64,000 nt of DNA from contig NZ_CP151634.1 of assembly GCF_038397725.1 (NCBI RefSeq), positions 3,348,001-3,412,000 of the forward strand. Direction: 5' to 3'. The position numbers were made by a program, and so were the translations under genes. Positions 1 through 64,000 of the stretch are shown piece after piece. Source of the stretch: Microbacterium sp. LWO13-1.2. GTDB lineage: Bacteria; Actinomycetota; Actinomycetes; Actinomycetales; Microbacteriaceae. Under the pieces are notes generated by a model. It ran no database searches, had not been told where the DNA came from, and worked only from the letters and a program-made list of their open reading frames with translations. Within the stretch, counting starts at the first letter, position 1, and the number at the start of each line of letters is the position of its first letter.

Positions 1-440
1 ATGCGCTCGACACCGAGCCGCGTGAGCGACCCCTCGACGGCCCGGACCAGGTTCACCGAGCCGAGGCCCGGATTGTCGGCGTGCGCGCCGATGCGCACGC
101 TGAGGAGCGTGCGATCACGGTGGCCGCGCGATCGCAGCCACTGACCGATGATGTGCTCGCTGCGTCCGCCGGAGAAGCCGTCGGCCGTGTGGATGGCGTT
201 GCCGCCGAACTCGATGTAGCGATCGAGGATGCCGTGGCTGGTCTCCAGATCGACGTTCCAGCCGAACTCCGCGGCGCCCAGCATCATCGGGAAAGTCTCG
301 AAACCGGTCTCGCCCAGAGGGACGCGAATGGTCTCACCGATGCCCGGACCGACCACCGGAATCGGGGCCGAGGGATGTTCGGAGAGCTGCTCCGGTGCGC
401 GCTCGGTGGAGGCTCCTGGGCCTGCACTGAACAACCGCAT
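1..440 (-). CDS. Aldo/keto reductase, N-terminal part (3' end outside window)
   Basis: The first 146 codons of a minus-strand gene start at ATG 440 and run off the left edge. After a 40-residue leader the protein shows strand-and-helix features of the aldo/keto reductase barrel: a short motif GAAEFGW, then GGNAIHTADGFSGGRSE, which matches the family's conserved D-T-A-x-x-Y/F-x-x-G-x-S-E segment, followed by IGQWLRSRGHRD. Members are NADPH-dependent oxidoreductases acting on aldehydes, ketones or sugars; the substrate cannot be told from this fragment. The catalytic Tyr position is occupied by Phe in what is visible (DGF rather than DxY), which would affect canonical reductase chemistry, so this may be a divergent member. 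It is transcribed away from pnp and separated from it by a terminator hairpin. Confidence 0.75.
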   Translation of the reverse strand, partial: MRLFSAGPGASTERAPEQLSEHPSAPIPVVGPGIGETIRVPLGETGFETFPMMLGAAEFGWNVDLETSHGILDRYIEFGGNAIHTADGFSGGRSEHIIGQWLRSRGHRDRTLLSVRIGAHADNPGLGSVNLVRAVEGSLTRLGVER

Positions 441-605
441 ACTCTTCACCCCCGCGTCAGCCGGGTCTCACCCCGGCTTGCGTACTACCGAATGCACCCC
501 CCGGTGCGTACTTCGAGGGTAAGCGAGATCGGCGAACGTCCCGTCCAATCCGGGGAACGGCGCGAAAACTTCCGATAACGGTTTGATCACATCAGATACG
601 ACGAA

Positions 606-643
606 GACCCGGGTTTCGGCCGTTGCCGACCGAAACCCGGGTC
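606..643 (-). terminator. Terminator of pnp
   Basis: A perfect 14-bp inverted repeat (arms 606-619 and 630-643, reading GACCCGGGTTTCGG and its complement) with a 10-nt loop lies 16 nt past the pnp stop. There is no strong T tract, as is common for actinobacterial terminators. It also insulates the downstream aldo/keto reductase. Confidence 0.8.
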
Positions 644-659
644 TGTGGAACGTCAGTGC

Positions 660-2948
660 TTACTCGGCAGACGCCTCAGCCGGAGCATCCTCAGCAGGTG
701 CAGCATCCGCCGCAGGAGCCTCGTCGATGACGGGCTCGAGGGACAGCTTGCCGCGGTCGTCGATCTTCGTGATCTTCACGAGGATCTTCTGACCGACCGA
801 GAGGACGTCGTCGACGTTCTCCACACGCTTGCCACCGGCGAGCTTGCGCACCTCGGTGACGTGGAGCAGGCCATCCTTGCCCGGAAGCAGGGAGACGAAC
901 GCACCGAAGGTGGCGATCTTGACGACCGTACCCAGGAACTGCTCACCGATCTCGGGGTTGGTCGGGTTCGCGATCGCGTTGACCTGCGCACGCGCGGCCT
1001 CGGCCGACGGACCATCGGTCGCGCCGATGTAGACGGTGCCGTCCTCCTCGATGGAGATCTGCGCGCCGGTCTCGTCCTGGATCGCGTTGATCGTCTTGCC
1101 CTTCGGACCGATCAGCTCACCGATCTTGTCGACCGGGATCTGCACGCTGATGACGCGCGGCGCGGTGGGCGCCATCTCGTCAGGAGCGTCGATCGCGGAG
1201 TTCAGGACGTTGAGGATCGTCAGACGCGCATCGCGCGCCTGCGTCAGCGCACCGGCGAGAACAGACGTCGGGATGCCGTCGAGCTTCGTGTCGAGCTGGA
1301 TGGCGGTGATGAACTCACCGGTACCCGCGACCTTGAAGTCCATGTCACCGAGAGCGTCTTCCGCACCCAGGATGTCGGTCAGCGCCGCGTAGCGGGTCTC
1401 ACCGTCGACCTCGTCGGAGACGAGGCCCATGGCGATACCGGCGACGGGAGCGCGCAGCGGCACACCCGCGTTCAGCAGCGACAGAGTCGACGCGCAGACC
1501 GAGCCCATCGACGTCGAACCGTTGGAGCTGAGAGCCTCAGACACCTGACGGATCGCGTACGGGAACTCTTCGCGGCTGGGCAGCACCGGCACGAGGGCGC
1601 GCTCGGCGAGGAAGCCGTGCCCGATCTCGCGACGCTTCGGCGAACCGACTCGGCCGGTCTCACCGGTCGAGTAGGGCGGGAAGTTGTAGTGGTGCATGTA
1701 GCGCTTGCTCGTTGTCGGCGACAGCGAGTCGATCTGCTGCTCCATCTTGAGCATGTTCAGCGTGGTGACACCCATGATCTGGGTCTCGCCGCGCTGGAAG
1801 ATCGCGGAGCCGTGCACGCGCGGGATGACCTGCACCTCGGCGTCGAGCGGACGGATGTCCGCCAGACCGCGGCCGTCGATGCGGACGCTCTCGGTGAGGA
1901 TGCGCCCACGGACGATCTTCTTCGTGACCGACTTGTACGCGGCGGAGAACTCCAGCGGAGCCGCAGCAGGCAGGTTGCCGGCCTCGGTCGCCTCGATCAG
2001 CTCGGCGCGAACGCGGTCCTTGATCGCGTCATCCGCGTTCTGGCGCTCCTTCTTGTCGGCGATCTGGTAGACGCCGACCAGGTCGTCGTAGGAACGCTCG
2101 GCGACGAAGTTGTAGACCTCTTCGCTGTACGGCAGGAAGACCGGGTAGACACCCGGCTCCTTCGACGCCGTTGCCGCCAGTTCGGCCTGAGCCTTGACGA
2201 GCTGCGCGATGAACGGCTTCGAGGCCTCGAGGCCCTGAGCGACGATCTCTTCGTTCGGCTTGGTGGCGCCGGCCTTGATCAGGTTCCAGCTGCCCTCGGT
2301 GGCCTCAGCCTCGACCATCATGATCGCGACGTCTTCGGTGCCATCGGCCTTCGTGACGACGCGACCGGCGACGATCAGGTCGAACACGGCCTCGGAGACC
2401 TGTGCAGCGGTCGGGAACGCGACCCACTGATCGGCGTGCTCGCCCTGACCGGCGATGAACGCCAGACGAACGCCGGCGACGGGGCCGGAGAACGGCAGAC
2501 CGGAGATCTGCGTCGATGCCGAAGCCGCGTTGATCGCGAGCGCGTCGTAGAACTCGCCCGGAGCGATCGAGAGAACCGTGATGACGATCTGGACCTCGTT
2601 GCGGAGGCCGTCGACGAACGACGGACGCAGCGGACGGTCGATCAGACGGCAGACCAGGATCGCCTCGGTGGAGGGACGGCCCTCACGGCGGAAGAACGAG
2701 CCGGGGATCTTGCCGGCTGCGTAGGAGCGCTCCTCGACGTCGACCGTCAGCGGGAAGAAGTCGAAGCCCTCGCGCGGGTGCTTGCCTGCGCTGGTGGCCG
2801 AGAGGAGCATGGTTTCGTCGTCGAGGTACGCGGCGACGGCGCCCTGAGCCTGCTGCGCGAGGCGGCCGGTCTCGAAGCGGATGGTGCGGGTGCCGAAGCG
2901 GCCGTTGTCGAGAACGGCCTCGGTGGCGGTGATTTCAGGACCTTCCAA
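660..2948 (-). CDS. pnp: Polyribonucleotide nucleotidyltransferase (PNPase)
   Basis: A 762-residue PNPase, the phosphorolytic 3'-5' exoribonuclease of the RNA degradosome. Two RNase PH-like domains are separated by a helical domain; the N-terminal part carries FFRREGRP and [11 protein letters not shown], the second core carries RGETQ and the [11 protein letters not shown] segment. A KH domain (IGPKGKT near residue 614) and an S1 domain (about 666-736, [17 protein letters not shown]) follow, then an acidic Ala/Glu/Asp tail. The start is taken as TTG at 2948 because an AAGGAGA ribosome site lies 8 nt upstream and family homology begins at the next residues. The same frame stays open to 3650, but that extension has no PNPase homology. 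rpsO, its usual neighbour, is 25 kb away. Confidence 0.97.
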
Positions 2949-3152
2949 GAGGTCTCTCCTTCTTTGTTTAGACTCGCGAGTCCGTGTGACGCGCGAGCGT
3001 GTTCGAGAAGGAGCGGAAACGGACAGATATGGGCGCGCGGGCAGTCCCGCGAATCTCGCCTGCGCTGGCCACCAGTAGAAAGCCACCCGACACCGTTTGC
3101 CGAGGAACCCACCACAGGGGACCAGCTTCTCCGCCGTCCGCTCCGTAAGTCG

Positions 3153-3182
3153 ATATGAAGTTGGACGGCTGCCCGAAGGCAA
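3153..3182 (-). promoter_or_regulatory. Possible pnp promoter
   Basis: On the minus strand TTGCCT (3177-3182) and TCATAT (3153-3158) are spaced by 18 bp and would give a leader of nearly 200 nt before pnp. The rest of the 292-nt gap 2949-3240 holds no gene that I can recognise. A long leader would fit the known autoregulation of pnp in other bacteria, but this is a weak match. Confidence 0.3.
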
Positions 3183-3240
3183 CCGCATCCACCCTACCAG
3201 CGGGATCCCGAGATCCTGCTGTCGGGCGCTGGCGGAGTGG

Positions 3241-5181
3241 TCAGCGCACGCCGACGCCCTCCCGCGCGGGCGAGCGGCCGAGATACACATAGTCGTCGTG
3301 CTTGGAGACCCGCCCGTCTCCGGCGGCGCGCCCGTGCAGCCGACGCCACACCCAGGGCAGCGCGTGGCGTCGCCACCACAGGCCGGTGCTGAGCGTCTCG
3401 TGCTCGTGCAGCACCGCGTCGAGCGCCCCGAGCGCGTCGGCGTGCGGGACTCCGAGCACCTCACCGGCTCGATAGGCGAGGAACCGGTGCCCACGGCTGC
3501 TGAGGTGCACGAGATCCTCGCCCCAGTTCGGCCGATCCCCCAACGACGGATGCAGGTCTGTATCGATGAGGATCGCACCGGTGCGCGCGGCGATCCCCGT
3601 GAGCAGGGTCGCGAAGGCGGCGAAGCGCGCGGTGTAGATCGAGGCGGCACGACGCCCCGGCAGGAACGGCGTCACCAGCACGACATCGGCGCCGATCGCG
3701 CGGAGTCTGGACACCGCGTCCTCGAGGCGTGCGGCGAGTGCAGTGATGTCGACGCGATACTTCACCAGATCGTTGGCACCGATCAGGATCGAGACGAGAT
3801 CAGGGCGCAACTCGAGCGCGCGCTCGAGTTGGGAACCGCAGACGTCCGAGACCCGCTTCGATCGGATGGCGAGATTGGCGTAGTGCAGACCGCCGCGCGC
3901 CGCCAGCAGCAGGGCGAGGCGATCCGCCCATCCGCGCAACGCCCCGTCGGGCGCCGGATCGCACAAGCCCTCGGTCAGCGAATCACCGAGTGCGACGTAG
4001 CGCCGCCACCGTGTCGGTACGGCCGCCGTCGCCAGCTCCGGACGTACTCCGCGGCGAGCGCGAAGGCCGGTGTCCACTCGTCGCAATGCACGAGCCTCCT
4101 CGAAATGCCCGATCAACTGATCGCACACGCTCGCCCACGACCGCCCCTGCACGGCGATGCGGCCCGCTTCACCGAATGCCCGCCGCTTCCGCGCATCGCC
4201 GACGAGGTCAGTCACCCGCATCCGCAGATCATCGAGGTCTCCGGGGCGATACAGCCATCCGTCGATCCCCATGCGCACAAGGTCGAGCGGGCCGCCGCGG
4301 CCCGTCGCCACCACCGGGACACCGCTCGCGTGCGCTTCCTGGAGTGTCTGTCCGAAAGTCTCGCTCTCCCCCGGGTGCACGAAGACGTCGAACGACGCCA
4401 TCGCTGCGGCGAGCGCATCGCCGTCGAGGTGGCCGAGGAAGCGGGCGTGCGGCAGAAGGCCTTCGAGCTGCGCTCGTGCCGGTCCGTCACCGACGATGAC
4501 GAGGCGCACCCCGGGGATCCCCTGCAGCGCAGCGAGATCCTGCACCTGTTTCTCCGGAGCGAGCCGGCCGACGTAGCCGACGACCACTTCGGCATCCCAT
4601 TGCGATCGCAGCGCGCCGGAGCGTCGGCTCGGCTGGAACCGTTCGGCATCGACGCCGCGCCCCCAGCGGCGCATGCGATCGATACCGAGCCGTTCCAGTT
4701 GCTGCGCGGACTCCCCCGATGGCACCAGGGTGAGCGTCGCCCGGCGATGCAGCCGCGCGATATGGGTCTGCGCGATGCCGGTGGTCGCCGCTATCCGATA
4801 TCGCTCGGTGTACGCGGCGACGTCGGTCTGATACGCCGCCACGGACGCCACCTGGAGTCGCTCAGCGGCCAGGACACCGCGCCACCCGAGCGCGAACGGC
4901 GATGCCAGATGGACGACGTCCGGCTGGAAGCGGCGCAGCGAAGCGGCCACGCGGTGCGCGGGCGATGTGCCGACACGGACATTGCGGTACCCGGGCAGTG
5001 CGAGGCTCGGAATCGGCTCGATCTCCGCCCCGCTCACCTCAGTGGGGATGCCGGCGGCGACCGGCGCGATCACGTGGGCGTCGTGACCGGTGCGTTCGAG
5101 GTGCCGCAGGATCTGCAGCACCGAACCGGTGACGCCATTCATGTGGGGAAGGAAGGACTCTGTCACGATCGCGACTCTCAC
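3241..5181 (-). CDS. Fused glycosyltransferase (GT4) and SGNH/GDSL hydrolase
   Basis: One uninterrupted 646-residue frame joins two enzymes. Residues 1-370 are a GT-B glycosyltransferase of family GT4, like the actinobacterial GDP-mannose-dependent mannosyltransferases: [15 protein letters not shown] at the start, [11 protein letters not shown], and an E-x7-E motif in [14 protein letters not shown] near residue 270. Residues 390-610 are an SGNH hydrolase with the block I motif GDSLTEG (Ser near 400), GANDL (block III) and [10 protein letters not shown] (block V Asp/His). A basic tail follows. No signal peptide or membrane segment is visible, so it is probably cytoplasmic. It may add a sugar to, and esterify or de-esterify, a cell-envelope glycolipid or polysaccharide (inference). 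GTG 5181 is preferred because homology begins there; GTG 5247 in the same frame is an alternative with no better ribosome site. Confidence 0.85.
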
Positions 5182-5321
5182 ATCCTCAGGATGCGGGTGC
5201 CGCGCCGCCGAGACCGTCGGAATCGGCCCCCACCACCAGATGTTCACCGGATGCTGGAGCGCCGGTCACCGGCTATCCCCTCTTTGGTTCCCGTTCACCC
5301 GAAACCCGCACAGTTGACGAT

Positions 5322-5906
5322 GTGCCGACCGATGCGCTCGCCGAACTGATGACCGGACCCTGGGCGCTCGCCCTGATGAGCGTCCTCGTTCTCGGCGATG
5401 CCTTCTTCGTCGTCATCCCCGGCGAGATCGCCGTCACCGCGCTCGGCGCCCTGTCCGTGACGAACGGAGCGCCGCCGTTGCCTGCGGTGATCGCCTGCGC
5501 CGCCGTCGCCGCCGCGCTCGGCGATGTCGCGTGCTATCTGATCGGACGTGCAGTCGGTACCGAGCGCTGGCGGTGGATGCGAGTGCCGCGCGTGCAGCAG
5601 GCTCTGGACTGGGCCAGGCGCCGCCTGGACTCCGGTACGGCAACGGTGCTCTTCACCGCGCGGTTCGTGCCGTTCGCCCGGCTGGCGATCAATCTCGTCG
5701 CGGGGGCGTCACGGATCCACCCACCGCGTTATCTGGCTCTCGTCGCGCTCGCCGCGACCGGCTGGGCCGTCTATCAGGCATCGGTCGGCGCAGCCGTCGC
5801 CGCGGTCATCCCCGGCGGGCCCCTCGTGGCGGTGCCCGCATCGATCGTCGTCGCCGTCGGAATCGGCCTCCTGATCGATGTGTTCGTCCGGCGGATGCGG
5901 AAGTGA
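5322..5906 (+). CDS. DedA-family membrane protein
   Basis: A 194-residue integral membrane protein starting at GTG 5322, with about five hydrophobic segments. The PF09335 (DedA/SNARE-associated) signature is visible: FFVVIPGE near the N-terminus, GDVACYLIGRAVG, and the arginine-containing FTARFVPFARLAINLVAG, followed by the amphipathic re-entrant region. DedA proteins flip or recycle polyprenyl phosphate and other lipid carriers and affect membrane homeostasis. The start lies 140 nt from the divergent glycosyltransferase-SGNH fusion, so the two may share a regulatory region and both act at the cell envelope (inference). Confidence 0.88.
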   Translation: MPTDALAELMTGPWALALMSVLVLGDAFFVVIPGEIAVTALGALSVTNGAPPLPAVIACAAVAAALGDVACYLIGRAVGTERWRWMRVPRVQQALDWARRRLDSGTATVLFTARFVPFARLAINLVAGASRIHPPRYLALVALAATGWAVYQASVGAAVAAVIPGGPLVAVPASIVVAVGIGLLIDVFVRRMRK

Positions 5907-5945
5907 TCTCCCCTCCGGCCGCTGCGGTGACATAGGCTGACGAGC

Positions 5946-6125
5946 ATGAGCACCGAAGAAAGCGCCTCCTCCTCTGAGGACATGAAGCGCAAGTTCAAGG
6001 AAGCGCTCGAGAAGAAGAACGCGCACCACCGGCAGGGCGAGGCTCACCTCGACGGCGATTCCGCCGTGCACGGTGGGCCCGCCGCCCCGCAGACGCGGCG
6101 CGAGTTCCGACGCAAGAGCGGTTGA
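5946..6125 (+). CDS. Small DUF5302-like protein
   Basis: A 59-residue, highly charged protein starting at ATG 5946. It begins MSTEESASSSEDMKRKFKE and ends in RREFRRKSG; the middle has HLDGDSAVHG. This arrangement (an acidic Ser/Glu start, a K-R-K-F-K-E-A-L-E helix, the HLDGDS motif, and a basic FRRKSG end) is the signature of DUF5302, a family of small actinobacterial proteins of unknown function. No signal peptide or membrane segment is present. It follows the DedA gene by 39 nt on the same strand and ends just before a strong terminator, so it may be cotranscribed with it. Confidence 0.8.
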   Translation: MSTEESASSSEDMKRKFKEALEKKNAHHRQGEAHLDGDSAVHGGPAAPQTRREFRRKSG

Positions 6126-6131
6126 CCGCAT

Positions 6132-6173
6132 GAAGGATGCGGGAGCAGGCGTCCGCCTGCTCCCGCATCCTTC
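6132..6173. terminator. Bidirectional terminator between convergent genes
   Basis: A perfect 19-bp stem (6132-6150 with 6155-6173) and a GTCC loop separate the converging DUF5302-like gene and dicarboxylate symporter gene. It serves both strands. Confidence 0.88.
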
Positions 6174-6193
6174 ACCACATCGGTGAGCGCTGC

Positions 6194-7633
6194 TCAGTTC
6201 CCAGAGACTCGCTGCCGCGCCCGCTGTTCCTTCGCCGCCATCTCCGCCAGTGCGGATTCGCTGAGTTCCTGTGTGCCCACGGCCTGACGCTCGTCCGACA
6301 TACCGTGTTCGTCGACGCCGTCGAGCGACGACTCGTCGAACGGAATCTCTCCGCTCAGCACCTGCCGTACCCGATCACGGTCGATCTGCTTCGTCCACGT
6401 GCCGATGAGCAGCGTGGCGACCGCGTTGCCGGTGAAGTTCGTCAGCGCGCGCCCCTCGGACATGAAGCGGTCGATGCCGACGATCACTCCGACGCCGTCC
6501 ACGAGGTCGGGTCGGTAGGCCTGGAGACCTCCGGCAAGAGTGGCAAGCCCCGCACCCGTGACGCCGGCTGCACCCTTGCTCGCGATGATCATGAACACCA
6601 GCAGGCCGATCTGCTCGCCGATCGACATCGGCTGGCCCATCCCGGTGGCGATGAAGAGCGAAGCCATCGTGAGGTAGATCGCCGTGCCGTCCAGGTTGAA
6701 CGAGTACCCCGTGGGGACCGTGATTCCGACGACCGGCTTCGAGACCCCGATGTGCTCCATCTTCGCGATGAGTCGAGGAAGCGCCGACTCCGACGACGAG
6801 GTGCCGACGATCAGCAGGTACTCCCGCGCGAGGTACTTCATGAGGCTGAGGATGTTGACGCGCGTCACGACCCAGAGCAGGGTTCCGAGGACGACGGCGA
6901 TGAAGAGGATGCAGGTGACGTAGAACGCCACCATGAGGATGCCGAGGCTCCAGATCGCCGCGATACCGGTCTTCCCGACGACGGCGGCGATGGCGCCGAA
7001 GGCGCCGAGGGGCGCCAGCCAGAGGATCATCCCGAGGATGCGGAACACCAGCTTCTGCAGGTTCTTCACCGCGTCCATGATCGGGGCGCCGCGATCGCCG
7101 AGTCCCTGCAGAGCGAAGCCGGCGAGCAGAGCGATGAACAGCACCTGGAGCACGCTCTCCCCCGTGAACGCGGAGAAGAAAGTGGTGGGGATGATGCCGA
7201 GGATGAACTCCTGAGTGGTCTTCGCCTCTCCCGTCACCGCCTCGTAACTGGAGGAGGTCATGTCGAGTCCTGCGCCGGGGTGGATGATGTTGCCCACCAG
7301 CAGGCCGATGGCGAGCGCGAAAGTCGACATCACCATGAAGTACAGCAGCGCGAGGCCGCCGATCTTCCCGACGGTCGCGGCCTTGGCGATCGAGCCGACC
7401 CCGACGACGATCGTGCAGAAGATGATCGGCGCGATCATCATCTTGATCAGCGCGACGAAGCCCTTGCCGATGGGCTCGAGGCTCTGGCCGACCTCGGGCC
7501 AGATGAGTCCCACCGCCGCGCCGAGCACGACGGCGATGATCACGGAGACGTACAGCCAGGTATGCCGATCCCAGGCCTGCTTGCCGCGCCGCGAGTTGTA
7601 CCCGGGGAGAGAGAATCCCGTCGTGATGGCCAT
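6194..7633 (-). CDS. dctA: Dicarboxylate/amino acid:cation symporter (DctA-like)
   Basis: A 479-residue secondary transporter of the DAACS family, which takes up C4-dicarboxylates (succinate, fumarate, malate) or acidic amino acids with protons or sodium. About eight hydrophobic segments plus the family's hairpin loops are visible: SSSESALPRLIAKME (HP1 serine-rich tip), FNLDGTAIYLTMASLF (TM7 motif with DGTAIY), and IVGIDRFMSEGRALTNFTGN (TM8, substrate-coordinating Asp/Arg/Asn). The C-terminal 50 residues are a hydrophilic tail. ATG 7633 is chosen for its strong AAGGAGG site; the frame stays open upstream without homology. It lies divergent from a DcuS/CitA-like kinase and its regulator, which probably control it in response to the transported acid. 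Confidence 0.9.
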   Translation of the reverse strand: MAITTGFSLPGYNSRRGKQAWDRHTWLYVSVIIAVVLGAAVGLIWPEVGQSLEPIGKGFVALIKMMIAPIIFCTIVVGVGSIAKAATVGKIGGLALLYFMVMSTFALAIGLLVGNIIHPGAGLDMTSSSYEAVTGEAKTTQEFILGIIPTTFFSAFTGESVLQVLFIALLAGFALQGLGDRGAPIMDAVKNLQKLVFRILGMILWLAPLGAFGAIAAVVGKTGIAAIWSLGILMVAFYVTCILFIAVVLGTLLWVVTRVNILSLMKYLAREYLLIVGTSSSESALPRLIAKMEHIGVSKPVVGITVPTGYSFNLDGTAIYLTMASLFIATGMGQPMSIGEQIGLLVFMIIASKGAAGVTGAGLATLAGGLQAYRPDLVDGVGVIVGIDRFMSEGRALTNFTGNAVATLLIGTWTKQIDRDRVRQVLSGEIPFDESSLDGVDEHGMSDERQAVGTQELSESALAEMAAKEQRARQRVSGN

Positions 7634-7780
7634 CGTGTCCTCCTTGAACATGAACTTCTTCGTCACATGACCGCCTGCGGCATCGCTGACGGTAGACAAC
7701 AGCGTCACGGGCTTCACACAGAGACACCATTTGTGGTCGTATTGGTCACTACCGAACCGCCACGACCCGAAGGAGATGCG
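7634..7780. promoter_or_regulatory. Divergent regulatory region dctA / sensor kinase
   Basis: These 147 nt between two divergent start codons must hold promoters for both directions, and probably the response-regulator binding sites that control dctA. I could not identify a convincing operator by eye. Ribosome sites mark both ends (AAGGAGG for the symporter, AAGGAG for the kinase). Confidence 0.5.
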
Positions 7781-9067
7781 ATGGCACGCGCCTTCGAGGC
7801 TCGCAGCGCCGCGTCTCGCGTGTTCATCGTCCTGCTTCTCGTCGGGGTGCTGGTGGGCGCCCTGGTGGCCGTTTTCCTGGTGATCGAGGCGCAGCGTGCG
7901 ACGCACGCCGAGGCCGAACGCGTCACGAGTGCGACGGCCATCGCGATCGCGGAATCACCCGCCGCGATCGACGCGCTCGCCGCCGGGGACCTCGATGCGG
8001 CGACGCGCGCGCTCGAACCGTACGTCCTGGACGTGGCAGACACCGCCGGCCTCGACTTCATCACGGTGATGACGCCGGACGGGGTGCGCGTCACGCACCC
8101 GGACCCCGACCAGATCGGCGGTCAGTACCTGGGAACGATCCCCGCAGCCCCCGCGTCGCGCACGGAGGTGTTCACCGGCACCCTCGGACCCTCTGTGCGG
8201 ACGATCGTGCCGATCCTGTCCCCGGAGGGCGGAGATCTGCTCGGCTGGGTCGCGGCCGGCGTGACCGTGGAAACGATCGCCGAGACCCTGGTGCGGCGCC
8301 TGCCGCTGTCGCTCGGCATCGCTGTGTCGGTGCTCGCGGTCGGAGTGATCGGTGCGTGGCTCGCCCGCCGCTTCACGCGGCGCATCGCCGGCGACCTCCC
8401 GCCCGGACAGCTGCGGGATGCCGTCTCGTCCTACGAGTCCATCCGGACGCTCGGTGAGGCGTTGCGCGCGCAGACCCATGAGCATGGCAATCGGATGCAC
8501 ACGGCCGTCGCGCTGCTGGAGCTCGGCCGCACCGAGGAAGCGATCGAGATCCTCACCGAGACGTCCCGTCAGAGCCAGTCCCTCGTCGACCAGGTCACCG
8601 CTCGCCGCCACGGCGACCCGGCCGTCGGCGCACTTCTGCTCGGCAAGGCGTCTCAGGCCAAGGAGCGGGGCATCGACTGGCGTGCGCAGATCGCGCCGGA
8701 CGCCCCGCGTTCATCGCTCTCCACGGTCGACAGCGTCTCGGTGCTGGGCAACCTCATCGACAACGCCATGGATGCCGCCGCCGAGGCCTCCGATCGGTGG
8801 GTGGAGGTGTCCCTGAGTCGTACCGAAGAGGGCTCGTTGCTGATCGGAGTCTCCGACAGCGGCGCCGGAGTGCCCGAGGGTCTCCGCGACCAGATCTTCA
8901 CCCACGGTTTCTCCACGAAACCGTCCGGCGTGCAGGGACGCGGCGTCGGACTCGCGCTCGTCCGATCGGTCGTCACGGAGGCGGGCGGGTCTGTGCGGAT
9001 CACCGACGATCCGACCACGTTCCTGATCTCGCTGCCCGCCGCCTCGTCCGGACGGAGGAAGGCATGA
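7781..9067 (+). CDS. Sensor histidine kinase, DcuS/CitA type
   Basis: A 428-residue membrane kinase. Transmembrane segment 1 is at about 13-35, followed by an extracytoplasmic sensor domain of about 140 residues with the PAS/Cache-like features of citrate and C4-dicarboxylate sensors (FITVMTPDGVRVTHPD, IGGQYLG). Segment 2 is near 174-195. Instead of a linking PAS domain, a short linker leads to the phosphoacceptor helix LRAQTHEHGNRMHT with His233, then the N box NLIDNAMDAA and G boxes DSGAGV and GRGVGLALV. ATG 7781 is set by the AAGGAG site; the long open frame upstream is antisense to dctA. It overlaps the response regulator by ATGA. It most likely senses the substrate of the adjacent symporter. 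Confidence 0.9.
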   Translation: MARAFEARSAASRVFIVLLLVGVLVGALVAVFLVIEAQRATHAEAERVTSATAIAIAESPAAIDALAAGDLDAATRALEPYVLDVADTAGLDFITVMTPDGVRVTHPDPDQIGGQYLGTIPAAPASRTEVFTGTLGPSVRTIVPILSPEGGDLLGWVAAGVTVETIAETLVRRLPLSLGIAVSVLAVGVIGAWLARRFTRRIAGDLPPGQLRDAVSSYESIRTLGEALRAQTHEHGNRMHTAVALLELGRTEEAIEILTETSRQSQSLVDQVTARRHGDPAVGALLLGKASQAKERGIDWRAQIAPDAPRSSLSTVDSVSVLGNLIDNAMDAAAEASDRWVEVSLSRTEEGSLLIGVSDSGAGVPEGLRDQIFTHGFSTKPSGVQGRGVGLALVRSVVTEAGGSVRITDDPTTFLISLPAASSGRRKA

Positions 9068-9765
9068 TCCGCACCCTGCTCGTCGACGACGATCTCCTGA
9101 CCCTGGAACTTCACCGCGACTACATCGGACGCCTCGAGGGGTTCGCCGTGGTCGGCGAGTGCACAGGCGCCAGAGCGGCGCTGACGGCCGTGCTCGACCA
9201 CTCGGCCGGCCGTCCGGTCGATCTCGTCCTCCTGGATATGACGATGCCGGACGGGTCAGGCCTGGACGTTCTCCGCACACTGCGTGCCCGCTCGGCCGCG
9301 GTGGACGTCATCGCCATCACCGGGGTGAGAGATGCCGAAGTCGTGCGTCAGATGGCGGCTCTCGGCGTCTTCCAGTACCTGGTGAAGCCCTTCACCTTCG
9401 CGACGTTCCGAGAGCGCCTCGAGCAGTATCGCGTCTACCGGACTCAGTCGCAGTCGACCGATGGAGAGGCGACTCAGGCCGAGATCGACGCTCTCCTCGG
9501 CGCAGCCAGGCCGACCGGATCGATCCCGATCCCGAAAGGCCTGTCCCCTGGTTCTCTGGAGAGCATCACTGCCGCGATGCGGTCCTCCGACGCGCTCTCG
9601 GCGAGTGAGGTCGGCGAGATGCTCGGCATGTCGCGCGTCGCGGCGCGACGCTACCTCGAGCACCTTGTCGCCGAGGGGACACTGGCACGCTCGGCACGCT
9701 ACGGCGCCCGCGGGCGCCCGGAGACCGAGTACCGATGGAATCGGAGCAGTGGTCCGGCGCACTAG
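9064..9765 (+). CDS. Response regulator, CitB/DcuR type
   Basis: A 233-residue regulator. Receiver domain 1-120: acidic pair D9-D10, phosphoacceptor Asp58 in LLDMTMPDGSG, Thr86 and Lys108 in YLVKPF. The C-terminal part (about 165-225) is a winged-helix domain with LSASEVGEMLGMSRVAARRYLEHL, typical of the CitT/DcuR family, and ends in RGRPETEYRW. Translation is coupled to the kinase through a 4-bp overlap. It is inferred to activate the divergent dicarboxylate symporter gene. It ends 25 nt before the FMN riboswitch. Confidence 0.93.
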   Translation: MIRTLLVDDDLLTLELHRDYIGRLEGFAVVGECTGARAALTAVLDHSAGRPVDLVLLDMTMPDGSGLDVLRTLRARSAAVDVIAITGVRDAEVVRQMAALGVFQYLVKPFTFATFRERLEQYRVYRTQSQSTDGEATQAEIDALLGAARPTGSIPIPKGLSPGSLESITAAMRSSDALSASEVGEMLGMSRVAARRYLEHLVAEGTLARSARYGARGRPETEYRWNRSSGPAH

Positions 9766-9789
9766 AACGGCACTGGTAATCTCGTGCCG

Positions 9790-9930
9790 TATGTCCTCAG
9801 GGCGGGGTGAGATTCCCCACCGGCGGTGACGCGGCTCGTCCGCGAAGCCCGCGAGCGGACTCCATGGTGGAGCCTGCAGACCTGGTGCGATTCCGGGGCC
9901 GACGGTCAGAGTCCGGATGGAAGAGGACGA
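9790..9930 (+). promoter_or_regulatory. FMN riboswitch (RFN element)
   Basis: The conserved RFN core is plain: ATGTCCTCAGGGCGGGG followed by TGAGATTCCCCACCGGCGGT at the 5' side, CCCGCGAGCG in the middle, and GCAGACCTGGTGCGATTCCG, GACGGTCAGAGTCCGGATG and AAGAGGACG at the 3' side. Helix P1 pairs GTCCTC (9793-9798) with GAGGAC (9923-9928). The element ends 14 nt before the start of the lumazine synthase gene, and an AAGGA sequence (9931-9935) follows P1 directly, so control may be translational through masking of the ribosome site. FMN binding is expected to shut the gene off. Confidence 0.95.
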
Positions 9931-9944
9931 AAGGAACGATCATC

Positions 9945-10379
9945 ATGTCCAGAATCGCCATCGTCGCTGCCGAATGGCACGCAGAGATCGTGGAGCAGGC
10001 CGTTGCATCCTTCGGCGCTCGGCTCGCGTCGCTCGGCTTCGAAGACGTCCGGGTGATCCGCGTCCCCGGCGCTTTCGAGATACCCCTGCACGTGCAGCGG
10101 CTGGCTCGAAGCGGAGACTACGACGCCATCGCGACCTGCGCTCTCGTGGTGGACGGCGGCATCTACCGTCACGACTTCGTCGCGTCCGCGGTCGTCGACT
10201 CCCTGATGCGCGTGCAGCTGGAGACGGATGTCCCCGTGTTCTCGGGTGTCCTCACACCGCACAACTTTCATGAGCACCAGGAGCATCGGGACTACTTCGC
10301 CCGGCATTTCGACCTGAAGGGCCGCGAACTGGCGGATGCCGTCGCGAAGACCCTCGCGAGCCTGTCCTCGATCGGCTGA
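9945..10379 (+). CDS. ribH: 6,7-dimethyl-8-ribityllumazine synthase, RibH2 type
   Basis: A 144-residue lumazine synthase, which condenses 5-amino-6-ribitylaminouracil with 3,4-dihydroxy-2-butanone 4-phosphate in riboflavin synthesis. The sequence is of the RibH2 class known from Brucella and rhizobia, not the common icosahedral class: RIAIVAAEWHAEIVEQ at the start, VPGAFEIPLH, ALVVDGGIYRHDFVAS, VQLETDVPVFSGVLTPHNF. It stands alone directly behind an FMN riboswitch with no other rib gene next to it, so it is an orphan member of the flavin regulon. Neighbouring genes encode an FMN reductase and a flavin monooxygenase, which suggests a local flavin theme. Confidence 0.93.
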   Translation: MSRIAIVAAEWHAEIVEQAVASFGARLASLGFEDVRVIRVPGAFEIPLHVQRLARSGDYDAIATCALVVDGGIYRHDFVASAVVDSLMRVQLETDVPVFSGVLTPHNFHEHQEHRDYFARHFDLKGRELADAVAKTLASLSSIG

Positions 10380-10422
10380 CGCCGGCCGATCGATGCGGGC
10401 GGCTCACACACCGTCGCAGTGA

Positions 10423-11172
10423 TCAGCGCTGCGGCTGCGAGGCGAGCCAGTCCGAGAACGTCACCGATCCCCGGTCGGCATCATCATCGGGAAGCAGACT
10501 GCCGTCTCGCATCGCACGTCCGAACGCGCCGGGAAGGGCGATCGCCGGCATCCACCCGGTGAGGCCGGTGTGGCGCGCCCACGACCTCATCATCTCGACG
10601 AGATCCTCCTCACGCGGGCCGGCGAGGTCGCGCGCGCGACCCGCCGGTGCCGCTTCAGCGAGGTCCACGAGCCGCTGCGCGACCTCGATGACCGAAACGG
10701 GCTGCGTGCGCATCCGCACCGCGAGATGCAGCGGCCCGACAGCGGCGCGTCGGTGCATCTGTGCCGCGAAGTCGTGGAACTGCGTCGCCCGCAGAATCGT
10801 CCAGGGCGTCTGGCCGGATTGCACTGCCTGTTCCTGCGCGAGCTTGCCTGCGTAGTACGCGTGGGGTGCACGATCGACGCCGACGATCGAGAGGGCCACG
10901 TGATGCCCGACTCCTGCGCGCTGTCCGGCGGCCAACAGCTTCGCCGTCGTGGCGGTGAAGAAATCCGTCGACGTCCTGGCGCTCTGCGTGACGACGCTGA
11001 GCGCGTCGACCACGACATCCGTGCCCTCGAGCGCCGCGTCGAGGCCCGACCCGCTGCGCACGTCGACGCGGTTGCCCCTGGTCAGCACACGGACGCGGTG
11101 GCCGCGTTGCTGCGCCACCCTCACGACCTCCGTGCCGATGATGCCCGTGCCGCCTGCGACTGCGATCTCCAT
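10423..11172 (-). CDS. NAD(P)-binding NmrA-like/atypical SDR protein
   Basis: A 249-residue Rossmann-fold protein. It starts with the nucleotide-binding motif GGTGIIGTEV after the first strand (MEIAVAGGTG), has VVVDALSVV, and the atypical-SDR segment ALSIVGVDRAPHAYYAGKLAQE, in which Tyr and Lys (YYAGK) stand in the usual catalytic spacing. The family includes NmrA-like redox sensors and quinone or ether-type reductases; the exact substrate cannot be assigned. It is transcribed alone, convergent with the ribH gene and upstream of the FMN reductase operon's end. Confidence 0.85.
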   Translation of the reverse strand: MEIAVAGGTGIIGTEVVRVAQQRGHRVRVLTRGNRVDVRSGSGLDAALEGTDVVVDALSVVTQSARTSTDFFTATTAKLLAAGQRAGVGHHVALSIVGVDRAPHAYYAGKLAQEQAVQSGQTPWTILRATQFHDFAAQMHRRAAVGPLHLAVRMRTQPVSVIEVAQRLVDLAEAAPAGRARDLAGPREEDLVEMMRSWARHTGLTGWMPAIALPGAFGRAMRDGSLLPDDDADRGSVTFSDWLASQPQR

Positions 11173-11190
11173 GCGTCTCCGATCGATGTG

Positions 11191-11238
11191 GGTACTCGGT
11201 CCATTCTGAACCCGTACCGAGCATGATCTGTACCGAGC
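11191..11238. promoter_or_regulatory. Direct repeats upstream of the NmrA-like gene
   Basis: Two exact copies of GTACCGAGC (11214-11222 and 11230-11238), one and a half helical turns apart (16 bp), lie just upstream of the NmrA-like start, with an imperfect inverted third copy at 11192-11200. They could be a regulator binding site; no partner regulator is adjacent. Confidence 0.3.
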
Positions 11239-11264
11239 GCGTCAGGAAATCGCAGTCGACAGAC

Positions 11265-11909
11265 TCACTCCCCTGCGAGACCGCCCAGCATGTGTCCGAA
11301 CGAGCGACCTTCGCCGAGGTAGGTCGACGGATCGTAAGGATCCACGACCACGCTCGGCTGTCGACGTGCGATCGCGTCGGCGAGTTCTCGTGCACCCTTC
11401 TCGACGCGCTTCGCGAGCGGTGCGACGTCGTCGCCCGCCCCGCCCCAGTCGCTGGACGCCGCGAACACACCGGTCGAGACGGGCTCGGCGTGCAGATATG
11501 CGAACAGCGGACGGATCGCGTAGTCGATCGCGAGGGAATGACGTGCGGTCCCGGCATTCGCGCCGATCAGCACAGGCTTGCCGACGAGGGAGTCCGGATC
11601 GAGCACGTCGATGAACGACTTGAACAGGCCCGAGTAGCTCGTCGAGAAGATCGGCGTGACTGCGATCAGCGCATCCGCGGAGATCACGGTGTTGATCGCG
11701 GTCTCCAGTGCGGGCGGCGCGAATCCGGTGAGCATGTTGTTCGTGATGTCGTGCGCGTAATCGCGCAACTCGATCACGTCCACGCTCGCCTCGATGTTCT
11801 GAGCGGCGAGGGCCTTCAACGTCTCCGCGGCCAGCCGATCCGCCAGCATCCTGGTGGACGACGGGTTGGAGAGCCCCGCCGAGACGACGGCGATACGACG
11901 AGTGGTCAT
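11265..11909 (-). CDS. NADPH-dependent FMN reductase (CE1759-like)
   Basis: A 214-residue flavodoxin-fold reductase. The N-terminal VVSAGLSNPSSTRMLADRLA is the phosphate-binding loop of the NADPH-dependent FMN reductase family, with TPIFSTSYSGLFKSFIDVL and GANAGTARHSLA further on. This matches the type of reductase partnered with luciferase-like monooxygenases (CE1759 family in Corynebacterium). The start ATG shares one base with the stop of the upstream monooxygenase gene, so the two proteins are made together and the reductase probably supplies FMNH2 to the monooxygenase. Confidence 0.92.
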   Translation of the reverse strand: MTTRRIAVVSAGLSNPSSTRMLADRLAAETLKALAAQNIEASVDVIELRDYAHDITNNMLTGFAPPALETAINTVISADALIAVTPIFSTSYSGLFKSFIDVLDPDSLVGKPVLIGANAGTARHSLAIDYAIRPLFAYLHAEPVSTGVFAASSDWGGAGDDVAPLAKRVEKGARELADAIARRQPSVVVDPYDPSTYLGEGRSFGHMLGGLAGE

Positions 11910-13135
11910 CAGGCGTCCTTCCGGCCGAGGCCGAACGCCGCACCGGCCGGTGCCGGGGTGTCCTGATAGGGCGAGTCGCCGGTGAGGTTGTCCCCGCGGT
12001 TCGCACCGGGGCGCGCCTGACGGGTCGGTCCGTCGCCGAACTCCGCCTTGACGCGGGCAGCGTGGGTCGGAGCATCCGGAACGTTCGCCGGGCGGTCCTT
12101 CGCGAGCTCCTTGCGCAGCACCGGAACGACCTCGGATCCGAGGATGTCGAGCTGCTCGAGCACCGTCTTCAGCGGGAGGCCCGCGTGGTCGATGAGGAAC
12201 AGCTGCCGCTGGTAGTCGCCATAGTGCTCGCGCATCGCGGCGTAACGGTCGATGACCTGCTGCGGCGATCCCACCGTCAGCGGGGTCATCTCGGTGAAGT
12301 CCTCCATGCTCGGGCCGTGACCGTACACCGGCGCATTGTCGAAGAACGGCCGGAACTGGTTCACCGCATCCTGAGATTTCGCACTCATGAACACCTGGCC
12401 GCCGAGGCCGACGATCGCCTGTTCTGGCGTTCCATGGCCGTAGTGCGCGTAGCGCTGACGGTAGAGCTCGATGAGGCGCTGGTAGTGCTCCTTCGGCCAG
12501 AAGATGTTGTTGGCGAAGAAGCCGTCACCGTAGTACGCGGCCTGCTCTGCGATCTCCGGGGTGCGGATGGATCCGTGCCAGACGAACGGCGCGATGCCGT
12601 CGAGCGGACGCGGGGTCGACGTGAAGCCCTGGAGCGAGGTACGGAACTTGCCCTCCCAATCCACGACGTCCTCACGCCACAGCTTGTGCAGCAGCGCGTA
12701 GTTCTCGATGGCGAGCGGAAGGCCCTGGCGGATGTCCTGACCGAACCAGGGGTACACCGGGCCGGTGTTCCCGCGGCCGAGCATGAGATCCATCCGGCCG
12801 TCGGAGACGTGCTGCAGCATCGAATACTCTTCCGCGATGCGCACCGGGTCATTCGTCGTGATGAGCGTCGTCGACGTGGAGACGATGAGCCGCTCGGTCT
12901 GCGCCGCGAGTGCAGCGAGGAACGTCGAAGGGCTGGACGACCAGAACGGCGGGTTGTGATGCTCGCCGATGGCGAAGACGTCGAGACCCACTTCTTCGCT
13001 GTGCTTGGCGATGGCCATCGTGGCCTTGATCCGCTCCTGCTCGCTCGGCGTCACGCCGGTCACGGGGTCGCGGGTGATGTCGCTGACCGACATGATGCCG
13101 AACTGCATCGCGTGTGCGCCCGACTGCTCGCTCAT
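11909..13135 (-). CDS. Luciferase-like FMN-dependent monooxygenase (CE1758-like)
   Basis: A 408-residue TIM-barrel flavin monooxygenase of the bacterial luciferase superfamily. Diagnostic stretches are QFGIMSVSDITRDPVTG at the start, GLDVFAIGEHHNPPFW (the E-H-H substrate/flavin motif), LGRGNTGPVYPWFG and the SIRTPEIAEQAAYYGDGFF segment. The C-terminal 50 residues are low-complexity and hydrophilic. ATG 13135 has GGAG five nt upstream; the frame remains open to 13330 without homology. It forms a two-gene operon with the FMN reductase. In Corynebacterium the pair is known only as a partnered system of unknown substrate. A palindrome 46 nt upstream of the start is shared with the YceI gene at 30782. 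Confidence 0.92.
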   Translation of the reverse strand: MSEQSGAHAMQFGIMSVSDITRDPVTGVTPSEQERIKATMAIAKHSEEVGLDVFAIGEHHNPPFWSSSPSTFLAALAAQTERLIVSTSTTLITTNDPVRIAEEYSMLQHVSDGRMDLMLGRGNTGPVYPWFGQDIRQGLPLAIENYALLHKLWREDVVDWEGKFRTSLQGFTSTPRPLDGIAPFVWHGSIRTPEIAEQAAYYGDGFFANNIFWPKEHYQRLIELYRQRYAHYGHGTPEQAIVGLGGQVFMSAKSQDAVNQFRPFFDNAPVYGHGPSMEDFTEMTPLTVGSPQQVIDRYAAMREHYGDYQRQLFLIDHAGLPLKTVLEQLDILGSEVVPVLRKELAKDRPANVPDAPTHAARVKAEFGDGPTRQARPGANRGDNLTGDSPYQDTPAPAGAAFGLGRKDA

Positions 13136-13180
13136 GATTACTCCATCTTTCCCGAAGCGGATGACTCGGCACCCGTTTCT

Positions 13181-13196
13181 ATTCACTTGAATGTAT
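13181..13196. promoter_or_regulatory. ATTCA-N2-TGAAT operator candidate, copy 1
   Basis: ATTCACTTGAATGTAT lies 46 nt upstream of the monooxygenase start and 52 nt upstream of the divergent acyltransferase. It contains the inverted repeat ATTCA-CT-TGAAT and matches 15 of 16 bases of the site at 30856-30871. Inverted repeats of this length are typical of MarR-type regulators, but no such regulator is linked here. Confidence 0.5.
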
Positions 13197-13247
13197 CTGT
13201 GACAACGCGATCCTGGCAACTTTATTCCCGGGCGGTAGCCTCGAAGG

Positions 13248-14408
13248 ATGAGCAGCGCTGACGCAGACTCCGGTCGTCCGATCACCGGATCGATCCAGAA
13301 GCCGCGACGCCGGGTGCCTTTCTGGGACAACGCCCGCTATGCCTGCATCGTTCTCGTGGTTCTCGGCCATGCCGTCCAGCGGCTGATCTACGACTCGGAC
13401 ATCGCTTTCGCGTTCTACCTCACGTTGTACGCGTTCCACATGCCGGCATTCGCGATCATCTCCGGATACTTCTCCAAGTCCACGTCGCCGACCAAGACCC
13501 AGATGGCCAGGGTGATCACGGACATCCTCGTGCCCTACCTGATCTTCGAATTGCTCTGGACACTCACGAAGTGGCTCGTCGAGGGGCAGGCCGACCCGAA
13601 CATCACGCGGCCGTCCTGGACGCTGTGGTTCCTGCTCGCGCTGGGGATCTTCCGCCTGGTCCTCCCCTATCTCGCGCTCCTGCGCTGGCCGTTGGTGTGG
13701 ACGGTCGCCATCTCGATCGGCGTCGGGTACCTGCCCAATGTCGACAGCACCTTCTCGCTCTCGCGCACCCTCGGCCTCCTTCCCTTCTTCGCCTTCGGCT
13801 GGTGGCTGCGCGAGCACGACATCGTGGCCAGGATGCGGCTGCTGGATTTCCGACCCTGGTGGGTGCGTGTCGCCGCAGTCGCCGTGCTCGCTGCGACCGG
13901 CTGGGCGGCGTGGACGTGGCTTCCGCTCTGGCAGACGATCGATCTGCGGCACTGGCTCTTCTACGAGGACTCGTATGCGGATCTCGGCGGCGAGCAGTGG
14001 TGGGCCGGCGGCCTGCGCATCGCGCTGATGCTCCTCGCCGTCGTCCTCAGCGCGGCGTTCTTCGCCCTGATTCCGCGCGGAACACACTGGTGGACGCCGT
14101 TCGGGCAGTACACGATGTACGTCTTCCTGCTGCACTCCTTCGTGCTGTACCCGTTCCGCGAAACCGGGATCCTGCGCGACCTCGACCCGACCTGGATCTG
14201 GTTGCCGGTGGTCGCACTCCTCTCGGTGCTGATCGCCCTGGCCCTCGCCACGAGACCAGTACGGTGGCTGTTCCGGCCTCTCGTGGAACCCCGCCCCACA
14301 TGGCTCTTCTCAGATCCCCGGCTCGCCTCGCGCGAGGGACGCAGAAACGACCCGACCGGTTCCCGTCGCCCTGCTCCGCCTCAGTCGAAGAGCTCGGCTC
14401 CGACGTAG
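13248..14408 (+). CDS. Membrane acyltransferase (Acyltransferase_3 family)
   Basis: A 386-residue integral membrane protein with about ten hydrophobic segments. The N-terminal segment FWDNARYACIVLVVLGHAVQ contains the characteristic D-x-A-R and the catalytic-type His of the acyltransferase 3 family, followed by FHMPAFAIISGYF, also typical. Such enzymes acylate cell-surface sugars, peptidoglycan or lipids; similarity is strongest to the fucose-4-O-acetylase-like members. The C-terminal 50 residues are hydrophilic and Pro/Arg-rich. Its end overlaps the convergent efeB end by 28 bp. Confidence 0.87.
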   Translation: MSSADADSGRPITGSIQKPRRRVPFWDNARYACIVLVVLGHAVQRLIYDSDIAFAFYLTLYAFHMPAFAIISGYFSKSTSPTKTQMARVITDILVPYLIFELLWTLTKWLVEGQADPNITRPSWTLWFLLALGIFRLVLPYLALLRWPLVWTVAISIGVGYLPNVDSTFSLSRTLGLLPFFAFGWWLREHDIVARMRLLDFRPWWVRVAAVAVLAATGWAAWTWLPLWQTIDLRHWLFYEDSYADLGGEQWWAGGLRIALMLLAVVLSAAFFALIPRGTHWWTPFGQYTMYVFLLHSFVLYPFRETGILRDLDPTWIWLPVVALLSVLIALALATRPVRWLFRPLVEPRPTWLFSDPRLASREGRRNDPTGSRRPAPPQSKSSAPT

Positions 14409-15694
14409 GATCCCGGTTTCGCGCCGGCTGGGACGGCCCAGATCCCCGAGCCGACGTGTCGGATGTACTCGTTCAGCACGTCTGTCGACAGTCGACGCTG
14501 GAGCGACACGAACTGGGACGGATCCCGCTGGTAGGAGAGGAAGAACAGGCCCGCGTCGAGCCGGCCGAGGTTGTTGTTCCCGTCGACGTAGTTGTAGCCG
14601 CGGCGAAGGATGCGGATGCCGTCGTTCTGTTCAGGATGAGCGAGCCGGACGTGGCTGTTCGCGTCGATCGCCGTTCCGCTGAAGTCGGGCGCGGTGAACT
14701 CGCCTCCGCCGGACAGCGGTGCTCCTGCGCCCTTGTCGCGGCCGATGATGGAGTGCTGCTCGGCGAGTCGAACCCGGTCCCACGTCTCGATCAGCATCGC
14801 GATCTTCCGGGCGACGAGATACGAACCACCGGCCATCCAGGCGGGTTCGTCAGATTCGGCGACCCAGACGTGATCCTCGAGCGCCGCAGCGTCATCCGCG
14901 AGAATGTTCGCCGTGCCGTCCTTGAAGCCGAAGAGATTGCGGGGTGTCGCCTGCGCCGACGTCGTGCGCGAGGTCTTGCCGAAGCCGAGCTGCGACCAGC
15001 GCAACCGCGCCCGCCCGAAGGCGATACGGCTGAGGTTGCGGATCGCGTGCACGGCCACCTGCGGGTCGTCGGCACACGCTTGGATGCAGAGATCGCCGTT
15101 CGACAGCTCGGGGTCGAGGTCGTCACCGAGGAACGGCGGCAGCTTCTCGAGAGTCGCCGGGCGCTGGGCGGCGATGCCGTAGCGATCGCCGTCCGCGTTC
15201 TCGAACAGACCCGGGCCGAAGCCGAAGGTGATGGTCAGCCCGGCCGCGGGCAGCCCCAGCGCCTCGCCGGTATCCTCAGGCGGCTGCTCGGCGGGACCGC
15301 CGACCGCACCGGTGGCGCTGACCTCGAGACCCTGCGTCATCCTCGATGCCGCATAGGTCCAGTCCTGCAGCAGCGACTTGAGGTCGTCGCGGTCGCTTCG
15401 CGGCATCATGTCGAACGCCGCGAAGTGCAGGTGGTCCTGCACCGGCGTGGTGATGCCCGCCTGATGCGCGCCGAAGAAGTCAAACGCGCTCTGCGCATCG
15501 GCGCTCTCCCGCGCGCGTCCGAGGGCGACTCCGCCGGCGAGACCCGCCCCCGTTCCGATCGCAAGACCGGCGACGCCCCCGCCGATCGCGAGGCCGAGCA
15601 GGCCGCGCCTGCTCAGGCCCGAGGGTGCGGATGCCGCGGTGTCGTCGCCGATGGAGGCCGGCACCGCCGCCGCATCCGCTTCTGACTCAGTCAT
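14381..15694 (-). CDS. efeB: Deferrochelatase/DyP-type peroxidase EfeB
   Basis: A 437-residue heme protein, exported by the Tat pathway: SRRGLLG at about residues 29-35 followed by a long hydrophobic stretch. The DyP signature GFKDGTAN is near residue 254 with the distal Asp, and the proximal heme ligand is the first His of NSHVRLAHP near 349. EfeB oxidises ferrous iron or extracts iron from heme outside the membrane for import by EfeU. It is the third gene of the efeUOB operon, 14 nt after efeO. Confidence 0.95.
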   Translation of the reverse strand: MTESEADAAAVPASIGDDTAASAPSGLSRRGLLGLAIGGGVAGLAIGTGAGLAGGVALGRARESADAQSAFDFFGAHQAGITTPVQDHLHFAAFDMMPRSDRDDLKSLLQDWTYAASRMTQGLEVSATGAVGGPAEQPPEDTGEALGLPAAGLTITFGFGPGLFENADGDRYGIAAQRPATLEKLPPFLGDDLDPELSNGDLCIQACADDPQVAVHAIRNLSRIAFGRARLRWSQLGFGKTSRTTSAQATPRNLFGFKDGTANILADDAAALEDHVWVAESDEPAWMAGGSYLVARKIAMLIETWDRVRLAEQHSIIGRDKGAGAPLSGGGEFTAPDFSGTAIDANSHVRLAHPEQNDGIRILRRGYNYVDGNNNLGRLDAGLFFLSYQRDPSQFVSLQRRLSTDVLNEYIRHVGSGIWAVPAGAKPGSYVGAELFD

Positions 15695-15708
15695 GGGGGT
15701 ATCCCGGA

Positions 15709-16941
15709 TCAGGACAGCACCGTGCCGGTCAGCTGCGACAGCGGCTCGGCGAGGGCGTTGATCAGATCGGTGAACTGGCGCTTGTCGGCGTCGGTGAGTT
15801 CGGCGTACCCGACGAAGCCCTCAGCCAGCGAGCCGTGGGCTGCGAGCGCCGCTTCGAGCTGCGCGTAGCCGGCCTCGATCTTCTCGACCAGCGCTGCACC
15901 GTCGTCACCCTGCGCGGCGGCGAAGTCCTGCACCAAGGAGAACGCCATCTTGGACCCCTCGACATTCGCCGCGAAGTCGTAGAGGTCGGTGCCGGACCAC
16001 CAGTCCTCCTCGCCCGAGATCTTTCCCGTCGCGACCTCGTCGAGCAGCGCGATCGCGCCGTTCGAGATTCCGGCGATGCCCTGGTCATCCAGCGCGGTGG
16101 TGAAGTCGTCGGAGTGGACGTAGGAGAAGAGCTCCTGTACGTCGGCGAGAAGCAGATCACCGAACTCGGAGCGCTGCTCCGGGGTCGACGGTGCCCAATC
16201 CTGCCACGCCGGCGTCTCTCCGTCGGCGTTCAGCGCGTCCTGCGCCGGCACCCACAGGTCCTTCTCGATGCGGTGGAAGCCGGTCCAATCGAGCTCCTCC
16301 GCCACCGCGTCCACCTCGCGGTAGTCGATTCGCGGGTCGAGGTCGCCGAGCGCCTCCGCGACGGGCTCGATGCGCTCGTAGAACGCGCGGGTCTGCGGGA
16401 AGAGTGCGCGTGCGGTCTCATCGTCGCCGGCCACGTAGGCGGCGACGAAATCCTCGACCGTGGGCACGAGCTGCCCGACCTGGTCCTTGACGAACGCCGC
16501 GTAGAGGTCGACCGCCTGCTGCTTCAGCTCGGCATCCGGTCCGTCGACGGCGACGCGGTCCCCGGTGACGGTGAATGACGCCTTGCCGACGCCCTCCCCG
16601 ATCATGCCGGGCTTGCAGAGGGTGAAGTACTCCCCCGGCTGCGCGACGACGGTGAGCGTACGGGATGCTGACGGTGCGATGTTCTCGACCTCGCCGACGA
16701 TACGCAGGCCGTCCTCGGCGAGCAGGTAGAACTCCGAGATCTTGCTGCTGTCGTTGGAGACCTCGAAGGTCAGGGTGCCGCTCTTCGCCGTCGCCGCGGA
16801 GACCGCGCACTCACCGTCGGTGGAGGACACCGTGAAGGCTGCTGCGGCGTCGACGTCGCTCTTCGCGACGCATCCGCTCAGTACGAGCGCTCCGGCTCCG
16901 GCGACCGCGAGTGCACCGATGATTCGGCGTGAAGAGATCAT
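15709..16941 (-). CDS. efeO: Iron uptake lipoprotein EfeO
   Basis: A 410-residue lipoprotein with lipobox VLSGC (Cys24). An N-terminal cupredoxin-like domain (about 35-130, with TLCKPGM near its end) is followed by the M75 peptidase-like domain, whose H-x-x-E metal motif appears as GFHRIEKDLW. EfeO binds iron at the cell surface and hands it to the permease. ATG 16941 has AAGGAG four nt upstream and overlaps the efeU stop by ATGA, so translation of efeU and efeO is coupled. Confidence 0.95.
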   Translation of the reverse strand: MISSRRIIGALAVAGAGALVLSGCVAKSDVDAAAAFTVSSTDGECAVSAATAKSGTLTFEVSNDSSKISEFYLLAEDGLRIVGEVENIAPSASRTLTVVAQPGEYFTLCKPGMIGEGVGKASFTVTGDRVAVDGPDAELKQQAVDLYAAFVKDQVGQLVPTVEDFVAAYVAGDDETARALFPQTRAFYERIEPVAEALGDLDPRIDYREVDAVAEELDWTGFHRIEKDLWVPAQDALNADGETPAWQDWAPSTPEQRSEFGDLLLADVQELFSYVHSDDFTTALDDQGIAGISNGAIALLDEVATGKISGEEDWWSGTDLYDFAANVEGSKMAFSLVQDFAAAQGDDGAALVEKIEAGYAQLEAALAAHGSLAEGFVGYAELTDADKRQFTDLINALAEPLSQLTGTVLS

Positions 16942-17885
16942 GCTGCTCCTTGTTGTGAAAGATGAAGGGTCTCGTCCTGGCGTGGTTCCGCCACCGGACG
17001 CGAGCGGGATGGACGCCGCCCGCGGAGACCGCGAACGTAGAAGAATCCGACGATGCCGACGTAGAGCGCCCAGGCGATGACCTGCAGCCAGGTCATCGCG
17101 GGCATGAACCCGACCGTCGCCTGCAGGATCGCAGCCCACGCGCTGTCCGGCGCGATGGTCGAAGCGACATCGAAAGACCAGCCGAACGGGATCGCCGACC
17201 ACCCGACGGCGACCGCTCCCGTCGTCGGATCCAGCGGCGCGATGGCCGTGAAGGGACCGGGAAGTGCGCCAGCCTCCTGCAGATCCATCACGGCGTAGGC
17301 GAGGACTCCCGCGGCGACGATGACCAGGAATCCGCCGGTCCAGGAGAAGAACCGGCGCAGGTCCAGTCGCACGGCGCCGCGCGTGATCAACCAACCGGCG
17401 ATGACCGCGGTGGCGAGGCCGAGCAGCGCTCCGAGCAATGCTGTCGGCGCGTCTCCGAAGGACTGCACCATGGACCACAGCAGCAGCGTCGTCTCGATGC
17501 CCTCCCGCGCGACCGAGACGAAGCCGATCGCAATGAGAGCCCACAGGCCGCCCCGGGTGAGGGCGCGGTCGATGCCGCCCTCGAGCGTCGCCTTCATGGT
17601 GCGGCCGGCGCGCTGCATCCAGAAGATCATCCAGGTGACCATGCCGACGGCGAGCAGCGAGAGACCTCCGCCGACGAGCTCCTGGGCCTCGAACGTCAGT
17701 GCGTAGTCGCCGAAGGTGAGCACGGCACCGATCCCGAGCGCCAGGGCGACGGCGAGGCCGATGCCGATCCACAACCGCGGGAGCGCATCGGCGCGGCCGA
17801 GTCGACGGAGGTAGGCGATGAGGATGCCGACGACGAGCGCGGCTTCCAAGCCTTCGCGAAGGCCGATCAGGAATGTGGCGAGCAC
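16938..17885 (-). CDS. efeU: Ferrous/ferric iron permease EfeU (FTR1 family)
   Basis: A 315-residue membrane protein with seven hydrophobic segments and both iron-binding R-E-x-x-E motifs of the FTR1 family: REGLEAALVV at residues 10-19 and REGIETTLL in the fourth segment. It begins directly at the first membrane helix with GTG 17885; no clear ribosome site precedes it, so the mRNA may have a very short leader. It is the first gene of the operon efeU-efeO-efeB, a DtxR-like palindrome lying 28 nt upstream. Confidence 0.95.
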   Translation of the reverse strand: MLATFLIGLREGLEAALVVGILIAYLRRLGRADALPRLWIGIGLAVALALGIGAVLTFGDYALTFEAQELVGGGLSLLAVGMVTWMIFWMQRAGRTMKATLEGGIDRALTRGGLWALIAIGFVSVAREGIETTLLLWSMVQSFGDAPTALLGALLGLATAVIAGWLITRGAVRLDLRRFFSWTGGFLVIVAAGVLAYAVMDLQEAGALPGPFTAIAPLDPTTGAVAVGWSAIPFGWSFDVASTIAPDSAWAAILQATVGFMPAMTWLQVIAWALYVGIVGFFYVRGLRGRRPSRSRPVAEPRQDETLHLSQQGAA

Positions 17886-17912
17886 GGAAAGGATGACTCT
17901 CAGTCTATGAAC

Positions 17913-17936
17913 AGAGGTAAGGCATCCCTTACCTCT
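17913..17936 (-). promoter_or_regulatory. DtxR/IdeR-like iron box upstream of efeU
   Basis: Arms AGAGGTAAGG (17913-17922) and CCTTACCTCT (17927-17936) form a perfect 10-bp inverted repeat with spacer CATC. AGGT...ACCT half-sites as in IdeR/DtxR boxes are present, but the spacing is 5 bp longer than the classical 15-bp core, so it may be two overlapping half-matched sites. A TAGACT sequence (17902-17907, minus strand) could be the -10 element. Confidence 0.6.
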
Positions 17937-18011
17937 GAGACTTTATCACCCTGCCGGTAACGCGACGCAACACTGTTCGCGGCATCCCCCAACCGGATCT
18001 AACCTCGGGTC

Positions 18012-19016
18012 ATGTCTGAACTCTCGCTCCCCATCCTCGACCTGTCCCAGCTCGACGAAGGCCCGGAAGCGGCCGCCCGCTTCCGTCAGGATCTGCGGAC
18101 AGCGACCCATGACGTCGGCTTCTTCTATCTCACGGGTACCGGCATCTCCCCCGAGCTGGAGACACGACTGCACCGCGCAGCGCTCGACTTCTTCGCCCTC
18201 CCGGAATCCGAGAAGCTCGCGATCGAGAACGTGAAGAGCCCCCACTTCCGCGGCTACACCCGTATCGGCGGCGAGCGCACGCAGGGGAAGGTCGATTGGC
18301 GCGAACAGATCGACATCGGCTCAGAGCGCGAGCCCGTCAGCGACGGACCCGCGTTCAACCGGCTGATCGGGCCGAACCTCTGGCCGGCGGCGCAGCCCGA
18401 GCTGCGCGAGATCGTCGACGAATGGCACGAGACTCTCTCCGAAGTCGCCCGCAAACTTCTCCGAGCCTGGGCACTCGCTCTGGGAGCTGCGGAGTCGTAC
18501 TTCGACGAGCACTTCGGCGAACCCTCCACCCTCATCAAGATCGTGCGCTACCCCGGAACCGAGGCGCCCGAACCGCGGCAGGGCGTCGGCGCGCACAAGG
18601 ACTCGGGCGTGCTGACCCTGCTCTGGGTCGAGCCGGGCAAGGGCGGGCTCCAGGTCGAGCGCGATGGCACCTGGGTGGATGCGCCGCCCGTTCCCGGCGC
18701 GTTCGTGGTGAACATCGGGGAGCTGCTCGAATACGCCACCGGCGGCTATCTCAAGGCGACGAACCATCGGGTCGTCTCGCCCCAGGCACCGGATGAGCGC
18801 ATCTCGATCCCGTTCTTCTTCAACCCGGCGCTGGATCAGCGTCTCCCACTCATCGAGCTGCCGGCCGACCTCGCCGCGGACGCGAACGGGGTCACCCAGG
18901 ATCCGAGCAACCCCATCCACTCGCTCTACGGCGAGAACGCCCTGAAGTCGCGCCTGCGTGCGCATCCGGACGTTGCGGCCATCCACCACGCGGATCTCGT
19001 CGGCGTGGTGTCCTGA
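18012..19016 (+). CDS. 2-oxoglutarate/Fe(II)-dependent dioxygenase (isopenicillin N synthase family)
   Basis: A 334-residue oxygenase. The N-terminal DIOX_N segment (LPILDLSQLDE, HDVGFFYLTGTGI) is followed by the catalytic double-stranded beta-helix with iron ligands His195 and Asp197 (GAHKDSGVLTLLW), distal His252 (ATNHRVVSP), and Arg263 in RISIPFFFNP for 2-oxoglutarate. Members hydroxylate or desaturate small molecules; substrate unknown. It is divergent from efeUOB with 126 nt between the starts, so an iron enzyme faces an iron-uptake operon, and the DtxR-like box may affect both. Confidence 0.92.
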   Translation: MSELSLPILDLSQLDEGPEAAARFRQDLRTATHDVGFFYLTGTGISPELETRLHRAALDFFALPESEKLAIENVKSPHFRGYTRIGGERTQGKVDWREQIDIGSEREPVSDGPAFNRLIGPNLWPAAQPELREIVDEWHETLSEVARKLLRAWALALGAAESYFDEHFGEPSTLIKIVRYPGTEAPEPRQGVGAHKDSGVLTLLWVEPGKGGLQVERDGTWVDAPPVPGAFVVNIGELLEYATGGYLKATNHRVVSPQAPDERISIPFFFNPALDQRLPLIELPADLAADANGVTQDPSNPIHSLYGENALKSRLRAHPDVAAIHHADLVGVVS

Positions 19017-19100
19017 CCCACTGGCGGAACTCTTCGGCCAACGGCACGAGGTCGCTCGCCCTTTCGCTCGGCCGACGGGGTGCGGCAATAGAGTGACCTT

Positions 19101-20126
19101 GTGGATGCATCCCGTCCGCGGCGACCGACGCTGGCCGATGTCGCCGCTCTCGCAGGAACTTCGACCGCCGTCGTCAGCTATGTCGTCAACGACGGTCCCC
19201 GCGCGGTCTCCGCCGTGACGAAGGAGCGCGTCGAGCAGGCCATCGCCGAGCTCGGCTATCGACGCAATGCCCTGGCCGGTGCGCTCAGCGCCGGACGCGC
19301 CGACCTCATCGGGCTGCTCGTTCCGGACTCGGCCAACGCGTTCTTCAGCGAGCTCGCCCGGCATCTGGAGGGTGCGGCTCGACAGCGAGGGCTGCTCACA
19401 CTCCTCGGAAACACCGGCTACAGCGTCAGCGCGGAGCGCGACTATCTCCACACCTTCTCCGACCTGCGCCCGCGCGGCATCGTGATCGCGACCATCTCCG
19501 ACTCCCCCGAGCTCGCCATCGACTGCCCCCGTGTGTACGTGCACTCGGCCCCGGCGGAGACGGCGAGCCCGAGTGTCGTCATCGACGATGAAGATTCCGC
19601 GGCCGTCGCGGTGAGGCATCTCATCGACCACGGGCACACAGCGGTGCATTGCATCACAGGTCCGACCGATTTCGGGCCGGCCGGACGCCGAGAAGCAGGC
19701 TGGCGTCGAGCGATGCGTGCGGCGGGGTATGACACGACCGGTCTCGTTCACCCGATGCCGTTCGACCGTCTCGGCGCCGAAGAGGCGACGACCGCCCTCT
19801 TCAACAGCCCTTCGCCGCCGAGCGCGATCTTCGCCGCCACGGACGAGCAGGCGATCGGTGTACTGCGGGCCGCGGCGCTGTGCGGGCTGCGAGTCCCGGA
19901 AGACGTCGCGATCATCGGCTTCGACGGCATCAGGGAAGCACTGGCCGGAAGCACTCGCCTCACCACGGTCGCCGTGCCGCTCGCAGAGCTCGCGGCCGTC
20001 GTCGTCGACGCGCTCGATGGCGGCGCGCCGGCGGCCCATGTGCTGCACGCGACGCTGTCGATCGGCGAGACCTGCGGGTCGCATGCGGACGACGGATCTC
20101 CGATCGCGCGCCCGACGTCAGGCTGA
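19101..20126 (+). CDS. LacI-family transcriptional regulator
   Basis: A 341-residue repressor-type protein with GTG start at 19101. The N-terminal helix-turn-helix and hinge read TLADVAALAGTSTAVVSYVVN (about 10-30) and VTKERVEQAIAELGYRRNALA; the C-terminal part is the periplasmic-binding-protein-like effector domain (LIGLLVPDSANAFF, IFAATDEQAIGVL, VAIIGFDGI). Its 3' end overlaps the convergent amidohydrolase gene by 9 bp. It is inferred to control the six-gene nucleoside-type operon 20118-26953 through the LacI-like site at 27038. Confidence 0.93.
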   Translation: MDASRPRRPTLADVAALAGTSTAVVSYVVNDGPRAVSAVTKERVEQAIAELGYRRNALAGALSAGRADLIGLLVPDSANAFFSELARHLEGAARQRGLLTLLGNTGYSVSAERDYLHTFSDLRPRGIVIATISDSPELAIDCPRVYVHSAPAETASPSVVIDDEDSAAVAVRHLIDHGHTAVHCITGPTDFGPAGRREAGWRRAMRAAGYDTTGLVHPMPFDRLGAEEATTALFNSPSPPSAIFAATDEQAIGVLRAAALCGLRVPEDVAIIGFDGIREALAGSTRLTTVAVPLAELAAVVVDALDGGAPAAHVLHATLSIGETCGSHADDGSPIARPTSG

Positions 20127-21377
20127 GGCGCGGAAGACCTCTCGCCCACCGGCGACGGTGAGGACGCAGCTTCCCGCGCCGTCGGCGACGAGTGCCTCGT
20201 GCACCTCGGTCCCCTCGACGGCGATGTCGAACAGCGCCAGGTCAGCGGGACCGCCGACTGACAGCCCTCCGTAGCCGTCGTCCGCGAGACCCATGGCCTT
20301 GGCGCCGCCCAGCGTCGCTGCGCGCACCAGTCGCTCCGCGAGGTCGGAATCCGTGTATCCCTGCTTCCTGGCGATCGCTGCGAGTTCTCTCACGTCTTCC
20401 ATGAGATCGAGCGATGGAGAGGATGCGAGCGAATCCGTCCCGACGGAGATCTCATGCCCCTCCGCCAGGTAAGCGGCGACGGGCGCCTCGGCGAGACCGA
20501 TGACCCGGTTCGATCTCGGGCAGAGGGCGACCTGCGTTCCCCTGGCCAGAAGCAGGTCGCGTTCCGCCCGGTCCAGGTAGATCGCATGGGCGACGTGGGT
20601 GGTCTCGCTCAGCAGTCCGATGGCATCCGCATATTCGCCGGTCGTGTGACCGACGCCGCCCTTGCGGACCAGTTCGAACTCGTCACGGAGGTCGCCGTAA
20701 GCACCGAGGACAGTCCTGTCGCCGTGACGATAGAAGTCGGCCTCGGCGAAGGACTCGCCGAGATGGGAGTGCACGCGGAGACCGCGATCGGCCGCGATGC
20801 GCACCAGATCGGTGACCACGGATCCGTCCAGACTGTATGCCGCGTGCGGAGAGATCCCGCGACGGGCATCTGTCGGCTCCTCGAGCCACGCCAGGAAATC
20901 GGCTCGGCCCCCCTCCCGCCAGATGCGATCGAACTGGCCGATCGCCTCGAGGTACTCGATGCCGCCGACGCCGCATTCCGGCAGTGCCCCGCGCGCCGGG
21001 GTGTCGGTGACGATCTCGGCGAACACGGTCGTGCCGGACGCGATCGCCAGACGTGCGCCTTCCCGTGCGGCCTCGTGCCACGACGCGGGCTCCACCGCGT
21101 CGTAGAGTTCGCCGAACACGAACGACCACTCCTCGAAGCTCGTGTAGCTCCCGGCGCCGATCTCTCGGAATCCGGTGTACTGCAGATGCGTGTGCGCGTT
21201 GACGAGACCGGGCACGATCACGCCGCGCTGACGCGGAGCATCCGTCCACCGGCGCGGAAGGTCGGCCTGCGGACCGATCCAGGCGATGCGCCCGTCCTCG
21301 ACGACGACGGCGCCGTCACGTATCGGAGCAGCGACGACCGGCACCACCCAGTCCGCCGCGTAGACCTCACTTGTCAC
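20118..21377 (-). CDS. Amidohydrolase, nucleoside-deaminase type (MtaD/DadD/aminofutalosine deaminase-like)
   Basis: A 419-residue metal-dependent hydrolase of the cytosine/adenosine-deaminase-like (ATZ/TRZ) group. Metal and catalytic residues: His62 and His64 in VNAHTHL, H203-S204-H205 in HSHLGES, a His in HAIYLD, and Asp315 in VGTDSLASSPSLDL. The last motif resembles enzymes that deaminate 5'-modified adenosines (5'-methylthioadenosine/SAH deaminase, 5'-deoxyadenosine deaminase, aminodeoxyfutalosine deaminase). It is the final gene of the operon; GTG 21377 overlaps the permease stop by 11 nt. With the SAHH-like genes it suggests deamination and cleavage of an imported nucleoside (inference). 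Confidence 0.85.
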   Translation of the reverse strand: MTSEVYAADWVVPVVAAPIRDGAVVVEDGRIAWIGPQADLPRRWTDAPRQRGVIVPGLVNAHTHLQYTGFREIGAGSYTSFEEWSFVFGELYDAVEPASWHEAAREGARLAIASGTTVFAEIVTDTPARGALPECGVGGIEYLEAIGQFDRIWREGGRADFLAWLEEPTDARRGISPHAAYSLDGSVVTDLVRIAADRGLRVHSHLGESFAEADFYRHGDRTVLGAYGDLRDEFELVRKGGVGHTTGEYADAIGLLSETTHVAHAIYLDRAERDLLLARGTQVALCPRSNRVIGLAEAPVAAYLAEGHEISVGTDSLASSPSLDLMEDVRELAAIARKQGYTDSDLAERLVRAATLGGAKAMGLADDGYGGLSVGGPADLALFDIAVEGTEVHEALVADGAGSCVLTVAGGREVFRASA

Positions 21378-22194
21378 TGACTCCTCCGAAGCCCTTCGCC
21401 AGCGCCTTCTGCGCGACGGCGAAGACGACCAGTGTCGGCAGGAGCGCTACGAGCGCCGCAGCGGCCTGCCCCTGCAGATTGACGTCTTCCCGAGTGGACA
21501 GCGAGGTGGCTGCGAGCGGGATCGGGTACACCGAAGGATCTCCCTGAAGAAGCGTGGCGGATACGAGCAGGTCGCCGAACGTCCAGACGAACACGAGCGC
21601 CACCACCGACGCGATGGCCGGAAGCGCCAACGGCACCGCGATGGAGCGGAAGATGCGTCCGAGTCCGGCTCCGTCGAGCGTCGCAGCCTCGAACAGCTCC
21701 GGTGTGAGCACCTGACGGAAGAACGTGTGCACGAGGTAGAGCGCGAACGGCAGACTGGCGACGCCGTTGATGAGCCCGGCGACGACCAGGTTGTCGGTGG
21801 CCCCGCCACCCGCGAGGATCACGAACACCGGGATCAGCCAGGCGATCATCGGAATCGCGTAGGCGGAGACCAGCAGCCAGCGCAGGCCGTCGGCGACGCG
21901 ACCCTGATGCACGCGGAACCAGAACGCGCCGGCGAGGGCGGTCGTCGTACAGACGGTGCACGCGACCAGACACACCAGCAGCGAGTTCAGGAGCGCCCTG
22001 CCGAGATCGGCTTCGAACCATGCCTCGATGATGTTGTCGAGGGTGAACGCCTTCGGGATGCCGCCAGGGGCGGCGATGTAGTCCTCGCGCGTGCGCAGGG
22101 CAGTGCCGATCAGGAAAACGAACGGCACGATGAACGGAATCGTGATGAGCGCGGCGATGGTCGTCCTGACGCGGCGCTGGGTACGGATGCTCAT
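21367..22194 (-). CDS. ABC transporter permease, CUT1 type (MalG-like)
   Basis: A 275-residue membrane protein with six hydrophobic segments. The EAA loop that contacts the ATPase reads ELFEAATLDGAGLGRIFRSIAVPLALP, typical of carbohydrate (CUT1) transporters. ATG 22194 overlaps the other permease by ATGA. No ATPase gene is in the operon, so it probably uses a shared MsiK-type ATPase encoded elsewhere, as in other actinobacteria. Confidence 0.92.
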   Translation of the reverse strand: MSIRTQRRVRTTIAALITIPFIVPFVFLIGTALRTREDYIAAPGGIPKAFTLDNIIEAWFEADLGRALLNSLLVCLVACTVCTTTALAGAFWFRVHQGRVADGLRWLLVSAYAIPMIAWLIPVFVILAGGGATDNLVVAGLINGVASLPFALYLVHTFFRQVLTPELFEAATLDGAGLGRIFRSIAVPLALPAIASVVALVFVWTFGDLLVSATLLQGDPSVYPIPLAATSLSTREDVNLQGQAAAALVALLPTLVVFAVAQKALAKGFGGVSDK

Positions 22195-23156
22195 GCCGTC
22201 GCCTTCTGCCCGATGACGCGCCGGATCAACTTCGGCACGAGGATGCCGAGCACCGGTACGAGCACGATCATCAGCACCAGCACGACGGATTCCGCCGCTG
22301 CGGAGCCGAAGAAGCCGAAGCGCATGAACTTCTGGTAGATCGCGAAGTCGAGCGTCGTGCTGGCGAGGCCCGGTCCGCCTCCCGTGAGCACGTAGATCCA
22401 GGAGAACATGAACAGGAAGATCGAGATCACCTGGAACATGGTCCACAGCACCACGGTCGGTCGGATGGCAGGAGCTGCGATGTGCCAGAACTCCTGCCAG
22501 AACCCGGCGCCGTCCAGGCGCGAGGCCTCGAAGATCTCCTGCGGCACGGCGCCGAGCGCGGCGGAGAAGATGAGCACTCCCGTTCCGAACCCTGCCCACA
22601 GTACGAGAACGATGATGACGGGCTTGACGAGGTCCTGGTCCGTGAGCCACGGGAGCGCCAGAGCGTGCCAGCCGATATCGGTGAGGAAGCTGTCGAGCGG
22701 CCCTTTGGTGGACAGCAGCGATCGGAAGACCAGACCGACGATCGCCGGAGACATCACCGCGGGCAGGAAGTAGATCGATCGCCACAGACCGGGTCGGGCG
22801 ACGTGTTCACGCAGCAGGTAGGCCACGACGAGCGGGGCGATCACCCACAGCGGAAGTCCGAGGAGATAGAACAGCTGATTGCCGACCACCTGCCAGAACT
22901 CGGGATCGGCGAAGAGCTCCGTGTAATTGCCGACGCCGATGAACGTCGACACTCCTCCCGGCTGCCAGTCGTAGAAGGACCGAAAGGCGAGGTAGATCAG
23001 CGGGGCGAAGAACACCCCGACCTCGAGCGCGAGCACCGGCAGCAGGAACAGCAGGTTTCCGCTGAGAATCGGGGTGCCTCGCCGCGCACGGGCGCGCGTC
23101 GATCGGGAAGGGCGCGTGATGGCGCCCTCCCCGATCTGCGAAGCGGGGTTCGTCAT
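22191..23156 (-). CDS. ABC transporter permease, CUT1 type (MalF-like)
   Basis: A 321-residue membrane protein with six hydrophobic segments after a basic N-terminal 35 residues. The EAA loop is EIFEASRLDGAGFWQEFWHI and the usual GGPGLAST motif follows. ATG 23156 overlaps the stop of the binding-protein gene by ATGA. Together with the MalG-like subunit it forms the translocation channel. Confidence 0.92.
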   Translation of the reverse strand: MTNPASQIGEGAITRPSRSTRARARRGTPILSGNLLFLLPVLALEVGVFFAPLIYLAFRSFYDWQPGGVSTFIGVGNYTELFADPEFWQVVGNQLFYLLGLPLWVIAPLVVAYLLREHVARPGLWRSIYFLPAVMSPAIVGLVFRSLLSTKGPLDSFLTDIGWHALALPWLTDQDLVKPVIIVLVLWAGFGTGVLIFSAALGAVPQEIFEASRLDGAGFWQEFWHIAAPAIRPTVVLWTMFQVISIFLFMFSWIYVLTGGGPGLASTTLDFAIYQKFMRFGFFGSAAAESVVLVLMIVLVPVLGILVPKLIRRVIGQKATA

Positions 23157-24457
23157 TTGCTCTTGTCGTAGGCGGACTGCGCCTGCTCGGTGAATTCGTC
23201 GATCGTCAGGTCGCCGCCGATCAGCGGGGCAGCGTTGCGCTCGTAGACGGCGAGCACGCTCAGCGGGAACGATGCGAAGCCGGTGTGATTCTCGTCGGCC
23301 TGCATCAGGGGCAGGTAGGCCTTCTGGATGTCGGTGGTGCCCTCGACCTCGAGGTTCTTCACGTTCGGCGGCACGCCGACGGCGTTCCACAGGATCTCCT
23401 GCGCTTCGGCGCTGGCGAGGAAGTTCACGAAGGCTGCGGATGCTTCAGGGCTCTTCGTCCATTTGGTGACGGCCCAGCCTGCCTCGGCGCCCGCGTCGAT
23501 GAGCTCCTCGTACTGCGAGTCGGGCACCTGCGGAAGGCGCATCACCGTCGTGCTCGGAACCGTCTCGCTCGCCGTGCTCGCGGTGGAGAGCGACCCCATC
23601 GCGAACATCGCAGCGGTACCCGCGTAGTACTGGTTGAACGCGTCGTCGTACATGTTCACGCCGAGGTTCTCGTCGCCGCCGAAGCATCCGGCGTCGTTCA
23701 TGTCGAGGATGTACTGCGTGCCCTTGGTGAAGAGCTCGTCGTCGACCGGAACATCGCCGGCGACCCAGCTGTCCAGCGTCTCCTTGTCCATGAGCTGGCT
23801 GGAGATCATGTACATGAACGTCTCGAACATGTAGCCGTCCTTCCAGCCGGAAGCGAACGGCTGGATGCCTTTGGCGTGCAACTGCTCACACGTCGAGAGC
23901 AAGCCGTCCCAGTCGGCGATCGACGTGGCCGGGTCCAGGCCCGCCTGTGCGAAGAGCTCCTGATTCACCAGCAGCGCATAGCCGTAGGTGCCGGTGGGGA
24001 GGATGTAGAGGTTGCCGTCCTCCGAGTGGTTCTCCGGGAGGAACTTCAGGTTCTCCTCGACCTCCGGAAGCATCGCATCCTGCAGCGGGTAGAGGCCGTT
24101 GCGATAGCTGTAGGCCTGCGCTCCGCCGTACATCGTGACGACATCGGCACCCTTGCGCGCGACGGTGGCGTTTCGCACCTGATCGAAGTATGTCGGGTAC
24201 GGCATGGTGGTCAGTTCGACGGTCACCTGCGGGTACTTGTCCTGGAAGGCGGCGATCACCGCCTCGTAGGCCTCGGCTCCGCCGTCGTAATTGTCAGGGA
24301 GGAAGGACCACACGGTGATCGTGGTCTCCCCCTCGGGCACGTTCGCCGGGTCGAGCGCTTCGGCGCTGGGCGCTGCGCCCTCGGAGCATGCGGCGAGCGC
24401 GAGAGCGCCGGCCGCCAGCAAGCCGGCCGCTGCAATGCGGGTCCTGTTCTTGATCAC
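23153..24457 (-). CDS. ABC transporter substrate-binding lipoprotein, CUT1 type
   Basis: A 434-residue extracellular binding protein of the SBP_bac_1 family. Signal peptide with lipobox LALAAC (Cys24 counted from GTG 24457), an AGAGGA ribosome site six nt upstream. The mature protein begins after an acidic linker with TITVWSFLPDNYDGG, and has the two-lobed features of carbohydrate-type binding proteins (VVTMYGGAQAYSYRNGLYPL, AMFAMGSLS). Its setting with SAHH-like and deaminase genes suggests a nucleoside-like rather than simple sugar ligand (inference; CUT-type proteins with nucleoside ligands are less usual). Confidence 0.9.
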   Translation of the reverse strand: MIKNRTRIAAAGLLAAGALALAACSEGAAPSAEALDPANVPEGETTITVWSFLPDNYDGGAEAYEAVIAAFQDKYPQVTVELTTMPYPTYFDQVRNATVARKGADVVTMYGGAQAYSYRNGLYPLQDAMLPEVEENLKFLPENHSEDGNLYILPTGTYGYALLVNQELFAQAGLDPATSIADWDGLLSTCEQLHAKGIQPFASGWKDGYMFETFMYMISSQLMDKETLDSWVAGDVPVDDELFTKGTQYILDMNDAGCFGGDENLGVNMYDDAFNQYYAGTAAMFAMGSLSTASTASETVPSTTVMRLPQVPDSQYEELIDAGAEAGWAVTKWTKSPEASAAFVNFLASAEAQEILWNAVGVPPNVKNLEVEGTTDIQKAYLPLMQADENHTGFASFPLSVLAVYERNAAPLIGGDLTIDEFTEQAQSAYDKSK

Positions 24458-24473
24458 GGGAAATCCTCTCGGT

Positions 24474-25700
24474 TCACCAGCTGCGCATCGCGGCAGCGAG
24501 GTCATCTGTCATCGGTTCGAGGGATGCTCCCTCGTGAGCCAGGCGGGCGATGGCGACCGCCTGTTCGAGTGCCTCGGGAAGCGGGTGGACACCCACGCCC
24601 CAGTCCTTCGCCGTCGTCGCGATGAGTTCGGCCGCCAGAGCCTGCAACGAAAGCGAGAGGTCCATCACCTCGATCGGGTTTCCCTCACCGTCCGTGCAGT
24701 TCAGGCAGTCGCCCTCGCTGATGACGAGGACCGTCGTGCCGTCGGCACGGGTGTACTGGGTGACACCGGCGCGAACGGAATCCGCTGTCCCGAGAGCATC
24801 CAGTTCCGGCATCGGAAGCTCGAACGCGCCACCACCTGCCGTGCAGAGGATGACGCCGTCCGGCATCTGGTCCACATGCGCAGCGGTGACGGCTCCGGCG
24901 ATCCCGGTCGCAGCGAAGACCACCTCCGCGGTCGGCGCTGCGTCGGCAAGGCTCATCACCCTGTACCCGTCGTGCAGTGCCTGCAACGCCTTGATGGGGT
25001 CGAGTTCGGTGACGACGACGCGCGCGCCGAGCGCAGCCGCGTGAAGGGCTACACCCTTGCCCACCCAGCCGTATCCGACGACGACGACCGTGCGTCCGGC
25101 GATCTGCAGGTTCGTCACGTCGAGCAGGGTCATCACGCACGACTGGCCGGTGCCGTACACGTTGTCGAAGAGGTACTTGGTCTTGGCATCGTTGACCGCG
25201 ACCACGGGGATGCGCAGCGCGCCGTCGTCATGCATCGCCCGCAACGGGCGCACACCGCTCGTGGTCTCCTCCGCAGCCCCCAGGAGGCTGCCGACGAGGG
25301 CGGGGAACTCGCGGTGCGCGAGACGGATGATCGATGCGCCGTCGTCGAGGATGATGTCGGGCGCGGTACCGAGGTACTCCCTGGCGAGTTCCAGGTCTCG
25401 CTCATCGCCGACGCCTTCCTCCGCGAACACGGCGAGCCCTTCTGCGGCGAGGGCATCTGCGGTCTCCTGGTCTGTTGACCGACCCGAGCAGTACACGCTG
25501 ACCTCCGCCCCGGCATCGCGCAGAGCGAGCGCGAGGTTCGCGGTCTTCGGCTCGAGTACCAGCCCTACTCCGATGCGGTGTCCTTTGAGTGCTCCAGACT
25601 CGGCGAGGCGTACCGAGATCCCGCGGAGCACCGGCATCCCTCTGCCTGCCCAGGCGATCCGTCCGGCTCCGGCACGCGCCCGCTCTTCGAACGTGCTCAT
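24474..25700 (-). CDS. S-adenosylhomocysteine hydrolase-like protein B (catalytic His residues lost)
   Basis: A 408-residue SAHH-family protein. The Rossmann NAD motif is G209-Y-G211-W-V-G214, and the substrate/NAD lysine segment is intact (K175, D179, N180 in KTKYLFDNVYGTGQS), as are D119/D120 and AEETTSG. However, three histidines conserved in SAHHs are replaced: the site of human His55 is Val48, that of His301 is Gly290/Gly291 (AGGGAFE), and that of His353 is Asn341 (GNPIEVM). The C-terminal Lys-Tyr extension of bacterial and eukaryotic SAHHs is missing, as in the short archaeal type. ATG 25700 overlaps paralog A by ATGA, so both are made together; it may be a divergent enzyme or a regulatory partner of A. 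Confidence 0.85.
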   Translation of the reverse strand: MSTFEERARAGAGRIAWAGRGMPVLRGISVRLAESGALKGHRIGVGLVLEPKTANLALALRDAGAEVSVYCSGRSTDQETADALAAEGLAVFAEEGVGDERDLELAREYLGTAPDIILDDGASIIRLAHREFPALVGSLLGAAEETTSGVRPLRAMHDDGALRIPVVAVNDAKTKYLFDNVYGTGQSCVMTLLDVTNLQIAGRTVVVVGYGWVGKGVALHAAALGARVVVTELDPIKALQALHDGYRVMSLADAAPTAEVVFAATGIAGAVTAAHVDQMPDGVILCTAGGGAFELPMPELDALGTADSVRAGVTQYTRADGTTVLVISEGDCLNCTDGEGNPIEVMDLSLSLQALAAELIATTAKDWGVGVHPLPEALEQAVAIARLAHEGASLEPMTDDLAAAMRSW

Positions 25701-26953
25701 GGTGCGATCCCTTCGCTCAACCAGTCGGCCGCGTCGTCTTCCTGCTCCGCCCGCATCGGGTCGAGCTCCACGCCCAGGCTCGCGAGCTTCGCAGCTGCGA
25801 TCGCGTCGTCGAGCTCGGCGGGAATGATGTGCACGCCCGGCTCGAGACCAGCGGTCACCAGGTGATGTGCGCCGATACCCTGAACCGCGAACGTGAGGTC
25901 CATGATCTCGACCGGATGCCCGCTCCCGCCGGCGATGTTCACGAGCGCTCCCCCGGACAGGACGTGAAGATCGCGATCGCCGATTCGATATGTGTCGATC
26001 TGCTCTCGAGGCGAGGAGATGGCGGACGCCGCGGCGGCGAGTGCATCGACGTCGACTTCGAGATCGTGGTGACCGGCGTTGGCCAGGACGACGTCGTGCC
26101 GGAGGAACGGCAGATCGCGCTCGCCGATCGCTCGCATCCCTCCGGTGCCGGTGACCACGAAGGTCGCGTCCGGCAGCACATCCCGGGCGGCGCCGACGGC
26201 GTGGCCGTCCATGAACGCTTCCAGGGCGCGCACCGGGTCGACTTCGATCACGCTGGTGCGAGCTCCCATCGCCTTGGCGTACTGCGCGATACCGCGGCCG
26301 ACGTACCCGTAGCCCACCACGCAGAATCCGGCTCCGGCGATCTGACGGTTCGTCAGGCGAAGCATGGCCTGCACCGTGGTCTGCCCGGTGCCGAACTTGT
26401 TGTCGAAGAGGTGCTTGCAGCGTGCGTCGTTCGCCGTGAGCGCCGGGAACGGCAACCGCCCGGCTTCGTGCATGCGGTGCAGACGCGCCGTCCCCGTTGT
26501 CGTCTCCTCCGAGACTCCGCGGAGTCCTGCGAACAGCTCGGGGCGGTACTGACTCATGCGCATCGTCAGCTCGGCGCCGTCGTCGATGATGTACTCCGGT
26601 GCGTGGTCGGCTGCGATCAACAGCTCTCGCTCCCAGGAGTCGTAGTCGCCATCAGGTTCAGCGACGACGGTGAGTCCGCGTTCGCGGAGGGCCTCGACGA
26701 CATCACCTCGGGTGGTGCGCGGATTGCTGCCGGCGACGATCACCTCGGCTCCGGCATCCGCGAGCACGGTGGCGAGGAAAGCTGTCTTGGCTTCGAGATG
26801 CACCACGACGGCGATCCGCTTGCCTTCCAACGATCCGTCGGAGATGCGCCGACGGACGAACCCGTCCAGCACCGGCGAGTGGCGGCGCACCCATTCGATC
26901 TGCGCCCGTCCGACGTTCGGGTCTCCCGAGCGCGAATCCTGTGTGACATCCAT
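25697..26953 (-). CDS. S-adenosylhomocysteine hydrolase-like protein A (archaeal-type, catalytic residues kept)
   Basis: A 418-residue SAHH-family protein, short like the archaeal and Thermotoga forms (about 410-430) rather than the 480-490 of typical actinobacterial SAHHs. His52 (HLEAKTA), the DDGAELT Asp pair, SEETTTG, K180/D184/N185 (CKHLFDNKFGTGQTT), H295 (AGHHDLEVD) and H346 (GHPVEIM) keep the catalytic set. The family segment S-T-Q-D that contacts the substrate is changed to T-T-R-G (SNPRTTRGDV), which suggests another substrate than S-adenosylhomocysteine. NAD motif GYGYVGRG. It is the first gene of the six-gene operon. Archaeal relatives include S-inosylhomocysteine hydrolase, which acts after deamination, in line with the deaminase in this operon (inference). 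Confidence 0.88.
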   Translation of the reverse strand: MDVTQDSRSGDPNVGRAQIEWVRRHSPVLDGFVRRRISDGSLEGKRIAVVVHLEAKTAFLATVLADAGAEVIVAGSNPRTTRGDVVEALRERGLTVVAEPDGDYDSWERELLIAADHAPEYIIDDGAELTMRMSQYRPELFAGLRGVSEETTTGTARLHRMHEAGRLPFPALTANDARCKHLFDNKFGTGQTTVQAMLRLTNRQIAGAGFCVVGYGYVGRGIAQYAKAMGARTSVIEVDPVRALEAFMDGHAVGAARDVLPDATFVVTGTGGMRAIGERDLPFLRHDVVLANAGHHDLEVDVDALAAAASAISSPREQIDTYRIGDRDLHVLSGGALVNIAGGSGHPVEIMDLTFAVQGIGAHHLVTAGLEPGVHIIPAELDDAIAAAKLASLGVELDPMRAEQEDDAADWLSEGIAP

Positions 26954-27037
26954 CGAGACTCCGTACAGAGTTGTGTCCTGCGTGATTGCATCCTGCGCGC
27001 GGATCGACGGGTGTCCGATCCGCGTGCTTCCGCCTAT

Positions 27038-27056
27038 CTAAGCGGTTAGAACCGCT
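27038..27056 (-). promoter_or_regulatory. LacI-type operator and overlapping palindrome upstream of the SAHH operon
   Basis: CTAAGCGGTTAG (27038-27049) fits the LacI-family pattern with an AA-N-CG-N-TT core. A second inverted repeat, AGCGGTT-AG-AACCGCT (27041-27056), overlaps it. It lies 85 nt before the SAHH-like A start and 88 nt from the end of the upstream regulator gene, in the only space for the operon promoter. The convergent LacI protein at 19101 is the likely binder. Confidence 0.5.
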
Positions 27057-27143
27057 GATGACAAGAACCTCGTGGGTGTCGACCACCATAGCAGGGGAAA
27101 CGACGACGTCAACGTGTCTGTTGAGGCTGCGGACCGACCCCGA

Positions 27144-27485
27144 TCACGAGGGCAACTGTCGGCCACCCAGTTCGACGATCTCGCGGAGCGCCTGCAGGTG
27201 ACCGCCGAACGCGTTCGATCCGTCAGCAGTGGCACGTACCCACGTGCGTGGTCGGCTGCCGACAATTCCTTTGCGGACGATCACGTAGCCTGCCTCATGC
27301 AGGTGTGCGATCGCCTTGCTGAGCGCGGAGTCCCCGACCTGGAGGATGTCGGCGAGCGTTCCGAAATCGAGTTCAATGGCCTCGTCCAGGGAGGCCATCA
27401 ATGAGAACCGGATGGGACTGGCGAAGTTGTCGTCCAGGCGCGTTCGCGGGTGCGGCGAGCGCGTCGGCTGCGGGTCAGTCGGCAT
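27144..27485 (-). CDS. Winged-helix transcriptional regulator
   Basis: A 113-residue DNA-binding protein. The start ATG 27485 overlaps the membrane-protein gene by 11 nt. A winged helix spans about 25-95: FASPIRFSLMASLDEAIELD, then FGTLADILQVGDSALSKAIAHLHEAGYV (helix-turn-helix) and a wing with RPRTWVRATADG. This is the small ArsR/MarR-like winged-helix type that often sits in an operon with a membrane protein in actinobacteria. It probably represses its own operon at the duplicated palindrome 28353-28396. Confidence 0.85.
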   Translation of the reverse strand: MPTDPQPTRSPHPRTRLDDNFASPIRFSLMASLDEAIELDFGTLADILQVGDSALSKAIAHLHEAGYVIVRKGIVGSRPRTWVRATADGSNAFGGHLQALREIVELGGRQLPS

Positions 27486-28341
27486 CGCGACCGTCGAAGA
27501 ACGCGGCCGCCACGAATGCCAACACGACAACGACCGCAGCGATCGAGATGATCAACGGGTCGAGCGGCTGACGGAACTGCACGAGCACTGCGCAGGCGAA
27601 CACTGCCCAGCCCAGCACGAACGCCGCCCATTGCGGCCAATACCAGACCGCACCCAGTGCCGGAAGCCGGTCGCTGATCTGCACCGCGATCCACCAGCCG
27701 AGCATCAGGAGGATCAGCGCCATGCTGAACAACGATGCCGGCACCGAATACGCCACGGAGGTGATCGCGATCGCAATGCCGAACACGGCGCCGATCGTCA
27801 GGGTGAAGTTGCGAGCGACCGTGGCAAGGGGCGCCCGGGCGCGCCGAAGGACCGCTGGACGTGCGCGGCGGAGATCGCGTACGGCGAGTCCGCCGAAGAC
27901 GAGGAGGACCAACCCGCCTGGCGCCAGGCGCAGAACGAACGGGATGTCCGCGCCGACGATCTGAGTTGCGATACCGACGACGACGCCAGCGACGGCGACG
28001 AACCCGAAAAGCGCATACGCCCAGCGCTCTGTGCGCCGCAGCCGCGACTGGAAGCCGAAGCTCTCCTTGAGCTCGCCGGACAGCTGGATCCACACGAGTA
28101 AGAGAGCGATGAGCGTGATGAATGACGAGCTGCTGGAAGATCCGAACCCGAACATCATCACGGACAGATAGACGGCCAGCGCGGCCGCCTCCGCCAGCGC
28201 GACCCACGCGATTCCACGCCGATCGATTCGCTCCTCCCGACGCGTCGCGACCACGTCGACCTCATCGAGGTACGCCTGCGCGACATCCGCGGTGGGCGGT
28301 TCCAACGGCTCGGCCGCCGATAGCGGTTTCTGCTCCATCAT
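27475..28341 (-). CDS. Membrane protein of unknown function, operon with regulator
   Basis: A 288-residue protein with seven to eight hydrophobic segments (from residue 45 on) after a hydrophilic N-terminus. No enzyme or transporter motif is recognised. Two adjacent ATG codons (28341, 28338) follow GGGGAGG; the second has the better spacing. The start is only 12 nt from the nearer operator palindrome, so the leader must be very short or the operator lies within the transcribed region. Its product is co-expressed with the winged-helix regulator and may sense or export something acting at the membrane (inference). Confidence 0.8.
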   Translation of the reverse strand: MMEQKPLSAAEPLEPPTADVAQAYLDEVDVVATRREERIDRRGIAWVALAEAAALAVYLSVMMFGFGSSSSSSFITLIALLLVWIQLSGELKESFGFQSRLRRTERWAYALFGFVAVAGVVVGIATQIVGADIPFVLRLAPGGLVLLVFGGLAVRDLRRARPAVLRRARAPLATVARNFTLTIGAVFGIAIAITSVAYSVPASLFSMALILLMLGWWIAVQISDRLPALGAVWYWPQWAAFVLGWAVFACAVLVQFRQPLDPLIISIAAVVVVLAFVAAAFFDGRDAD

Positions 28342-28352
28342 CGCCCTCCCCA

Positions 28353-28396
28353 ACTTTCCGGTAGGAAAGTCCATCTTCACTTTCCTACCGGAAAGT
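28353..28396. promoter_or_regulatory. Duplicated palindromic operator of the membrane protein/regulator operon
   Basis: Two 18-bp sites, 28353-28370 and 28379-28396, are exact reverse complements of one another and each is itself a palindrome (ACTTTCC-N4-GGAAAGT). Their centres are 26 bp apart. The position just upstream of the operon makes cooperative autorepression by the winged-helix protein the likely role. Confidence 0.75.
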
Positions 28397-28433
28397 CACG
28401 ATGAGGTCAACGAACCACGCGCAGCAGAAACGA

Positions 28434-28465
28434 CGAAGGCCGCCCCACACCTGGGACGGCCTTCG
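28434..28465 (-). terminator. Terminator of rpsO
   Basis: Arms CGAAGGCCG (28434-28442) and CGGCCTTCG (28457-28465) form a 9-bp stem that can be extended inward. It lies 28 nt after the rpsO stop on the minus strand. Confidence 0.8.
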
Positions 28466-28493
28466 GAAGAAGTGCGATTGATCGCTGGGTCGC

Positions 28494-28763
28494 TCAGCGG
28501 CGAAGCCCAAGACGCTCGATCAGCGAGCGGTAACGCGCGATGTCGATGTCCTGGAGGTAGCCGAGCAGACGACGGCGCTGACCCACCATGAGGAACAGGC
28601 CACGACGCGAGTGGTGGTCGTGCTTGTGCTCCTTGAGGTGTTCGGTGAGGTCCTTGATGCGCTGCGTCAGCATTGCGACCTGCACCTCGGGGGATCCGGT
28701 GTCACCGGGGTGCGTCGCGTACTCTTCCATGATCGCCTTCTTGGCGTCAGATTCGAGTGGCAT
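28494..28763 (-). CDS. rpsO: 30S ribosomal protein S15
   Basis: An 89-residue S15, full length. Conserved [17 protein letters not shown] and [20 protein letters not shown], which contact 16S rRNA helices 20-22, are intact. ATG 28763 follows a GGGGATC ribosome site. S15 organises the central domain of the small subunit. In most bacteria pnp comes directly next; here it is about 25 kb downstream on the same strand. Confidence 0.98.
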
Positions 28764-28819
28764 AGATGGGATCCCCTTTCAGTTCGTTGCGCGGCGCCCA
28801 ACACCTGATGTGCGAGCTC

Positions 28820-28847
28820 TCTTTATCCGCGGCCGATCAAACGGCAA
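28820..28847 (-). promoter_or_regulatory. Possible rpsO promoter
   Basis: Minus-strand TTGCCG (28842-28847) and TAAAGA (28820-28825) are spaced by 16 bp, 57 nt before the start codon of rpsO. The region must also hold the divergent promoter of the MFS gene. Confidence 0.4.
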
Positions 28848-28906
28848 CCTGAAGAGTCTACCAGCAGCGGCGCCTGCCTCTGCACACGGGCCGATAGCCT
28901 CTTCAG

Positions 28907-30199
28907 GTGCAGTTCTCCCGCGGGCATCTCATCGACCTCACTCCCCTGCGGGCCTCCCCGGCCTTCGCCCGGATGTGGGTCGGCTCGTTGCTGACCGGCA
29001 TCGGCGGCCAGCTCACGATCGTCACCGTGATGCTGCACGTGTTCGATCTCACCGGCAGCACCTTGGCGGTCTCGATGATCGCCGTCGCCGGACTGGTGCC
29101 GATGGTCGTGGCTGGCCTCTACGGAGGGATGCTGGCTGACGCGTTCGACCGACGCAAAGTCGCGCTGATCGCCGCATCGATCGCCTTCTGCGCCACGGCA
29201 CTTCTGGCGGCGCTCACCTGGGCCGGCGCCGAGACCATCTGGTGGCTGTACGCACTCAGCATGATCATCGCCGCGACGAACTCGGTCGGCTTCGCCACCC
29301 GAACCGCCATCGTGCCGCGACTCATCCCCCTCGACCAGCTGGCCGCCGCATCCGCTCTGAACGGAATCTCCTTCGGCATCACGGTGATGGCGGGCCCTGC
29401 ACTCGCGGGGCTGCTCGTCGCGCTCACCGGCTTCGGGTGGACGTACACGATCGACGTCATCCTGATGACGTCGATGTTCCTCGGCCTATGGGCCCTGCCG
29501 GCGCTGCGCCCGGAGGGCGAGACCGTGCGCCCAGGGCTGGCATCCCTTGTCGACGGGTGGCGGTTTCTGCGCCGAGCCGGCAACATCCGGATGCAGTACC
29601 TGCTCGACATCATCGCGATGACCTTCGGGCAGCCGCTCGCCCTCTTCCCCGCCCTCGGTACGCTGCTGCTGGGCGGAGGGGCCGTCACGACGGGAATCCT
29701 GACGGCAGCGGTCGCCGTCGGGACGTTCACGTCCAGCCTGTTCTCGGGCCGCGTGGTGCAGTACCGCTGGCATGGCCGCGGCATCACCCGTGCGATTCAG
29801 GCCTACGGCGCAACGATCGCCCTGTTCGGAGTAGTGCTGCTGATCGGCGCGTTCACGCCCGGCACATCCGAGACCTCGCCGAACATCATCCTCATCGTGT
29901 GCGCGTGCATCGCGCTCGCACTCTCGGGCGCCGCAGACAACGTCAGCTCGATCTACCGCAACACGATGATGCAGGCCGCGGTCCCCGACGCGATGCGCGG
30001 CCGCCTGCAGGGTGTCTTCATCATCGTGGTCGCCGGTGGACCTCGCGTCGGAGCCCTCTACGCCGGGGTTCTCGCCACGGCGACGTCGCTGTGGTTCCCC
30101 CCACTGCTGGGCGGATTCCTGGTCATCGCACTCGTAGCGATGCTTGCCAGGACGAACCCGCGTTTCCGCGGCTACGACGCACTGAACCCCGAGCCCTGA
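28907..30199 (+). CDS. MFS transporter, EntS/MFS_3-like exporter
   Basis: A 430-residue transporter with twelve hydrophobic segments and GTG start 28907. The loop 2-3 motif is GGMLADAFDRRKVAL, corresponding to the conserved G-x-x-x-D-R/K-x-G-R/K of the major facilitator superfamily; RTAIVPRLIPLDQLAAASALNG and AAVPDAMRGRLQG are typical of the enterobactin-exporter-like MFS_3 group. The substrate (a siderophore, drug or metabolite) cannot be inferred. It is divergent from rpsO and stands alone. Confidence 0.9.
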   Translation: MQFSRGHLIDLTPLRASPAFARMWVGSLLTGIGGQLTIVTVMLHVFDLTGSTLAVSMIAVAGLVPMVVAGLYGGMLADAFDRRKVALIAASIAFCATALLAALTWAGAETIWWLYALSMIIAATNSVGFATRTAIVPRLIPLDQLAAASALNGISFGITVMAGPALAGLLVALTGFGWTYTIDVILMTSMFLGLWALPALRPEGETVRPGLASLVDGWRFLRRAGNIRMQYLLDIIAMTFGQPLALFPALGTLLLGGGAVTTGILTAAVAVGTFTSSLFSGRVVQYRWHGRGITRAIQAYGATIALFGVVLLIGAFTPGTSETSPNIILIVCACIALALSGAADNVSSIYRNTMMQAAVPDAMRGRLQGVFIIVVAGGPRVGALYAGVLATATSLWFPPLLGGFLVIALVAMLARTNPRFRGYDALNPEP

Positions 30200-30214
30200 G
30201 GACCCGGGGTTCAG
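30182..30214. terminator. Terminator between MFS and YceI genes
   Basis: CTGAACCCCG (30182-30191) pairs with CGGGGTTCAG (30205-30214), a 10-bp stem. The left arm lies in the last codons of the MFS gene; the stem is placed to stop both convergent transcripts. Confidence 0.75.
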
Positions 30215-30227
30215 ACGGCCGAGGGCG

Positions 30228-30782
30228 TCAGCTCTGCTCGAGAGCGCCCTGCAGGTCGAGGCTGATGGTGATCTCCTTGCCGACGAGGACTCCGCCGGTC
30301 TCCAACGCGGCGTTCCAGGTCAGACCGAAATCCTCGCGGTTGATCGTGGTCACCGCCGAGGCGCCGGCCTTGTAATTGCCGTAAGGGTCGGTGCCGAATC
30401 CACCGAAATCGAATTCGAAGCTCACCGGCTTCGTGACGCCGCGGATCGAGAGGTCGCCGTCGACGAAGAAGTCGCCGCCCTCGACGCGGGCGCCGGTGGA
30501 GACGAACTCCATGGTCGGGAAGTTCTCGGTGTCGAAGAAGTCCGCCGAGCGAAGGTGCGTGTCGCGACCGGAGTCCTTGGTGTCGATGGAGGTGACGTCG
30601 ACGCTCGCCTCGACCTTCGCCTCGAGCGGGTTCTCGGGCGCCACCAGGGTCGCGTTCTTGATGCCGAAGGTGCCGCGCACCTTCGAGATCATCATGTGGC
30701 GGACGCTGAACGTGACCTCGCTGTGCGCGGGGTCGAGGACCCAGGTGCCTGGACGGTAGCCGGGGATGTCGATGCTGGTCAT
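30228..30782 (-). CDS. YceI-family protein
   Basis: A 184-residue lipocalin-like beta-barrel protein. W-V-L-D-P-A-H-S-E-V-T-F-S-V-R-H-M-M, S-K-V-R-G-T-F, and SADFFDTENFPTMEF are the YceI hallmark strands. YceI proteins bind isoprenoids or other lipids in a long cavity; this one has no signal peptide, as is usual in actinobacteria. It has a strong AGAGGAG site. A palindrome shared with the flavin monooxygenase operon lies 74 nt upstream. Confidence 0.94.
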   Translation of the reverse strand: MTSIDIPGYRPGTWVLDPAHSEVTFSVRHMMISKVRGTFGIKNATLVAPENPLEAKVEASVDVTSIDTKDSGRDTHLRSADFFDTENFPTMEFVSTGARVEGGDFFVDGDLSIRGVTKPVSFEFDFGGFGTDPYGNYKAGASAVTTINREDFGLTWNAALETGGVLVGKEITISLDLQGALEQS

Positions 30783-30855
30783 GGTTGCTCCTCTGGGGAC
30801 GTGGACCGCTGCTGCGGCAGGGGCCGCTTCTGCGGCATCAGAGGAGACAACTCAC

Positions 30856-30871
30856 ATTCACATGAATGTAT
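30856..30871. promoter_or_regulatory. ATTCA-N2-TGAAT operator candidate, copy 2
   Basis: ATTCACATGAATGTAT sits in the larger inverted repeat ACATTCA-CA-TGAATGT (30855-30869), followed by a further GATGAATGTGA half-site. It matches the site at 13181-13196 in 15 of 16 bases and lies 74 nt before the YceI start. Confidence 0.55.
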
Positions 30872-30900
30872 TCCGATGAATGTGAAATTGGCCCCGAATG

Positions 30901-30938
30901 CAGAAGACGCCCCGATCATCAGATCGGGGCGTCTTCTG
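30901..30938. terminator. Terminator of the FKBP gene
   Basis: A perfect 17-bp stem (30901-30917 with 30922-30938) and a 4-nt loop lie 14 nt past the FKBP stop. It also isolates the YceI promoter. Confidence 0.85.
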
Positions 30939-30951
30939 GAAAAAGGGGTGA

Positions 30952-31320
30952 TCAGCCGACAGCGACGAGGTCGATGATGAAGATCAGCGTCTTTCCGGAG
31001 AGGAAGTGACCTCCGCCGGCCGGACCGTATGCCAGCTGCGGCGGGATGACCAGTTCACGGCGTCCGCCGACCTTCATCCCGGGGATGCCGTCCTGCCAGC
31101 CCTGGATCAGACCGCGCAGCGGGAACTGGATGGTCTCGCCACGCCCCCAGGAGGAGTCGAACTCTTCGCCGGAGTCGAACTCGACACCCGCGTAGTGGAC
31201 GGTCACGGTGTCGCCGGGCTTCGCCTCAGCGCCGTCGCCTTCGATGAGGTCCCGGACCACCAGTTCCGTGGGAGCGGGGCCGGTGGGAGCGTCGAACTCG
31301 GGCTTTGTGCGATCAGTCAT
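30952..31320 (-). CDS. FKBP-type peptidyl-prolyl cis-trans isomerase
   Basis: A 122-residue single-domain FKBP. VTVHYAGVEFDSGEEFDSSWGRGETIQFPL, broken here only by convention, has the conserved Y and F-D-S-S pocket; GWQDGIPGMKVGGRRELVIPP and LAYG complete the active site. No signal peptide, so cytoplasmic protein folding is the likely role. ATG 31320 has GGATGG upstream; TTG 31332 in frame is less likely. Confidence 0.95.
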   Translation of the reverse strand: MTDRTKPEFDAPTGPAPTELVVRDLIEGDGAEAKPGDTVTVHYAGVEFDSGEEFDSSWGRGETIQFPLRGLIQGWQDGIPGMKVGGRRELVIPPQLAYGPAGGGHFLSGKTLIFIIDLVAVG

Positions 31321-31406
31321 GACTCCATCCAACCCGAGCGTCCCCGCCGGGTCAACGCAGATGATCCGCTGAGCGCGAACGCACGGGCCGGCTCAGCTCG
31401 GGCGCA

Positions 31407-32219
31407 TCATCCGCGATCCGTGATGTCGCGCCCGAGCCGCTGGGACACCCACACCGGGATGAACGAGGCGAGGATCACGATCGTCGCGACCACGTTGACC
31501 GTGTTGGCCTCATTCGGACGCGCCATCTGGTTCATGATCCACAGCGGCAATGTGTCGACTCCCGGCGGAGCCGTGAAGATCGTCACGTACACCTCGTCGA
31601 AGCTGAGCGCGAAGGCGAGGATCGCCCCCGCGATCAGGGCGCTGCGGAACTGCGGGAAGGTGACCATCCGGAACGTCTGCCACGGTGTGGCGCCGAGGTC
31701 CTGGGATGCCTCCTCGATACTCGGATTCAGCCGACGCAGTCGAGCGAGGACGTTGTTGAACACCATCACGATGCAGAAGGTGCCGTGCGCGATGATCATC
31801 CCGTAGAAGCCGACCTGGATGCCGATGGGCTCGAGCATCCGGTTGTAGGTGTTGTTCAGCGCGACGCCTGTGACGATCCCTGGGAGGGCGATCGGCAGGA
31901 CCACCAGCAGGTTCACCGCCCGCTGGCCGAAGAAGGAATATCGCTGCAGCGCGAAGGCGACGAGCGTGCCGAGGATCACCGCGATCACCGTCGCCCCGCT
32001 CGCGACCAGGACGGAATTGAGCAGAGCGATCCGCACCGGCTCGCTCGAGAACGCCTTCCCCCACCACTCCAAGGAGAAGCCGGTGACCGGCCAGCTGACG
32101 ATCCGCGCCGCGTTGAATGAGTTGAGGACCACCAGTCCCAGCGGGATGTACATGAAGGCGAGGATGACCGCGACGAGGACCCCGAGGATCGCTTTGGAAG
32201 TGCGGGACAGTCTCAGCAT
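31407..32219 (-). CDS. ABC transporter permease, PotC-like
   Basis: A 270-residue membrane protein with six hydrophobic segments. The EAA loop reads IEEASQDLGATPWQTFRMVT, and LSFDEVYVTIF near the fifth segment is typical of the polyamine/opine-type (PotC) subunits. ATG 32219 starts 7 nt after the stop of the partner permease; no strong ribosome site is seen, so translation is probably coupled. It is the last gene of a PotABCD-like operon. Confidence 0.92.
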   Translation of the reverse strand: MLRLSRTSKAILGVLVAVILAFMYIPLGLVVLNSFNAARIVSWPVTGFSLEWWGKAFSSEPVRIALLNSVLVASGATVIAVILGTLVAFALQRYSFFGQRAVNLLVVLPIALPGIVTGVALNNTYNRMLEPIGIQVGFYGMIIAHGTFCIVMVFNNVLARLRRLNPSIEEASQDLGATPWQTFRMVTFPQFRSALIAGAILAFALSFDEVYVTIFTAPPGVDTLPLWIMNQMARPNEANTVNVVATIVILASFIPVWVSQRLGRDITDRG

Positions 32220-32226
32220 GAGCCGC

Positions 32227-33054
32227 TCACATCCTTTCGAGAGCACCGGTGCGCTGAACGCTCACCAGGTAGATGACGACGAACGCGATCGGGACGAGCG
32301 AGTACGCCGCGGCGAGTGGCGGATTCAGGTTGATGTTCGAGGCGATGACACTGCCGATCATCTGGGTGTCGCCGCCGACGAATCGTGCGACGAGATAGTC
32401 GCCGAGGCTGAGCGAGAACGTGAACACGGAGCCGGCGATGATCGCGGGCTTGATCAGCGGAAGCACGACGGTCGTGATCGTGCGCCAGGAGCCTGCGCCG
32501 AGGTCGGCGGAGGCATCGAACAGGTTCGGCGGCAGCTGCCGGATCGCGGTGTACACCGGGACCGCCATGTACGGAAGCCACAGGTACGTCAGCGTGAGGA
32601 CGACCGTCCCGAGCGTGAAGCCGGGCCCTTCGATACCGAACGGTGCGAGCATCCAGTTGAAGAACCCCTCCTTCGTGAACGTGATGCGCATCGCCAGCAC
32701 CTTCACCAGATATCCCGCCCAGAGGGGCAGGGTGATCGCCACCGCCAGCAGGGCCCGCAGCCACGGCGCGGCCACTTTAGCCATGAAGATGCCGAGCGGC
32801 ACCGCGATGAGGATCGACAGCACGGTCACGCCCAGGGCGATGCCGAGTGTTCGGACCGATGTCGAGAGGTAGGCCGGGTTGATGAAGAGCTGCTCGAAGT
32901 TGCGCAGCGTGAACCCGGGTTTCACTTTCGAGGTGAATGGATCCGTCACCCAGAAGGCGGTCACCAGCAGCATCACCAGCGAGAAGATGTAGATCCCGAT
33001 GAGCCAGGTCATCGGGAGGGCCAGGAGGCCGGCGATGCGTGTGCGCCGCGTCAT
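32227..33054 (-). CDS. ABC transporter permease, PotB-like
   Basis: A 275-residue membrane protein with six hydrophobic segments. The EAA loop reads LFDASADLGAGSWRTITTVV, and SLGDYLVARFVGG is the usual PotB-type motif. ATG 33054 is chosen because homology begins there; the open frame to 33165 lacks it. It pairs with the PotC-like subunit. Confidence 0.92.
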   Translation of the reverse strand: MTRRTRIAGLLALPMTWLIGIYIFSLVMLLVTAFWVTDPFTSKVKPGFTLRNFEQLFINPAYLSTSVRTLGIALGVTVLSILIAVPLGIFMAKVAAPWLRALLAVAITLPLWAGYLVKVLAMRITFTKEGFFNWMLAPFGIEGPGFTLGTVVLTLTYLWLPYMAVPVYTAIRQLPPNLFDASADLGAGSWRTITTVVLPLIKPAIIAGSVFTFSLSLGDYLVARFVGGDTQMIGSVIASNINLNPPLAAAYSLVPIAFVVIYLVSVQRTGALERM

Positions 33055-33139
33055 GTCGATCCCGTCGTCGTCGTTGCGGAAGCTTCCGTCCCTGGGCGGG
33101 ACCGGAGTCCCGCCCAGGGCGCGTTGGATTCGTCGTCTC

Positions 33140-34333
33140 TCAGCCCTTGACCGAGAGCCAGGCATCCGTCCACTGCTGGAAGTTGGTGCAGGTGGCCTCG
33201 TCAGCGGGGCGACCGTCGATGCACTGCTCGATCGGGGTGGTCCAGAACCACACCTTCTCGAAGTACTCCTCGTTCGTGGCGTTGTAGTACTCGCAGTGCA
33301 CCTTGGCCTCGTCGCTCGTCTCGCAGAATGCGGCGTTGGCCGGTGCCATGCCGAAGTTCATCGCAATGGCACCGTTCACCTCCGGAGTGGAGGCGTAGTC
33401 CATCCACGCATAGGCGCAGTTCGGGTTCTTGGCCTCGGTCGCCAGCATCCAGGCATCCGACCAGCCCGTCGAGCCCTCCTCGGGCAGCACGCTCTTGAAC
33501 TTGTCGTCTTCGGTGAGCTTGCGCAGCACCTCCCACGACGTGCCGAGCACGGTGGTGCCACCGGCGAACGACGTGATCTGCGCGGCGGGGTCCGACCAGT
33601 ATTCGGAGACGATCTCGTTCTGCTGCTTGAGCAGCTCGACGGCCGCGGCGAGCTGCTTCTCGTCGAGCGCATACGGGTTCTCGATGCCGAGATCAGGCTC
33701 GTGCGCCATCAGATAGACCGCGGCATCCGCGATGTAGATCGGAGCGTCGTACGCGATGACCTGACCGGCGTACGGGCTGTCCTTCTCCCAGGCGACATCC
33801 CAGCTCGTTGGCTCCTCAGTGACGACATCGCTGTTGTACTGGAGGATGTTGGCGCCGCGACCGATCGGGATGCCGTACGACTTGCCGTTGATCGTGTCGT
33901 AGATCTGCCCCTTCATCCCTTCGACGATGTCGTCGCCGAAGCTCGGGATCAGCTCGAGGTTGAGAGGCTGCACGTCGCCGCCTGCGATCAGGCGCAGGCT
34001 CGCGTCGCCCGATGCGGACACGAGGTCGTAATCGCCGGTGCGCATGAGCTGCACCATCTCGTCGCTGGTGCCGGCGACGCGGCGATTGACCGTGCATCCG
34101 GTTTCCTTCGTGAACTCGTCGCTCCAGGCCGGTTCGACGAAGCCGCTCCAGGCGACGATGTTGACGTCGCTCTCGTTCTCGCCGAGTTCGCCGAGCATGG
34201 GGATGTCGGGTACCTCGATCTGGAGTTCACCGTTGCCTTCGGTGGACGGCTTTTCACCCCCGCCAGAACAGGCGGAGAGCGTGAGGACGGCGACGGCCGC
34301 CATTGCGGTGGTGGCCAGGATCTTGTGACGCAT
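33140..34333 (-). CDS. ABC transporter substrate-binding lipoprotein, PotD-like
   Basis: A 397-residue extracellular binding protein. Signal peptide with lipobox TLSAC (Cys22); an AAAGGAG site precedes ATG 34333. The mature part carries the PotD/spermidine-type core (VNIVAWSGFVEPAW, YDLVSASGDASLRLIAGGDV, GIPIGRGANILQYN). Four cysteines pair up plausibly in the mature chain. The ligand is probably an amine such as a polyamine or a related cation (family-based inference). Confidence 0.92.
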   Translation of the reverse strand: MRHKILATTAMAAVAVLTLSACSGGGEKPSTEGNGELQIEVPDIPMLGELGENESDVNIVAWSGFVEPAWSDEFTKETGCTVNRRVAGTSDEMVQLMRTGDYDLVSASGDASLRLIAGGDVQPLNLELIPSFGDDIVEGMKGQIYDTINGKSYGIPIGRGANILQYNSDVVTEEPTSWDVAWEKDSPYAGQVIAYDAPIYIADAAVYLMAHEPDLGIENPYALDEKQLAAAVELLKQQNEIVSEYWSDPAAQITSFAGGTTVLGTSWEVLRKLTEDDKFKSVLPEEGSTGWSDAWMLATEAKNPNCAYAWMDYASTPEVNGAIAMNFGMAPANAAFCETSDEAKVHCEYYNATNEEYFEKVWFWTTPIEQCIDGRPADEATCTNFQQWTDAWLSVKG

Positions 34334-34385
34334 GGATCGCTCCTTTGTGATCAGTGCTGCAGGGTTTTCAGTGGTGCCGGTTGCT

Positions 34386-35456
<1,071 letters not shown>

Positions 35457-35570
35457 CTCGCTCTCCTCTGGTCATCATCGAACGTGAAGGTGGATTAAAC
35501 ATATAAACCCAGAGGTAATATTTCAAGAGGCAGTTTTCGCCGTTCACCGCGGAAGGTGGAGAATCGCAGA
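35457..35570. promoter_or_regulatory. Divergent control region, amine transporter / GntR
   Basis: These 114 nt hold an AT-rich block (35492-35525, with TTAAACATATAAA) in otherwise GC-rich DNA, where the -10 regions and the GntR binding site are likely. I could not define the operator half-sites by eye. Confidence 0.5.
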
Positions 35571-36356
35571 ATGGAATCGATGGCGATGTCGCGTACGGCA
35601 CAGGATTCCGAGGCGCGTCCCGCCACCACTCAGCATCCGCACCGGCTGCAGGGCGCCCTGTTCCAACCGATCGGAGACGAGGGCCGGGCCGAGCTCGTCG
35701 AACGACGCCTGGTCGACGCGATCACGCGCGGCCATCTGCGCGCGGGAGAACGGCTCCCCTCGGAAGCAGACCTCTCCAAGAGCCTGGGCGTCGCCCCGGT
35801 GACCGTGCGCGAGGCGCTGCTCGCGCTGCGCGGCCGCGGACTCGTCATCACCAAACGCGGACGCAACGGGGGCAGCTTCGTCGCCGAGCACGCCGACCCG
35901 CTCTCCTTCGCACGCGAAGCCCTGCGTACCTCATCCCGACTCGCTCTGCGCGACCTCGGCGCTCATTACGCCGCGATCACCGGCGCGTGCGTGCGCCTGG
36001 CAGCGCGGCGCGCTGACACCTCGGAGACCCAGCAGGTGCGGCGACGGATGGAGCGGCTCGCCGACCTCGACCCGGAACAGCAGCGCCGGCTGCTCGACGA
36101 CGTGCAGATCGAACTCGTCGCGCTGAGTCAATCGGCGCGATTGACCCGTGAGCAGATGAAGCTGCAGGCCGAGCTCTCCCCCTACCTCCGACTCGTCGCG
36201 CACGAAGTCGAGGATCATCGCCGCCAGGCGGCCCACCTCCTCGCGGTGATCGATGCTGTGGAGAAGGCGGACGCGGAAGCGGCCGGCAGGCAGACGGAGC
36301 TCATGGTGACCGAAACGATCGACGCGCTCATCGAACTGCAGACGCGGATCAGCTGA
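35571..36356 (+). CDS. GntR/FadR-family transcriptional regulator
   Basis: A 261-residue regulator. The N-terminal GntR winged helix covers about 40-110: LVERRLVDAITRGHLRAGER, LPSEADLSKSLGVAPVTVREAL, GLVITKRGRNGGSFV. The C-terminal domain is helical, as in the FCD-type ligand domain. ATG 35571 is chosen; GTG 35556 and ATG 35580 are in frame. Its position makes it the probable regulator of the divergent PotABCD-like operon, perhaps with the substrate as effector. Confidence 0.9.
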   Translation: MESMAMSRTAQDSEARPATTQHPHRLQGALFQPIGDEGRAELVERRLVDAITRGHLRAGERLPSEADLSKSLGVAPVTVREALLALRGRGLVITKRGRNGGSFVAEHADPLSFAREALRTSSRLALRDLGAHYAAITGACVRLAARRADTSETQQVRRRMERLADLDPEQQRRLLDDVQIELVALSQSARLTREQMKLQAELSPYLRLVAHEVEDHRRQAAHLLAVIDAVEKADAEAAGRQTELMVTETIDALIELQTRIS

Positions 36357-36393
36357 ACCACATGCCCACCATCGACGTGCACAGGAGGACGTG

Positions 36394-37101
36394 ATGAGTA
36401 CGAAAACCCCCACTGCGATCGACGCAGCGGCAACGATCGTGCGGGAGTACTTCTCCTCGCCGATCCGCGCACTGCTCGGTTGGGTCACACCACTGGCCGA
36501 ACAGCTCGCTGCCGTCGAGCGCAGTGGCCCTCTCACCAGGGCGAAAGTCGACGCACTGGTGCGGCCGTATGCTCTGGAGACGCTGGACCTCCCCGGCGTG
36601 CCGGTGTACGGTGCCGGGTTCATCGCCGCGATCGACCTGCTCTCGGATGCGCGCAGTCATCTCGCCTGGTGGCAGGGTGCGGAGCGCAAGCAGCTGGTTC
36701 TCGCATCACAATCGGTGAACAAGGAGAACATCGACTACAGCGCCCTCGAGTGGTATCGGGTGCCGATGTCGACCGGCGACCCTCACGTCGCCGGTCCCTA
36801 CGTCGACTATCTCTGCAGCGACGAGTACACGATCACCATCGCGGCGCCCGCCGAGGTGAACGGCACCCGCATCGGGGTGGCCGGCCTCGATCTGCTCGTC
36901 TCCGCCGTCGAGCGCGAACTCACACCGAGGTTCACCGCGCTCGGGCACGAAGTGACGCTGACGAACGGCGTCGGCCGGGTCGTCGTCTCCACAGACCCGA
37001 GATGCGCCACCGGAGATTCCATCCGCGGCAGCCGACTCGAGGGGCTGCCTCGTATCGCCTGCGAAGGCGTCGCGCTCGACGTCATCGTCGAAGAGATCTG
37101 A
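36394..37101 (+). CDS. Cache-domain sensor-like protein without output domain
   Basis: A 235-residue protein with a strong AGGAGG site. No membrane segment or signal peptide is seen. The middle has the strand pattern of a Cache/PDC-type ligand-binding fold (GAGFIAAIDLL, LAWWQGAE, NKENIDYSALEWYRVP, GPYVDYLCSDEYTITIAAP, GVAGLDLLVSAVE). No kinase, cyclase or chemotaxis output domain is attached. It follows the FadR-like gene by 37 nt on the same strand, and so may bind the transported amine and act with that regulator (inference). Confidence 0.7.
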   Translation: MSTKTPTAIDAAATIVREYFSSPIRALLGWVTPLAEQLAAVERSGPLTRAKVDALVRPYALETLDLPGVPVYGAGFIAAIDLLSDARSHLAWWQGAERKQLVLASQSVNKENIDYSALEWYRVPMSTGDPHVAGPYVDYLCSDEYTITIAAPAEVNGTRIGVAGLDLLVSAVERELTPRFTALGHEVTLTNGVGRVVVSTDPRCATGDSIRGSRLEGLPRIACEGVALDVIVEEI

Positions 37102-37163
37102 GGGGGAATTCCGGATCTCTCTTGACACCCCGATCACGCGGGTGCACCCTGTTTACAGATCAA

Positions 37164-37212
37164 CTCAGCGCCCGGGCGTCATGCAGGCATCGCCGCAGCA
37201 CCGGGCGCTGAG
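37164..37212. terminator. Hairpin between Cache-domain and PrsW genes
   Basis: CTCAGCGCCCGG (37164-37175) pairs with CCGGGCGCTGAG (37201-37212), a perfect 12-bp stem with a 25-nt loop. It is placed as a terminator for both convergent genes, though the loop is unusually long. A TTGACA at 37121-37126 upstream could be a stray promoter element. Confidence 0.6.
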
Positions 37213-37230
37213 TCTTGCTACGACAAGCTC

Positions 37231-38526
37231 TCAGTACGCGAGCAGCGCCGCCCTCGTCGCACGGGTGCGGATGAGCAGCGCACGTTCGTCCTCTGCGGCG
37301 AGCGGGTCGCGTCCGCTGATCGCCCGCTGACGGACAGCGGCAAGCGCCGCTGAATCCTTGATGAACTCGCGCATCAACGGGCGGCGATCGCCGCGCAGAG
37401 AAGCCGCCCACTGCAATCCGGTCTTGCGTCCGGCAGGGGTCGCGAGCATGGTCACCTCTTCCGGGGTGAACCATCCGGCAGCCGCGTACTCCCCCAGCCG
37501 CATCCGCGTCAGCCGGGATTCCTCCCGTCGCAGCGCGATGATCCCGAGGATGAAGCCGATGAACAGCGGCACCTGCAGGGTGAAGTACAGGCCGAAGAAG
37601 TCGGCGAAGGTCGCCGAGCCGTTCCAGAAACCGTGCAGCAGGATGGCGCCGAGCATTCCGAGCAGGCCGGCGCCGAGCGCCGCGCCCACCGGAGCATGCC
37701 GCCGCGCGGCCAGACCGATCGCGAAGCCGGTGAGCGCGGTGAACATCGCGTGGGCGAACGGCGACAGCAGCGCGCGCATCACGAACGTCACCGTGAGCTG
37801 CTCGCCGCCGCCCTCGATCAGGCTGATCGCGAAGTACTGGATGTTCTCGGTGAACGCGAACCCTGCGCCGACCAGAGCCCCGTAGACGACGCCGTCGACC
37901 GGGCCGTCGAAGGCACGGCGCGCGGTCAAGTAGATGAGGAGGACGCCGAGGCCCTTCCAGAACTCCTCGACGATCGGAGCCTGGATGACGGCAGCCACGG
38001 CGTCGGATCGCTGGCCGAAGAGAAGGGTCAGTCCGAGATCGAAGAGCAGAGTGAGCCCGATGGCGGCGATCGCGCCCCAGGCGACGGCGAAGAACAGGAT
38101 GCGCTTCGGCTCCGGCTCCCAGCGGTCGATCAACCGCACCCCGAGGAAGACGATCGTCAGCGGAATGAGCGCGAGCACCATCCCGATACCGGATGCCAGC
38201 GCACCAAGCGCCCAGACGAAATAGCCGATCAGGGCGATCAGCAGAAAGCCGAGTGCACCGAAGAGCCAGATCGAGACCGTGCGGCCTTTCCTCGCCGGGA
38301 CCGGCAGGCTCGGCAGGGACGGCGCCGGAGACGGGGCGGCGGGCGCCGGAGGTGCATAGTGCGTCGGCTGCGCGAGTGCCGATCCGTACTCCGGCTGCGG
38401 AGACCTCGGCGGCAAGTACGGCGACTGCGCATACTGCTGCGCAGAGTACTGCGCTGCTGCCGGTTGCGCCGGCGGCGGTGTGTACGACGGCGGCTGCTGC
38501 GGCTGGGACGGTCCTCCGGAACTCAT
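37231..38526 (-). CDS. PrsW-family intramembrane metalloprotease
   Basis: A 431-residue protein. The first 80 residues are Pro/Gln/Tyr-rich and disordered; then eight or so hydrophobic segments carry the four PrsW family motifs: PIVEEFWKG (Glu pair near 186), FTENIQYF, SPFAHAMFTALTG and LHGFWN. Family members cleave membrane-anchored anti-sigma factors (PrsW of Bacillus acts on RsiW). No sigma or anti-sigma gene is next to it here. ATG 38526 fits; TTG 38532 is also in frame. Confidence 0.9.
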   Translation of the reverse strand: MSSGGPSQPQQPPSYTPPPAQPAAAQYSAQQYAQSPYLPPRSPQPEYGSALAQPTHYAPPAPAAPSPAPSLPSLPVPARKGRTVSIWLFGALGFLLIALIGYFVWALGALASGIGMVLALIPLTIVFLGVRLIDRWEPEPKRILFFAVAWGAIAAIGLTLLFDLGLTLLFGQRSDAVAAVIQAPIVEEFWKGLGVLLIYLTARRAFDGPVDGVVYGALVGAGFAFTENIQYFAISLIEGGGEQLTVTFVMRALLSPFAHAMFTALTGFAIGLAARRHAPVGAALGAGLLGMLGAILLHGFWNGSATFADFFGLYFTLQVPLFIGFILGIIALRREESRLTRMRLGEYAAAGWFTPEEVTMLATPAGRKTGLQWAASLRGDRRPLMREFIKDSAALAAVRQRAISGRDPLAAEDERALLIRTRATRAALLAY

Positions 38527-38614
38527 AGCCAAAGCATATGGGGAACAAGCATTGCGCCCGCGGTCTGGCGAAGTCCTCCAGGAAGTTCGTGCTCGTCACC
38601 GGTAGCGTAGAGGT

Positions 38615-39484
38615 ATGCGGTTCGCTCATCTGCGCCGTGCCGATTCCTCTCACATTGCTCTTGCAGTGGTGGAAGACGCCGATGCCATCCTCGTCTCCGA
38701 TCTGATCCCCGACGCACCTGCGACCCTGCAGGAGCTCATCGAGGGCGGTGCTGACGCGCTCGACGCGATCAGGAGCGCTCTGGGCTCGAGCACCGCTCCG
38801 CGGCATCCGCTCGGCGACTTCGGTTATGCATCTGCCGTGCTCGCTCCCCCGGCCGTGCTCGCCGTCGGGCTGAACTATGCCGCGCACTCCAGCGAACTCG
38901 GCCTGAAGACCGACAGCGCGCCGACGGTCTTCACCCTGTGGCCGAACTCGCTGACCGGTCACGAACAGACGACGTCCTGGCCGCGGTCCCTGAGCGAATC
39001 AGTCGACTACGAGGCCGAACTCGGCGTGCTCATCGGCACACCGGCCAAGGATGTGTCCGCGGACCGGGCGCTGTCGTACGTCTGGGGTTATACGGTCGTC
39101 AACGACATCACCGCCCGCGACATCCAGTTCTCCGAGGCGCAGTGGTCGCGATGCAAGTCGTTCGACGGCTTCACTCCGACCGGCCCGTTCGTGGTCACCG
39201 CAGACGAGGTCGCCGACCCGCAGGATCTGCATATCTGGACGATCGTCGACGGCCACACCGTGCAGGATGCCTCCACCGGTCAGATGGTCCGCTCGGTGGC
39301 GACGTTGATCGCACACTTGTCCCAGTCGCTCACACTGCTGCCTGGCACCTTGATCTCCACCGGCAGCCCCGGAGGCGCCGGCTACTCGCGCGATCCGCAG
39401 ATCTTCCTCCGTGATCGCTCGACGGTCACCGTGGGCATCGACGGCATCGGCGAGCTCACAACGCACTGCCGCATTCTCGGCTGA
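38615..39484 (+). CDS. Fumarylacetoacetate hydrolase-family protein
   Basis: A 289-residue hydrolase or decarboxylase. The FAH metal ligands appear as V-D-Y-E-A-E-L-G-V (two acidic residues) and N-D-I-T-A-R-D-I-Q; VGLNYAAHSSELG and TPTGPFVV, L-I-S-T-G-S-P-G-G-A-G, are further family marks. Members cleave C-C bonds of beta-diketo acids in aromatic degradation, or act as oxaloacetate decarboxylase; the exact reaction is open. It stands alone, divergent from PrsW. Confidence 0.9.
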   Translation: MRFAHLRRADSSHIALAVVEDADAILVSDLIPDAPATLQELIEGGADALDAIRSALGSSTAPRHPLGDFGYASAVLAPPAVLAVGLNYAAHSSELGLKTDSAPTVFTLWPNSLTGHEQTTSWPRSLSESVDYEAELGVLIGTPAKDVSADRALSYVWGYTVVNDITARDIQFSEAQWSRCKSFDGFTPTGPFVVTADEVADPQDLHIWTIVDGHTVQDASTGQMVRSVATLIAHLSQSLTLLPGTLISTGSPGGAGYSRDPQIFLRDRSTVTVGIDGIGELTTHCRILG

Positions 39485-39517
39485 GAGCTTCGACGCACTC
39501 CGAGGCGGAAACGACAG

Positions 39518-39550
39518 AGGGCGGATGCTGCACGCTGCAGCATCCGCCCT
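39518..39550. terminator. Terminator between FAH and aspA genes
   Basis: A perfect 15-bp stem (39518-39532 with 39536-39550) and a CGC loop separate the convergent genes and serve both. Confidence 0.85.
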
Positions 39551-39565
39551 TCGTCATCGGGCCAC

Positions 39566-41026
39566 TCAGATCTCGGTGAGATCCTCGGCAGCGATGATCG
39601 GGATCGCCGCCGTCACCGCTTCGAGTCCGGAGAGTCGGGCGGGCGAAAGCTGCTTGATGACCTCTTCGCGCGACATGAGCCCTGCTTCGACGACGAGGTC
39701 GGCGACGTTGCGATTCGTCAGCAGTGCCGCCTTGGCGAGTGCCGCCGAGGCCGCGTATCCGATGAACGGCGTCAGGGCGGTGATGACGCCGACCGATGCA
39801 CCGACCATCGCGCCGAGACGGTCGCGGTTGGCGGTGATGCCGTCGACGCAGTTGACGCGCAGCGTCCACATCGCCTGACGCATCCAGGTGATCGACTGGA
39901 AGATCGAGTGCGCGATGACGGGTTCGAAGGCGTTGAGCTGCAGCTGACCGCCCTCGACCGCCATGGTCACGGTCATGTCGGCACCGACCACCGCGAACGC
40001 CACCTGGTTGACGACCTCCGGGATGACCGGGTTCACCTTGCCTGGCATGATGCTGGATCCTGCCTGCCTCGCCGGCAGGTTGATCTCGCCGAGACCTGCC
40101 TGGGGGCCTGAGGAGAGCAGTCGCAGGTCGTTGCAGATCTTGGACAGCTTGACCGCATTGCGCTTCAGCGACGAGGAGAAGGACATGAACGAGCCTGTGT
40201 CGCTCGTCGACTCGACGAGGTCGGTGGCTGTCTCGAGGTCGAGGCCGCTGATCTCGCGGAGGTGCTTGAGCACGACGGGCGCGTAGTCCACGTGCGTGGT
40301 GATGCCCGTGCCGATGGCGGTCGCGCCCATGTTGATCTCGAACATCAGCGACGCGTTCTCGCCGAGGCGGCTGTGGTCCTCGCCGAGGGTGGTCGCGAAG
40401 CCGTGGAACTCCTGGCCGAGCGTCATCGGCACGGCGTCCTGCAGCTGGGTGCGGCCCACCTTGAGAACGTCGTGGAACTCCACGGCCTTCCCGAGGAAGG
40501 AGCGTCGGAGGAGGTCGAGTTCGTCCAGCAGCGACTGCAGCGTCAGCGACAGGCCGATCTTCACGGCCGTCGGGTACACGTCGTTGGTCGACTGACTGCG
40601 GTTGGTGTGGTCGATCGGCGACAGGAAGGCGTAGTCGCCCTTCTCGCGTCCGGCCATCTCGAGCGCGATGTTGGTGATGACCTCGTTCGCGTTCATGTTC
40701 GTCGAAGTCCCGGCACCGCCCTGAATCACGCCGACGGTGAACTGATCGTGGAACTCGCCGTCGATGACGCGCTGCGCTGCCCGGTCGATGAGATCTGCCC
40801 GCTCCGCGTCGAGGACGCCGATCTCCCTGTTCGCGCGCGCGCTGGCCTGCTTGACCATCGCGAGGGCCCTCACCAGGTCGGGGTAGACCGAGATGGGGCG
40901 CTTGGTGATCGGGAAGTTCGCGTCGGCGCGGGCGGTGTGAATGCCCCAGTACGCGTCGACGGGGATCTCCATGCTCCCGAGGGAATCGGTCTCGGTGCGG
41001 GTCAGGGCAGGCGCGGCAGAAGCCAT
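39566..41026 (-). CDS. aspA: Aspartate ammonia-lyase
   Basis: A 486-residue enzyme of the fumarase/aspartase superfamily that interconverts L-aspartate with fumarate and ammonia. GGAGTSTNMNANEV, PIDHTNRSQSTNDVYPTA, and the signature loop GSSIMPGKVNPV are intact; GTGITTHVDYAP is more like aspartases than class II fumarases. ATG 41026 has AAGGATG upstream. Fumarate from this reaction could also feed the C4-dicarboxylate pathway whose transporter lies elsewhere in the window. Confidence 0.93.
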   Translation of the reverse strand: MASAAPALTRTETDSLGSMEIPVDAYWGIHTARADANFPITKRPISVYPDLVRALAMVKQASARANREIGVLDAERADLIDRAAQRVIDGEFHDQFTVGVIQGGAGTSTNMNANEVITNIALEMAGREKGDYAFLSPIDHTNRSQSTNDVYPTAVKIGLSLTLQSLLDELDLLRRSFLGKAVEFHDVLKVGRTQLQDAVPMTLGQEFHGFATTLGEDHSRLGENASLMFEINMGATAIGTGITTHVDYAPVVLKHLREISGLDLETATDLVESTSDTGSFMSFSSSLKRNAVKLSKICNDLRLLSSGPQAGLGEINLPARQAGSSIMPGKVNPVIPEVVNQVAFAVVGADMTVTMAVEGGQLQLNAFEPVIAHSIFQSITWMRQAMWTLRVNCVDGITANRDRLGAMVGASVGVITALTPFIGYAASAALAKAALLTNRNVADLVVEAGLMSREEVIKQLSPARLSGLEAVTAAIPIIAAEDLTEI

Positions 41027-41075
41027 GTCACATCCTTGTGGGTGGTGGCGGGTGAGAGGAATTCGGGGGATGCTT

Positions 41076-42011
41076 CTATTCTACGTCGCTCCGCGAGTGG
41101 GTCTTGCGGGCGAACGCTTCGAGGCGCTCGGCCGGCGTCAGCCCGGACATCTGCTCGAGCCACGCCTCGGAGAAGTAGTCACCGGTGGGAGCATCCGTCA
41201 CCGGCACCACGGTGTGCGTGATCGTGTCCGGGTGCACGTGCACCAACTGGAACGACTGCGCGGCATCCATTCCGTTGACCGCGGATGCCGGCAGCGCGAC
41301 GTTCATCGTGTAACAGGTGGCGGACGCCACGCTCACCGGAACGCCCGCGAAGGTGCCGTGTGCGGAGTAGTGGAGATGCCCCGCGAGGATGCCGCGGACA
41401 TCACTGCCGCGGATCACCTCTGCCAGTTCATCCTGATGCTGGAGTTCGAGGATGTCGAAGAGCGGGATGTGGCTCGGCAGCGGCGGGTGGTGCATCGCGA
41501 GCAGCGTGCCGTGCGGGGCAGGCTGACGGAGCTGCTCGGCGAGCCACGCCCGTTGCCCGCCGTCGAGGTCGCCATGGTGCCATCCGGGCACACTGGTGTC
41601 CAGGGCGATCAGCCGCAGCCCATCGAGATCCCAGACGCCGGTGACGGGTTCTTCGGTGGGAGCGAGATCGAGCAGCCCCTCCCGAAGTGCCGGGCGTTCG
41701 TCATGGTTCCCTGCAACCCACACGACGACCGCGCCGAGCTCGGCGGCGACCGGTTCGACAGCATCGCGCAGCCGTCGATACGCCTCGGGCTCTCCCAGGT
41801 CGGCGAGGTCACCGGTGATCACGATCGCGGCCGGATTCGGATGCACGACCCGGATCGCTTCGAGCGTCCGTGCGAAATTCGCCTCGACGTCGTACCGTCC
41901 GGCGAGGCGGACTCCCCCTGCGAGATAGTGCGGGTCGCTGACGTGGATGATCACGTGGGATGCCGGCTCGTGACGACCGAAGACGTGCTCGCTGGCGGAG
42001 GGCGCAGACAT
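41076..42011 (-). CDS. Metallophosphoesterase (CpdA/GpdQ-like cyclic nucleotide or glycerophosphodiesterase)
   Basis: A 311-residue calcineurin-like phosphoesterase with all metal motifs: HVSDPHYL, ITGDLADLG, AGNHDERP, AMHHPPLPS, GHLHYSAHG. This set matches class III cyclic-nucleotide phosphodiesterases (CpdA) and GpdQ. ATG 42011. It is probably cytoplasmic. A separate promoter is expected since aspA starts 49 nt further on, past its end. Confidence 0.92.
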   Translation of the reverse strand: MSAPSASEHVFGRHEPASHVIIHVSDPHYLAGGVRLAGRYDVEANFARTLEAIRVVHPNPAAIVITGDLADLGEPEAYRRLRDAVEPVAAELGAVVVWVAGNHDERPALREGLLDLAPTEEPVTGVWDLDGLRLIALDTSVPGWHHGDLDGGQRAWLAEQLRQPAPHGTLLAMHHPPLPSHIPLFDILELQHQDELAEVIRGSDVRGILAGHLHYSAHGTFAGVPVSVASATCYTMNVALPASAVNGMDAAQSFQLVHVHPDTITHTVVPVTDAPTGDYFSEAWLEQMSGLTPAERLEAFARKTHSRSDVE

Positions 42012-42060
42012 GGCATCAGCCTAGGCGGCGAGACGGACGATCGCCTCGCCGCCTCCGGAA

Positions 42061-42195
42061 TCACGCCTCGTGTCGACGAGCGTATTCCGAGAACACGACC
42101 CCTGAACCGAACACCGTCGTACTCACCTCCTCGAACTGCGCGGGGTGGTACGGACGGGTCCCGAACAGGGGGATGCCATCACCGAAGAATGAAGA
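42061..42195 (-). pseudogene. Remnant of a dihydrofolate-reductase-like (RibD C-terminal) gene
   Basis: Translation of the minus strand gives about 45 codons ending at a stop (42061-42063): SSFFGDGIPLFGTRPYH, then VFGSGVVFSEYAR. GDGIPLFG and SGVVFSEY are the last two strands of the dihydrofolate reductase-like family common in actinobacteria. No start codon or upstream domain exists, because the TetR gene starts 39 nt upstream on the other strand. It is therefore a decayed 3' fragment, perhaps of the gene once controlled by that TetR protein. Confidence 0.6.
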
Positions 42196-42233
42196 GATTA
42201 CAGCACCTGTAGTGGTTGCGCTAGGGTGAGCTC

Positions 42234-42800
42234 ATGGCAAAGAACGAGGCGAGACGCCGCACGATCACGGATGCCGGCCTCCGGGTGCTCGCGCACGACG
42301 GCTCCCGCGGACTCACCCATCGCGCGGTCGACCTCGAAGCCGGCGTGCCCACCGGGACGACATCGAACTATTTCCGCACCAGGGACGCCCTCATCGAGGG
42401 GCTGGTCGAACGCATCGGCGAGCGGCTGGCGCCGACCCCGGAGGATCTCGCCGCGCGCGCGTCATCCGTTCCGAGCCGAGCACTGTTCGCGGACTACCTC
42501 CGCGACATCGTGCGTCGGCTGAGCGACGATCGCGACGTGACGCTTGCGTTGTTCGAGCTCCGCTTGGAAAGCAGCCGACGTCCGGAGCTGGCTGCTGTGC
42601 TGGGCGCCTGGCAGCGATCGGGTCTGGATGCCGACGTCGATTTCAATGCACAGGCAGGCCTCCCCGGCGGGCGGCGGGAGATCGCGCTGTTCCACTATGC
42701 GATCGACGGGCTCCTGCTCGACCGTTTGACGACGCCGATCGATCCTGAGACATCGACCGACGATGTGATCGATGACCTCGTCGCGGGGCTCCTCGGCTGA
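42234..42800 (+). CDS. TetR-family transcriptional regulator
   Basis: A 188-residue regulator. The N-terminal helix-turn-helix reads RRRTITDAGLRVLAHDGSRG, LTHRAVDLEAGVPTGTTSNYF; the rest is an all-helical ligand domain. Its only near neighbours are a gene remnant and the divergent-in-function phosphoesterase, so its former target may be the dihydrofolate-reductase-like gene now reduced to a fragment (inference). Confidence 0.9.
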   Translation: MAKNEARRRTITDAGLRVLAHDGSRGLTHRAVDLEAGVPTGTTSNYFRTRDALIEGLVERIGERLAPTPEDLAARASSVPSRALFADYLRDIVRRLSDDRDVTLALFELRLESSRRPELAAVLGAWQRSGLDADVDFNAQAGLPGGRREIALFHYAIDGLLLDRLTTPIDPETSTDDVIDDLVAGLLG

Positions 42801-42821
42801 ACGCCGCAGACTGACCGTCGC

Positions 42822-43148
42822 TCAGTGCCCGAGGACGATGATCAGGATGCCGGTGACCACGGCGACGGCGCACAGGGCGAAGCATCCGTAAGCACCGACG
42901 AGCGACAGACGTTTCTGCCCATCCGTGAGCGGGCTCTTCTTGGCGGCCTTCGCCGCCTGCTTCGCGGCGCGCTTGAGCTCTTTCTCAGAGATCACGGTGA
43001 TCGCGTCTGTGAACTCGGCCGGACTCACGACCGGCGCGTGCCCGCTGCGCACCAGGAGGCGCAGTCCCACTGCGTAGAAGGTGACGATCGCCGCGGCGCC
43101 GATGAGCGCGGCCGCGAACACCTGGATGAAGGCGAACCAGTTGATCAC
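42822..43148 (-). CDS. Small membrane protein, partner of the phosphate transporter
   Basis: A 108-residue protein with a membrane segment at each end (residues 4-35 and 83-106) and a basic, Lys/Ala-rich central helix (ELKRAAKQAAKAAKKS). The start overlaps the stop of the pit gene by ATGA. Such small proteins follow pit in many Microbacteriaceae; the function is unknown, but a tie to phosphate transport is likely from coupling. Confidence 0.85.
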   Translation of the reverse strand: MINWFAFIQVFAAALIGAAAIVTFYAVGLRLLVRSGHAPVVSPAEFTDAITVISEKELKRAAKQAAKAAKKSPLTDGQKRLSLVGAYGCFALCAVAVVTGILIIVLGH

Positions 43149-44497
43149 TTCGACTCCTCGTTCGTACCGTCGGCCGTGTCCGTTTCAGCCGGTGACGCCG
43201 CACGGGCGTCCGATCGCGCGGCGGCCTTGGCCTTCTTCGCTGCCGACTTCGCCTTCTCCCTGGCGTGCGCCCTGGCCTTGGCCTCGGCCTTGGCCCGCTC
43301 GAGGCTCTGCTGTCGACGAGTCGGCGGCGGGGCATCGGGAAGGTCGACGGCCATACCCGACTCGGCCACATCGCTCATCGCGTTCGCGTGGGTGACCACG
43401 TTGCGACGGGAGCGCAGGAAGAGGCCGATGATGATGGCGACCGCGATCACGGCGTCGATCGCAACACCCCAGTTGCCCAGCCACTGCACCAGCAGCGCGG
43501 CCATCGCCCCGACCGCTCCGGCAGCCGGGAGCGTGAGCAGCCAGCCGATCCCGATGCGTCCGGCGGTCCGCCAGCGGACGGTGGAGCCGCGGCGGCCGAG
43601 CCCCGAACCGATGACGGAGCCGGACGCGACCTGCGTCGTCGACAGTGCGAAGCCGAGGGCGCTGGAGGCGAGGATGGTCGCGGCCGTCGAGCTCTCCGCG
43701 GCGAAGCCCTGCGCAGGCTTGACGTCGGTCAGCCCCTTGCCGAGTGTGCGGATAATCCGCCAGCCGCCGAGATAGGTGCCGAGGGCGATCGTGAAGGCAC
43801 ACGCGACGATGACCCAGAATTCCGGCTCATGATGCTCGTCGGACTGCCACCCGATCGTGATGAGCGCGAGTGTGATGATGCCCATCGTCTTCTGCGCGTC
43901 GTTCGTGCCGTGCGCGAGGGCGACGAGGGACGACGTGAAGATCTGCCCCCAGCGGAAGCCGTCGCGACCGTCAGGCTTGCCGTCGTAGCGCCGCGTGATC
44001 GAGTACGCGATCTTCGTGGCGATGAAGGCGATGAGTCCCGCCGTGAGCGGCGCGATGAGCGCCGGCAGGATGATCTTCGACAGCACGATGCCGAAGTCGA
44101 TTCCCGTGAATCCGACCCCGACGAGGGTCGCGCCGATGAGGCCGCCGAACAGTGCGTGCGAAGAGCTCGACGGCAGGCCGAGCAGCCAGGTGAGCATGTT
44201 CCACGTGATCGCGCCGATGAGTCCGGCGAAGATCAGCGGCAGGAACACCTCGGCGCCCATCTCGCGGATCGCGTCCTCGCGGACGATCCCGCCGGAGACG
44301 GTCTTGGCGACCTCGGTCGATAGGAATGCGCCGACGAGGTTGAGGACGGCGGCGAGAAGGACTGCCGTTCTCGGCTTGAGAGCACCGGTCGCGATGGGCG
44401 TGGCCATCGCGTTCGCGGTGTCGTGGAAGCCGTTCGTGAAGTCGAAGAAGAGTGCAAGTGCAATGACAAGCACGACGATGAGGGCTGCGGTTTCCAC
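43145..44497 (-). CDS. pit: Inorganic phosphate transporter, PiT family
   Basis: A 450-residue transporter with about ten hydrophobic segments. The duplicated PiT signature is present: FFDFTNGFHDTANAMAT near the N-terminus and ALAHGTNDAQKTMGII in the second half, each with the G-x-N/H-D motif for phosphate. The C-terminal 90 residues are a hydrophilic, Lys/Ala-rich tail (KAEAKARAHAREKAKS). Start GTG 44497. It imports metal-phosphate complexes with protons. Confidence 0.93.
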   Translation of the reverse strand: METAALIVVLVIALALFFDFTNGFHDTANAMATPIATGALKPRTAVLLAAVLNLVGAFLSTEVAKTVSGGIVREDAIREMGAEVFLPLIFAGLIGAITWNMLTWLLGLPSSSSHALFGGLIGATLVGVGFTGIDFGIVLSKIILPALIAPLTAGLIAFIATKIAYSITRRYDGKPDGRDGFRWGQIFTSSLVALAHGTNDAQKTMGIITLALITIGWQSDEHHEPEFWVIVACAFTIALGTYLGGWRIIRTLGKGLTDVKPAQGFAAESSTAATILASSALGFALSTTQVASGSVIGSGLGRRGSTVRWRTAGRIGIGWLLTLPAAGAVGAMAALLVQWLGNWGVAIDAVIAVAIIIGLFLRSRRNVVTHANAMSDVAESGMAVDLPDAPPPTRRQQSLERAKAEAKARAHAREKAKSAAKKAKAAARSDARAASPAETDTADGTNEESK

Positions 44498-44652
44498 CGT
44501 TCACTTTCGGTCGATTCGAAGAAGAAGGGTGTCGACGTGATCGACGTGATGAACGAAGAGTTCACCGTGGGTTTGCCTTCCGTTAACCGGCCCCGGTAGA
44601 TCCTCCCACCCTCCCCGATGCCGGTCAACTCGACCTGGGATAGCGTGGAGCG

Positions 44653-46752
44653 GTGACCAACGCTCCGATCGCAGACCGCCGCTCGCACATTCGAACCCAC
44701 CACGGCCACACCTTCGAGGATCCGTACGAATGGTTGCGCGAGAAGGAGTCGTCCGAGGTGACTGCACACCTCGAGGCGGAGAACGCCCACACGGATGCCG
44801 AAACCGCACACCTGGCAGACCTCCGCGAGACGCTGTTCCAGGAGATCAAGGGCCGTGTACTGGAGACCGATCTCTCCGTGCCCACCCGACGCGGAGACTG
44901 GTGGTACTACGGCCGCACCGAGGAAGGCGCCCAGTACGGCATCCAGTGCCGCGCGGCAGCCGCACCCGACGACTGGACTCCCCCACTGCTGGAGCCCGGG
45001 GTACCCGTGCCCGGCGAGGAGGTGCTGCTCGACGGCAACGTCGAGGCGGAGGGACATGAGTTCTTCGCCCTGGGGTCCTTCGCCGTCTCGGACGACGCCA
45101 CCCGGTTGCTCTGGTCCACCGACTTCGAAGGCGACGAGCGCTACACGGTCCACGTGCGCGACCTCGTCACCGGCGAACTGCTGGCCGATGAGATCCCGAA
45201 CACCGGCGGCGCTTTCTTCACGCCTGCCGGCGACGGCATCCTGTACACGACGCTCGACGATTCCTGGCGGCCCGACACACTCTGGCTGCACCGCATCGGC
45301 ACAGCGGTCGACGACGATGTGAAGCTGTTCCACGAGCCCGACGAGCGGTTCTGGCTGGGTGCAGGCATCACGCGCAGCCGGCGCTATCTCGTGATCGCCG
45401 TGGGCTCCAGCATCACCAGCGAAGAGCATCTCGTCGATCTGCGCGGTCCGATCACCGCCGAGCCCCGACTGGTGTGGCCGCGCCGCGAGGGAGTCGAGTA
45501 CTCGCTCGAGCACGCCGTCGTCGACGGCGACGACCGCCTGTTCATCCTGCACAACGACGACGCCCTCGACTTCGAGCTCGTCTCGGTGCCGGCATCCGAC
45601 CCGCAAGGCGAGCGGCGCGTCATCGTCGCGCACGAGGCCGGTCGGCGTCTGCTCGGCATGGACGCGTTCCGTGATTTCGCGACGGTGGAGTACCGCAGCG
45701 AGGGGTTGGAGCGCGTCGGCCTGCTCGACTACGCGACGGATGCCGTGGACGAACTCTCCTTCGACGAACCGCTGTACTCGGCCGGCGTCAGCGGGAACCC
45801 CGAGTGGCACTCGCCGTTCCTCCGTCTCGGCTACGCCTCGTTCGTGACGCCGGGCACGGTGTACGACCTGGACCTCGCCACCCGCGAACTGGTGCTGCGC
45901 AAGCAGCAGCCGGTGCTCGGCGGGTATGACGCGGCCGAGTACGGGCAGAAACGCGAATGGGCGGTGGCATCCGACGGCACCCGGGTGCCCATCTCCCTGG
46001 TCTGGAAGCGCTCGTTCGGTGAGCCGGGCGCCGAACTTCGACCGCTGCACCTCTACGGCTACGGGTCGTACGAGCACTCGATCGATCCTGGGTTCTCGGT
46101 GGCGCGCCTCTCCGAACTCGACCGCGGCGTGATCTTCGCGGTGGCGCACGTGCGCGGCGGTGGCGAGATGGGCCGGCAGTGGTACGAAGACGGCAAGAAG
46201 CTGTCCAAGCGCAACACGTTCACGGACTTCGTCACCTGCGCCGAACATCTGATCGCCGCAGGAGTCACCTCCGCGGACCGCATGGTCGCCGAGGGCGGCA
46301 GCGCCGGGGGTCTCCTCATGGGCGCGGTCGCGAACCTCGCACCGGACAAGTTCGTCGGCATCCTGGCATCCGTCCCCTTCGTCGACGCGCTGACCTCGAT
46401 CCTCGACCCCTCGCTCCCCCTCACCGTCATCGAATGGGACGAGTGGGGCGACCCGCTGCACGATGCCGACGTCTACGAGTACATGAGGTCGTACACGCCG
46501 TACGAGAACGTGCGATCTGACGCGACGTACCCGCGCATCCTGGCCGTGACATCTCTCAACGACACGCGGGTGCTCTACGTCGAGCCGGCGAAATGGGTGG
46601 CGGCGCTGCGCGAAGCGGGTGCGTCCGATGTTCTCCTGAAGTGCGAGATGGTCGCCGGGCACGGCGGCGTCAGCGGGCGCTACAACTCCTGGAAGGAAAG
46701 GGCGTTCGAGCTGGCCTGGCTGCTCGACACCCTCGGCTTGGCGGAGGCCTGA
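44653..46752 (+). CDS. ptrB: Oligopeptidase B (S9 family serine peptidase)
   Basis: A 699-residue prolyl-oligopeptidase family enzyme with GTG start 44653. An N-terminal beta-propeller (about 70-410) gates the C-terminal alpha/beta-hydrolase. The catalytic triad is Ser550 (EGGSAGGLLMG), Asp637 (SLNDTRVLY) and His670 (AGHGGVSGRY). The segment HVRGGGEMGRQWYEDGKK is typical of oligopeptidase B, which cuts short peptides after Arg or Lys in the cytoplasm. It is divergent from pit. Confidence 0.94.
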   Translation: MTNAPIADRRSHIRTHHGHTFEDPYEWLREKESSEVTAHLEAENAHTDAETAHLADLRETLFQEIKGRVLETDLSVPTRRGDWWYYGRTEEGAQYGIQCRAAAAPDDWTPPLLEPGVPVPGEEVLLDGNVEAEGHEFFALGSFAVSDDATRLLWSTDFEGDERYTVHVRDLVTGELLADEIPNTGGAFFTPAGDGILYTTLDDSWRPDTLWLHRIGTAVDDDVKLFHEPDERFWLGAGITRSRRYLVIAVGSSITSEEHLVDLRGPITAEPRLVWPRREGVEYSLEHAVVDGDDRLFILHNDDALDFELVSVPASDPQGERRVIVAHEAGRRLLGMDAFRDFATVEYRSEGLERVGLLDYATDAVDELSFDEPLYSAGVSGNPEWHSPFLRLGYASFVTPGTVYDLDLATRELVLRKQQPVLGGYDAAEYGQKREWAVASDGTRVPISLVWKRSFGEPGAELRPLHLYGYGSYEHSIDPGFSVARLSELDRGVIFAVAHVRGGGEMGRQWYEDGKKLSKRNTFTDFVTCAEHLIAAGVTSADRMVAEGGSAGGLLMGAVANLAPDKFVGILASVPFVDALTSILDPSLPLTVIEWDEWGDPLHDADVYEYMRSYTPYENVRSDATYPRILAVTSLNDTRVLYVEPAKWVAALREAGASDVLLKCEMVAGHGGVSGRYNSWKERAFELAWLLDTLGLAEA

Positions 46753-46760
46753 CCCCGGGC

Positions 46761-46843
46761 TGCTGAGATCAGGAGTTCCGCCCGAGATCAGGACGATTCA
46801 GCAGGAATCGTCCTGATCTCGGGACATTGTCCTGATCTCGGGC
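46761..46843. repeat. Double-hairpin repeat, left of the DUF559 gene
   Basis: Inner stem: CCCGAGATCAGGACGATT (46781-46798) pairs exactly with 46806-46823, loop CAGCAGG. Outer stem: GAGATCAGGA (46765-46774) with TCCTGATCTC (46830-46839). The same 10-base word thus occurs four times in alternating orientation. It begins just after the ptrB stop, so it may also terminate that transcript. A related element lies at 47790-47868. Confidence 0.85.
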
Positions 46844-46941
46844 TGCGGCGACTTCTCCTCCACAGACGACTGTCGGGCTAATTTGATGCACATCCCGCCG
46901 GTTCAGCCCCGCGGAACCGCGAGTACGCGGAGAGTGTACGG

Positions 46942-47775
46942 ATGCTCCTCGAGGAATGGCTCCGCGCTCACGATGGCGCCGCGCACTCGTCAGACATATA
47001 CGCTGCTGGGTTCAGCAAGCATGCGATAGCGGCGGGAGTCCGATCGGGGCGGATGCTGCGATTCCGGCGGTCCTGGATCGCGCTCCGTGAGTGTGATTCG
47101 GCGATCCTGGCCGCGATCGGCATCGGCGGGCGACTGACGTGCGTGAGCGCCGCCCGGAAACTCGGGCTTTGGGTCCCCGCGCACTCTGGCGTCCACGTCG
47201 CCGTATCGCCTAGCGCGGCCCGGATCAAGACCGAGGGACTGCGTGTGCATTGGTCGACGGGCCCTGCGCCCGCTGCTGCGCGCGCAGTCGTCGATCCGCT
47301 GATCAATGTGCTCCACCATGTAGCGCGATGCCAAGAACTGGCTGCCGCCCTGGCGATCTGGGAATCGGCGCTCAACAAGAAGTTCGTCGACGCCGCGGTG
47401 CTCGAGCGCATTGAATGGCACAGTGAACGCGCGAACCACATCGCCGCCCTCTGCACAAAGCTGTCCGACTCGGGACTGGAGACCCACTTCGTGGACCTGA
47501 TGCGCGCGATCGGCGTCGCCGTTCAACAGCAGGTATGGATCGACGGGCACTCGATCGATGCGCTGATCGGCGATCGCCTGGTCGTTCAGCTCGATGGTTT
47601 CGCGCACCACAGCAGCCCGGCCGATCGCCGTCGTGACATCGAAGCCGACGTCCGCTTGCGCCTACGCGGCTATACCGTCGTGCGCTTCGACTACTACCAG
47701 GTGCTTTTCCAGCCGGACTTGGTCCAGAACGTCATCCGCGCGGCGATCGCACAGGGGCTTCACCGCGCGGCCTGA
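46942..47775 (+). CDS. DUF559 endonuclease-like protein with AbiEi-type N-terminal domain
   Basis: A 277-residue protein. The N-terminal 80 residues resemble the winged-helix 'AbiEi antitoxin-like' domain (DIYAAGFSKHAIAAGVRSGR, then RRSWIAL). The C-terminal 100 residues are a DUF559/Vsr-like restriction-endonuclease fold: SGLETHFVDLMRAIG (Glu), DALIGDRLVVQLDGFAHH (Asp and Q-x-D), RRRDIEADVRLRLRGYTVVRF. No partner toxin gene is next to it. Such genes are frequent, often multicopy, in actinobacteria; cellular role unknown. Base composition is a little less GC-rich than the neighbours by eye. It is bracketed at both sides by the double-hairpin repeats. Confidence 0.8.
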   Translation: MLLEEWLRAHDGAAHSSDIYAAGFSKHAIAAGVRSGRMLRFRRSWIALRECDSAILAAIGIGGRLTCVSAARKLGLWVPAHSGVHVAVSPSAARIKTEGLRVHWSTGPAPAAARAVVDPLINVLHHVARCQELAAALAIWESALNKKFVDAAVLERIEWHSERANHIAALCTKLSDSGLETHFVDLMRAIGVAVQQQVWIDGHSIDALIGDRLVVQLDGFAHHSSPADRRRDIEADVRLRLRGYTVVRFDYYQVLFQPDLVQNVIRAAIAQGLHRAA

Positions 47776-47789
47776 CGGTGTCCGTCCGC

Positions 47790-47868
47790 CTGAGATCAGG
47801 AAGACCGCCCCAGATCAGGAAGAATCTGCGGGAAACGTCCTGATCTGGGGACTTCGTCCTGATCTCAG
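47790..47868. repeat. Double-hairpin repeat, right of the DUF559 gene
   Basis: Outer stem CTGAGATCAGGA (47790-47801) with TCCTGATCTCAG (47857-47868); inner stem CCCCAGATCAGGA (47808-47820) with TCCTGATCTGGGG (47838-47850). It has the same architecture as the left copy, but CCCGAG/CTCGGG has become CCCCAG/CTGGGG: both sides changed together, so pairing is kept. It lies 15 nt past the DUF559 stop and ends 18 nt before the pfkA stop. Confidence 0.85.
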
Positions 47869-47886
47869 CCGGCGTCGGGGCCAGGA

Positions 47887-48915
47887 TCAGCCGAAGAGCG
47901 CCGCGGCCTCGTCGTAACGGGCGCGGGAGACGGTGTTCAGCTCACCGAGAGCCTCGGCGAACGGCACACGGACGATGTCGGTGCCACGCATGGCCACCAT
48001 CTGACCCCAGGACTCCTCGACCAGCGCATCTGCCGCGTGCAAGCCGAGCCGAGTCGCGAGCACTCGATCGAACGCCGACGGCGAACCGCCGCGCTGGATG
48101 TGGCCGAGCACGGTGGAGCGGGTCTCGATGCCGGTGATGCGCTCGATCTCGGGGGCGAGGATCTCGCTGATGCCGCCGAGGCGCGGGCGGTTGAAGGCGT
48201 CCAGTCCCTTATCGCTGTATGCCTCGTCCATGCCGGTGAGGGTGAAGCCCTCGGACACCACGACGAGCGGAGCCCTGCCGCGGTCGAACGCGCTGGTGAC
48301 CAGAGCGGCGATCTCATCGATCGACATCGGGACCTCGGGGATGCAGATCACATGAGCGCCTGCGGCCATTCCAGCGTGCAACGCGATCCAGCCGACATGA
48401 CGTCCCATCACCTCGGCGACCATGCACCGCTGGTGCGAGTCGCCGGTGGTGCGCAGGCGGTCCATGGCATCGGTTGCGATGTTGACCGCGGTGTCGAAGC
48501 CGAACGAGTAGTCCGTGGCCTGCAGATCGTTGTCGATGGTCTTCGGGACCCCGAGCACGTTGATGCCGTCCTTCGACAGACGATCGGCGGCGGCCAGAGT
48601 GCCCTCTCCGCCGATCGCGACGATGCCGTCGATCTTGTGGCCGTACAGGGTCTTCGCGATGTTCTCGGCGCCGCCGCGCGCACCCTCGTAGGGGTTGGTG
48701 CGGCTGGTGCCCAGAATCGTGCCGCCGGCCTTGGAGAGCCCCTTCACCTCGTGTCGCGTGAGCGGGAAGAAGTCACCGTCCACAACACCGCGCCAGCCGT
48801 TCCGGATGCCGACGAACTCGATGTCGTACGTCGTCGTGCCCTTGAGAACGATGCCGCGGATGACCGCGTTGAGTCCGGGGCAGTCGCCGCCGCTCGTCAG
48901 GATGCCGATCTTCAT
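47887..48915 (-). CDS. pfkA: 6-phosphofructokinase, mixed-substrate group III
   Basis: A 342-residue PFK of glycolysis. GILTSGGDCPGLNAVIR binds ATP, GGEGTL and PKTIDNDL form the active site with the catalytic Asp, and MGRHVGWIALHAG, GHIQRGGSPSAFDR follow. Gly after the Glu in GGEGT predicts ATP rather than pyrophosphate as donor, while Lys in PKTIDND marks the mixed-substrate group III. An AAGG site precedes ATG 48915. Confidence 0.95.
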   Translation of the reverse strand: MKIGILTSGGDCPGLNAVIRGIVLKGTTTYDIEFVGIRNGWRGVVDGDFFPLTRHEVKGLSKAGGTILGTSRTNPYEGARGGAENIAKTLYGHKIDGIVAIGGEGTLAAADRLSKDGINVLGVPKTIDNDLQATDYSFGFDTAVNIATDAMDRLRTTGDSHQRCMVAEVMGRHVGWIALHAGMAAGAHVICIPEVPMSIDEIAALVTSAFDRGRAPLVVVSEGFTLTGMDEAYSDKGLDAFNRPRLGGISEILAPEIERITGIETRSTVLGHIQRGGSPSAFDRVLATRLGLHAADALVEESWGQMVAMRGTDIVRVPFAEALGELNTVSRARYDEAAALFG

Positions 48916-49019
48916 GCTGCTGCCTTCTGACTTCGGGAAAGGGGGAAAGGCGACGCTGCCTGCCTCGACACTAGTGCCGAAGCGCCATCAGGCGCCATTC
49001 GAGACGCGCGAAAACCCCG

Positions 49020-49038
49020 GATCTTGCCGGCCAAGATC
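49020..49038. promoter_or_regulatory. Palindrome upstream of pfkA
   Basis: GATCTTG (49020-49026) and CAAGATC (49032-49038) form a perfect 7-bp inverted repeat with a 5-nt spacer, 105 nt before the pfkA start. A partial copy (CGATCTTCC) follows at 49050. It could be a regulator site; nothing identifies the regulator. Confidence 0.35.
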
Positions 49039-49082
49039 GACCGAATCGCCGATCTTCCCTCGAAGGGGATTTTTCGAAGCCG

Positions 49083-49118
49083 TCCGCCCGTTAAGAAGCG
49101 TGCTTCTTAACGGGCGGA
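49083..49118 (-). terminator. Terminator of the SNF2 helicase gene
   Basis: A perfect 16-bp stem (49083-49098 with 49103-49118) with a CGTG loop lies 12 nt past the helicase stop on the minus strand and separates it from pfkA. Confidence 0.88.
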
Positions 49119-49130
49119 TTGAGGTGTATT

Positions 49131-51293
49131 TCAGGAGGCGCCGAGCGCCTGACGCAGCAGGTGCATGAGCGCAGCGAGCTGCACCGGCTCGGCAGCCGCG
49201 TCATCCACGGCCTCGCCGTCGAGCGCACGCGCTGCCAGCCCTTGCTTCTGATCGATGAGCTCCGCGATCTTGGTGTCGATCGTGTGCGCGGCGATGATGC
49301 GCCAGGCGGTGACGGGCTCGTCCTGCCCGATGCGGTGCACCCGGTCGATCGCCTGCGTCTGTTCGGCGGCCGTCCAGCTGAGCTCAGCGAGCACGACGTT
49401 CGATGCTGCCTGCAGATTGAGGCCGACGCCTGCCGCGGTGAGCGAGCAGACGGCGATGCCGACGGCGGGATCGCCGTTGAAGTCGTCGATCGCCTGCTGG
49501 CGCGCAGTGGACGTCTGATCGCCTCGGATCGACACTGAGCGGATGCCCACCGAGGCGAAGTGCGCCTCGGCTCGATCCATCACGTCGATGTGCTTCGCGA
49601 AGAACACGACCTTGCCGACCGAGCGCTGCAGCTGTGCTGCATAATCGGCGGCGAGCTGAGCCTTGGCCTGACCGATTCGGCGCACCATCGTGAAGACGTT
49701 GTCGCCGCCGGTACCTGCGGCCTTCGACTCCTCGAGCTCGTTGTGTGCAACCAGGCGGACGATGTCTTCGTCGATCTCGCCAGGAGTACCGGTCCACAGG
49801 CTCTTCGATGCGGACGAGGTGCGCGCTTCGATGATGCGGCGGTACTTCGCAGCCAGCCGCTCCCCCAGTTCGCGCTCCGCCTGACGGATGCTGCGCCCGA
49901 ACTCGTCGTCCAGCTGCACGGGGAGGTCTGCGATGAGCTTGTCCGGCAGGTCGGCCGCGACGTCCTTCTTCTTGCGGCGGACGATGCCCATCGAGATCAC
50001 GGCCTCGCGAGCCTCCGGGTAGAAGGCCTTGTCCGCGGGAGTGAGGCCGGTCGCGTCCAGCTTCTCCATGAGCTCCGGACCCGGCTTCTCACCGGTGGTC
50101 CAACCGAGGAACCGCCAGATCGCGTCGAAGTCCTCGACGTCATTGATCAGCGGCGTTCCGGTGAGCGCCAGCATCAGCGGGTTGCCGCCGGGCGTGCGCT
50201 CGCGGACACGGGAGGCCAGCGCCAAGACGTTCTGCGAGCGCTGCGACGACAGGTTCTTGATGAAGTGCGCCTCATCGACGACCATGCCCCGCAGTCCGAG
50301 CGAGCCCAGCCAGGACATGTGCCGGTCGAGGATCTCGTAGTTCACGATGAAGACGTCCGCGAAGGCATCGATGTCGTCGCCGTCACCTTGGATGACGGTG
50401 GCGCGACGCTGCGGTGTCCAGCGCTCCACTTCGCGCGCCCAGTTCATCTTCACGACGTTCGGGACGACCGCGAGCAACGGGTAGGCCCCGGCGACGGATG
50501 CGGCGAGTGCGGACTGCGCGGTCTTGCCGAGTCCTGGCTCGTCCGCGAGGAGGAAGCTGCGGTGGCCCGCTCGCACCTCTTCGAGGAAGCGGGACTGGTG
50601 CACCATGATCTCGAGGCCCTTGGGCGACAGGTGGTCGAACTCGGGTGCCGGCGGCAGATCCATGCTCGCCACGGCTCCGCCGGCTCCGGTCTCGAACGAC
50701 TTGTAGAGCGGCCCCATCAACTCCCAGCCGTCGAGGCGGCGGCGCGGAGTGCTCGTCGCCCGTGGCGTGAGGTCGGGCTCGAGGAACGGGTTGGCGAGCT
50801 GACGCGCTTCGACGGAGAGCGGTGTGACCTGGCGCTCGGCGATCCCCGCCGGCACGACGGGCGCCTGCACAGGGGCGATGTCGACGATGATGAGCTCTTC
50901 CGGAGCGAGCTCGGCTCCGGATTCGAGGAGCCAGTCGCGCCGCATCCGCTTCGCAACCGGCGATGTCGCCTGATCAGCCTCGAGCAGCTGGATGAGGGAC
51001 GTGTCCCGCGCTGCGGTCTTGGCGAGGATGGTCGCGACGCCGTCGAGCCGCTTGAGCAGTTCTGCGCGTGCGGGATCGCCGAGCTCGGCATCGGCCTTCA
51101 CCCTGGCCCGCTCCTCGCGCACCAGGAACGCGATCACCTGGAACTTCACCCGGTTCGTCGGACCCAGCTTGCCGCGCTGCGACTTCGCTTCGATCTCGCG
51201 CACTTTGCGCGCGAGGATCGGGATGAGGGGGGCGTCGTCGTCGCGACGGGATGTCTTCTTGCGCCGCGTGGCGGCAGTTGCCGTAGTCGGCAT
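49131..51293 (-). CDS. SNF2-family DNA-dependent ATPase/helicase
   Basis: A 720-residue helicase. An N-terminal 220-residue region of unknown fold (basic start, then helices) precedes the two RecA-like domains. Motif I LADEPGLGKTAQ (Lys257), motif II VVDEAHF (Asp340-Glu341), motif III LTGTPL, motif V SLTAAGVGLNLQ and motif VI IDRVHRIGQ are intact; the order and spacing resemble SMARCAL1/HepA-like SNF2 enzymes. Such proteins translocate on double-stranded DNA and anneal strands or remodel complexes. ATG 51293 follows AGGAGG. No nuclease or methylase partner is adjacent. Confidence 0.9.
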   Translation of the reverse strand: MPTTATAATRRKKTSRRDDDAPLIPILARKVREIEAKSQRGKLGPTNRVKFQVIAFLVREERARVKADAELGDPARAELLKRLDGVATILAKTAARDTSLIQLLEADQATSPVAKRMRRDWLLESGAELAPEELIIVDIAPVQAPVVPAGIAERQVTPLSVEARQLANPFLEPDLTPRATSTPRRRLDGWELMGPLYKSFETGAGGAVASMDLPPAPEFDHLSPKGLEIMVHQSRFLEEVRAGHRSFLLADEPGLGKTAQSALAASVAGAYPLLAVVPNVVKMNWAREVERWTPQRRATVIQGDGDDIDAFADVFIVNYEILDRHMSWLGSLGLRGMVVDEAHFIKNLSSQRSQNVLALASRVRERTPGGNPLMLALTGTPLINDVEDFDAIWRFLGWTTGEKPGPELMEKLDATGLTPADKAFYPEAREAVISMGIVRRKKKDVAADLPDKLIADLPVQLDDEFGRSIRQAERELGERLAAKYRRIIEARTSSASKSLWTGTPGEIDEDIVRLVAHNELEESKAAGTGGDNVFTMVRRIGQAKAQLAADYAAQLQRSVGKVVFFAKHIDVMDRAEAHFASVGIRSVSIRGDQTSTARQQAIDDFNGDPAVGIAVCSLTAAGVGLNLQAASNVVLAELSWTAAEQTQAIDRVHRIGQDEPVTAWRIIAAHTIDTKIAELIDQKQGLAARALDGEAVDDAAAEPVQLAALMHLLRQALGAS

Positions 51294-51485
51294 GCTCCTC
51301 CTGAGCGTGAATGCCGAGGCGCCCGGGGCGCCTGAGCCGTTCTCGATGTCCGCGTGTGGCGTGTGCCAGGACCGTACGAACAGTAGACCTCATTCCCGCC
51401 GACGCACGAGTGACGTGCGAGGTTCGCCGGGAACGATCGACAGTCTACGCCAGAATCGCCGTCCACTGCCGAGCGACGAGCCGAA

Positions 51486-52436
51486 TCACGGCTGGCGGGC
51501 GAGCAGCACTTCGGCCTCGGCGACATCGGACGCCATCTGCGCCTTGAGCTTGTCGATGCCTTCGAACGCGACCATCCCCCGCAGGCGCTGGACGAACTCG
51601 ACGCTCACGTCGTGGCCGTACAGATCGAGATCGGTCTCGCCGAGGACGTGCGCCTCCACCTGACGAACGAGGACGTCGTCGAAGGTGGGGTTCGTCCCGA
51701 CCGAGATCGCAGCCCGGTGGCGGATCCCGCTGTCGTGGTCGACGAGCCAGCCCGCGTACACGCCATCCGCCGGCACGAAGGCGTCGACGATCGTCGAAAG
51801 ATTCGCAGTCGGGAATCCGAGTTCTCGCCCCCGCTTCAGTCCGTGCACGACCTCGCCGCGCACATCGACATTGCGGCCGAGGACGCGCGTCGCCGTCGCG
51901 ACGTCTCCTTCGATGAGCAGCTCACGGATCCACGTCGACGACACCCGACGCTCGGATCCGGGCAGATAGACGTCGTCGACGACATCGACCGTGAAGCCGT
52001 GCTGCGGGCCGAGCGTGCGAAGGAGTTCGGGGTCTCCCGCCCCGCCGCGACCGAACCGGAAGTCCTCGCCGACGAGCACCGTCGACACCCGGAGCGCTGC
52101 GACCAGGATGTCGGCGACGAACGCCTCGGCGCTTCGCGCAGCCATGGCCTCGTCGAATGTGAGCAGAAGCGTCGCATCGAGGTCGAGCTCGCCGAGCAAC
52201 TCGAGCTTGCGCTCGACCGTGACCACGTTCTCAGGACAGCGATCAGGGCGCAGCACGGCGAGCGGATTGCGGTCGAAGGTGACGGCGACAGCGCGCGCAC
52301 CGGATGCCGCAGCCTCCTCCTTCAGTCGACGGATGACCGCGCGGTGACCGGCGTGCACGCCGTCGAACTTCCCGATCGCCACGACGGAGCGACCGAAGTC
52401 GGCGGGAATCTGAGCGGGGTCACGGAAGACGATCAC
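51486..52436 (-). CDS. ribF: Bifunctional riboflavin kinase/FAD synthetase
   Basis: A 316-residue enzyme that phosphorylates riboflavin to FMN and adenylates it to FAD. The N-terminal FAD synthetase domain has GKFDGVHAGHRAVIRR, TFDRNPLAVLRP and SSTWIRELL; the C-terminal kinase domain has RGRELGFPTANL, ADGVYAGWL, and SVGTNPTF. Start GTG 52436; the frame stays open to 52877 but that stretch is antisense overlap with the next gene. The start overlaps the upstream membrane-protein stop by 4 bp. It is the last gene of the coupled operon starting at truB, and provides the FMN sensed by the riboswitch at 9790. Confidence 0.96.
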   Translation of the reverse strand: MIVFRDPAQIPADFGRSVVAIGKFDGVHAGHRAVIRRLKEEAAASGARAVAVTFDRNPLAVLRPDRCPENVVTVERKLELLGELDLDATLLLTFDEAMAARSAEAFVADILVAALRVSTVLVGEDFRFGRGGAGDPELLRTLGPQHGFTVDVVDDVYLPGSERRVSSTWIRELLIEGDVATATRVLGRNVDVRGEVVHGLKRGRELGFPTANLSTIVDAFVPADGVYAGWLVDHDSGIRHRAAISVGTNPTFDDVLVRQVEAHVLGETDLDLYGHDVSVEFVQRLRGMVAFEGIDKLKAQMASDVAEAEVLLARQP

Positions 52437-52870
52437 GCCGCCACCCCCGAGAGCTGCGGCGACGATACTGGTCGGTGCGTGCGCAACCACCAGATCCCGA
52501 ACACCGGGAGAACCAACGGGATGAACAGGTAACCGACACCGAACATCGACCAGACGGTCTCGTGCTGGAAGAGCGCCGGCATCAGCAGGCTGAGCGTCCC
52601 GACGACGAGCACACCCGTGAGCTCGAACACGATTGCCACCCAGGCCACGGCGTACCAGCCGCTTCGTCCGGCGAGCACCAGCGCGAGAGTCGCCAGGATG
52701 TACACGACGGCCGCCACGGCGGACAGTGTGTAGGCCAGCGGCGCCTCGTCGAAACGGCGGATGATCTGCACGACGCTCCGCCCGGTCGCGGCGAGCGCCA
52801 TCACGGCGTAGACGATCACGAGGACACGGCCGATACCGGTCATCCGAGGGGCGGGAACGGAGGAGCTCAT
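52433..52870 (-). CDS. Membrane protein of unknown function between truB and ribF (1)
   Basis: A 145-residue protein with four hydrophobic segments (about residues 12-30, 50-65, 72-93, 105-125). No known motif is found. ATG 52870 is favoured over ATG 52882 because the sequence before 52882 has no ribosome site. Its stop overlaps the ribF start. Translational coupling to ribF suggests steady co-production, not a shared function. Confidence 0.8.
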   Translation of the reverse strand: MSSSVPAPRMTGIGRVLVIVYAVMALAATGRSVVQIIRRFDEAPLAYTLSAVAAVVYILATLALVLAGRSGWYAVAWVAIVFELTGVLVVGTLSLLMPALFQHETVWSMFGVGYLFIPLVLPVFGIWWLRTHRPVSSPQLSGVAA

Positions 52871-52927
52871 AGCGCATTCCATCCTAGGTGCGCAGAGAAG
52901 GACTGGTCTCCGCGTCCTCGCCAGAGG

Positions 52928-53296
52928 TCAGGCGATCTGGATCGTCCAGATGACCTGCATCCGCCAGAGCATGATCGCGATGGCCAGGCCTGCGACGCCG
53001 AGGATCACGGTGCTCCAGCGGCTGCGCTCCATCAGCGCCCACAGGACCGCGCCGATCGGCAGCAGCACGGCGGAGACGAGATAGACCCAGTACTCGAGCA
53101 GATCACCGGTGGGCGGATTGCCTGCCAGGGGCGCGACGATCGCGATGACCACCTGTGCGACGAGGAGGATCTCGACGAGAGCGAGAGACCCGACCGAGAA
53201 GTCGCTGGGACGGCGACCGACGAGACCGAGAACGAGGCAGAACACTCCGGCCGCGACGGCGACCGCGATCTGCGCGACGGTGAACCAGAGGATCAC
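52928..53296 (-). CDS. Membrane protein of unknown function between truB and ribF (2)
   Basis: A 122-residue protein with four hydrophobic segments covering almost the whole chain (2-27, 37-59, 66-86, 95-113). The GTG start 53296 overlaps the truB stop (GTGA). It is like the neighbouring protein in size and topology; the two may be distant paralogs or form a small membrane complex (inference). Confidence 0.8.
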   Translation of the reverse strand: MILWFTVAQIAVAVAAGVFCLVLGLVGRRPSDFSVGSLALVEILLVAQVVIAIVAPLAGNPPTGDLLEYWVYLVSAVLLPIGAVLWALMERSRWSTVILGVAGLAIAIMLWRMQVIWTIQIA

Positions 53297-54186
53297 GACG
53301 CGACGTCCGGCATGTTCATGGCGCTCTTGAGGTCGGCGCCGCGCTTCTCGACGATGCCGACGAGCGCTCCATCCGGATCGATGGCCGCTGCGAGTGCGCC
53401 CGTGAGCCGTGCGGCCTGACCGGCGAGCCGTTTGCCGTGGCGCAGATCCCGGGCGTCATCCGCGCTCACCGGGAGCGCCTCGAGGATGCGCGCGGCAGCA
53501 TCGGCGGGGGTGAGCGTCGATGCTCCGGCCAGATCTTCGATGGCGACGGCATCCGCGACGTCGAAGGCGCCTACTCGAGTGCGGCGCAACGCCGTGAGGT
53601 GACCGCCGACGCCCAGTGCAGCGCCGAGATCGCGCGCCAGCGAACGGATGTAGGTGCCGGAGGAGCAGTCGACGACGACATCGAGGTCGAGGGTGCCGGA
53701 GCCTCTGCGCTCGGCGATGACGTCGAAGCGGGACACGACGACGTCGCGTGCGGCGAGGACGACCTCCTCCCCTGCACGAACCCGGTCGTACGCCCGGCGA
53801 CCGTCGACCTTGATCGCCGACACCGAACTGGGGACCTGCGAGATCGCACCGGTCAGCGCCGCGACCCCCTCTGCGATGCGCGCCGGGGTGACCGTGGCCC
53901 AGGTCGAATCGTCGGCGCGCTCGGTGATCTCGCCGTCCGCGTCGTCGGTACCGGTCGTCTGGCCGAGCCGGATCGTCGCCTCGTAGGTCTTATCTGCGCC
54001 GACGATATAGGTGAGGAGCCTCGTGGCCCCTTCGATCCCGATCACCAGCAGTCCGGTCGCCATCGGATCGAGTGTGCCCGCGTGCCCGACCTTGCGAGTG
54101 CCGAAGGCCTTGCGCGTGCGCGCGACCGCGTCGTGGCTGGTGATGCCCGCGGGCTTGTCGACGAGGAGGATGCCGGGCGAGACCAT
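53293..54186 (-). CDS. truB: tRNA pseudouridine(55) synthase
   Basis: A 297-residue TruB, which makes pseudouridine 55 in the T loop of tRNAs. Catalytic Asp40 is in GHAGTLDPMATGLL; DKPAGITSHD, QVPSSVSAIKVDGRRAY and CSSGTYIRSLARDLG complete the signature. It begins the coupled operon truB, membrane protein, membrane protein, ribF. The mutY start is divergent 34 nt away. Confidence 0.97.
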   Translation of the reverse strand: MVSPGILLVDKPAGITSHDAVARTRKAFGTRKVGHAGTLDPMATGLLVIGIEGATRLLTYIVGADKTYEATIRLGQTTGTDDADGEITERADDSTWATVTPARIAEGVAALTGAISQVPSSVSAIKVDGRRAYDRVRAGEEVVLAARDVVVSRFDVIAERRGSGTLDLDVVVDCSSGTYIRSLARDLGAALGVGGHLTALRRTRVGAFDVADAVAIEDLAGASTLTPADAAARILEALPVSADDARDLRHGKRLAGQAARLTGALAAAIDPDGALVGIVEKRGADLKSAMNMPDVAS

Positions 54187-54220
54187 CCTCCCAGCCTAAC
54201 TCTCGTCATAGGCTGACCTG

Positions 54221-55120
54221 GTGCCCGCGAATCCGACGTCTCTGCCCGCTCTGCAGGCCGAGCTGTCCACCTGGTATCGGCGAACCGCCCGAGATCTGCC
54301 ATGGCGCCGCACTGCGTTTCACGAACAGTTCGGCGCCTGGGGCACGCTCGTCAGCGAGTTCATGCTGCAGCAGACCCCTGTCAACCGGGTGATCCCGCAT
54401 CTGGACGCCTGGTTGACGCGCTGGCCGACGCCCCGTGCCATGGCTGCCGCCACGGGGTCAGAGGTGGTGCAGCAGTGGGCGAACCTCGGTTATCCGCGCC
54501 GCGCACTGTGGCTGCACCGCGCGGCGATCGAGATCGTGGAACGGCATGACGGAATCGTGCCGCGAGAGGTCGATGCTCTGCTCGCTCTCTCCGGAATCGG
54601 CGACTACACCGCGAGGGCCGTGGCCGTCTTCGCCTACGGCGACCGGCATCCCGTCGTCGACACCAACACACGCAGAATGCTCGCGAGGGCGATCGAGGGA
54701 AAGGCGCAACCGGCGGCGGCCTCACGTCGTGACCTTGCCCTGATGGATTCCCTGCTGCCGGCGACGGATGCCGAATCGGGCGTGTTCAACGCCGCAGCGA
54801 TGGAGCTGGGCGCGACGGTGTGCACCGCTCGCGCTCCGAAATGCGACCGGTGCCCACTTCGCACCAGCTGCGCCTGGGTGGCGGCCGGCCGGCCGGAAAC
54901 GCCGGACACTCGGCGGCGGCAGGCGACGTATGAGGGTTCGGACCGGCAGGCCCGCGGCGCGGTGCTGCGGATGCTGCGCGAAGCGGCGCCGTCCGCAGTG
55001 CCACTGTCGTCCGTGATCGCCGATTGGCCGGATCTCCGACAGCGAGACAGGGCGATCGACTCGCTCATCGCAGACGGCCTCGCCGAGGCATCCGAGGATC
55101 TGCTCTCGCTCCCGCGCTGA
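54221..55120 (+). CDS. mutY: A/G-specific adenine glycosylase
   Basis: A 299-residue DNA repair enzyme that removes adenine opposite 8-oxoguanine. Catalytic Glu46 (SEFMLQQTPV), helix-hairpin-helix LSGIGDYTA, catalytic Asp147 (VVDTNTRR), and the [4Fe-4S] cysteines 201, 208, 211, 217 (C-x6-C-x2-C-x5-C) are all present. The C-terminal MutT-like domain of the long bacterial MutY is absent, as is usual in actinobacteria; a small winged-helix-like tail takes its place. GTG start 54221. Confidence 0.95.
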   Translation: MPANPTSLPALQAELSTWYRRTARDLPWRRTAFHEQFGAWGTLVSEFMLQQTPVNRVIPHLDAWLTRWPTPRAMAAATGSEVVQQWANLGYPRRALWLHRAAIEIVERHDGIVPREVDALLALSGIGDYTARAVAVFAYGDRHPVVDTNTRRMLARAIEGKAQPAAASRRDLALMDSLLPATDAESGVFNAAAMELGATVCTARAPKCDRCPLRTSCAWVAAGRPETPDTRRRQATYEGSDRQARGAVLRMLREAAPSAVPLSSVIADWPDLRQRDRAIDSLIADGLAEASEDLLSLPR

Positions 55121-55146
55121 TCGTCCGGGAGCCCGGGACCGCTCCG

Positions 55147-57336
55147 TCAGAGAAACTGATCCGTCCGGTGCGCCAGCGCGGTGAGCTCCACTCGGGTTCG
55201 GACGTCGAACTTCGCCAGCAGCCTCCCCACGTGCACCTCGACCGTGCGGACCGAGACATTCAGTCGCTCCGCGATCTCCCGATTCATGGTGCCGCCGACG
55301 ACCAGCATCGCCACCTCGAGCTCCCGCACCGTCAACTGCGTCTCCCACGCGCGTCGGCAGGCAGCCAGATGATCGTCCTCCGCACCGACGCCGCCATCCG
55401 CCGGGCCGAGCCTCTCGATGCGTCGTTCCATGGCGGCCGCCCAGGCGGCTGCGCCCGCATCCTCGAACAGGTTCCGTGCCGTTCCCAGGTGCCGTCGCCC
55501 GGTCATCCGCTCGCCGTGGATCACGGTGTGGATGCCGATCAACGCCTCCACCCTCGCTCTCGCGAATGGCGAGCGCAAGGCCCGCGCCTCGACGTGAACC
55601 TCCGCGAATTCCGCACGCCATCGTCCCTCCGGCGCGTCGATGACACGCGCGCATAACCGGCGAGCGCTGTCCTCCTCCCCCGGCTCGACTCTTCTGGGCG
55701 TTCGTTCTCGTGCCGCAGGGGCGACCTCGTCAAGCCCGGGAATGCCGAACACCGCCTCCGGAGCACCGCGATCCTGCCACAGCCGCAGGAATGCCGCGGC
55801 CTTGGCGAACGCACCATCCAGATACGCCTCGATGCCGCGATCCACCAGACGTTCCACGCGGAGTCCGGACGGCAGCGCAGCGGTCAGGGAGCGTGCGAAC
55901 GGGCTCAGGGTGCCGAGAACGGCGAGGTCGAGGCGACGAGCGAGTGCCACGGCGAGTCCCGCGAACGGTATCGCCACCGGAGACACGACCGCTGCCGCGA
56001 TCAGACACTGCCTGGCCTGCGATATATCCCCACGCCACGTCAGGAGGAGCGTCTCCGTCACCGCCCGATAGGCCTGCACGAGCGGGCTGTATTCGAACCC
56101 GGCGACGAACGGATCGATCTCAGCGCCCATCGTGCCTTCTCCGTTTGCGAGGATCCGCAATCCGCCATCGATGTCGTCGTCCAGGGCAGCGCGCAGAGCG
56201 CCGAGCACACTGCCGGAGACCGGGCCCGTGCCTTCGGCGGCCGTTGTCTCCCGCTCCCCGACGAGCAACCAGCTCAGGGCGACCACTGGATCGCGCAATC
56301 GGCTCTCCGCACCGACCCGCGCGCATCCGTCGCGCAGCGCATCCAGCCAGGATCGCATTCCGCTGCGGTCTCCTCGCTCGGCGCAGAGCACCGCGGCAAG
56401 GGCCGCCGCTTTCGTCCAGGCGTACCAATCGTCGTGATCATCTGTTCGCGGCCGGAGCTCCGTCGCATCGATGTCGGGCACGTCGCCGTGAAGATGCGCC
56501 AGTGCCACCACGAGGCCGCCCAGCCCTTGAAGACGGTAGCGCTCGGTGCCATCGGGGAAGAGGCTCCCCAGCCACCCGCTCGCCTCCGCCGCATAACCCG
56601 CTCCGATCGCCGCCGCGCCGGCCACCAGGCGTGCATCGTCGCGTTCGACCCCGACCGCGTGCGATGCCGCCTCAGCGGCGAGGAGGAGAGCGCGATCGGC
56701 GTCGCCGCCCTCGGACAACTCGCGCGCGATTCGGATCAGCTCGGATGCCGTCGAGGGATCGCCGCGCAGTGATGACCTGGCCCGATGCCAGTCCGCACTC
56801 ACCTGCTCGCCCCTGCGGCCGAAGATCGCGCCCAGCCGTTCGTGCACATCCACCTGAACGGCCGATGCTGTCGTCTCTCGAAGCCAGATCGCGAGTCGCG
56901 GGTCCGCGAATCGAAATCGGCCGGCGTGGATGGTCAGATGCTGCCCCACCGGACCGGCGACGATCTCATGCGCGGACCGAGCCGCGAACTCGAGCACCGG
57001 ATCGAGGCGATCCTCCAGACACAGTGCCGCCGCCAGCAGCAGATCCCGATCGGCATCGGTGAACCTGAGGTCGGCGAACTCATTCGCGATCGGCGGCACC
57101 AGCGGAAGCGGCGCAGGAAGCGGCCTCAATCCGTGCCGTTGCTGGGGTGCGAGATGTGCCACGACTTCACGGACGGTCGGCAGGTCGGCGTTCAACTCGA
57201 CCACGAGCGTTCTCAGCACATGCGGTGCCGTGCTCAACTCATGTTCGAGCAGATCATCGAGCATGTTCTCGATGATCTCCAGCGAAACGACCGTTCCTTC
57301 GGACGGGCGCCGTCGCCACATCTCCGGTGTCTTCAC
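55147..57336 (-). CDS. LuxR-family regulator (LAL-like, N-terminal ATPase missing), paralog 1
   Basis: A 729-residue protein. The C-terminal 65 residues are a LuxR helix-turn-helix: LTVRELEVAMLVVGGTMNREI, ERLNVSVRTVEVHVGRLLAKF. The rest is an alpha-helical repeat region like the MalT/LAL sensor arm. The Walker A/B ATPase that opens most LALs is absent: the protein begins about where the winged helix after the ATPase would lie (PLPAPLPLVPPIANEF, ADRDLLLAAALCLE). The start GTG 57336 follows a GGGGGAG site. Strong C-terminal similarity to the regulator at 62144 and its position beside two chitinases suggest a control role for chitin use. Confidence 0.88.
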   Translation of the reverse strand: MKTPEMWRRRPSEGTVVSLEIIENMLDDLLEHELSTAPHVLRTLVVELNADLPTVREVVAHLAPQQRHGLRPLPAPLPLVPPIANEFADLRFTDADRDLLLAAALCLEDRLDPVLEFAARSAHEIVAGPVGQHLTIHAGRFRFADPRLAIWLRETTASAVQVDVHERLGAIFGRRGEQVSADWHRARSSLRGDPSTASELIRIARELSEGGDADRALLLAAEAASHAVGVERDDARLVAGAAAIGAGYAAEASGWLGSLFPDGTERYRLQGLGGLVVALAHLHGDVPDIDATELRPRTDDHDDWYAWTKAAALAAVLCAERGDRSGMRSWLDALRDGCARVGAESRLRDPVVALSWLLVGERETTAAEGTGPVSGSVLGALRAALDDDIDGGLRILANGEGTMGAEIDPFVAGFEYSPLVQAYRAVTETLLLTWRGDISQARQCLIAAAVVSPVAIPFAGLAVALARRLDLAVLGTLSPFARSLTAALPSGLRVERLVDRGIEAYLDGAFAKAAAFLRLWQDRGAPEAVFGIPGLDEVAPAARERTPRRVEPGEEDSARRLCARVIDAPEGRWRAEFAEVHVEARALRSPFARARVEALIGIHTVIHGERMTGRRHLGTARNLFEDAGAAAWAAAMERRIERLGPADGGVGAEDDHLAACRRAWETQLTVRELEVAMLVVGGTMNREIAERLNVSVRTVEVHVGRLLAKFDVRTRVELTALAHRTDQFL

Positions 57337-57414
57337 CTTGTCGACTCCCCCGGTGCGAAGAGTACTTCGCAGCTAGGCACAGGGTAGCAAAGCAGTCCCG
57401 TGCCTCTTCGGCAC

Positions 57415-57456
57415 CGAGACGAGCACCCTGGACAGGTGTCCAGGGTGCTCGTCTCG
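57415..57456 (-). terminator. Terminator of chitinase 1
   Basis: A perfect 20-bp inverted repeat (57415-57434 with 57437-57456) lies 13 nt past the chitinase stop on the minus strand. Confidence 0.88.
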
Positions 57457-57469
57457 TCAGGTCAGGCGG

Positions 57470-59314
57470 CTAGCACGCACCGACCAGACCCCATGCTCCC
57501 CATTCGACCGAACCGGGTGCCTCTCCCTGAGTCCACCACTTCGCGGTGTACTCGGACCCCTGGTACGAAGCGGTCGCGCCGCCCGTGTAGACAGCGGTCG
57601 GCGACCAGGCCGCGGCATCGCAGGCGCCAGGATCCGTCGGATCGGTCGGATCGGTCGGATCCGTCGGATCGGTCGGATCGGTGCTGCATGCCTCGACGAG
57701 CGCCCACACGGCGTTCGTGCCAGGAGTGTCACCCTGTGTCCACCACTTCGCGGTGTACTCCGATCCCGCGTGCGAGACCGTGGCGCCGCCGGTGTAGACG
57801 GCTGTCGATGACCATGCCGCGGCGTCGCAGGTGCCGGGATCGGTCGGATCGGTGGGATCCGTCGGATCCGTGGGATCCGTCGGATCGGTCGCTCCACCGG
57901 GTGCCGCAGCGCGGAGATGGTCGGCCAGGGTGCCGATGAGCTCGCCCTGGCGGTCGCCGGAGAGCTCCCACCACATACCGCCGCCGAGCTTGTGCTCCAC
58001 GATGTACGCGGCCTTCTGCGCGACGCTGCGGGTGTCGTCGTAGCTCCACCACTGGTTGCCGTCGTAGCGCCACGAGGCGCCGATCGTCGCGTCGTAGTGG
58101 CCGGTGCCGAGGTTCTTCAGCTTGTCGTAGTCCTCGTTGCCCTTCTCCCACGTGCCTGGTCCGGCGCCCGTCGCCGGGCCCCATGCGTTGACTGAGGTGG
58201 CTCCCTGCCAGCCGCGCCCGTACGCGGCGAGGCCCATGCCGAGCTGGGTCGGATCGATCCCGGTCTTGAGGTACTCGCGCACGCTCTGATCGACGCTGAA
58301 CTGTCTCGCCTCCGCCCGGGTATCAGCCGGGTCGTCGTACAGGTTGCCCTGATGACCGGTGAGTCCGGCATCCCATGCGCCGTGCAGGTCGTAGCCCTGA
58401 ATGTTGCCGAAATCGAGATAGTCGAACAGTTCGGGATCGTTCCAGCCCCCGGCCTCGATGTCGGCAGGATTCGCCGGCAGGAAGGCCGACAACTGATAGT
58501 CCTTTCCGGTCGTCACGGTCAGCGCATCCAGCTGCGTACGGAACTCCCTGAGCAGAGCCTTGAAGTTCGCCCGGTCGTTCGCCTCGTCGACGATGTTGCC
58601 GACCTCGCCGTTCTGCGAACCGGGCCACTCCCAGTCGATGTCGAATCCGTCGAAGACTCCCGCTGCCGCTCCCGGTCCGCCGCGCCCGTCGACGACAGGC
58701 AGGTTGCCCTTGATGTACAGATCGATGCAGCTGGAGACGAACGTCTTCCGGGTGGCGTCCGTGGCTGCTGCCGCCGAGAAGTTCTTCGACCAGGTCCAAC
58801 CGCCGAGCGACAGCATCACGTTGAGGTCGGGGTTCTTCTGCTTCAGCTGCTTGAGCTGGTTGAAGGATCCCGCCAATGGCTGGTCCCAGCTGTCGGCGAC
58901 GCCGGAGACCGAGTTCGCGGCCGTATAGCCCATCCCGAAGTCGGCCCAGGCGTCGCCTGCGCCGTCGGAGCCGTTCGGTCCTGTGCCCTGCGCCTTGTTC
59001 GCGATGAAGCACTTCAGCGTTTCGTGGTGGATGTTGCCGAAGGCGTAGTTGATGTGCGTGAGGTCGGCGGCAGCACCGGAGACGTCGAGCTGCTTGGCCT
59101 GGAAGCCGCGCCCGTACACCCCCCACTGCGCGAAATAGCCGACGGTGCGATAGCCGTTCATGGCACTCGGCGCCTCGGCGGCCACGGTCTGGGGCACCGT
59201 GGCCGCCGCTGCCGGCACGGTGGCGACGGCGGCGAGCGCGGCGACGGTTGCCGCCGTCGCGAGCGTCGCCAGCGCGGCGGCGATGCCGCGCCTGGGTCGT
59301 TCAGGTCTCGTCAT
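57470..59314 (-). CDS. Secreted GH18 chitinase with two C-terminal carbohydrate-binding modules
   Basis: A 614-residue secreted enzyme: a signal peptide (residues 1-38, twin Arg then a long Ala/Val-rich core), a GH18 catalytic domain (about 50-440) and two CBM5/12-type modules, each after a (TDP)n linker. The active-site motif is DGFDIDWEWPG with catalytic Glu229; SLGGWTWSKNF, and the loop YDLHGAWD, are typical of bacterial GH18 chitinases. Each binding module has the Y-T-G-G-A... AKWWTQG core, with aromatic residues that stack on chitin. ATG 59314 follows GAAGGAAG. It likely degrades insoluble chitin in tandem with the next enzyme. Confidence 0.95.
   Translation of the reverse strand: MTRPERPRRGIAAALATLATAATVAALAAVATVPAAAATVPQTVAAEAPSAMNGYRTVGYFAQWGVYGRGFQAKQLDVSGAAADLTHINYAFGNIHHETLKCFIANKAQGTGPNGSDGAGDAWADFGMGYTAANSVSGVADSWDQPLAGSFNQLKQLKQKNPDLNVMLSLGGWTWSKNFSAAAATDATRKTFVSSCIDLYIKGNLPVVDGRGGPGAAAGVFDGFDIDWEWPGSQNGEVGNIVDEANDRANFKALLREFRTQLDALTVTTGKDYQLSAFLPANPADIEAGGWNDPELFDYLDFGNIQGYDLHGAWDAGLTGHQGNLYDDPADTRAEARQFSVDQSVREYLKTGIDPTQLGMGLAAYGRGWQGATSVNAWGPATGAGPGTWEKGNEDYDKLKNLGTGHYDATIGASWRYDGNQWWSYDDTRSVAQKAAYIVEHKLGGGMWWELSGDRQGELIGTLADHLRAAAPGGATDPTDPTDPTDPTDPTDPGTCDAAAWSSTAVYTGGATVSHAGSEYTAKWWTQGDTPGTNAVWALVEACSTDPTDPTDPTDPTDPTDPGACDAAAWSPTAVYTGGATASYQGSEYTAKWWTQGEAPGSVEWGAWGLVGAC
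57629..57682 (-). repeat. 9-bp tandem repeat encoding (TDP)6, chitinase 1 second linker
   Basis: Fifty-four bases form six 9-bp units coding Thr-Asp-Pro on the minus strand. Units differ only at third positions (e.g. GTCGGATCG/GTCGGATCC on the plus strand). Confidence 0.9.
57836..57889 (-). repeat. 9-bp tandem repeat encoding (TDP)6, chitinase 1 first linker
   Basis: Six 9-bp units, the same type and length as the other linker, precede the first carbohydrate-binding module. Confidence 0.9.
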
Positions 59315-59391
59315 GATCTTCCTTCGTCTGGCGGATGCCGGAGCATCCGCATCCTGTCTTCTCCCGCCCTCGATGCTGAGATGCAGGAGGA

Positions 59392-59418
59392 GGTGGGGCG
59401 GCTGGGGGCCGCCCCACC
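59392..59418 (-). terminator. Terminator of chitinase 2
   Basis: GGTGGGGCGGC (59392-59402) pairs with GCCGCCCCACC (59408-59418), an 11-bp stem, 6 nt past the stop of chitinase 2 and 78 nt before the start of chitinase 1. Confidence 0.85.
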
Positions 59419-59423
59419 AGGTC

Positions 59424-61994
59424 TCAACAGCGGATGCCGGCTCCCCAGACGTCCGCTGATCCGGGTGTGTCGCCCTGGGTCCACCATTTCGCGGTGAACT
59501 CGGAACCGCCGTGTGCGACTTTCGCCCCGCCTGTGTAGACAGTCGTGGCGCTCCACGCAGGAGCAGAGCACGTGCCCGGTGTCCCGCCGCCTGGCCCACC
59601 GATGCCGGGCTCGACCACCGTCACGTTCCGTGGCAGGTCGTACAGCGTCGCGTAGACGTTCTCGCCGATCGTCAGGCGCAGGTTGGAGATCTGCGCGATC
59701 GGAAGCCGCCAGCTGAGCTTGCTGAACACGGATGCTCCCGGGGCGATCCCTCCGGAGGGAACCTTGATCGTGTAGGTGTGGAAGTTCCCGTCGAGCCCGC
59801 CGACGTTGTCGCCGGCGTGGTCGCTGTCGACCTTGACGATCCCCCAGCCGTTCTGCTCGCCCATCGCACCGGTGTCGCTGGTCGCCGTGTCGAACGTGAT
59901 GGTCGCACCTGCCGGAATCGCCGTGGCGGAGTTGTTGGTGAACGTCACCTTCGGATTGATCGGATAGTTGTTGTCGCCCAGCGCGAAGTCGCTGAACTCG
60001 ACGCCCAGATCGATGGCTTCGGTCGGCATCTGCTCGTCTGCCTTGGCCGCACCGTATGGCTGCGACGCGGAGAGGCGATCGTGGAGCAACCCGACGAGAG
60101 TGGATCCCATCTCGTACTGTCCGGCCGCCTCGTCGTAGCGGTAATCGCCGGCGAGCTCCCAGATCATGACCCCGCCGATGCCGTTGTCCGCGACATAGTC
60201 GGCCTTCGCCTCGATCGCCTGGTCGGCATCGCCCGAGAGGAAGGTCTTCGTGGTCGGATTCCACCACCACTCGACCTTGGTCACCGGATCGAAATGCCGG
60301 GTGTAGGTGCCGGTGATCGTGGTCGGCGCACCGTAGGACGCGGTGTAGTCACCGACGATCCCGCGCTCGAGGTTGAGCACATGCCAGATCGGGTTCGCGC
60401 CGGCACCCACCTCGCCGCCGCTCTTGTCGAGGTCGTGCCAGAGGTTGTTGATGCCCACGGCGCCGGCGCCGCACTTCGACGTCCCGCCCAGACTCGGTCC
60501 GGTGCCTGGCGGGCACTTCGTCTGGTCGGCCAGCGGCGCCGAACCGTAGAGTCCGTTGGTCCCGCCTTGAACGCCGTCCCAGCCGCGCGTGTAGAAGGGC
60601 ACTCCGAGGTTGATGCGCCCGGCAGGCATCGCGCCCCGGAAGTAGTGGTACGCCCAGTCGGCGTTGAGGTAGCCGATTCCGCTGTAGGCGTTGTACACGC
60701 CACCCGCGGCGAGCTCGGGATCTTTTCCGTCGTCGAACAGGGCGCCGTTGCCGCCGACGTAGTTGTTCCAGGACCCGTGCAGGTCGTAGCTCATGATGTT
60801 GACGTAGTCGAGGTACGGCAGGATCTGGTGCACTTCGGCACCGCGGAGCAGCCATCCCGACGCCGGAGCGGCGACTGTCAGCAGATAGTGCCTGCCGTCC
60901 GCGGCACCGGCCGTGTCGAGTTTCTCGCGAAGCGTCTTCATCAGCGCCTCGTATCCTGCCCACAGTGTCGCGCGACGCGGCTCGGAGAACGCGAAGTCAT
61001 CAGGGTTTCCGGCCTTGCCGTTGCTGTTGGCGTACTCGTAGTCGATGTCCACGCCCTCGAATCCGTAGGTGCGGATGAACTCGACAGCCGAATCGGCGAA
61101 AGCATCGATCTTCGCCTGCGAGTCGGTCAACGCGTAGAAGCCTCCGTCCGCCACCCGGTCACCCGCGGCATCGAAGTGGCCGCCGGTCTCCGCCCAGCCG
61201 CCGACCGAGACGAGCGCCTTGACACCGGGATTCTGCGCTTTGAACTTGTTCAACAGATTGAAATGGCCGTCGTAGTCGTAGGCAGGGTCCATCTCCGCTC
61301 CGGCGACACCCGGCCACGTCATGTCGGTGGCCGCGTTCCCGGCGGCATCCTGGTTGACCGAGACCTTGCCCTGCCCATCGATGTGCGCGAACGCATAGTT
61401 GATGTGGCTGAGCTCGGTCCACGGAATGTCGCCGGCGAGGTACCGCGGGGTGCCGCCGGTACCGGTGCGCCAGGAGGTGAAGTAGCCGATCACTCGGTGC
61501 TCGAGTCCGTTGGGCAGGCGCTCGCGGCCGGCCTCGTCGTAGATCGTGCAGTACGGGACGTCGACGCCCGGCGTCTGGTAGAGCCCGTCCGGGCGGCACT
61601 TCTCGTCGGGGTTGTCCGTCCACACCGTGCCCTCATCGACCGGGTCTGTCGGATCAGTCGGGTCGGTGGGATCGGTGGGATCGGTGGGATCGGTGGGATC
61701 GGTCGGGTCGGTGGGATCGGTCGGGTCCGTGACGCCGCAGGCACCCAGCGACTCCCAGGGTCCCCAGGCCTCGGTACCCGGCGTGTTGTTCTGCGTCCAC
61801 CACTTCGCGCGGTAGTTGGCGCCGTCGTGTGAGACCAGTGCGCCGCCGGTGTATGCCGACGCCGACGCCCACGCCGCCTCGCATTCGGTGTCAGCGGCTC
61901 CCGCCGGTCCGGCGGCCGCGAGTCCGGCGATCACCATCGCCGCGCTCAGTAGAGCCAGCGTCCTGAGCCGCCGCGGTGTTCTGTCAGTGCGCAT
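59424..61994 (-). CDS. Secreted GH18 chitinase with carbohydrate-binding modules at both ends
   Basis: An 856-residue secreted enzyme. Signal peptide (1-33, ends AGPAGAAD), an N-terminal CBM5/12-type module (about 38-86, AKWWTQNNTPG), a (TDP)10 linker, a GH18 catalytic domain (about 160-640) with GFEGVDIDYEYAN and catalytic Glu320, then a region of about 140 residues like a cellulose/chitin-binding type-2 fold (VEFSDFALGDNNYPINPKV, FKGK-free) and a final CBM5/12 module (AKWWTQGDTPG). The first catalytic-motif acidic residue is Glu rather than Asp (FEGVDID). It is the first gene downstream of the LuxR paralog 2 and probably part of the same regulon. Confidence 0.93.
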   Translation of the reverse strand: MRTDRTPRRLRTLALLSAAMVIAGLAAAGPAGAADTECEAAWASASAYTGGALVSHDGANYRAKWWTQNNTPGTEAWGPWESLGACGVTDPTDPTDPTDPTDPTDPTDPTDPTDPTDPVDEGTVWTDNPDEKCRPDGLYQTPGVDVPYCTIYDEAGRERLPNGLEHRVIGYFTSWRTGTGGTPRYLAGDIPWTELSHINYAFAHIDGQGKVSVNQDAAGNAATDMTWPGVAGAEMDPAYDYDGHFNLLNKFKAQNPGVKALVSVGGWAETGGHFDAAGDRVADGGFYALTDSQAKIDAFADSAVEFIRTYGFEGVDIDYEYANSNGKAGNPDDFAFSEPRRATLWAGYEALMKTLREKLDTAGAADGRHYLLTVAAPASGWLLRGAEVHQILPYLDYVNIMSYDLHGSWNNYVGGNGALFDDGKDPELAAGGVYNAYSGIGYLNADWAYHYFRGAMPAGRINLGVPFYTRGWDGVQGGTNGLYGSAPLADQTKCPPGTGPSLGGTSKCGAGAVGINNLWHDLDKSGGEVGAGANPIWHVLNLERGIVGDYTASYGAPTTITGTYTRHFDPVTKVEWWWNPTTKTFLSGDADQAIEAKADYVADNGIGGVMIWELAGDYRYDEAAGQYEMGSTLVGLLHDRLSASQPYGAAKADEQMPTEAIDLGVEFSDFALGDNNYPINPKVTFTNNSATAIPAGATITFDTATSDTGAMGEQNGWGIVKVDSDHAGDNVGGLDGNFHTYTIKVPSGGIAPGASVFSKLSWRLPIAQISNLRLTIGENVYATLYDLPRNVTVVEPGIGGPGGGTPGTCSAPAWSATTVYTGGAKVAHGGSEFTAKWWTQGDTPGSADVWGAGIRC
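61641..61730 (-). repeat. 9-bp tandem repeat encoding (TDP)10, chitinase 2 linker
   Basis: Ninety bases form ten 9-bp units coding Thr-Asp-Pro, separating the N-terminal binding module from the catalytic domain. Confidence 0.9.
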
Positions 61995-62143
61995 GAGGCG
62001 TTTCCGTTCTTCGTCGGACAGCGATCCGCGGGTGATCGCGGTGATCCGACGCTATTGACCCCGCTCAGCGCCTCGCATCGGGGTTAACCACATGCATCCC
62101 TGATCCGCATCGACGGGACGGGACGCGTGCGCGAAACCAGCGC

Positions 62144-64000
62144 TCAGGCGTACTGGTTGGTGCGGTGCGCGAGGACCGTGAGCTCAGCCCGGGTTCGCAC
62201 ATCGAACTTGGCGAACAACCGCCCGATGTGCACCTCGACGGTCCGCACGGAGACATGCAGTCGTAGTGCGATCTCTCGATTGCTGTGGCCCTCGGCGACG
62301 AGCATCGCGACCTGCAGTTCGCGATCGGTGAGTACCGGTTCCCATGCCGCTCTGCAGGCCGCCAGCGGATCGGCGGCGCACACAGGAATCGGTGCGGTCG
62401 GCAGGCTGGAGCTCTCGGCCACCAGCTCTCCCAGGCGCACCAACCGGGCGTCAGCCGCCGACTTCCATGCCTCCGCACCCGCTGTCGCGAAGAGACTCCG
62501 CGCTGCCTGCAGATGTCGGACGCCCGCTCCCAGATCGCCACGCGTCACGCAGGTCGTCCCGAGAAGTGCCTCGACCCGTCCGCGCTCGAACGGAGATCTG
62601 ATGGTGCGGCTGGCATCGGCGGCCGCCTGATAGTCCTGTCCCCACGCGTTCGCACGCGCTGCACGGATCGCAATGCGGATGCGGCGTGCCGAGGTGATGT
62701 CCGGAGGCTCGATGAGTGTCGGAAGCATGACCGGGCCCACCTCCTCCAGACCAGGAAGACCGAGGCATGCGCCGGGAGCGCCGTACTCGGCCCACAGTCG
62801 CATCTGCGTGGCTGCCTCATCGAAGCGACCAGCCAGATACGCGGCGATACCGTCTTCGACGAGGTGATCGGTGTGCAGCGAACGAGGCAGAACCACCGTG
62901 AGAGCGGCCGACATGGCGCCGCGTCGTCCCGTCGTGGCAAGCTCCACCAGACGCGTCAAGATGACGGCGAGACCGGCGAAAGGGAGCGCGAGCGGCACAG
63001 TCAGGGCTGCGCGCACGAGGACCTCGTGCGCGGCACGCACATCTCCCGACCAGAGTCGGAGCAGCGCCTCGACCGTCGCCCGATATGCGCCCACCACCGG
63101 ACTGCGCTCGAACCCGCGCACGACGGCGTCGGCGGTGTCGATCCGATCGTCGCCTGCGAGGATGCGCAGGCCGCCTTCGGTGTCCCCGGAAACTCCGGCG
63201 CGCAGCGCCAGAAGGATGCTTCGGATGGGCTCTTCCCCGACGATGCCCGCGACGGCCTCGCCGGCGAGAAGGGTCGCCCAGGCGTCCGCCGGCCCGCACA
63301 GTGCGCCACCGGCACGGCATGCGGCATCGGCCTCGCGGGTCAGCTCCGCCCACTTCAGACTCTCCGCGTCGGAGTTCCGCTCTGAGCTCAGCATCGCCAC
63401 GATCGCGGTGAGACGCCCCCAATCGCGCCACGCTTCGGGGCTTCCGCCGGTCGGCCGGAGACGCTCCGTGTTGACGGGGGGCACCTCCCCGAATCGAAGC
63501 GTGTTCGCCACGACCAGCCCTGCTGCCGCCACGCTGTCGGGGCGCTCGCCGTTGCGAGAGTCCTCTTCGACGACGGCGCCGAGCAGGTCGGCTGCATCGT
63601 CCACCCAACCGCCACGGAGGGCGGCAAGCCCGGCAGCGGAACGTGCCGCGACGAGGCCCTCCGGATCGGCGTGCCCTGCGGCTTCCCTCGCGACCGCGAA
63701 CGCGCGCACGGCGTCGCCGCTCGCCGCAGCATGCCGTGACAGCTCCAGGAGCGGCCGCGTCAGGGCGGATTCGCCCTGCATCGTGCTCAGCGAGAGGTGC
63801 CAGAGAGCACGCCGATCATCGCCGAGCTCTTCGTACACGGTGTGCAGCGCTGCATGGATCTCCGTGCGCTCGGACAGGTCTGCGGTCTCATGCACCCAGA
63901 TGCGCAACCGCGGGTCGATGAAGGCGAAATGCCCGGCGACGAGGAGCAATCGTGCGCTGAGCTCGCTGCTGATGATGTCCTCGATGGTGCGCCTGGAGAC
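62144..64000 (-). CDS. LuxR-family regulator (LAL-like), paralog 2, N-terminus outside window
   Basis: An open frame of 618 codons runs from beyond the right edge to the stop at 62144. The C-terminal LuxR domain reads LTDRELQVAMLVAEGHSNREI, ALRLHVSVRTVEVHIGRLFAKF, nearly the same as paralog 1, and the rest is the same helical-repeat type. The TTG at 63949 is not the start, since coding sequence continues to the window end with a region matching paralog 1 (RTIEDIISSELSARLLLVAGHF). Whether it has the full ATPase domain cannot be seen. It lies 149 nt upstream of the chitinase 2 start. Confidence 0.88.
   Translation of the reverse strand, partial: VSRRTIEDIISSELSARLLLVAGHFAFIDPRLRIWVHETADLSERTEIHAALHTVYEELGDDRRALWHLSLSTMQGESALTRPLLELSRHAAASGDAVRAFAVAREAAGHADPEGLVAARSAAGLAALRGGWVDDAADLLGAVVEEDSRNGERPDSVAAAGLVVANTLRFGEVPPVNTERLRPTGGSPEAWRDWGRLTAIVAMLSSERNSDAESLKWAELTREADAACRAGGALCGPADAWATLLAGEAVAGIVGEEPIRSILLALRAGVSGDTEGGLRILAGDDRIDTADAVVRGFERSPVVGAYRATVEALLRLWSGDVRAAHEVLVRAALTVPLALPFAGLAVILTRLVELATTGRRGAMSAALTVVLPRSLHTDHLVEDGIAAYLAGRFDEAATQMRLWAEYGAPGACLGLPGLEEVGPVMLPTLIEPPDITSARRIRIAIRAARANAWGQDYQAAADASRTIRSPFERGRVEALLGTTCVTRGDLGAGVRHLQAARSLFATAGAEAWKSAADARLVRLGELVAESSSLPTAPIPVCAADPLAACRAAWEPVLTDRELQVAMLVAEGHSNREIALRLHVSVRTVEVHIGRLFAKFDVRTRAELTVLAHRTNQYA

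Follow-up and report, generated by a model that had tools for sequence, protein, structure and literature searches.

A candidate uptake and breakdown operon in Microbacterium sp. LWO13-1.2 with two S-adenosylhomocysteine hydrolase-family proteins, an importer and an amidohydrolase

In a 64,000-nucleotide stretch of Microbacterium sp. LWO13-1.2 (contig NZ_CP151634.1, positions 3,348,001 to 3,412,000; hereafter the window) we describe an operon that encodes two proteins of the S-adenosylhomocysteine hydrolase (SAHH) family, A and B, together with a CUT1-type ABC importer and an amidohydrolase. On balance we lean towards interpreting it as an inducible, horizontally spreading module for uptake and breakdown of a 5'-modified adenine nucleoside, in which A and B form a pair and A becomes a prozyme-like partner. 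The evidence comes from patterns in sequence, namely the gene set, the operator, the residues kept and lost in A and B, the swapping of importers, the SAHH-like domain that precedes B, and the A–B fusions. SAHH is a textbook housekeeping enzyme encoded by a single gene. The unit of uptake, amidohydrolase and SAHH genes proposed in an initial annotation is borne out by domain searches, and the occurrence of this gene set in further phyla indicates that it is more than a chance assembly; that annotation knew of no described system of this kind, and we likewise found neither a system nor a ligand for this gene set in CC-licensed PMC papers.

Operon organization, regulation and import

Six genes, all open, are packed tightly on the minus strand at 20118-26953 (Table 1). 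The gene coordinates and Pfam domains agree with the initial description of six coupled genes with overlaps of 4 to 11 bp and one 16-nt gap; A and B overlap by 4 bp, and the gap lies between B and the binding-protein gene. The GC content of the operon (66.7%) is nearly equal to that of the window (67.0%), so that composition is uninformative about transfer and rarity within the genus was used as evidence instead; at E <= 1e-80, A was found in 1 of 295 same-genus genomes and is thus dispensable there. Close relatives of A named Microbacterium occur among the protein database matches listed (the lists hold 120 of 2975, 120 of 1223 and 120 of 7455 matches).

Table 1. Features of the operon and its flanks, in window positions.
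Feature	Position	Strand	Basis or remark
LacI-family regulator	19101-20126	+	Pfam PF00356/PF13377; tail to tail with operon, 9-bp overlap
Amidohydrolase (Amidohydro_1), 419 aa	20118-21377	-	Pfam; 11-bp overlap
ABC permease 2 (BPD_transp_1)	21367-22194	-	Pfam; 4-bp overlap
ABC permease 1 (BPD_transp_1)	22191-23156	-	Pfam; 4-bp overlap
CUT1-type lipoprotein binding protein (SBP_bac_1)	23153-24457	-	Pfam; GTG start inferred from sequence
B, variant SAHH-family protein, 408 aa, VxExK	24474-25700	-	Pfam, NCBIfam NF004005, column counts
A, short SAHH-family protein, 418 aa	25697-26953	-	Pfam PF05221/PF00670, NCBIfam, aligned catalytic residues
LacI-type operator (predicted) TCTAAGCGGTTAGA	27037-27050	.	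83 nt before A start

Comparisons with relatives use the best 80 of 184 B loci, which are not independent; many come from Curtobacterium and Microbacterium, and L070 and L072 are near-identical. Importer, amidohydrolase and partner counts were obtained from tblastn and HMM runs, and gene labels from basic ORF calling, which overlooked some genes; labels for IclR, cytidine deaminase and thymidine phosphorylase were assigned by eye and BLAST, with no family model. A 2OG-Fe(II) oxygenase (18012-19016) was considered as a member of the unit and dropped, since no relative of it is labelled in the 80 best loci.

The convergent LacI gene and the LacI-type site of the initial annotation are both present. 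Allowing up to 2 mismatches, the operator pattern has one match in the window, and 11 of 100 shuffles gave at least one; at up to 1 mismatch it matches once in the 4,008,377-base genome, as does a backwards control pattern. The uniqueness of the site is by itself not significant, and because control patterns and shuffles also match we judge it by its position and its relatives. Near-identical sites precede A or an A remnant in seven loci (L070, L071, L072, L074, L076, L077 and L081), and the LacI gene with a near-identical operator is kept in actinobacterial, Rhizobiales and Pseudomonadales loci. Overall a LacI gene lies near B in 12 of the 80 best loci, including all six that have a CUT1 importer. 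Control by a SAM or SAH riboswitch was also considered and rejected: none exceeded the Rfam gathering score in 14 sources, and in the window Rfam gave only an unrelated FMN riboswitch.

The sugar-type transporter of the initial annotation stands as far as its class is concerned, with one SBP_bac_1 and two BPD_transp_1 domains (Pfam), but CUT1 is only one of four interchangeable importers and therefore says little about a sugar ligand. An importer lies near B in 75 of the 80 best loci: a polar-amino-acid ABC system in 47, an ECF system in 20, CUT1 in 6 and a nucleoside-type ABC system in 2. The last (BmpA/NupPQ-like, labelled by eye and BLAST) occupies the same place in these two relatives. Importer type changes 10 times on the B tree when 'no importer' is counted as a state. 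CUT1 ABC importers may use a shared MsiK-type ATPase; the operon in the window contains no ATPase gene for its importer, and an ATPase-like gene follows in L070, L072 and L077. The polar-ABC binding proteins keep the Arg of the carboxylate site of amino-acid binders, but those of three acidimicrobial loci (L088, L095 and L103) lack the acidic residue that presumably holds the alpha-amino group, which weakens the case for an amino-acid ligand there. It is very improbable that this is an ordinary sugar-uptake operon with the SAHH-like and amidohydrolase genes as unrelated passengers; among solved structures, the closest relatives of the CUT1 binding protein do bind sugars (the best PDB match is a chitin-oligosaccharide binder, E 2e-17), but the combination of A or its remnant with B and the amidohydrolase is retained where three other importer classes replace CUT1.

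The amidohydrolase and the catalytic residues of A and B

An amidohydrolase gene is found near B in 73 of the 80 best loci; four of the 80 (L073, L075, L102 and L113) have A and B and no amidohydrolase in the 7.5 kb searched, for which sequence is present. Judged by its sequence, the protein belongs to the superfamily of the MTA/SAH, 5'-deoxyadenosine and aminofutalosine deaminases, with H62, H64, H203, H205, E208, H264 and D315 conserved across 51 relatives (each in at least 95%); all but H203 are, we assume, metal and catalytic residues of the superfamily, shared with those deaminases. Unlike them, it is over no cut-off among the 25 of 32 NCBIfam models listed (8-oxoguanine deaminase is best at 127 vs 532, then aminofutalosine at 106 vs 320 and SAH/MTA deaminase at 66 vs 779), and its genes sit with A and B in most B loci. 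An amidohydrolase and importers of four unrelated classes near B point to a compound that is imported and deaminated.

The two SAHH-like enzymes of the initial annotation are both confirmed in the family by Pfam, but they are not two similar hydrolases. A is above cut-off for PF05221 (AdoHcyase, 112.6 bits) and PF00670 (AdoHcyase_NAD, 114.2 bits), and for NCBIfam models NF004010 (560 bits) and NF004005 (454 bits). Equivalents of H55, E57, K59, H301 and H353 are present in 23 of 23 aligned A proteins, the remaining catalytic residues are invariant, and by this residue set A is a complete short SAHH. The same 23 proteins, as well as the A proteins in all 15 full-A loci among the 80 best, carry HxExK (HLEAK in the 23) in place of HxTxE/Q. 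PMC10978960 associates HxExK with SAHH-family enzymes preferring S-inosylhomocysteine, so that deamination followed by hydrolysis, as the initial annotation suggested, is the natural reading of A. The residue after the gate His, itself kept in all 23, is His in 20, Ser in 3 and Phe in none; the SAHH His-Phe gate is a GHF motif in PMC13406329.

B is likewise above cut-off for AdoHcyase and AdoHcyase_NAD, and its NF004005 score (410 bits, cut-off 275) would by that model make it an ordinary SAHH, which counts against a special B. For L083, a relative of B, a model was matched to T. maritima SAHH (3x2f, E 1.5e-34). All 49 aligned B proteins keep D130, D131, E156, N181, K186, D190 and N191 as well as the ExK motif. 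The leaving-group acid His (human H55) is absent from all 49 (V in 43, F in 3, T in 2, M in 1), the gate His (human H301) is replaced by Gly in every one, and the H353 equivalent is Asn throughout. By these columns B is an unusual SAHH subfamily in which the redox residues, the C4'-proton residues and ExK are kept and H55, H301 and H353 are lost. Of the proteins with a name among the A and B matches listed, nearly all are annotated simply as adenosylhomocysteinase.

According to PMC13406329, sulfur receives its proton from the H55 equivalent. Since B keeps the residues for oxidation and C4'-deprotonation and lacks this acid, it would be expected to take a substrate whose leaving group departs without protonation, or else to catalyse another step. 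One specific form of this, which we consider unlikely, is that B takes a cationic or self-leaving 5' group (e.g. the sulfonium of SAM or of its inosyl counterpart) and the thioether of SAH or S-inosylhomocysteine falls to A, with 3' oxidation, 4' proton loss and acid-free elimination. That both His residues near C5' are lost and the machinery for 3' and 4' is fully retained is consistent with this, as is the role of H55; the argument is, however, purely chemical, no gene of the loci names SAM, and a SAM riboswitch is missing from the 14 sources. Loss of the C5' acid and gate residues with retention of the redox residues would also suit a different 3'-keto reaction, either base release (as an NAD-dependent nucleosidase) or C4'/C2' epimerisation, and Asn at H353 is consistent with a changed base site. 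We think this quite improbable, given that the C4' base D131 is invariant in B and fits C4' chemistry, and that no precedent appears in the passages of PMC10978960 and PMC13406329 consulted.

The initial annotation had proposed looking for a separate long SAHH elsewhere in the genome, and one is present (canonical, 481 aa, HxTxQ). We compared 30 B-bearing genomes, namely this one and 29 with strong B matches in a search of 299 (G268 left out). Canonical SAHH is kept in 20 of them, the window's genome included; 10 have no full-length canonical match, and 5 of these (G047, G062, G082, G197 and G253) also have no MTA/SAH nucleosidase over cut-off. Such genomes could be read as using the module mainly for intracellular SAH disposal in place of SAHH or MTA/SAH nucleosidase, with the transporters exchanging by-products. 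We give this little credence in view of the canonical SAHH in the other 20, the linked LacI repressor and operator, which fit inducible catabolic use, and the dispensability of A in the genus.

A–B pairing and the partners that precede B

Either A or an SAHH-like remnant precedes B in 79 of the 80 best loci, and the lone exception starts at a contig end. The 79 partners comprise 15 full A proteins, 1 degenerate A, 17 separate NAD domains and 46 domains fused to B, i.e. in one open frame with it. The degenerate A (L078) has 368 aa and has lost its catalytic residues. At least 16 natural A–B fusion proteins occur among the 120 of 7455 matches listed. From these fusions and the remnants before B, the two proteins appear to have evolved as a unit, and A seems in many actinobacteria to have been reduced to an NAD-domain helper, either separate or fused to B; L078 and the NAD-domain-only partners would represent a dead paralog retained beside an active enzyme. 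On a B tree (quick method, LG+G4) of 64 of the 80 loci, the window B, a second B from its own genome and 7 A rows, with L132 and 15 near-duplicates left out, the passage from full to lost A is a single change.

Remnant profiles found no match away from B among 13,036 segments (the training set included 8 of the 63 remnant loci, and training pieces L039 and L040 share contigs with test loci L105 and L093), and the A and B profiles gave two weak matches distant from B, near 19.5 kb in L089 and in L092. The separate remnant pieces match the A profile at 97.8% (E 1.3e-12), the fused pieces at 95.0% and a subset of the fused at 89.3%; controls reach at most 57.5% for ketol-acid reductoisomerase and at most 0.5% for unrelated proteins. 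To B the remnants are at least as good a match as to A, the fused pieces reaching 94.6% with window B and 84.9% with window A; the case for descent from A is therefore made by position and by the degenerate intermediate L078.

A and B might instead each be a homomeric enzyme in its own right, working one after the other or on two substrates, and linkage and fusion would then reflect co-regulation only; we see this as a minority possibility. Redox residues are kept in both, and an AlphaFold2 model of an A–B fusion has a pTM of 0.39 from a shallow alignment of 15 sequences and so lends no support to A packing against B. However, a purely sequential role would leave unexplained why SAHH-like NAD domains without a substrate-binding domain precede B (17 separate and 46 in frame in the 80 best loci), and the fusion proteins also speak against independence. 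An alignment of the fusions with single A and B rows was left unused, as its invariant columns all fell in the A half, to which the B rows had apparently been aligned.

Proposed pathway and relation to known systems

In the uptake and breakdown module that we favour, the substrate would most plausibly be S-adenosylhomocysteine or a close relative. LacI would repress the operon through the site at 27037, with the substrate as inducer, and the importer (CUT1 here; polar-amino-acid ABC, ECF or nucleoside-type ABC elsewhere) would bring the compound in. The amidohydrolase would then convert adenine to hypoxanthine, and A and B, each with the putative hypoxanthine-binding ExK motif, would act on the inosyl product through NAD-dependent oxidation at 3'. 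A would perform the classical cleavage of the C5'-S bond, and B would either release a group that can leave unprotonated or perform a different follow-up step. The two probably form one complex, in which A may have decayed, in prozyme manner, to a separate or fused NAD-domain helper. We infer the substrate, the order of steps, the A–B complex, the descent of the remnants and the chemistry of B from the patterns above. A more far-reaching version, which we hold as tentative and doubtful, is that B defines a new catalytic subfamily within the SAHH fold (3'-OH oxidation of a deaminated nucleoside and acid-free loss of the 5' group, e.g. a sulfonium) in an obligate hetero-complex with a stepwise-stripped SAHH sister; combined with the swappable importer and the deaminase, this would give bacteria an undescribed means of salvaging SAH- or SAM-like nucleosides from outside the cell, and would answer the fate of S-inosylhomocysteine in mesophilic bacteria.

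B resembles canonical SAHH (AHCY) in family, in NAD and redox residues and, from the model of its relative, in fold; it differs in lacking the acid His, the gate His and H353, and neither A nor B has the HxTxE/Q adenine motif. The archaeal and Thermotoga pathway described in PMC10978960 combines the DadD deaminase with an HxExK S-inosylhomocysteine hydrolase for intracellular SAM regeneration. The module shares with it a deaminase-type partner and an HxExK short SAHH (A), with ExK also in B; unlike that pathway, it lies in an uptake operon, ties a second, variant SAHH to A, and has a canonical SAHH elsewhere in the genome. Dead paralogs of the prozyme kind, such as that of trypanosome AdoMet decarboxylase (PMC5201418), are similar in that a paralog losing catalysis is kept with an active enzyme, whereas the case here is bacterial, operon-encoded, known from sequence, and shows successive steps of decay between a full enzyme and a fused domain.

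The loci thus tie a branch of the SAHH family to import and deamination, include a B subfamily without the leaving-group acid and with its redox residues kept, and hold a partner enzyme that seems to be preserved in several states of decay. If the interpretation is correct, this would be a new nucleoside-scavenging pathway in actinobacteria and other phyla, and a candidate fate for S-inosylhomocysteine in bacteria, a point left open in PMC10978960. It would also caution against automatic annotation of such proteins as methyl-cycle enzymes, and would provide a tractable system for the transition from enzyme to non-catalytic partner.

The operon and its genome

The six minus-strand genes, including those for the SAHH-family proteins A (418 aa) and B (408 aa), are tightly packed into one operon, with overlaps of 4, 4, 4 and 11 bp and a single gap of 16 nt; gene coordinates and Pfam assignments bear out this arrangement and the convergent LacI gene, both proposed in the initial annotation.

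Coordinates of features in the window and in related loci
Feature	Location	Strand	Basis or remark
A, SAHH-family	25697-26953	-	Pfam
B, SAHH-family	24474-25700	-	Pfam
CUT1 binding protein	23153-24457	-	Pfam
Permease 1	22191-23156	-	Pfam
Permease 2	21367-22194	-	Pfam
Amidohydrolase	20118-21377	-	Pfam
LacI gene	19101-20126	+	Pfam; tail to tail with amidohydrolase gene
Predicted LacI-type site TCTAAGCGGTTAGA	27037-27050		83 nt upstream of A start
FMN riboswitch	9789-9932	+	Rfam RF00050, 112.5 bits
Iron uptake cluster (DyP peroxidase, imelysin-type protein, FTR1 permease)	14381-17885	-	Pfam
2OG-Fe(II) oxygenase (DIOX_N, 2OG-FeII_Oxy)	18012-19016	+	Adjoins LacI gene
Second module, own genome (NAD-remnant-B fusion, 480 aa; amidohydrolase)	L036 8510-13074; G000:C1 about 1105.5-1110.1 kb
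Cupin_5 gene (example)	L044 12091-12645		DUF985, PF06172
Other SAHH-like family	L062 8674-12435; L057 8725-12579		HxExK

The genome, a single contig of 4,008,377 bases, encodes elsewhere the separate long SAHH (about 480 aa) that the annotation had suggested seeking, a canonical protein of 481 aa with the motif HMTVQ. Also elsewhere is another B-like gene with an amidohydrolase gene after it; a polar-amino-acid-type binding protein and permease accompany them (labels by eye). A was found at E <= 1e-80 in one of 295 same-genus genomes, namely this one, which points to horizontal acquisition as the most likely origin of the operon.

The LacI-type site, which had been placed at 27038, lies at 27037-27050. 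It is the single match in the window and, with one mismatch allowed, in the genome; such a match is not unusual in control sequence, since 11 of 100 shuffled windows gave one or more, and the backwards pattern matched one place in the genome. Near-equivalent sites occur in seven relative loci: TCTAAGCGCTTAGA or an equivalent in L071, L077 and L081, TCTAAGCGCTAAGA in L074 and L076, and GCTAAGCGCTTAGA in L070 and L072. They precede A in six of these and an A remnant in the ECF-type locus L081. We find the predicted site convincing because of its place and its conservation in relatives.

The window also holds an FMN riboswitch and an iron uptake cluster, which we take to be EfeUOB-like. As for the 2OG-Fe(II) oxygenase, none of the genes around B was labelled as related to it in our locus set, the best 80 of the 184 B-bearing loci of genome contigs.

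Active sites of A and B

Human SAHH residue numbers are those we presume to apply from alignment. The description of A and B as two SAHH-like enzymes holds for A, whose catalytic residues and HxExK motif are conserved in 23/23 aligned proteins (and HxExK likewise in all 15 full-A loci among the best 80 of 184), but less fully for B. There E57, K59, D130, D131, E156, N181, K186, D190 and N191 are conserved in 49/49 aligned proteins, but in all 49 H55 is replaced by V, F, T or M, H301, the His of the SAHH molecular gate, by G, and H353 by N. PMC13406329 assigns protonation of the departing sulfur to the H55 equivalent. B is unlikely to be a dead protein, because the redox and C4' residues are invariant and the changes are confined to the 5' side and H353. 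Despite these changes, B scores over the cut-off of one NCBIfam adenosylhomocysteinase model. The hypoxanthine-type ExK is common to A and B, and both are accompanied by an amidohydrolase. HxExK enzymes prefer S-inosylhomocysteine (SIH) and HxTxE/Q enzymes SAH according to PMC10978960, which leaves the fate of SIH in Streptomyces open. A bolder reading, in which B would catalyse a new kind of SAHH reaction and would require its sister subunit, seems doubtful to us.

NCBIfam names A and B adenosylhomocysteinase, as do most source names of relatives among the matches listed. In line with the annotation, which knew of no such system, our searches of openly licensed PMC literature turned up no account of this gene set, of the B subfamily or of an apparently decaying partner.

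The partner upstream of B

Among the best 80 of 184 loci, B is immediately preceded by full A in 15, by a separate NAD-domain-like reading frame in 17 and by an NAD-domain-like extension in frame with B in 46; in L078 a degenerate A of 368 aa lacks H55, E57, K59, E156, K186, D190, N191, H301 and H353, and L132, the sole locus without a partner, starts at a contig end. Remnant profiles matched nothing elsewhere among 13,036 segments of the 80 loci, and A and B profiles gave two weak matches away from B (L089, L092). In profile-profile comparisons with A and B, separate pieces scored 97.8% and 97.6%, fused pieces 95.0% and 96.4%, and a subset of fused pieces 89.3% and 94.7%. Against single sequences, separate and fused pieces scored 95.5/84.9% with window A, 96.0/94.6% with window B, 81.6/35.0% with canonical SAHH and 57.5/3.9% with ketol-acid reductoisomerase (unrelated proteins, 0.5% or less). 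From sequence alone, the remnant is not assignable to A over B.

When the B tree is rooted with A, loci with full A come out at the base, and full A is lost in a single change; degenerate A and separate NAD domains, plus one fused case (L083), fall in ECF-type lineages, and the fused NAD domain marks polar-ABC lineages. In the 17 measured loci with A or degenerate A, the offset between the A stop codon and the start of the B domain is -19 to +84 nt. Among the 120 matches listed, 16 are A-B fusions of 797-864 aa, in which the A module (681-739 bits) comes first and the B module (440-689 bits) second. Gln has already taken the place of His55 in the A module of four (P0273, P0280, P0284 and P0359, the last with the tail of its B module shifted) and in P0290 His55 could not be placed. 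AlphaFold gave an A-B fusion a pTM of 0.39 (alignment of 15 sequences), and a complex is therefore without structural support. The model of the fused NAD-B protein of L083 reached pLDDT 86.7 and pTM 0.84, values owed mainly to its B portion; it is weak at about residues 50-140 and matches known SAHH structures.

Importer exchange and proposed pathway

The six-gene set recurs in part: in the best 80 of 184 loci a same-strand amidohydrolase gene lies near B in 73, but the CUT1 importer is found in just 6. Other loci have polar-amino-acid ABC (47), ECF (20) or BmpA/NupPQ-type nucleoside ABC (2) importers, and none was recognised in 5. Of the seven loci without an amidohydrolase, three (L076, L082, L084) run into a contig end; in L073, L075, L102 and L113, which do not, the 7.5 kb searched contains no such gene. 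The B tree carries 10 importer-state changes ('none' counted as a state). The loci would be most simply reconciled by a compound that enters through any available importer and is deaminated afterwards.

A Cupin_5 gene lies near B in 49 of these 80 loci; it recurs where the importer is polar-ABC and in part of the ECF loci, but in 0/6 CUT1 loci. Separately, L062 and L057 hold another short SAHH-like family (by eye, N replaces D131 and H353, and E replaces D190) adjoining an IclR-type regulator, adenosine deaminase and PTS EIIA/EIIB, with nucleoside-type permeases, cytidine deaminase and thymidine phosphorylase additionally in L062 (several labels by eye); this is a second SAHH-deaminase pairing, different from the A/B module.

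We propose an inducible scavenging module, in which the importer would take the compound up, its adenine would be deaminated, and the inosyl nucleoside would then be attacked, NAD-dependently, by the A/B unit. The evidence is circumstantial, and the natural substrate would most likely be SAH or something close to it: A and B belong to the SAH/SIH type, the amidohydrolase superfamily includes SAH, MTA, 5'-deoxyadenosine and aminofutalosine deaminases, and a nucleoside-type importer occurs in two of the best 80 of 184 loci. Against the proposal stand the low pTM of the A-B fusion, the ambiguous assignment of the remnant, the uneven conservation of amino-acid-site residues among polar-ABC binding proteins, and an Rfam search that found no methionine-related riboswitch. 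Among 30 B-bearing genomes (this one and 29 with strong B matches), 10 have no match to canonical SAHH and five of those (G047, G062, G082, G197, G253) also have no MTA/SAH nucleosidase over the cut-off, so some species may additionally use the module to dispose of SAH.
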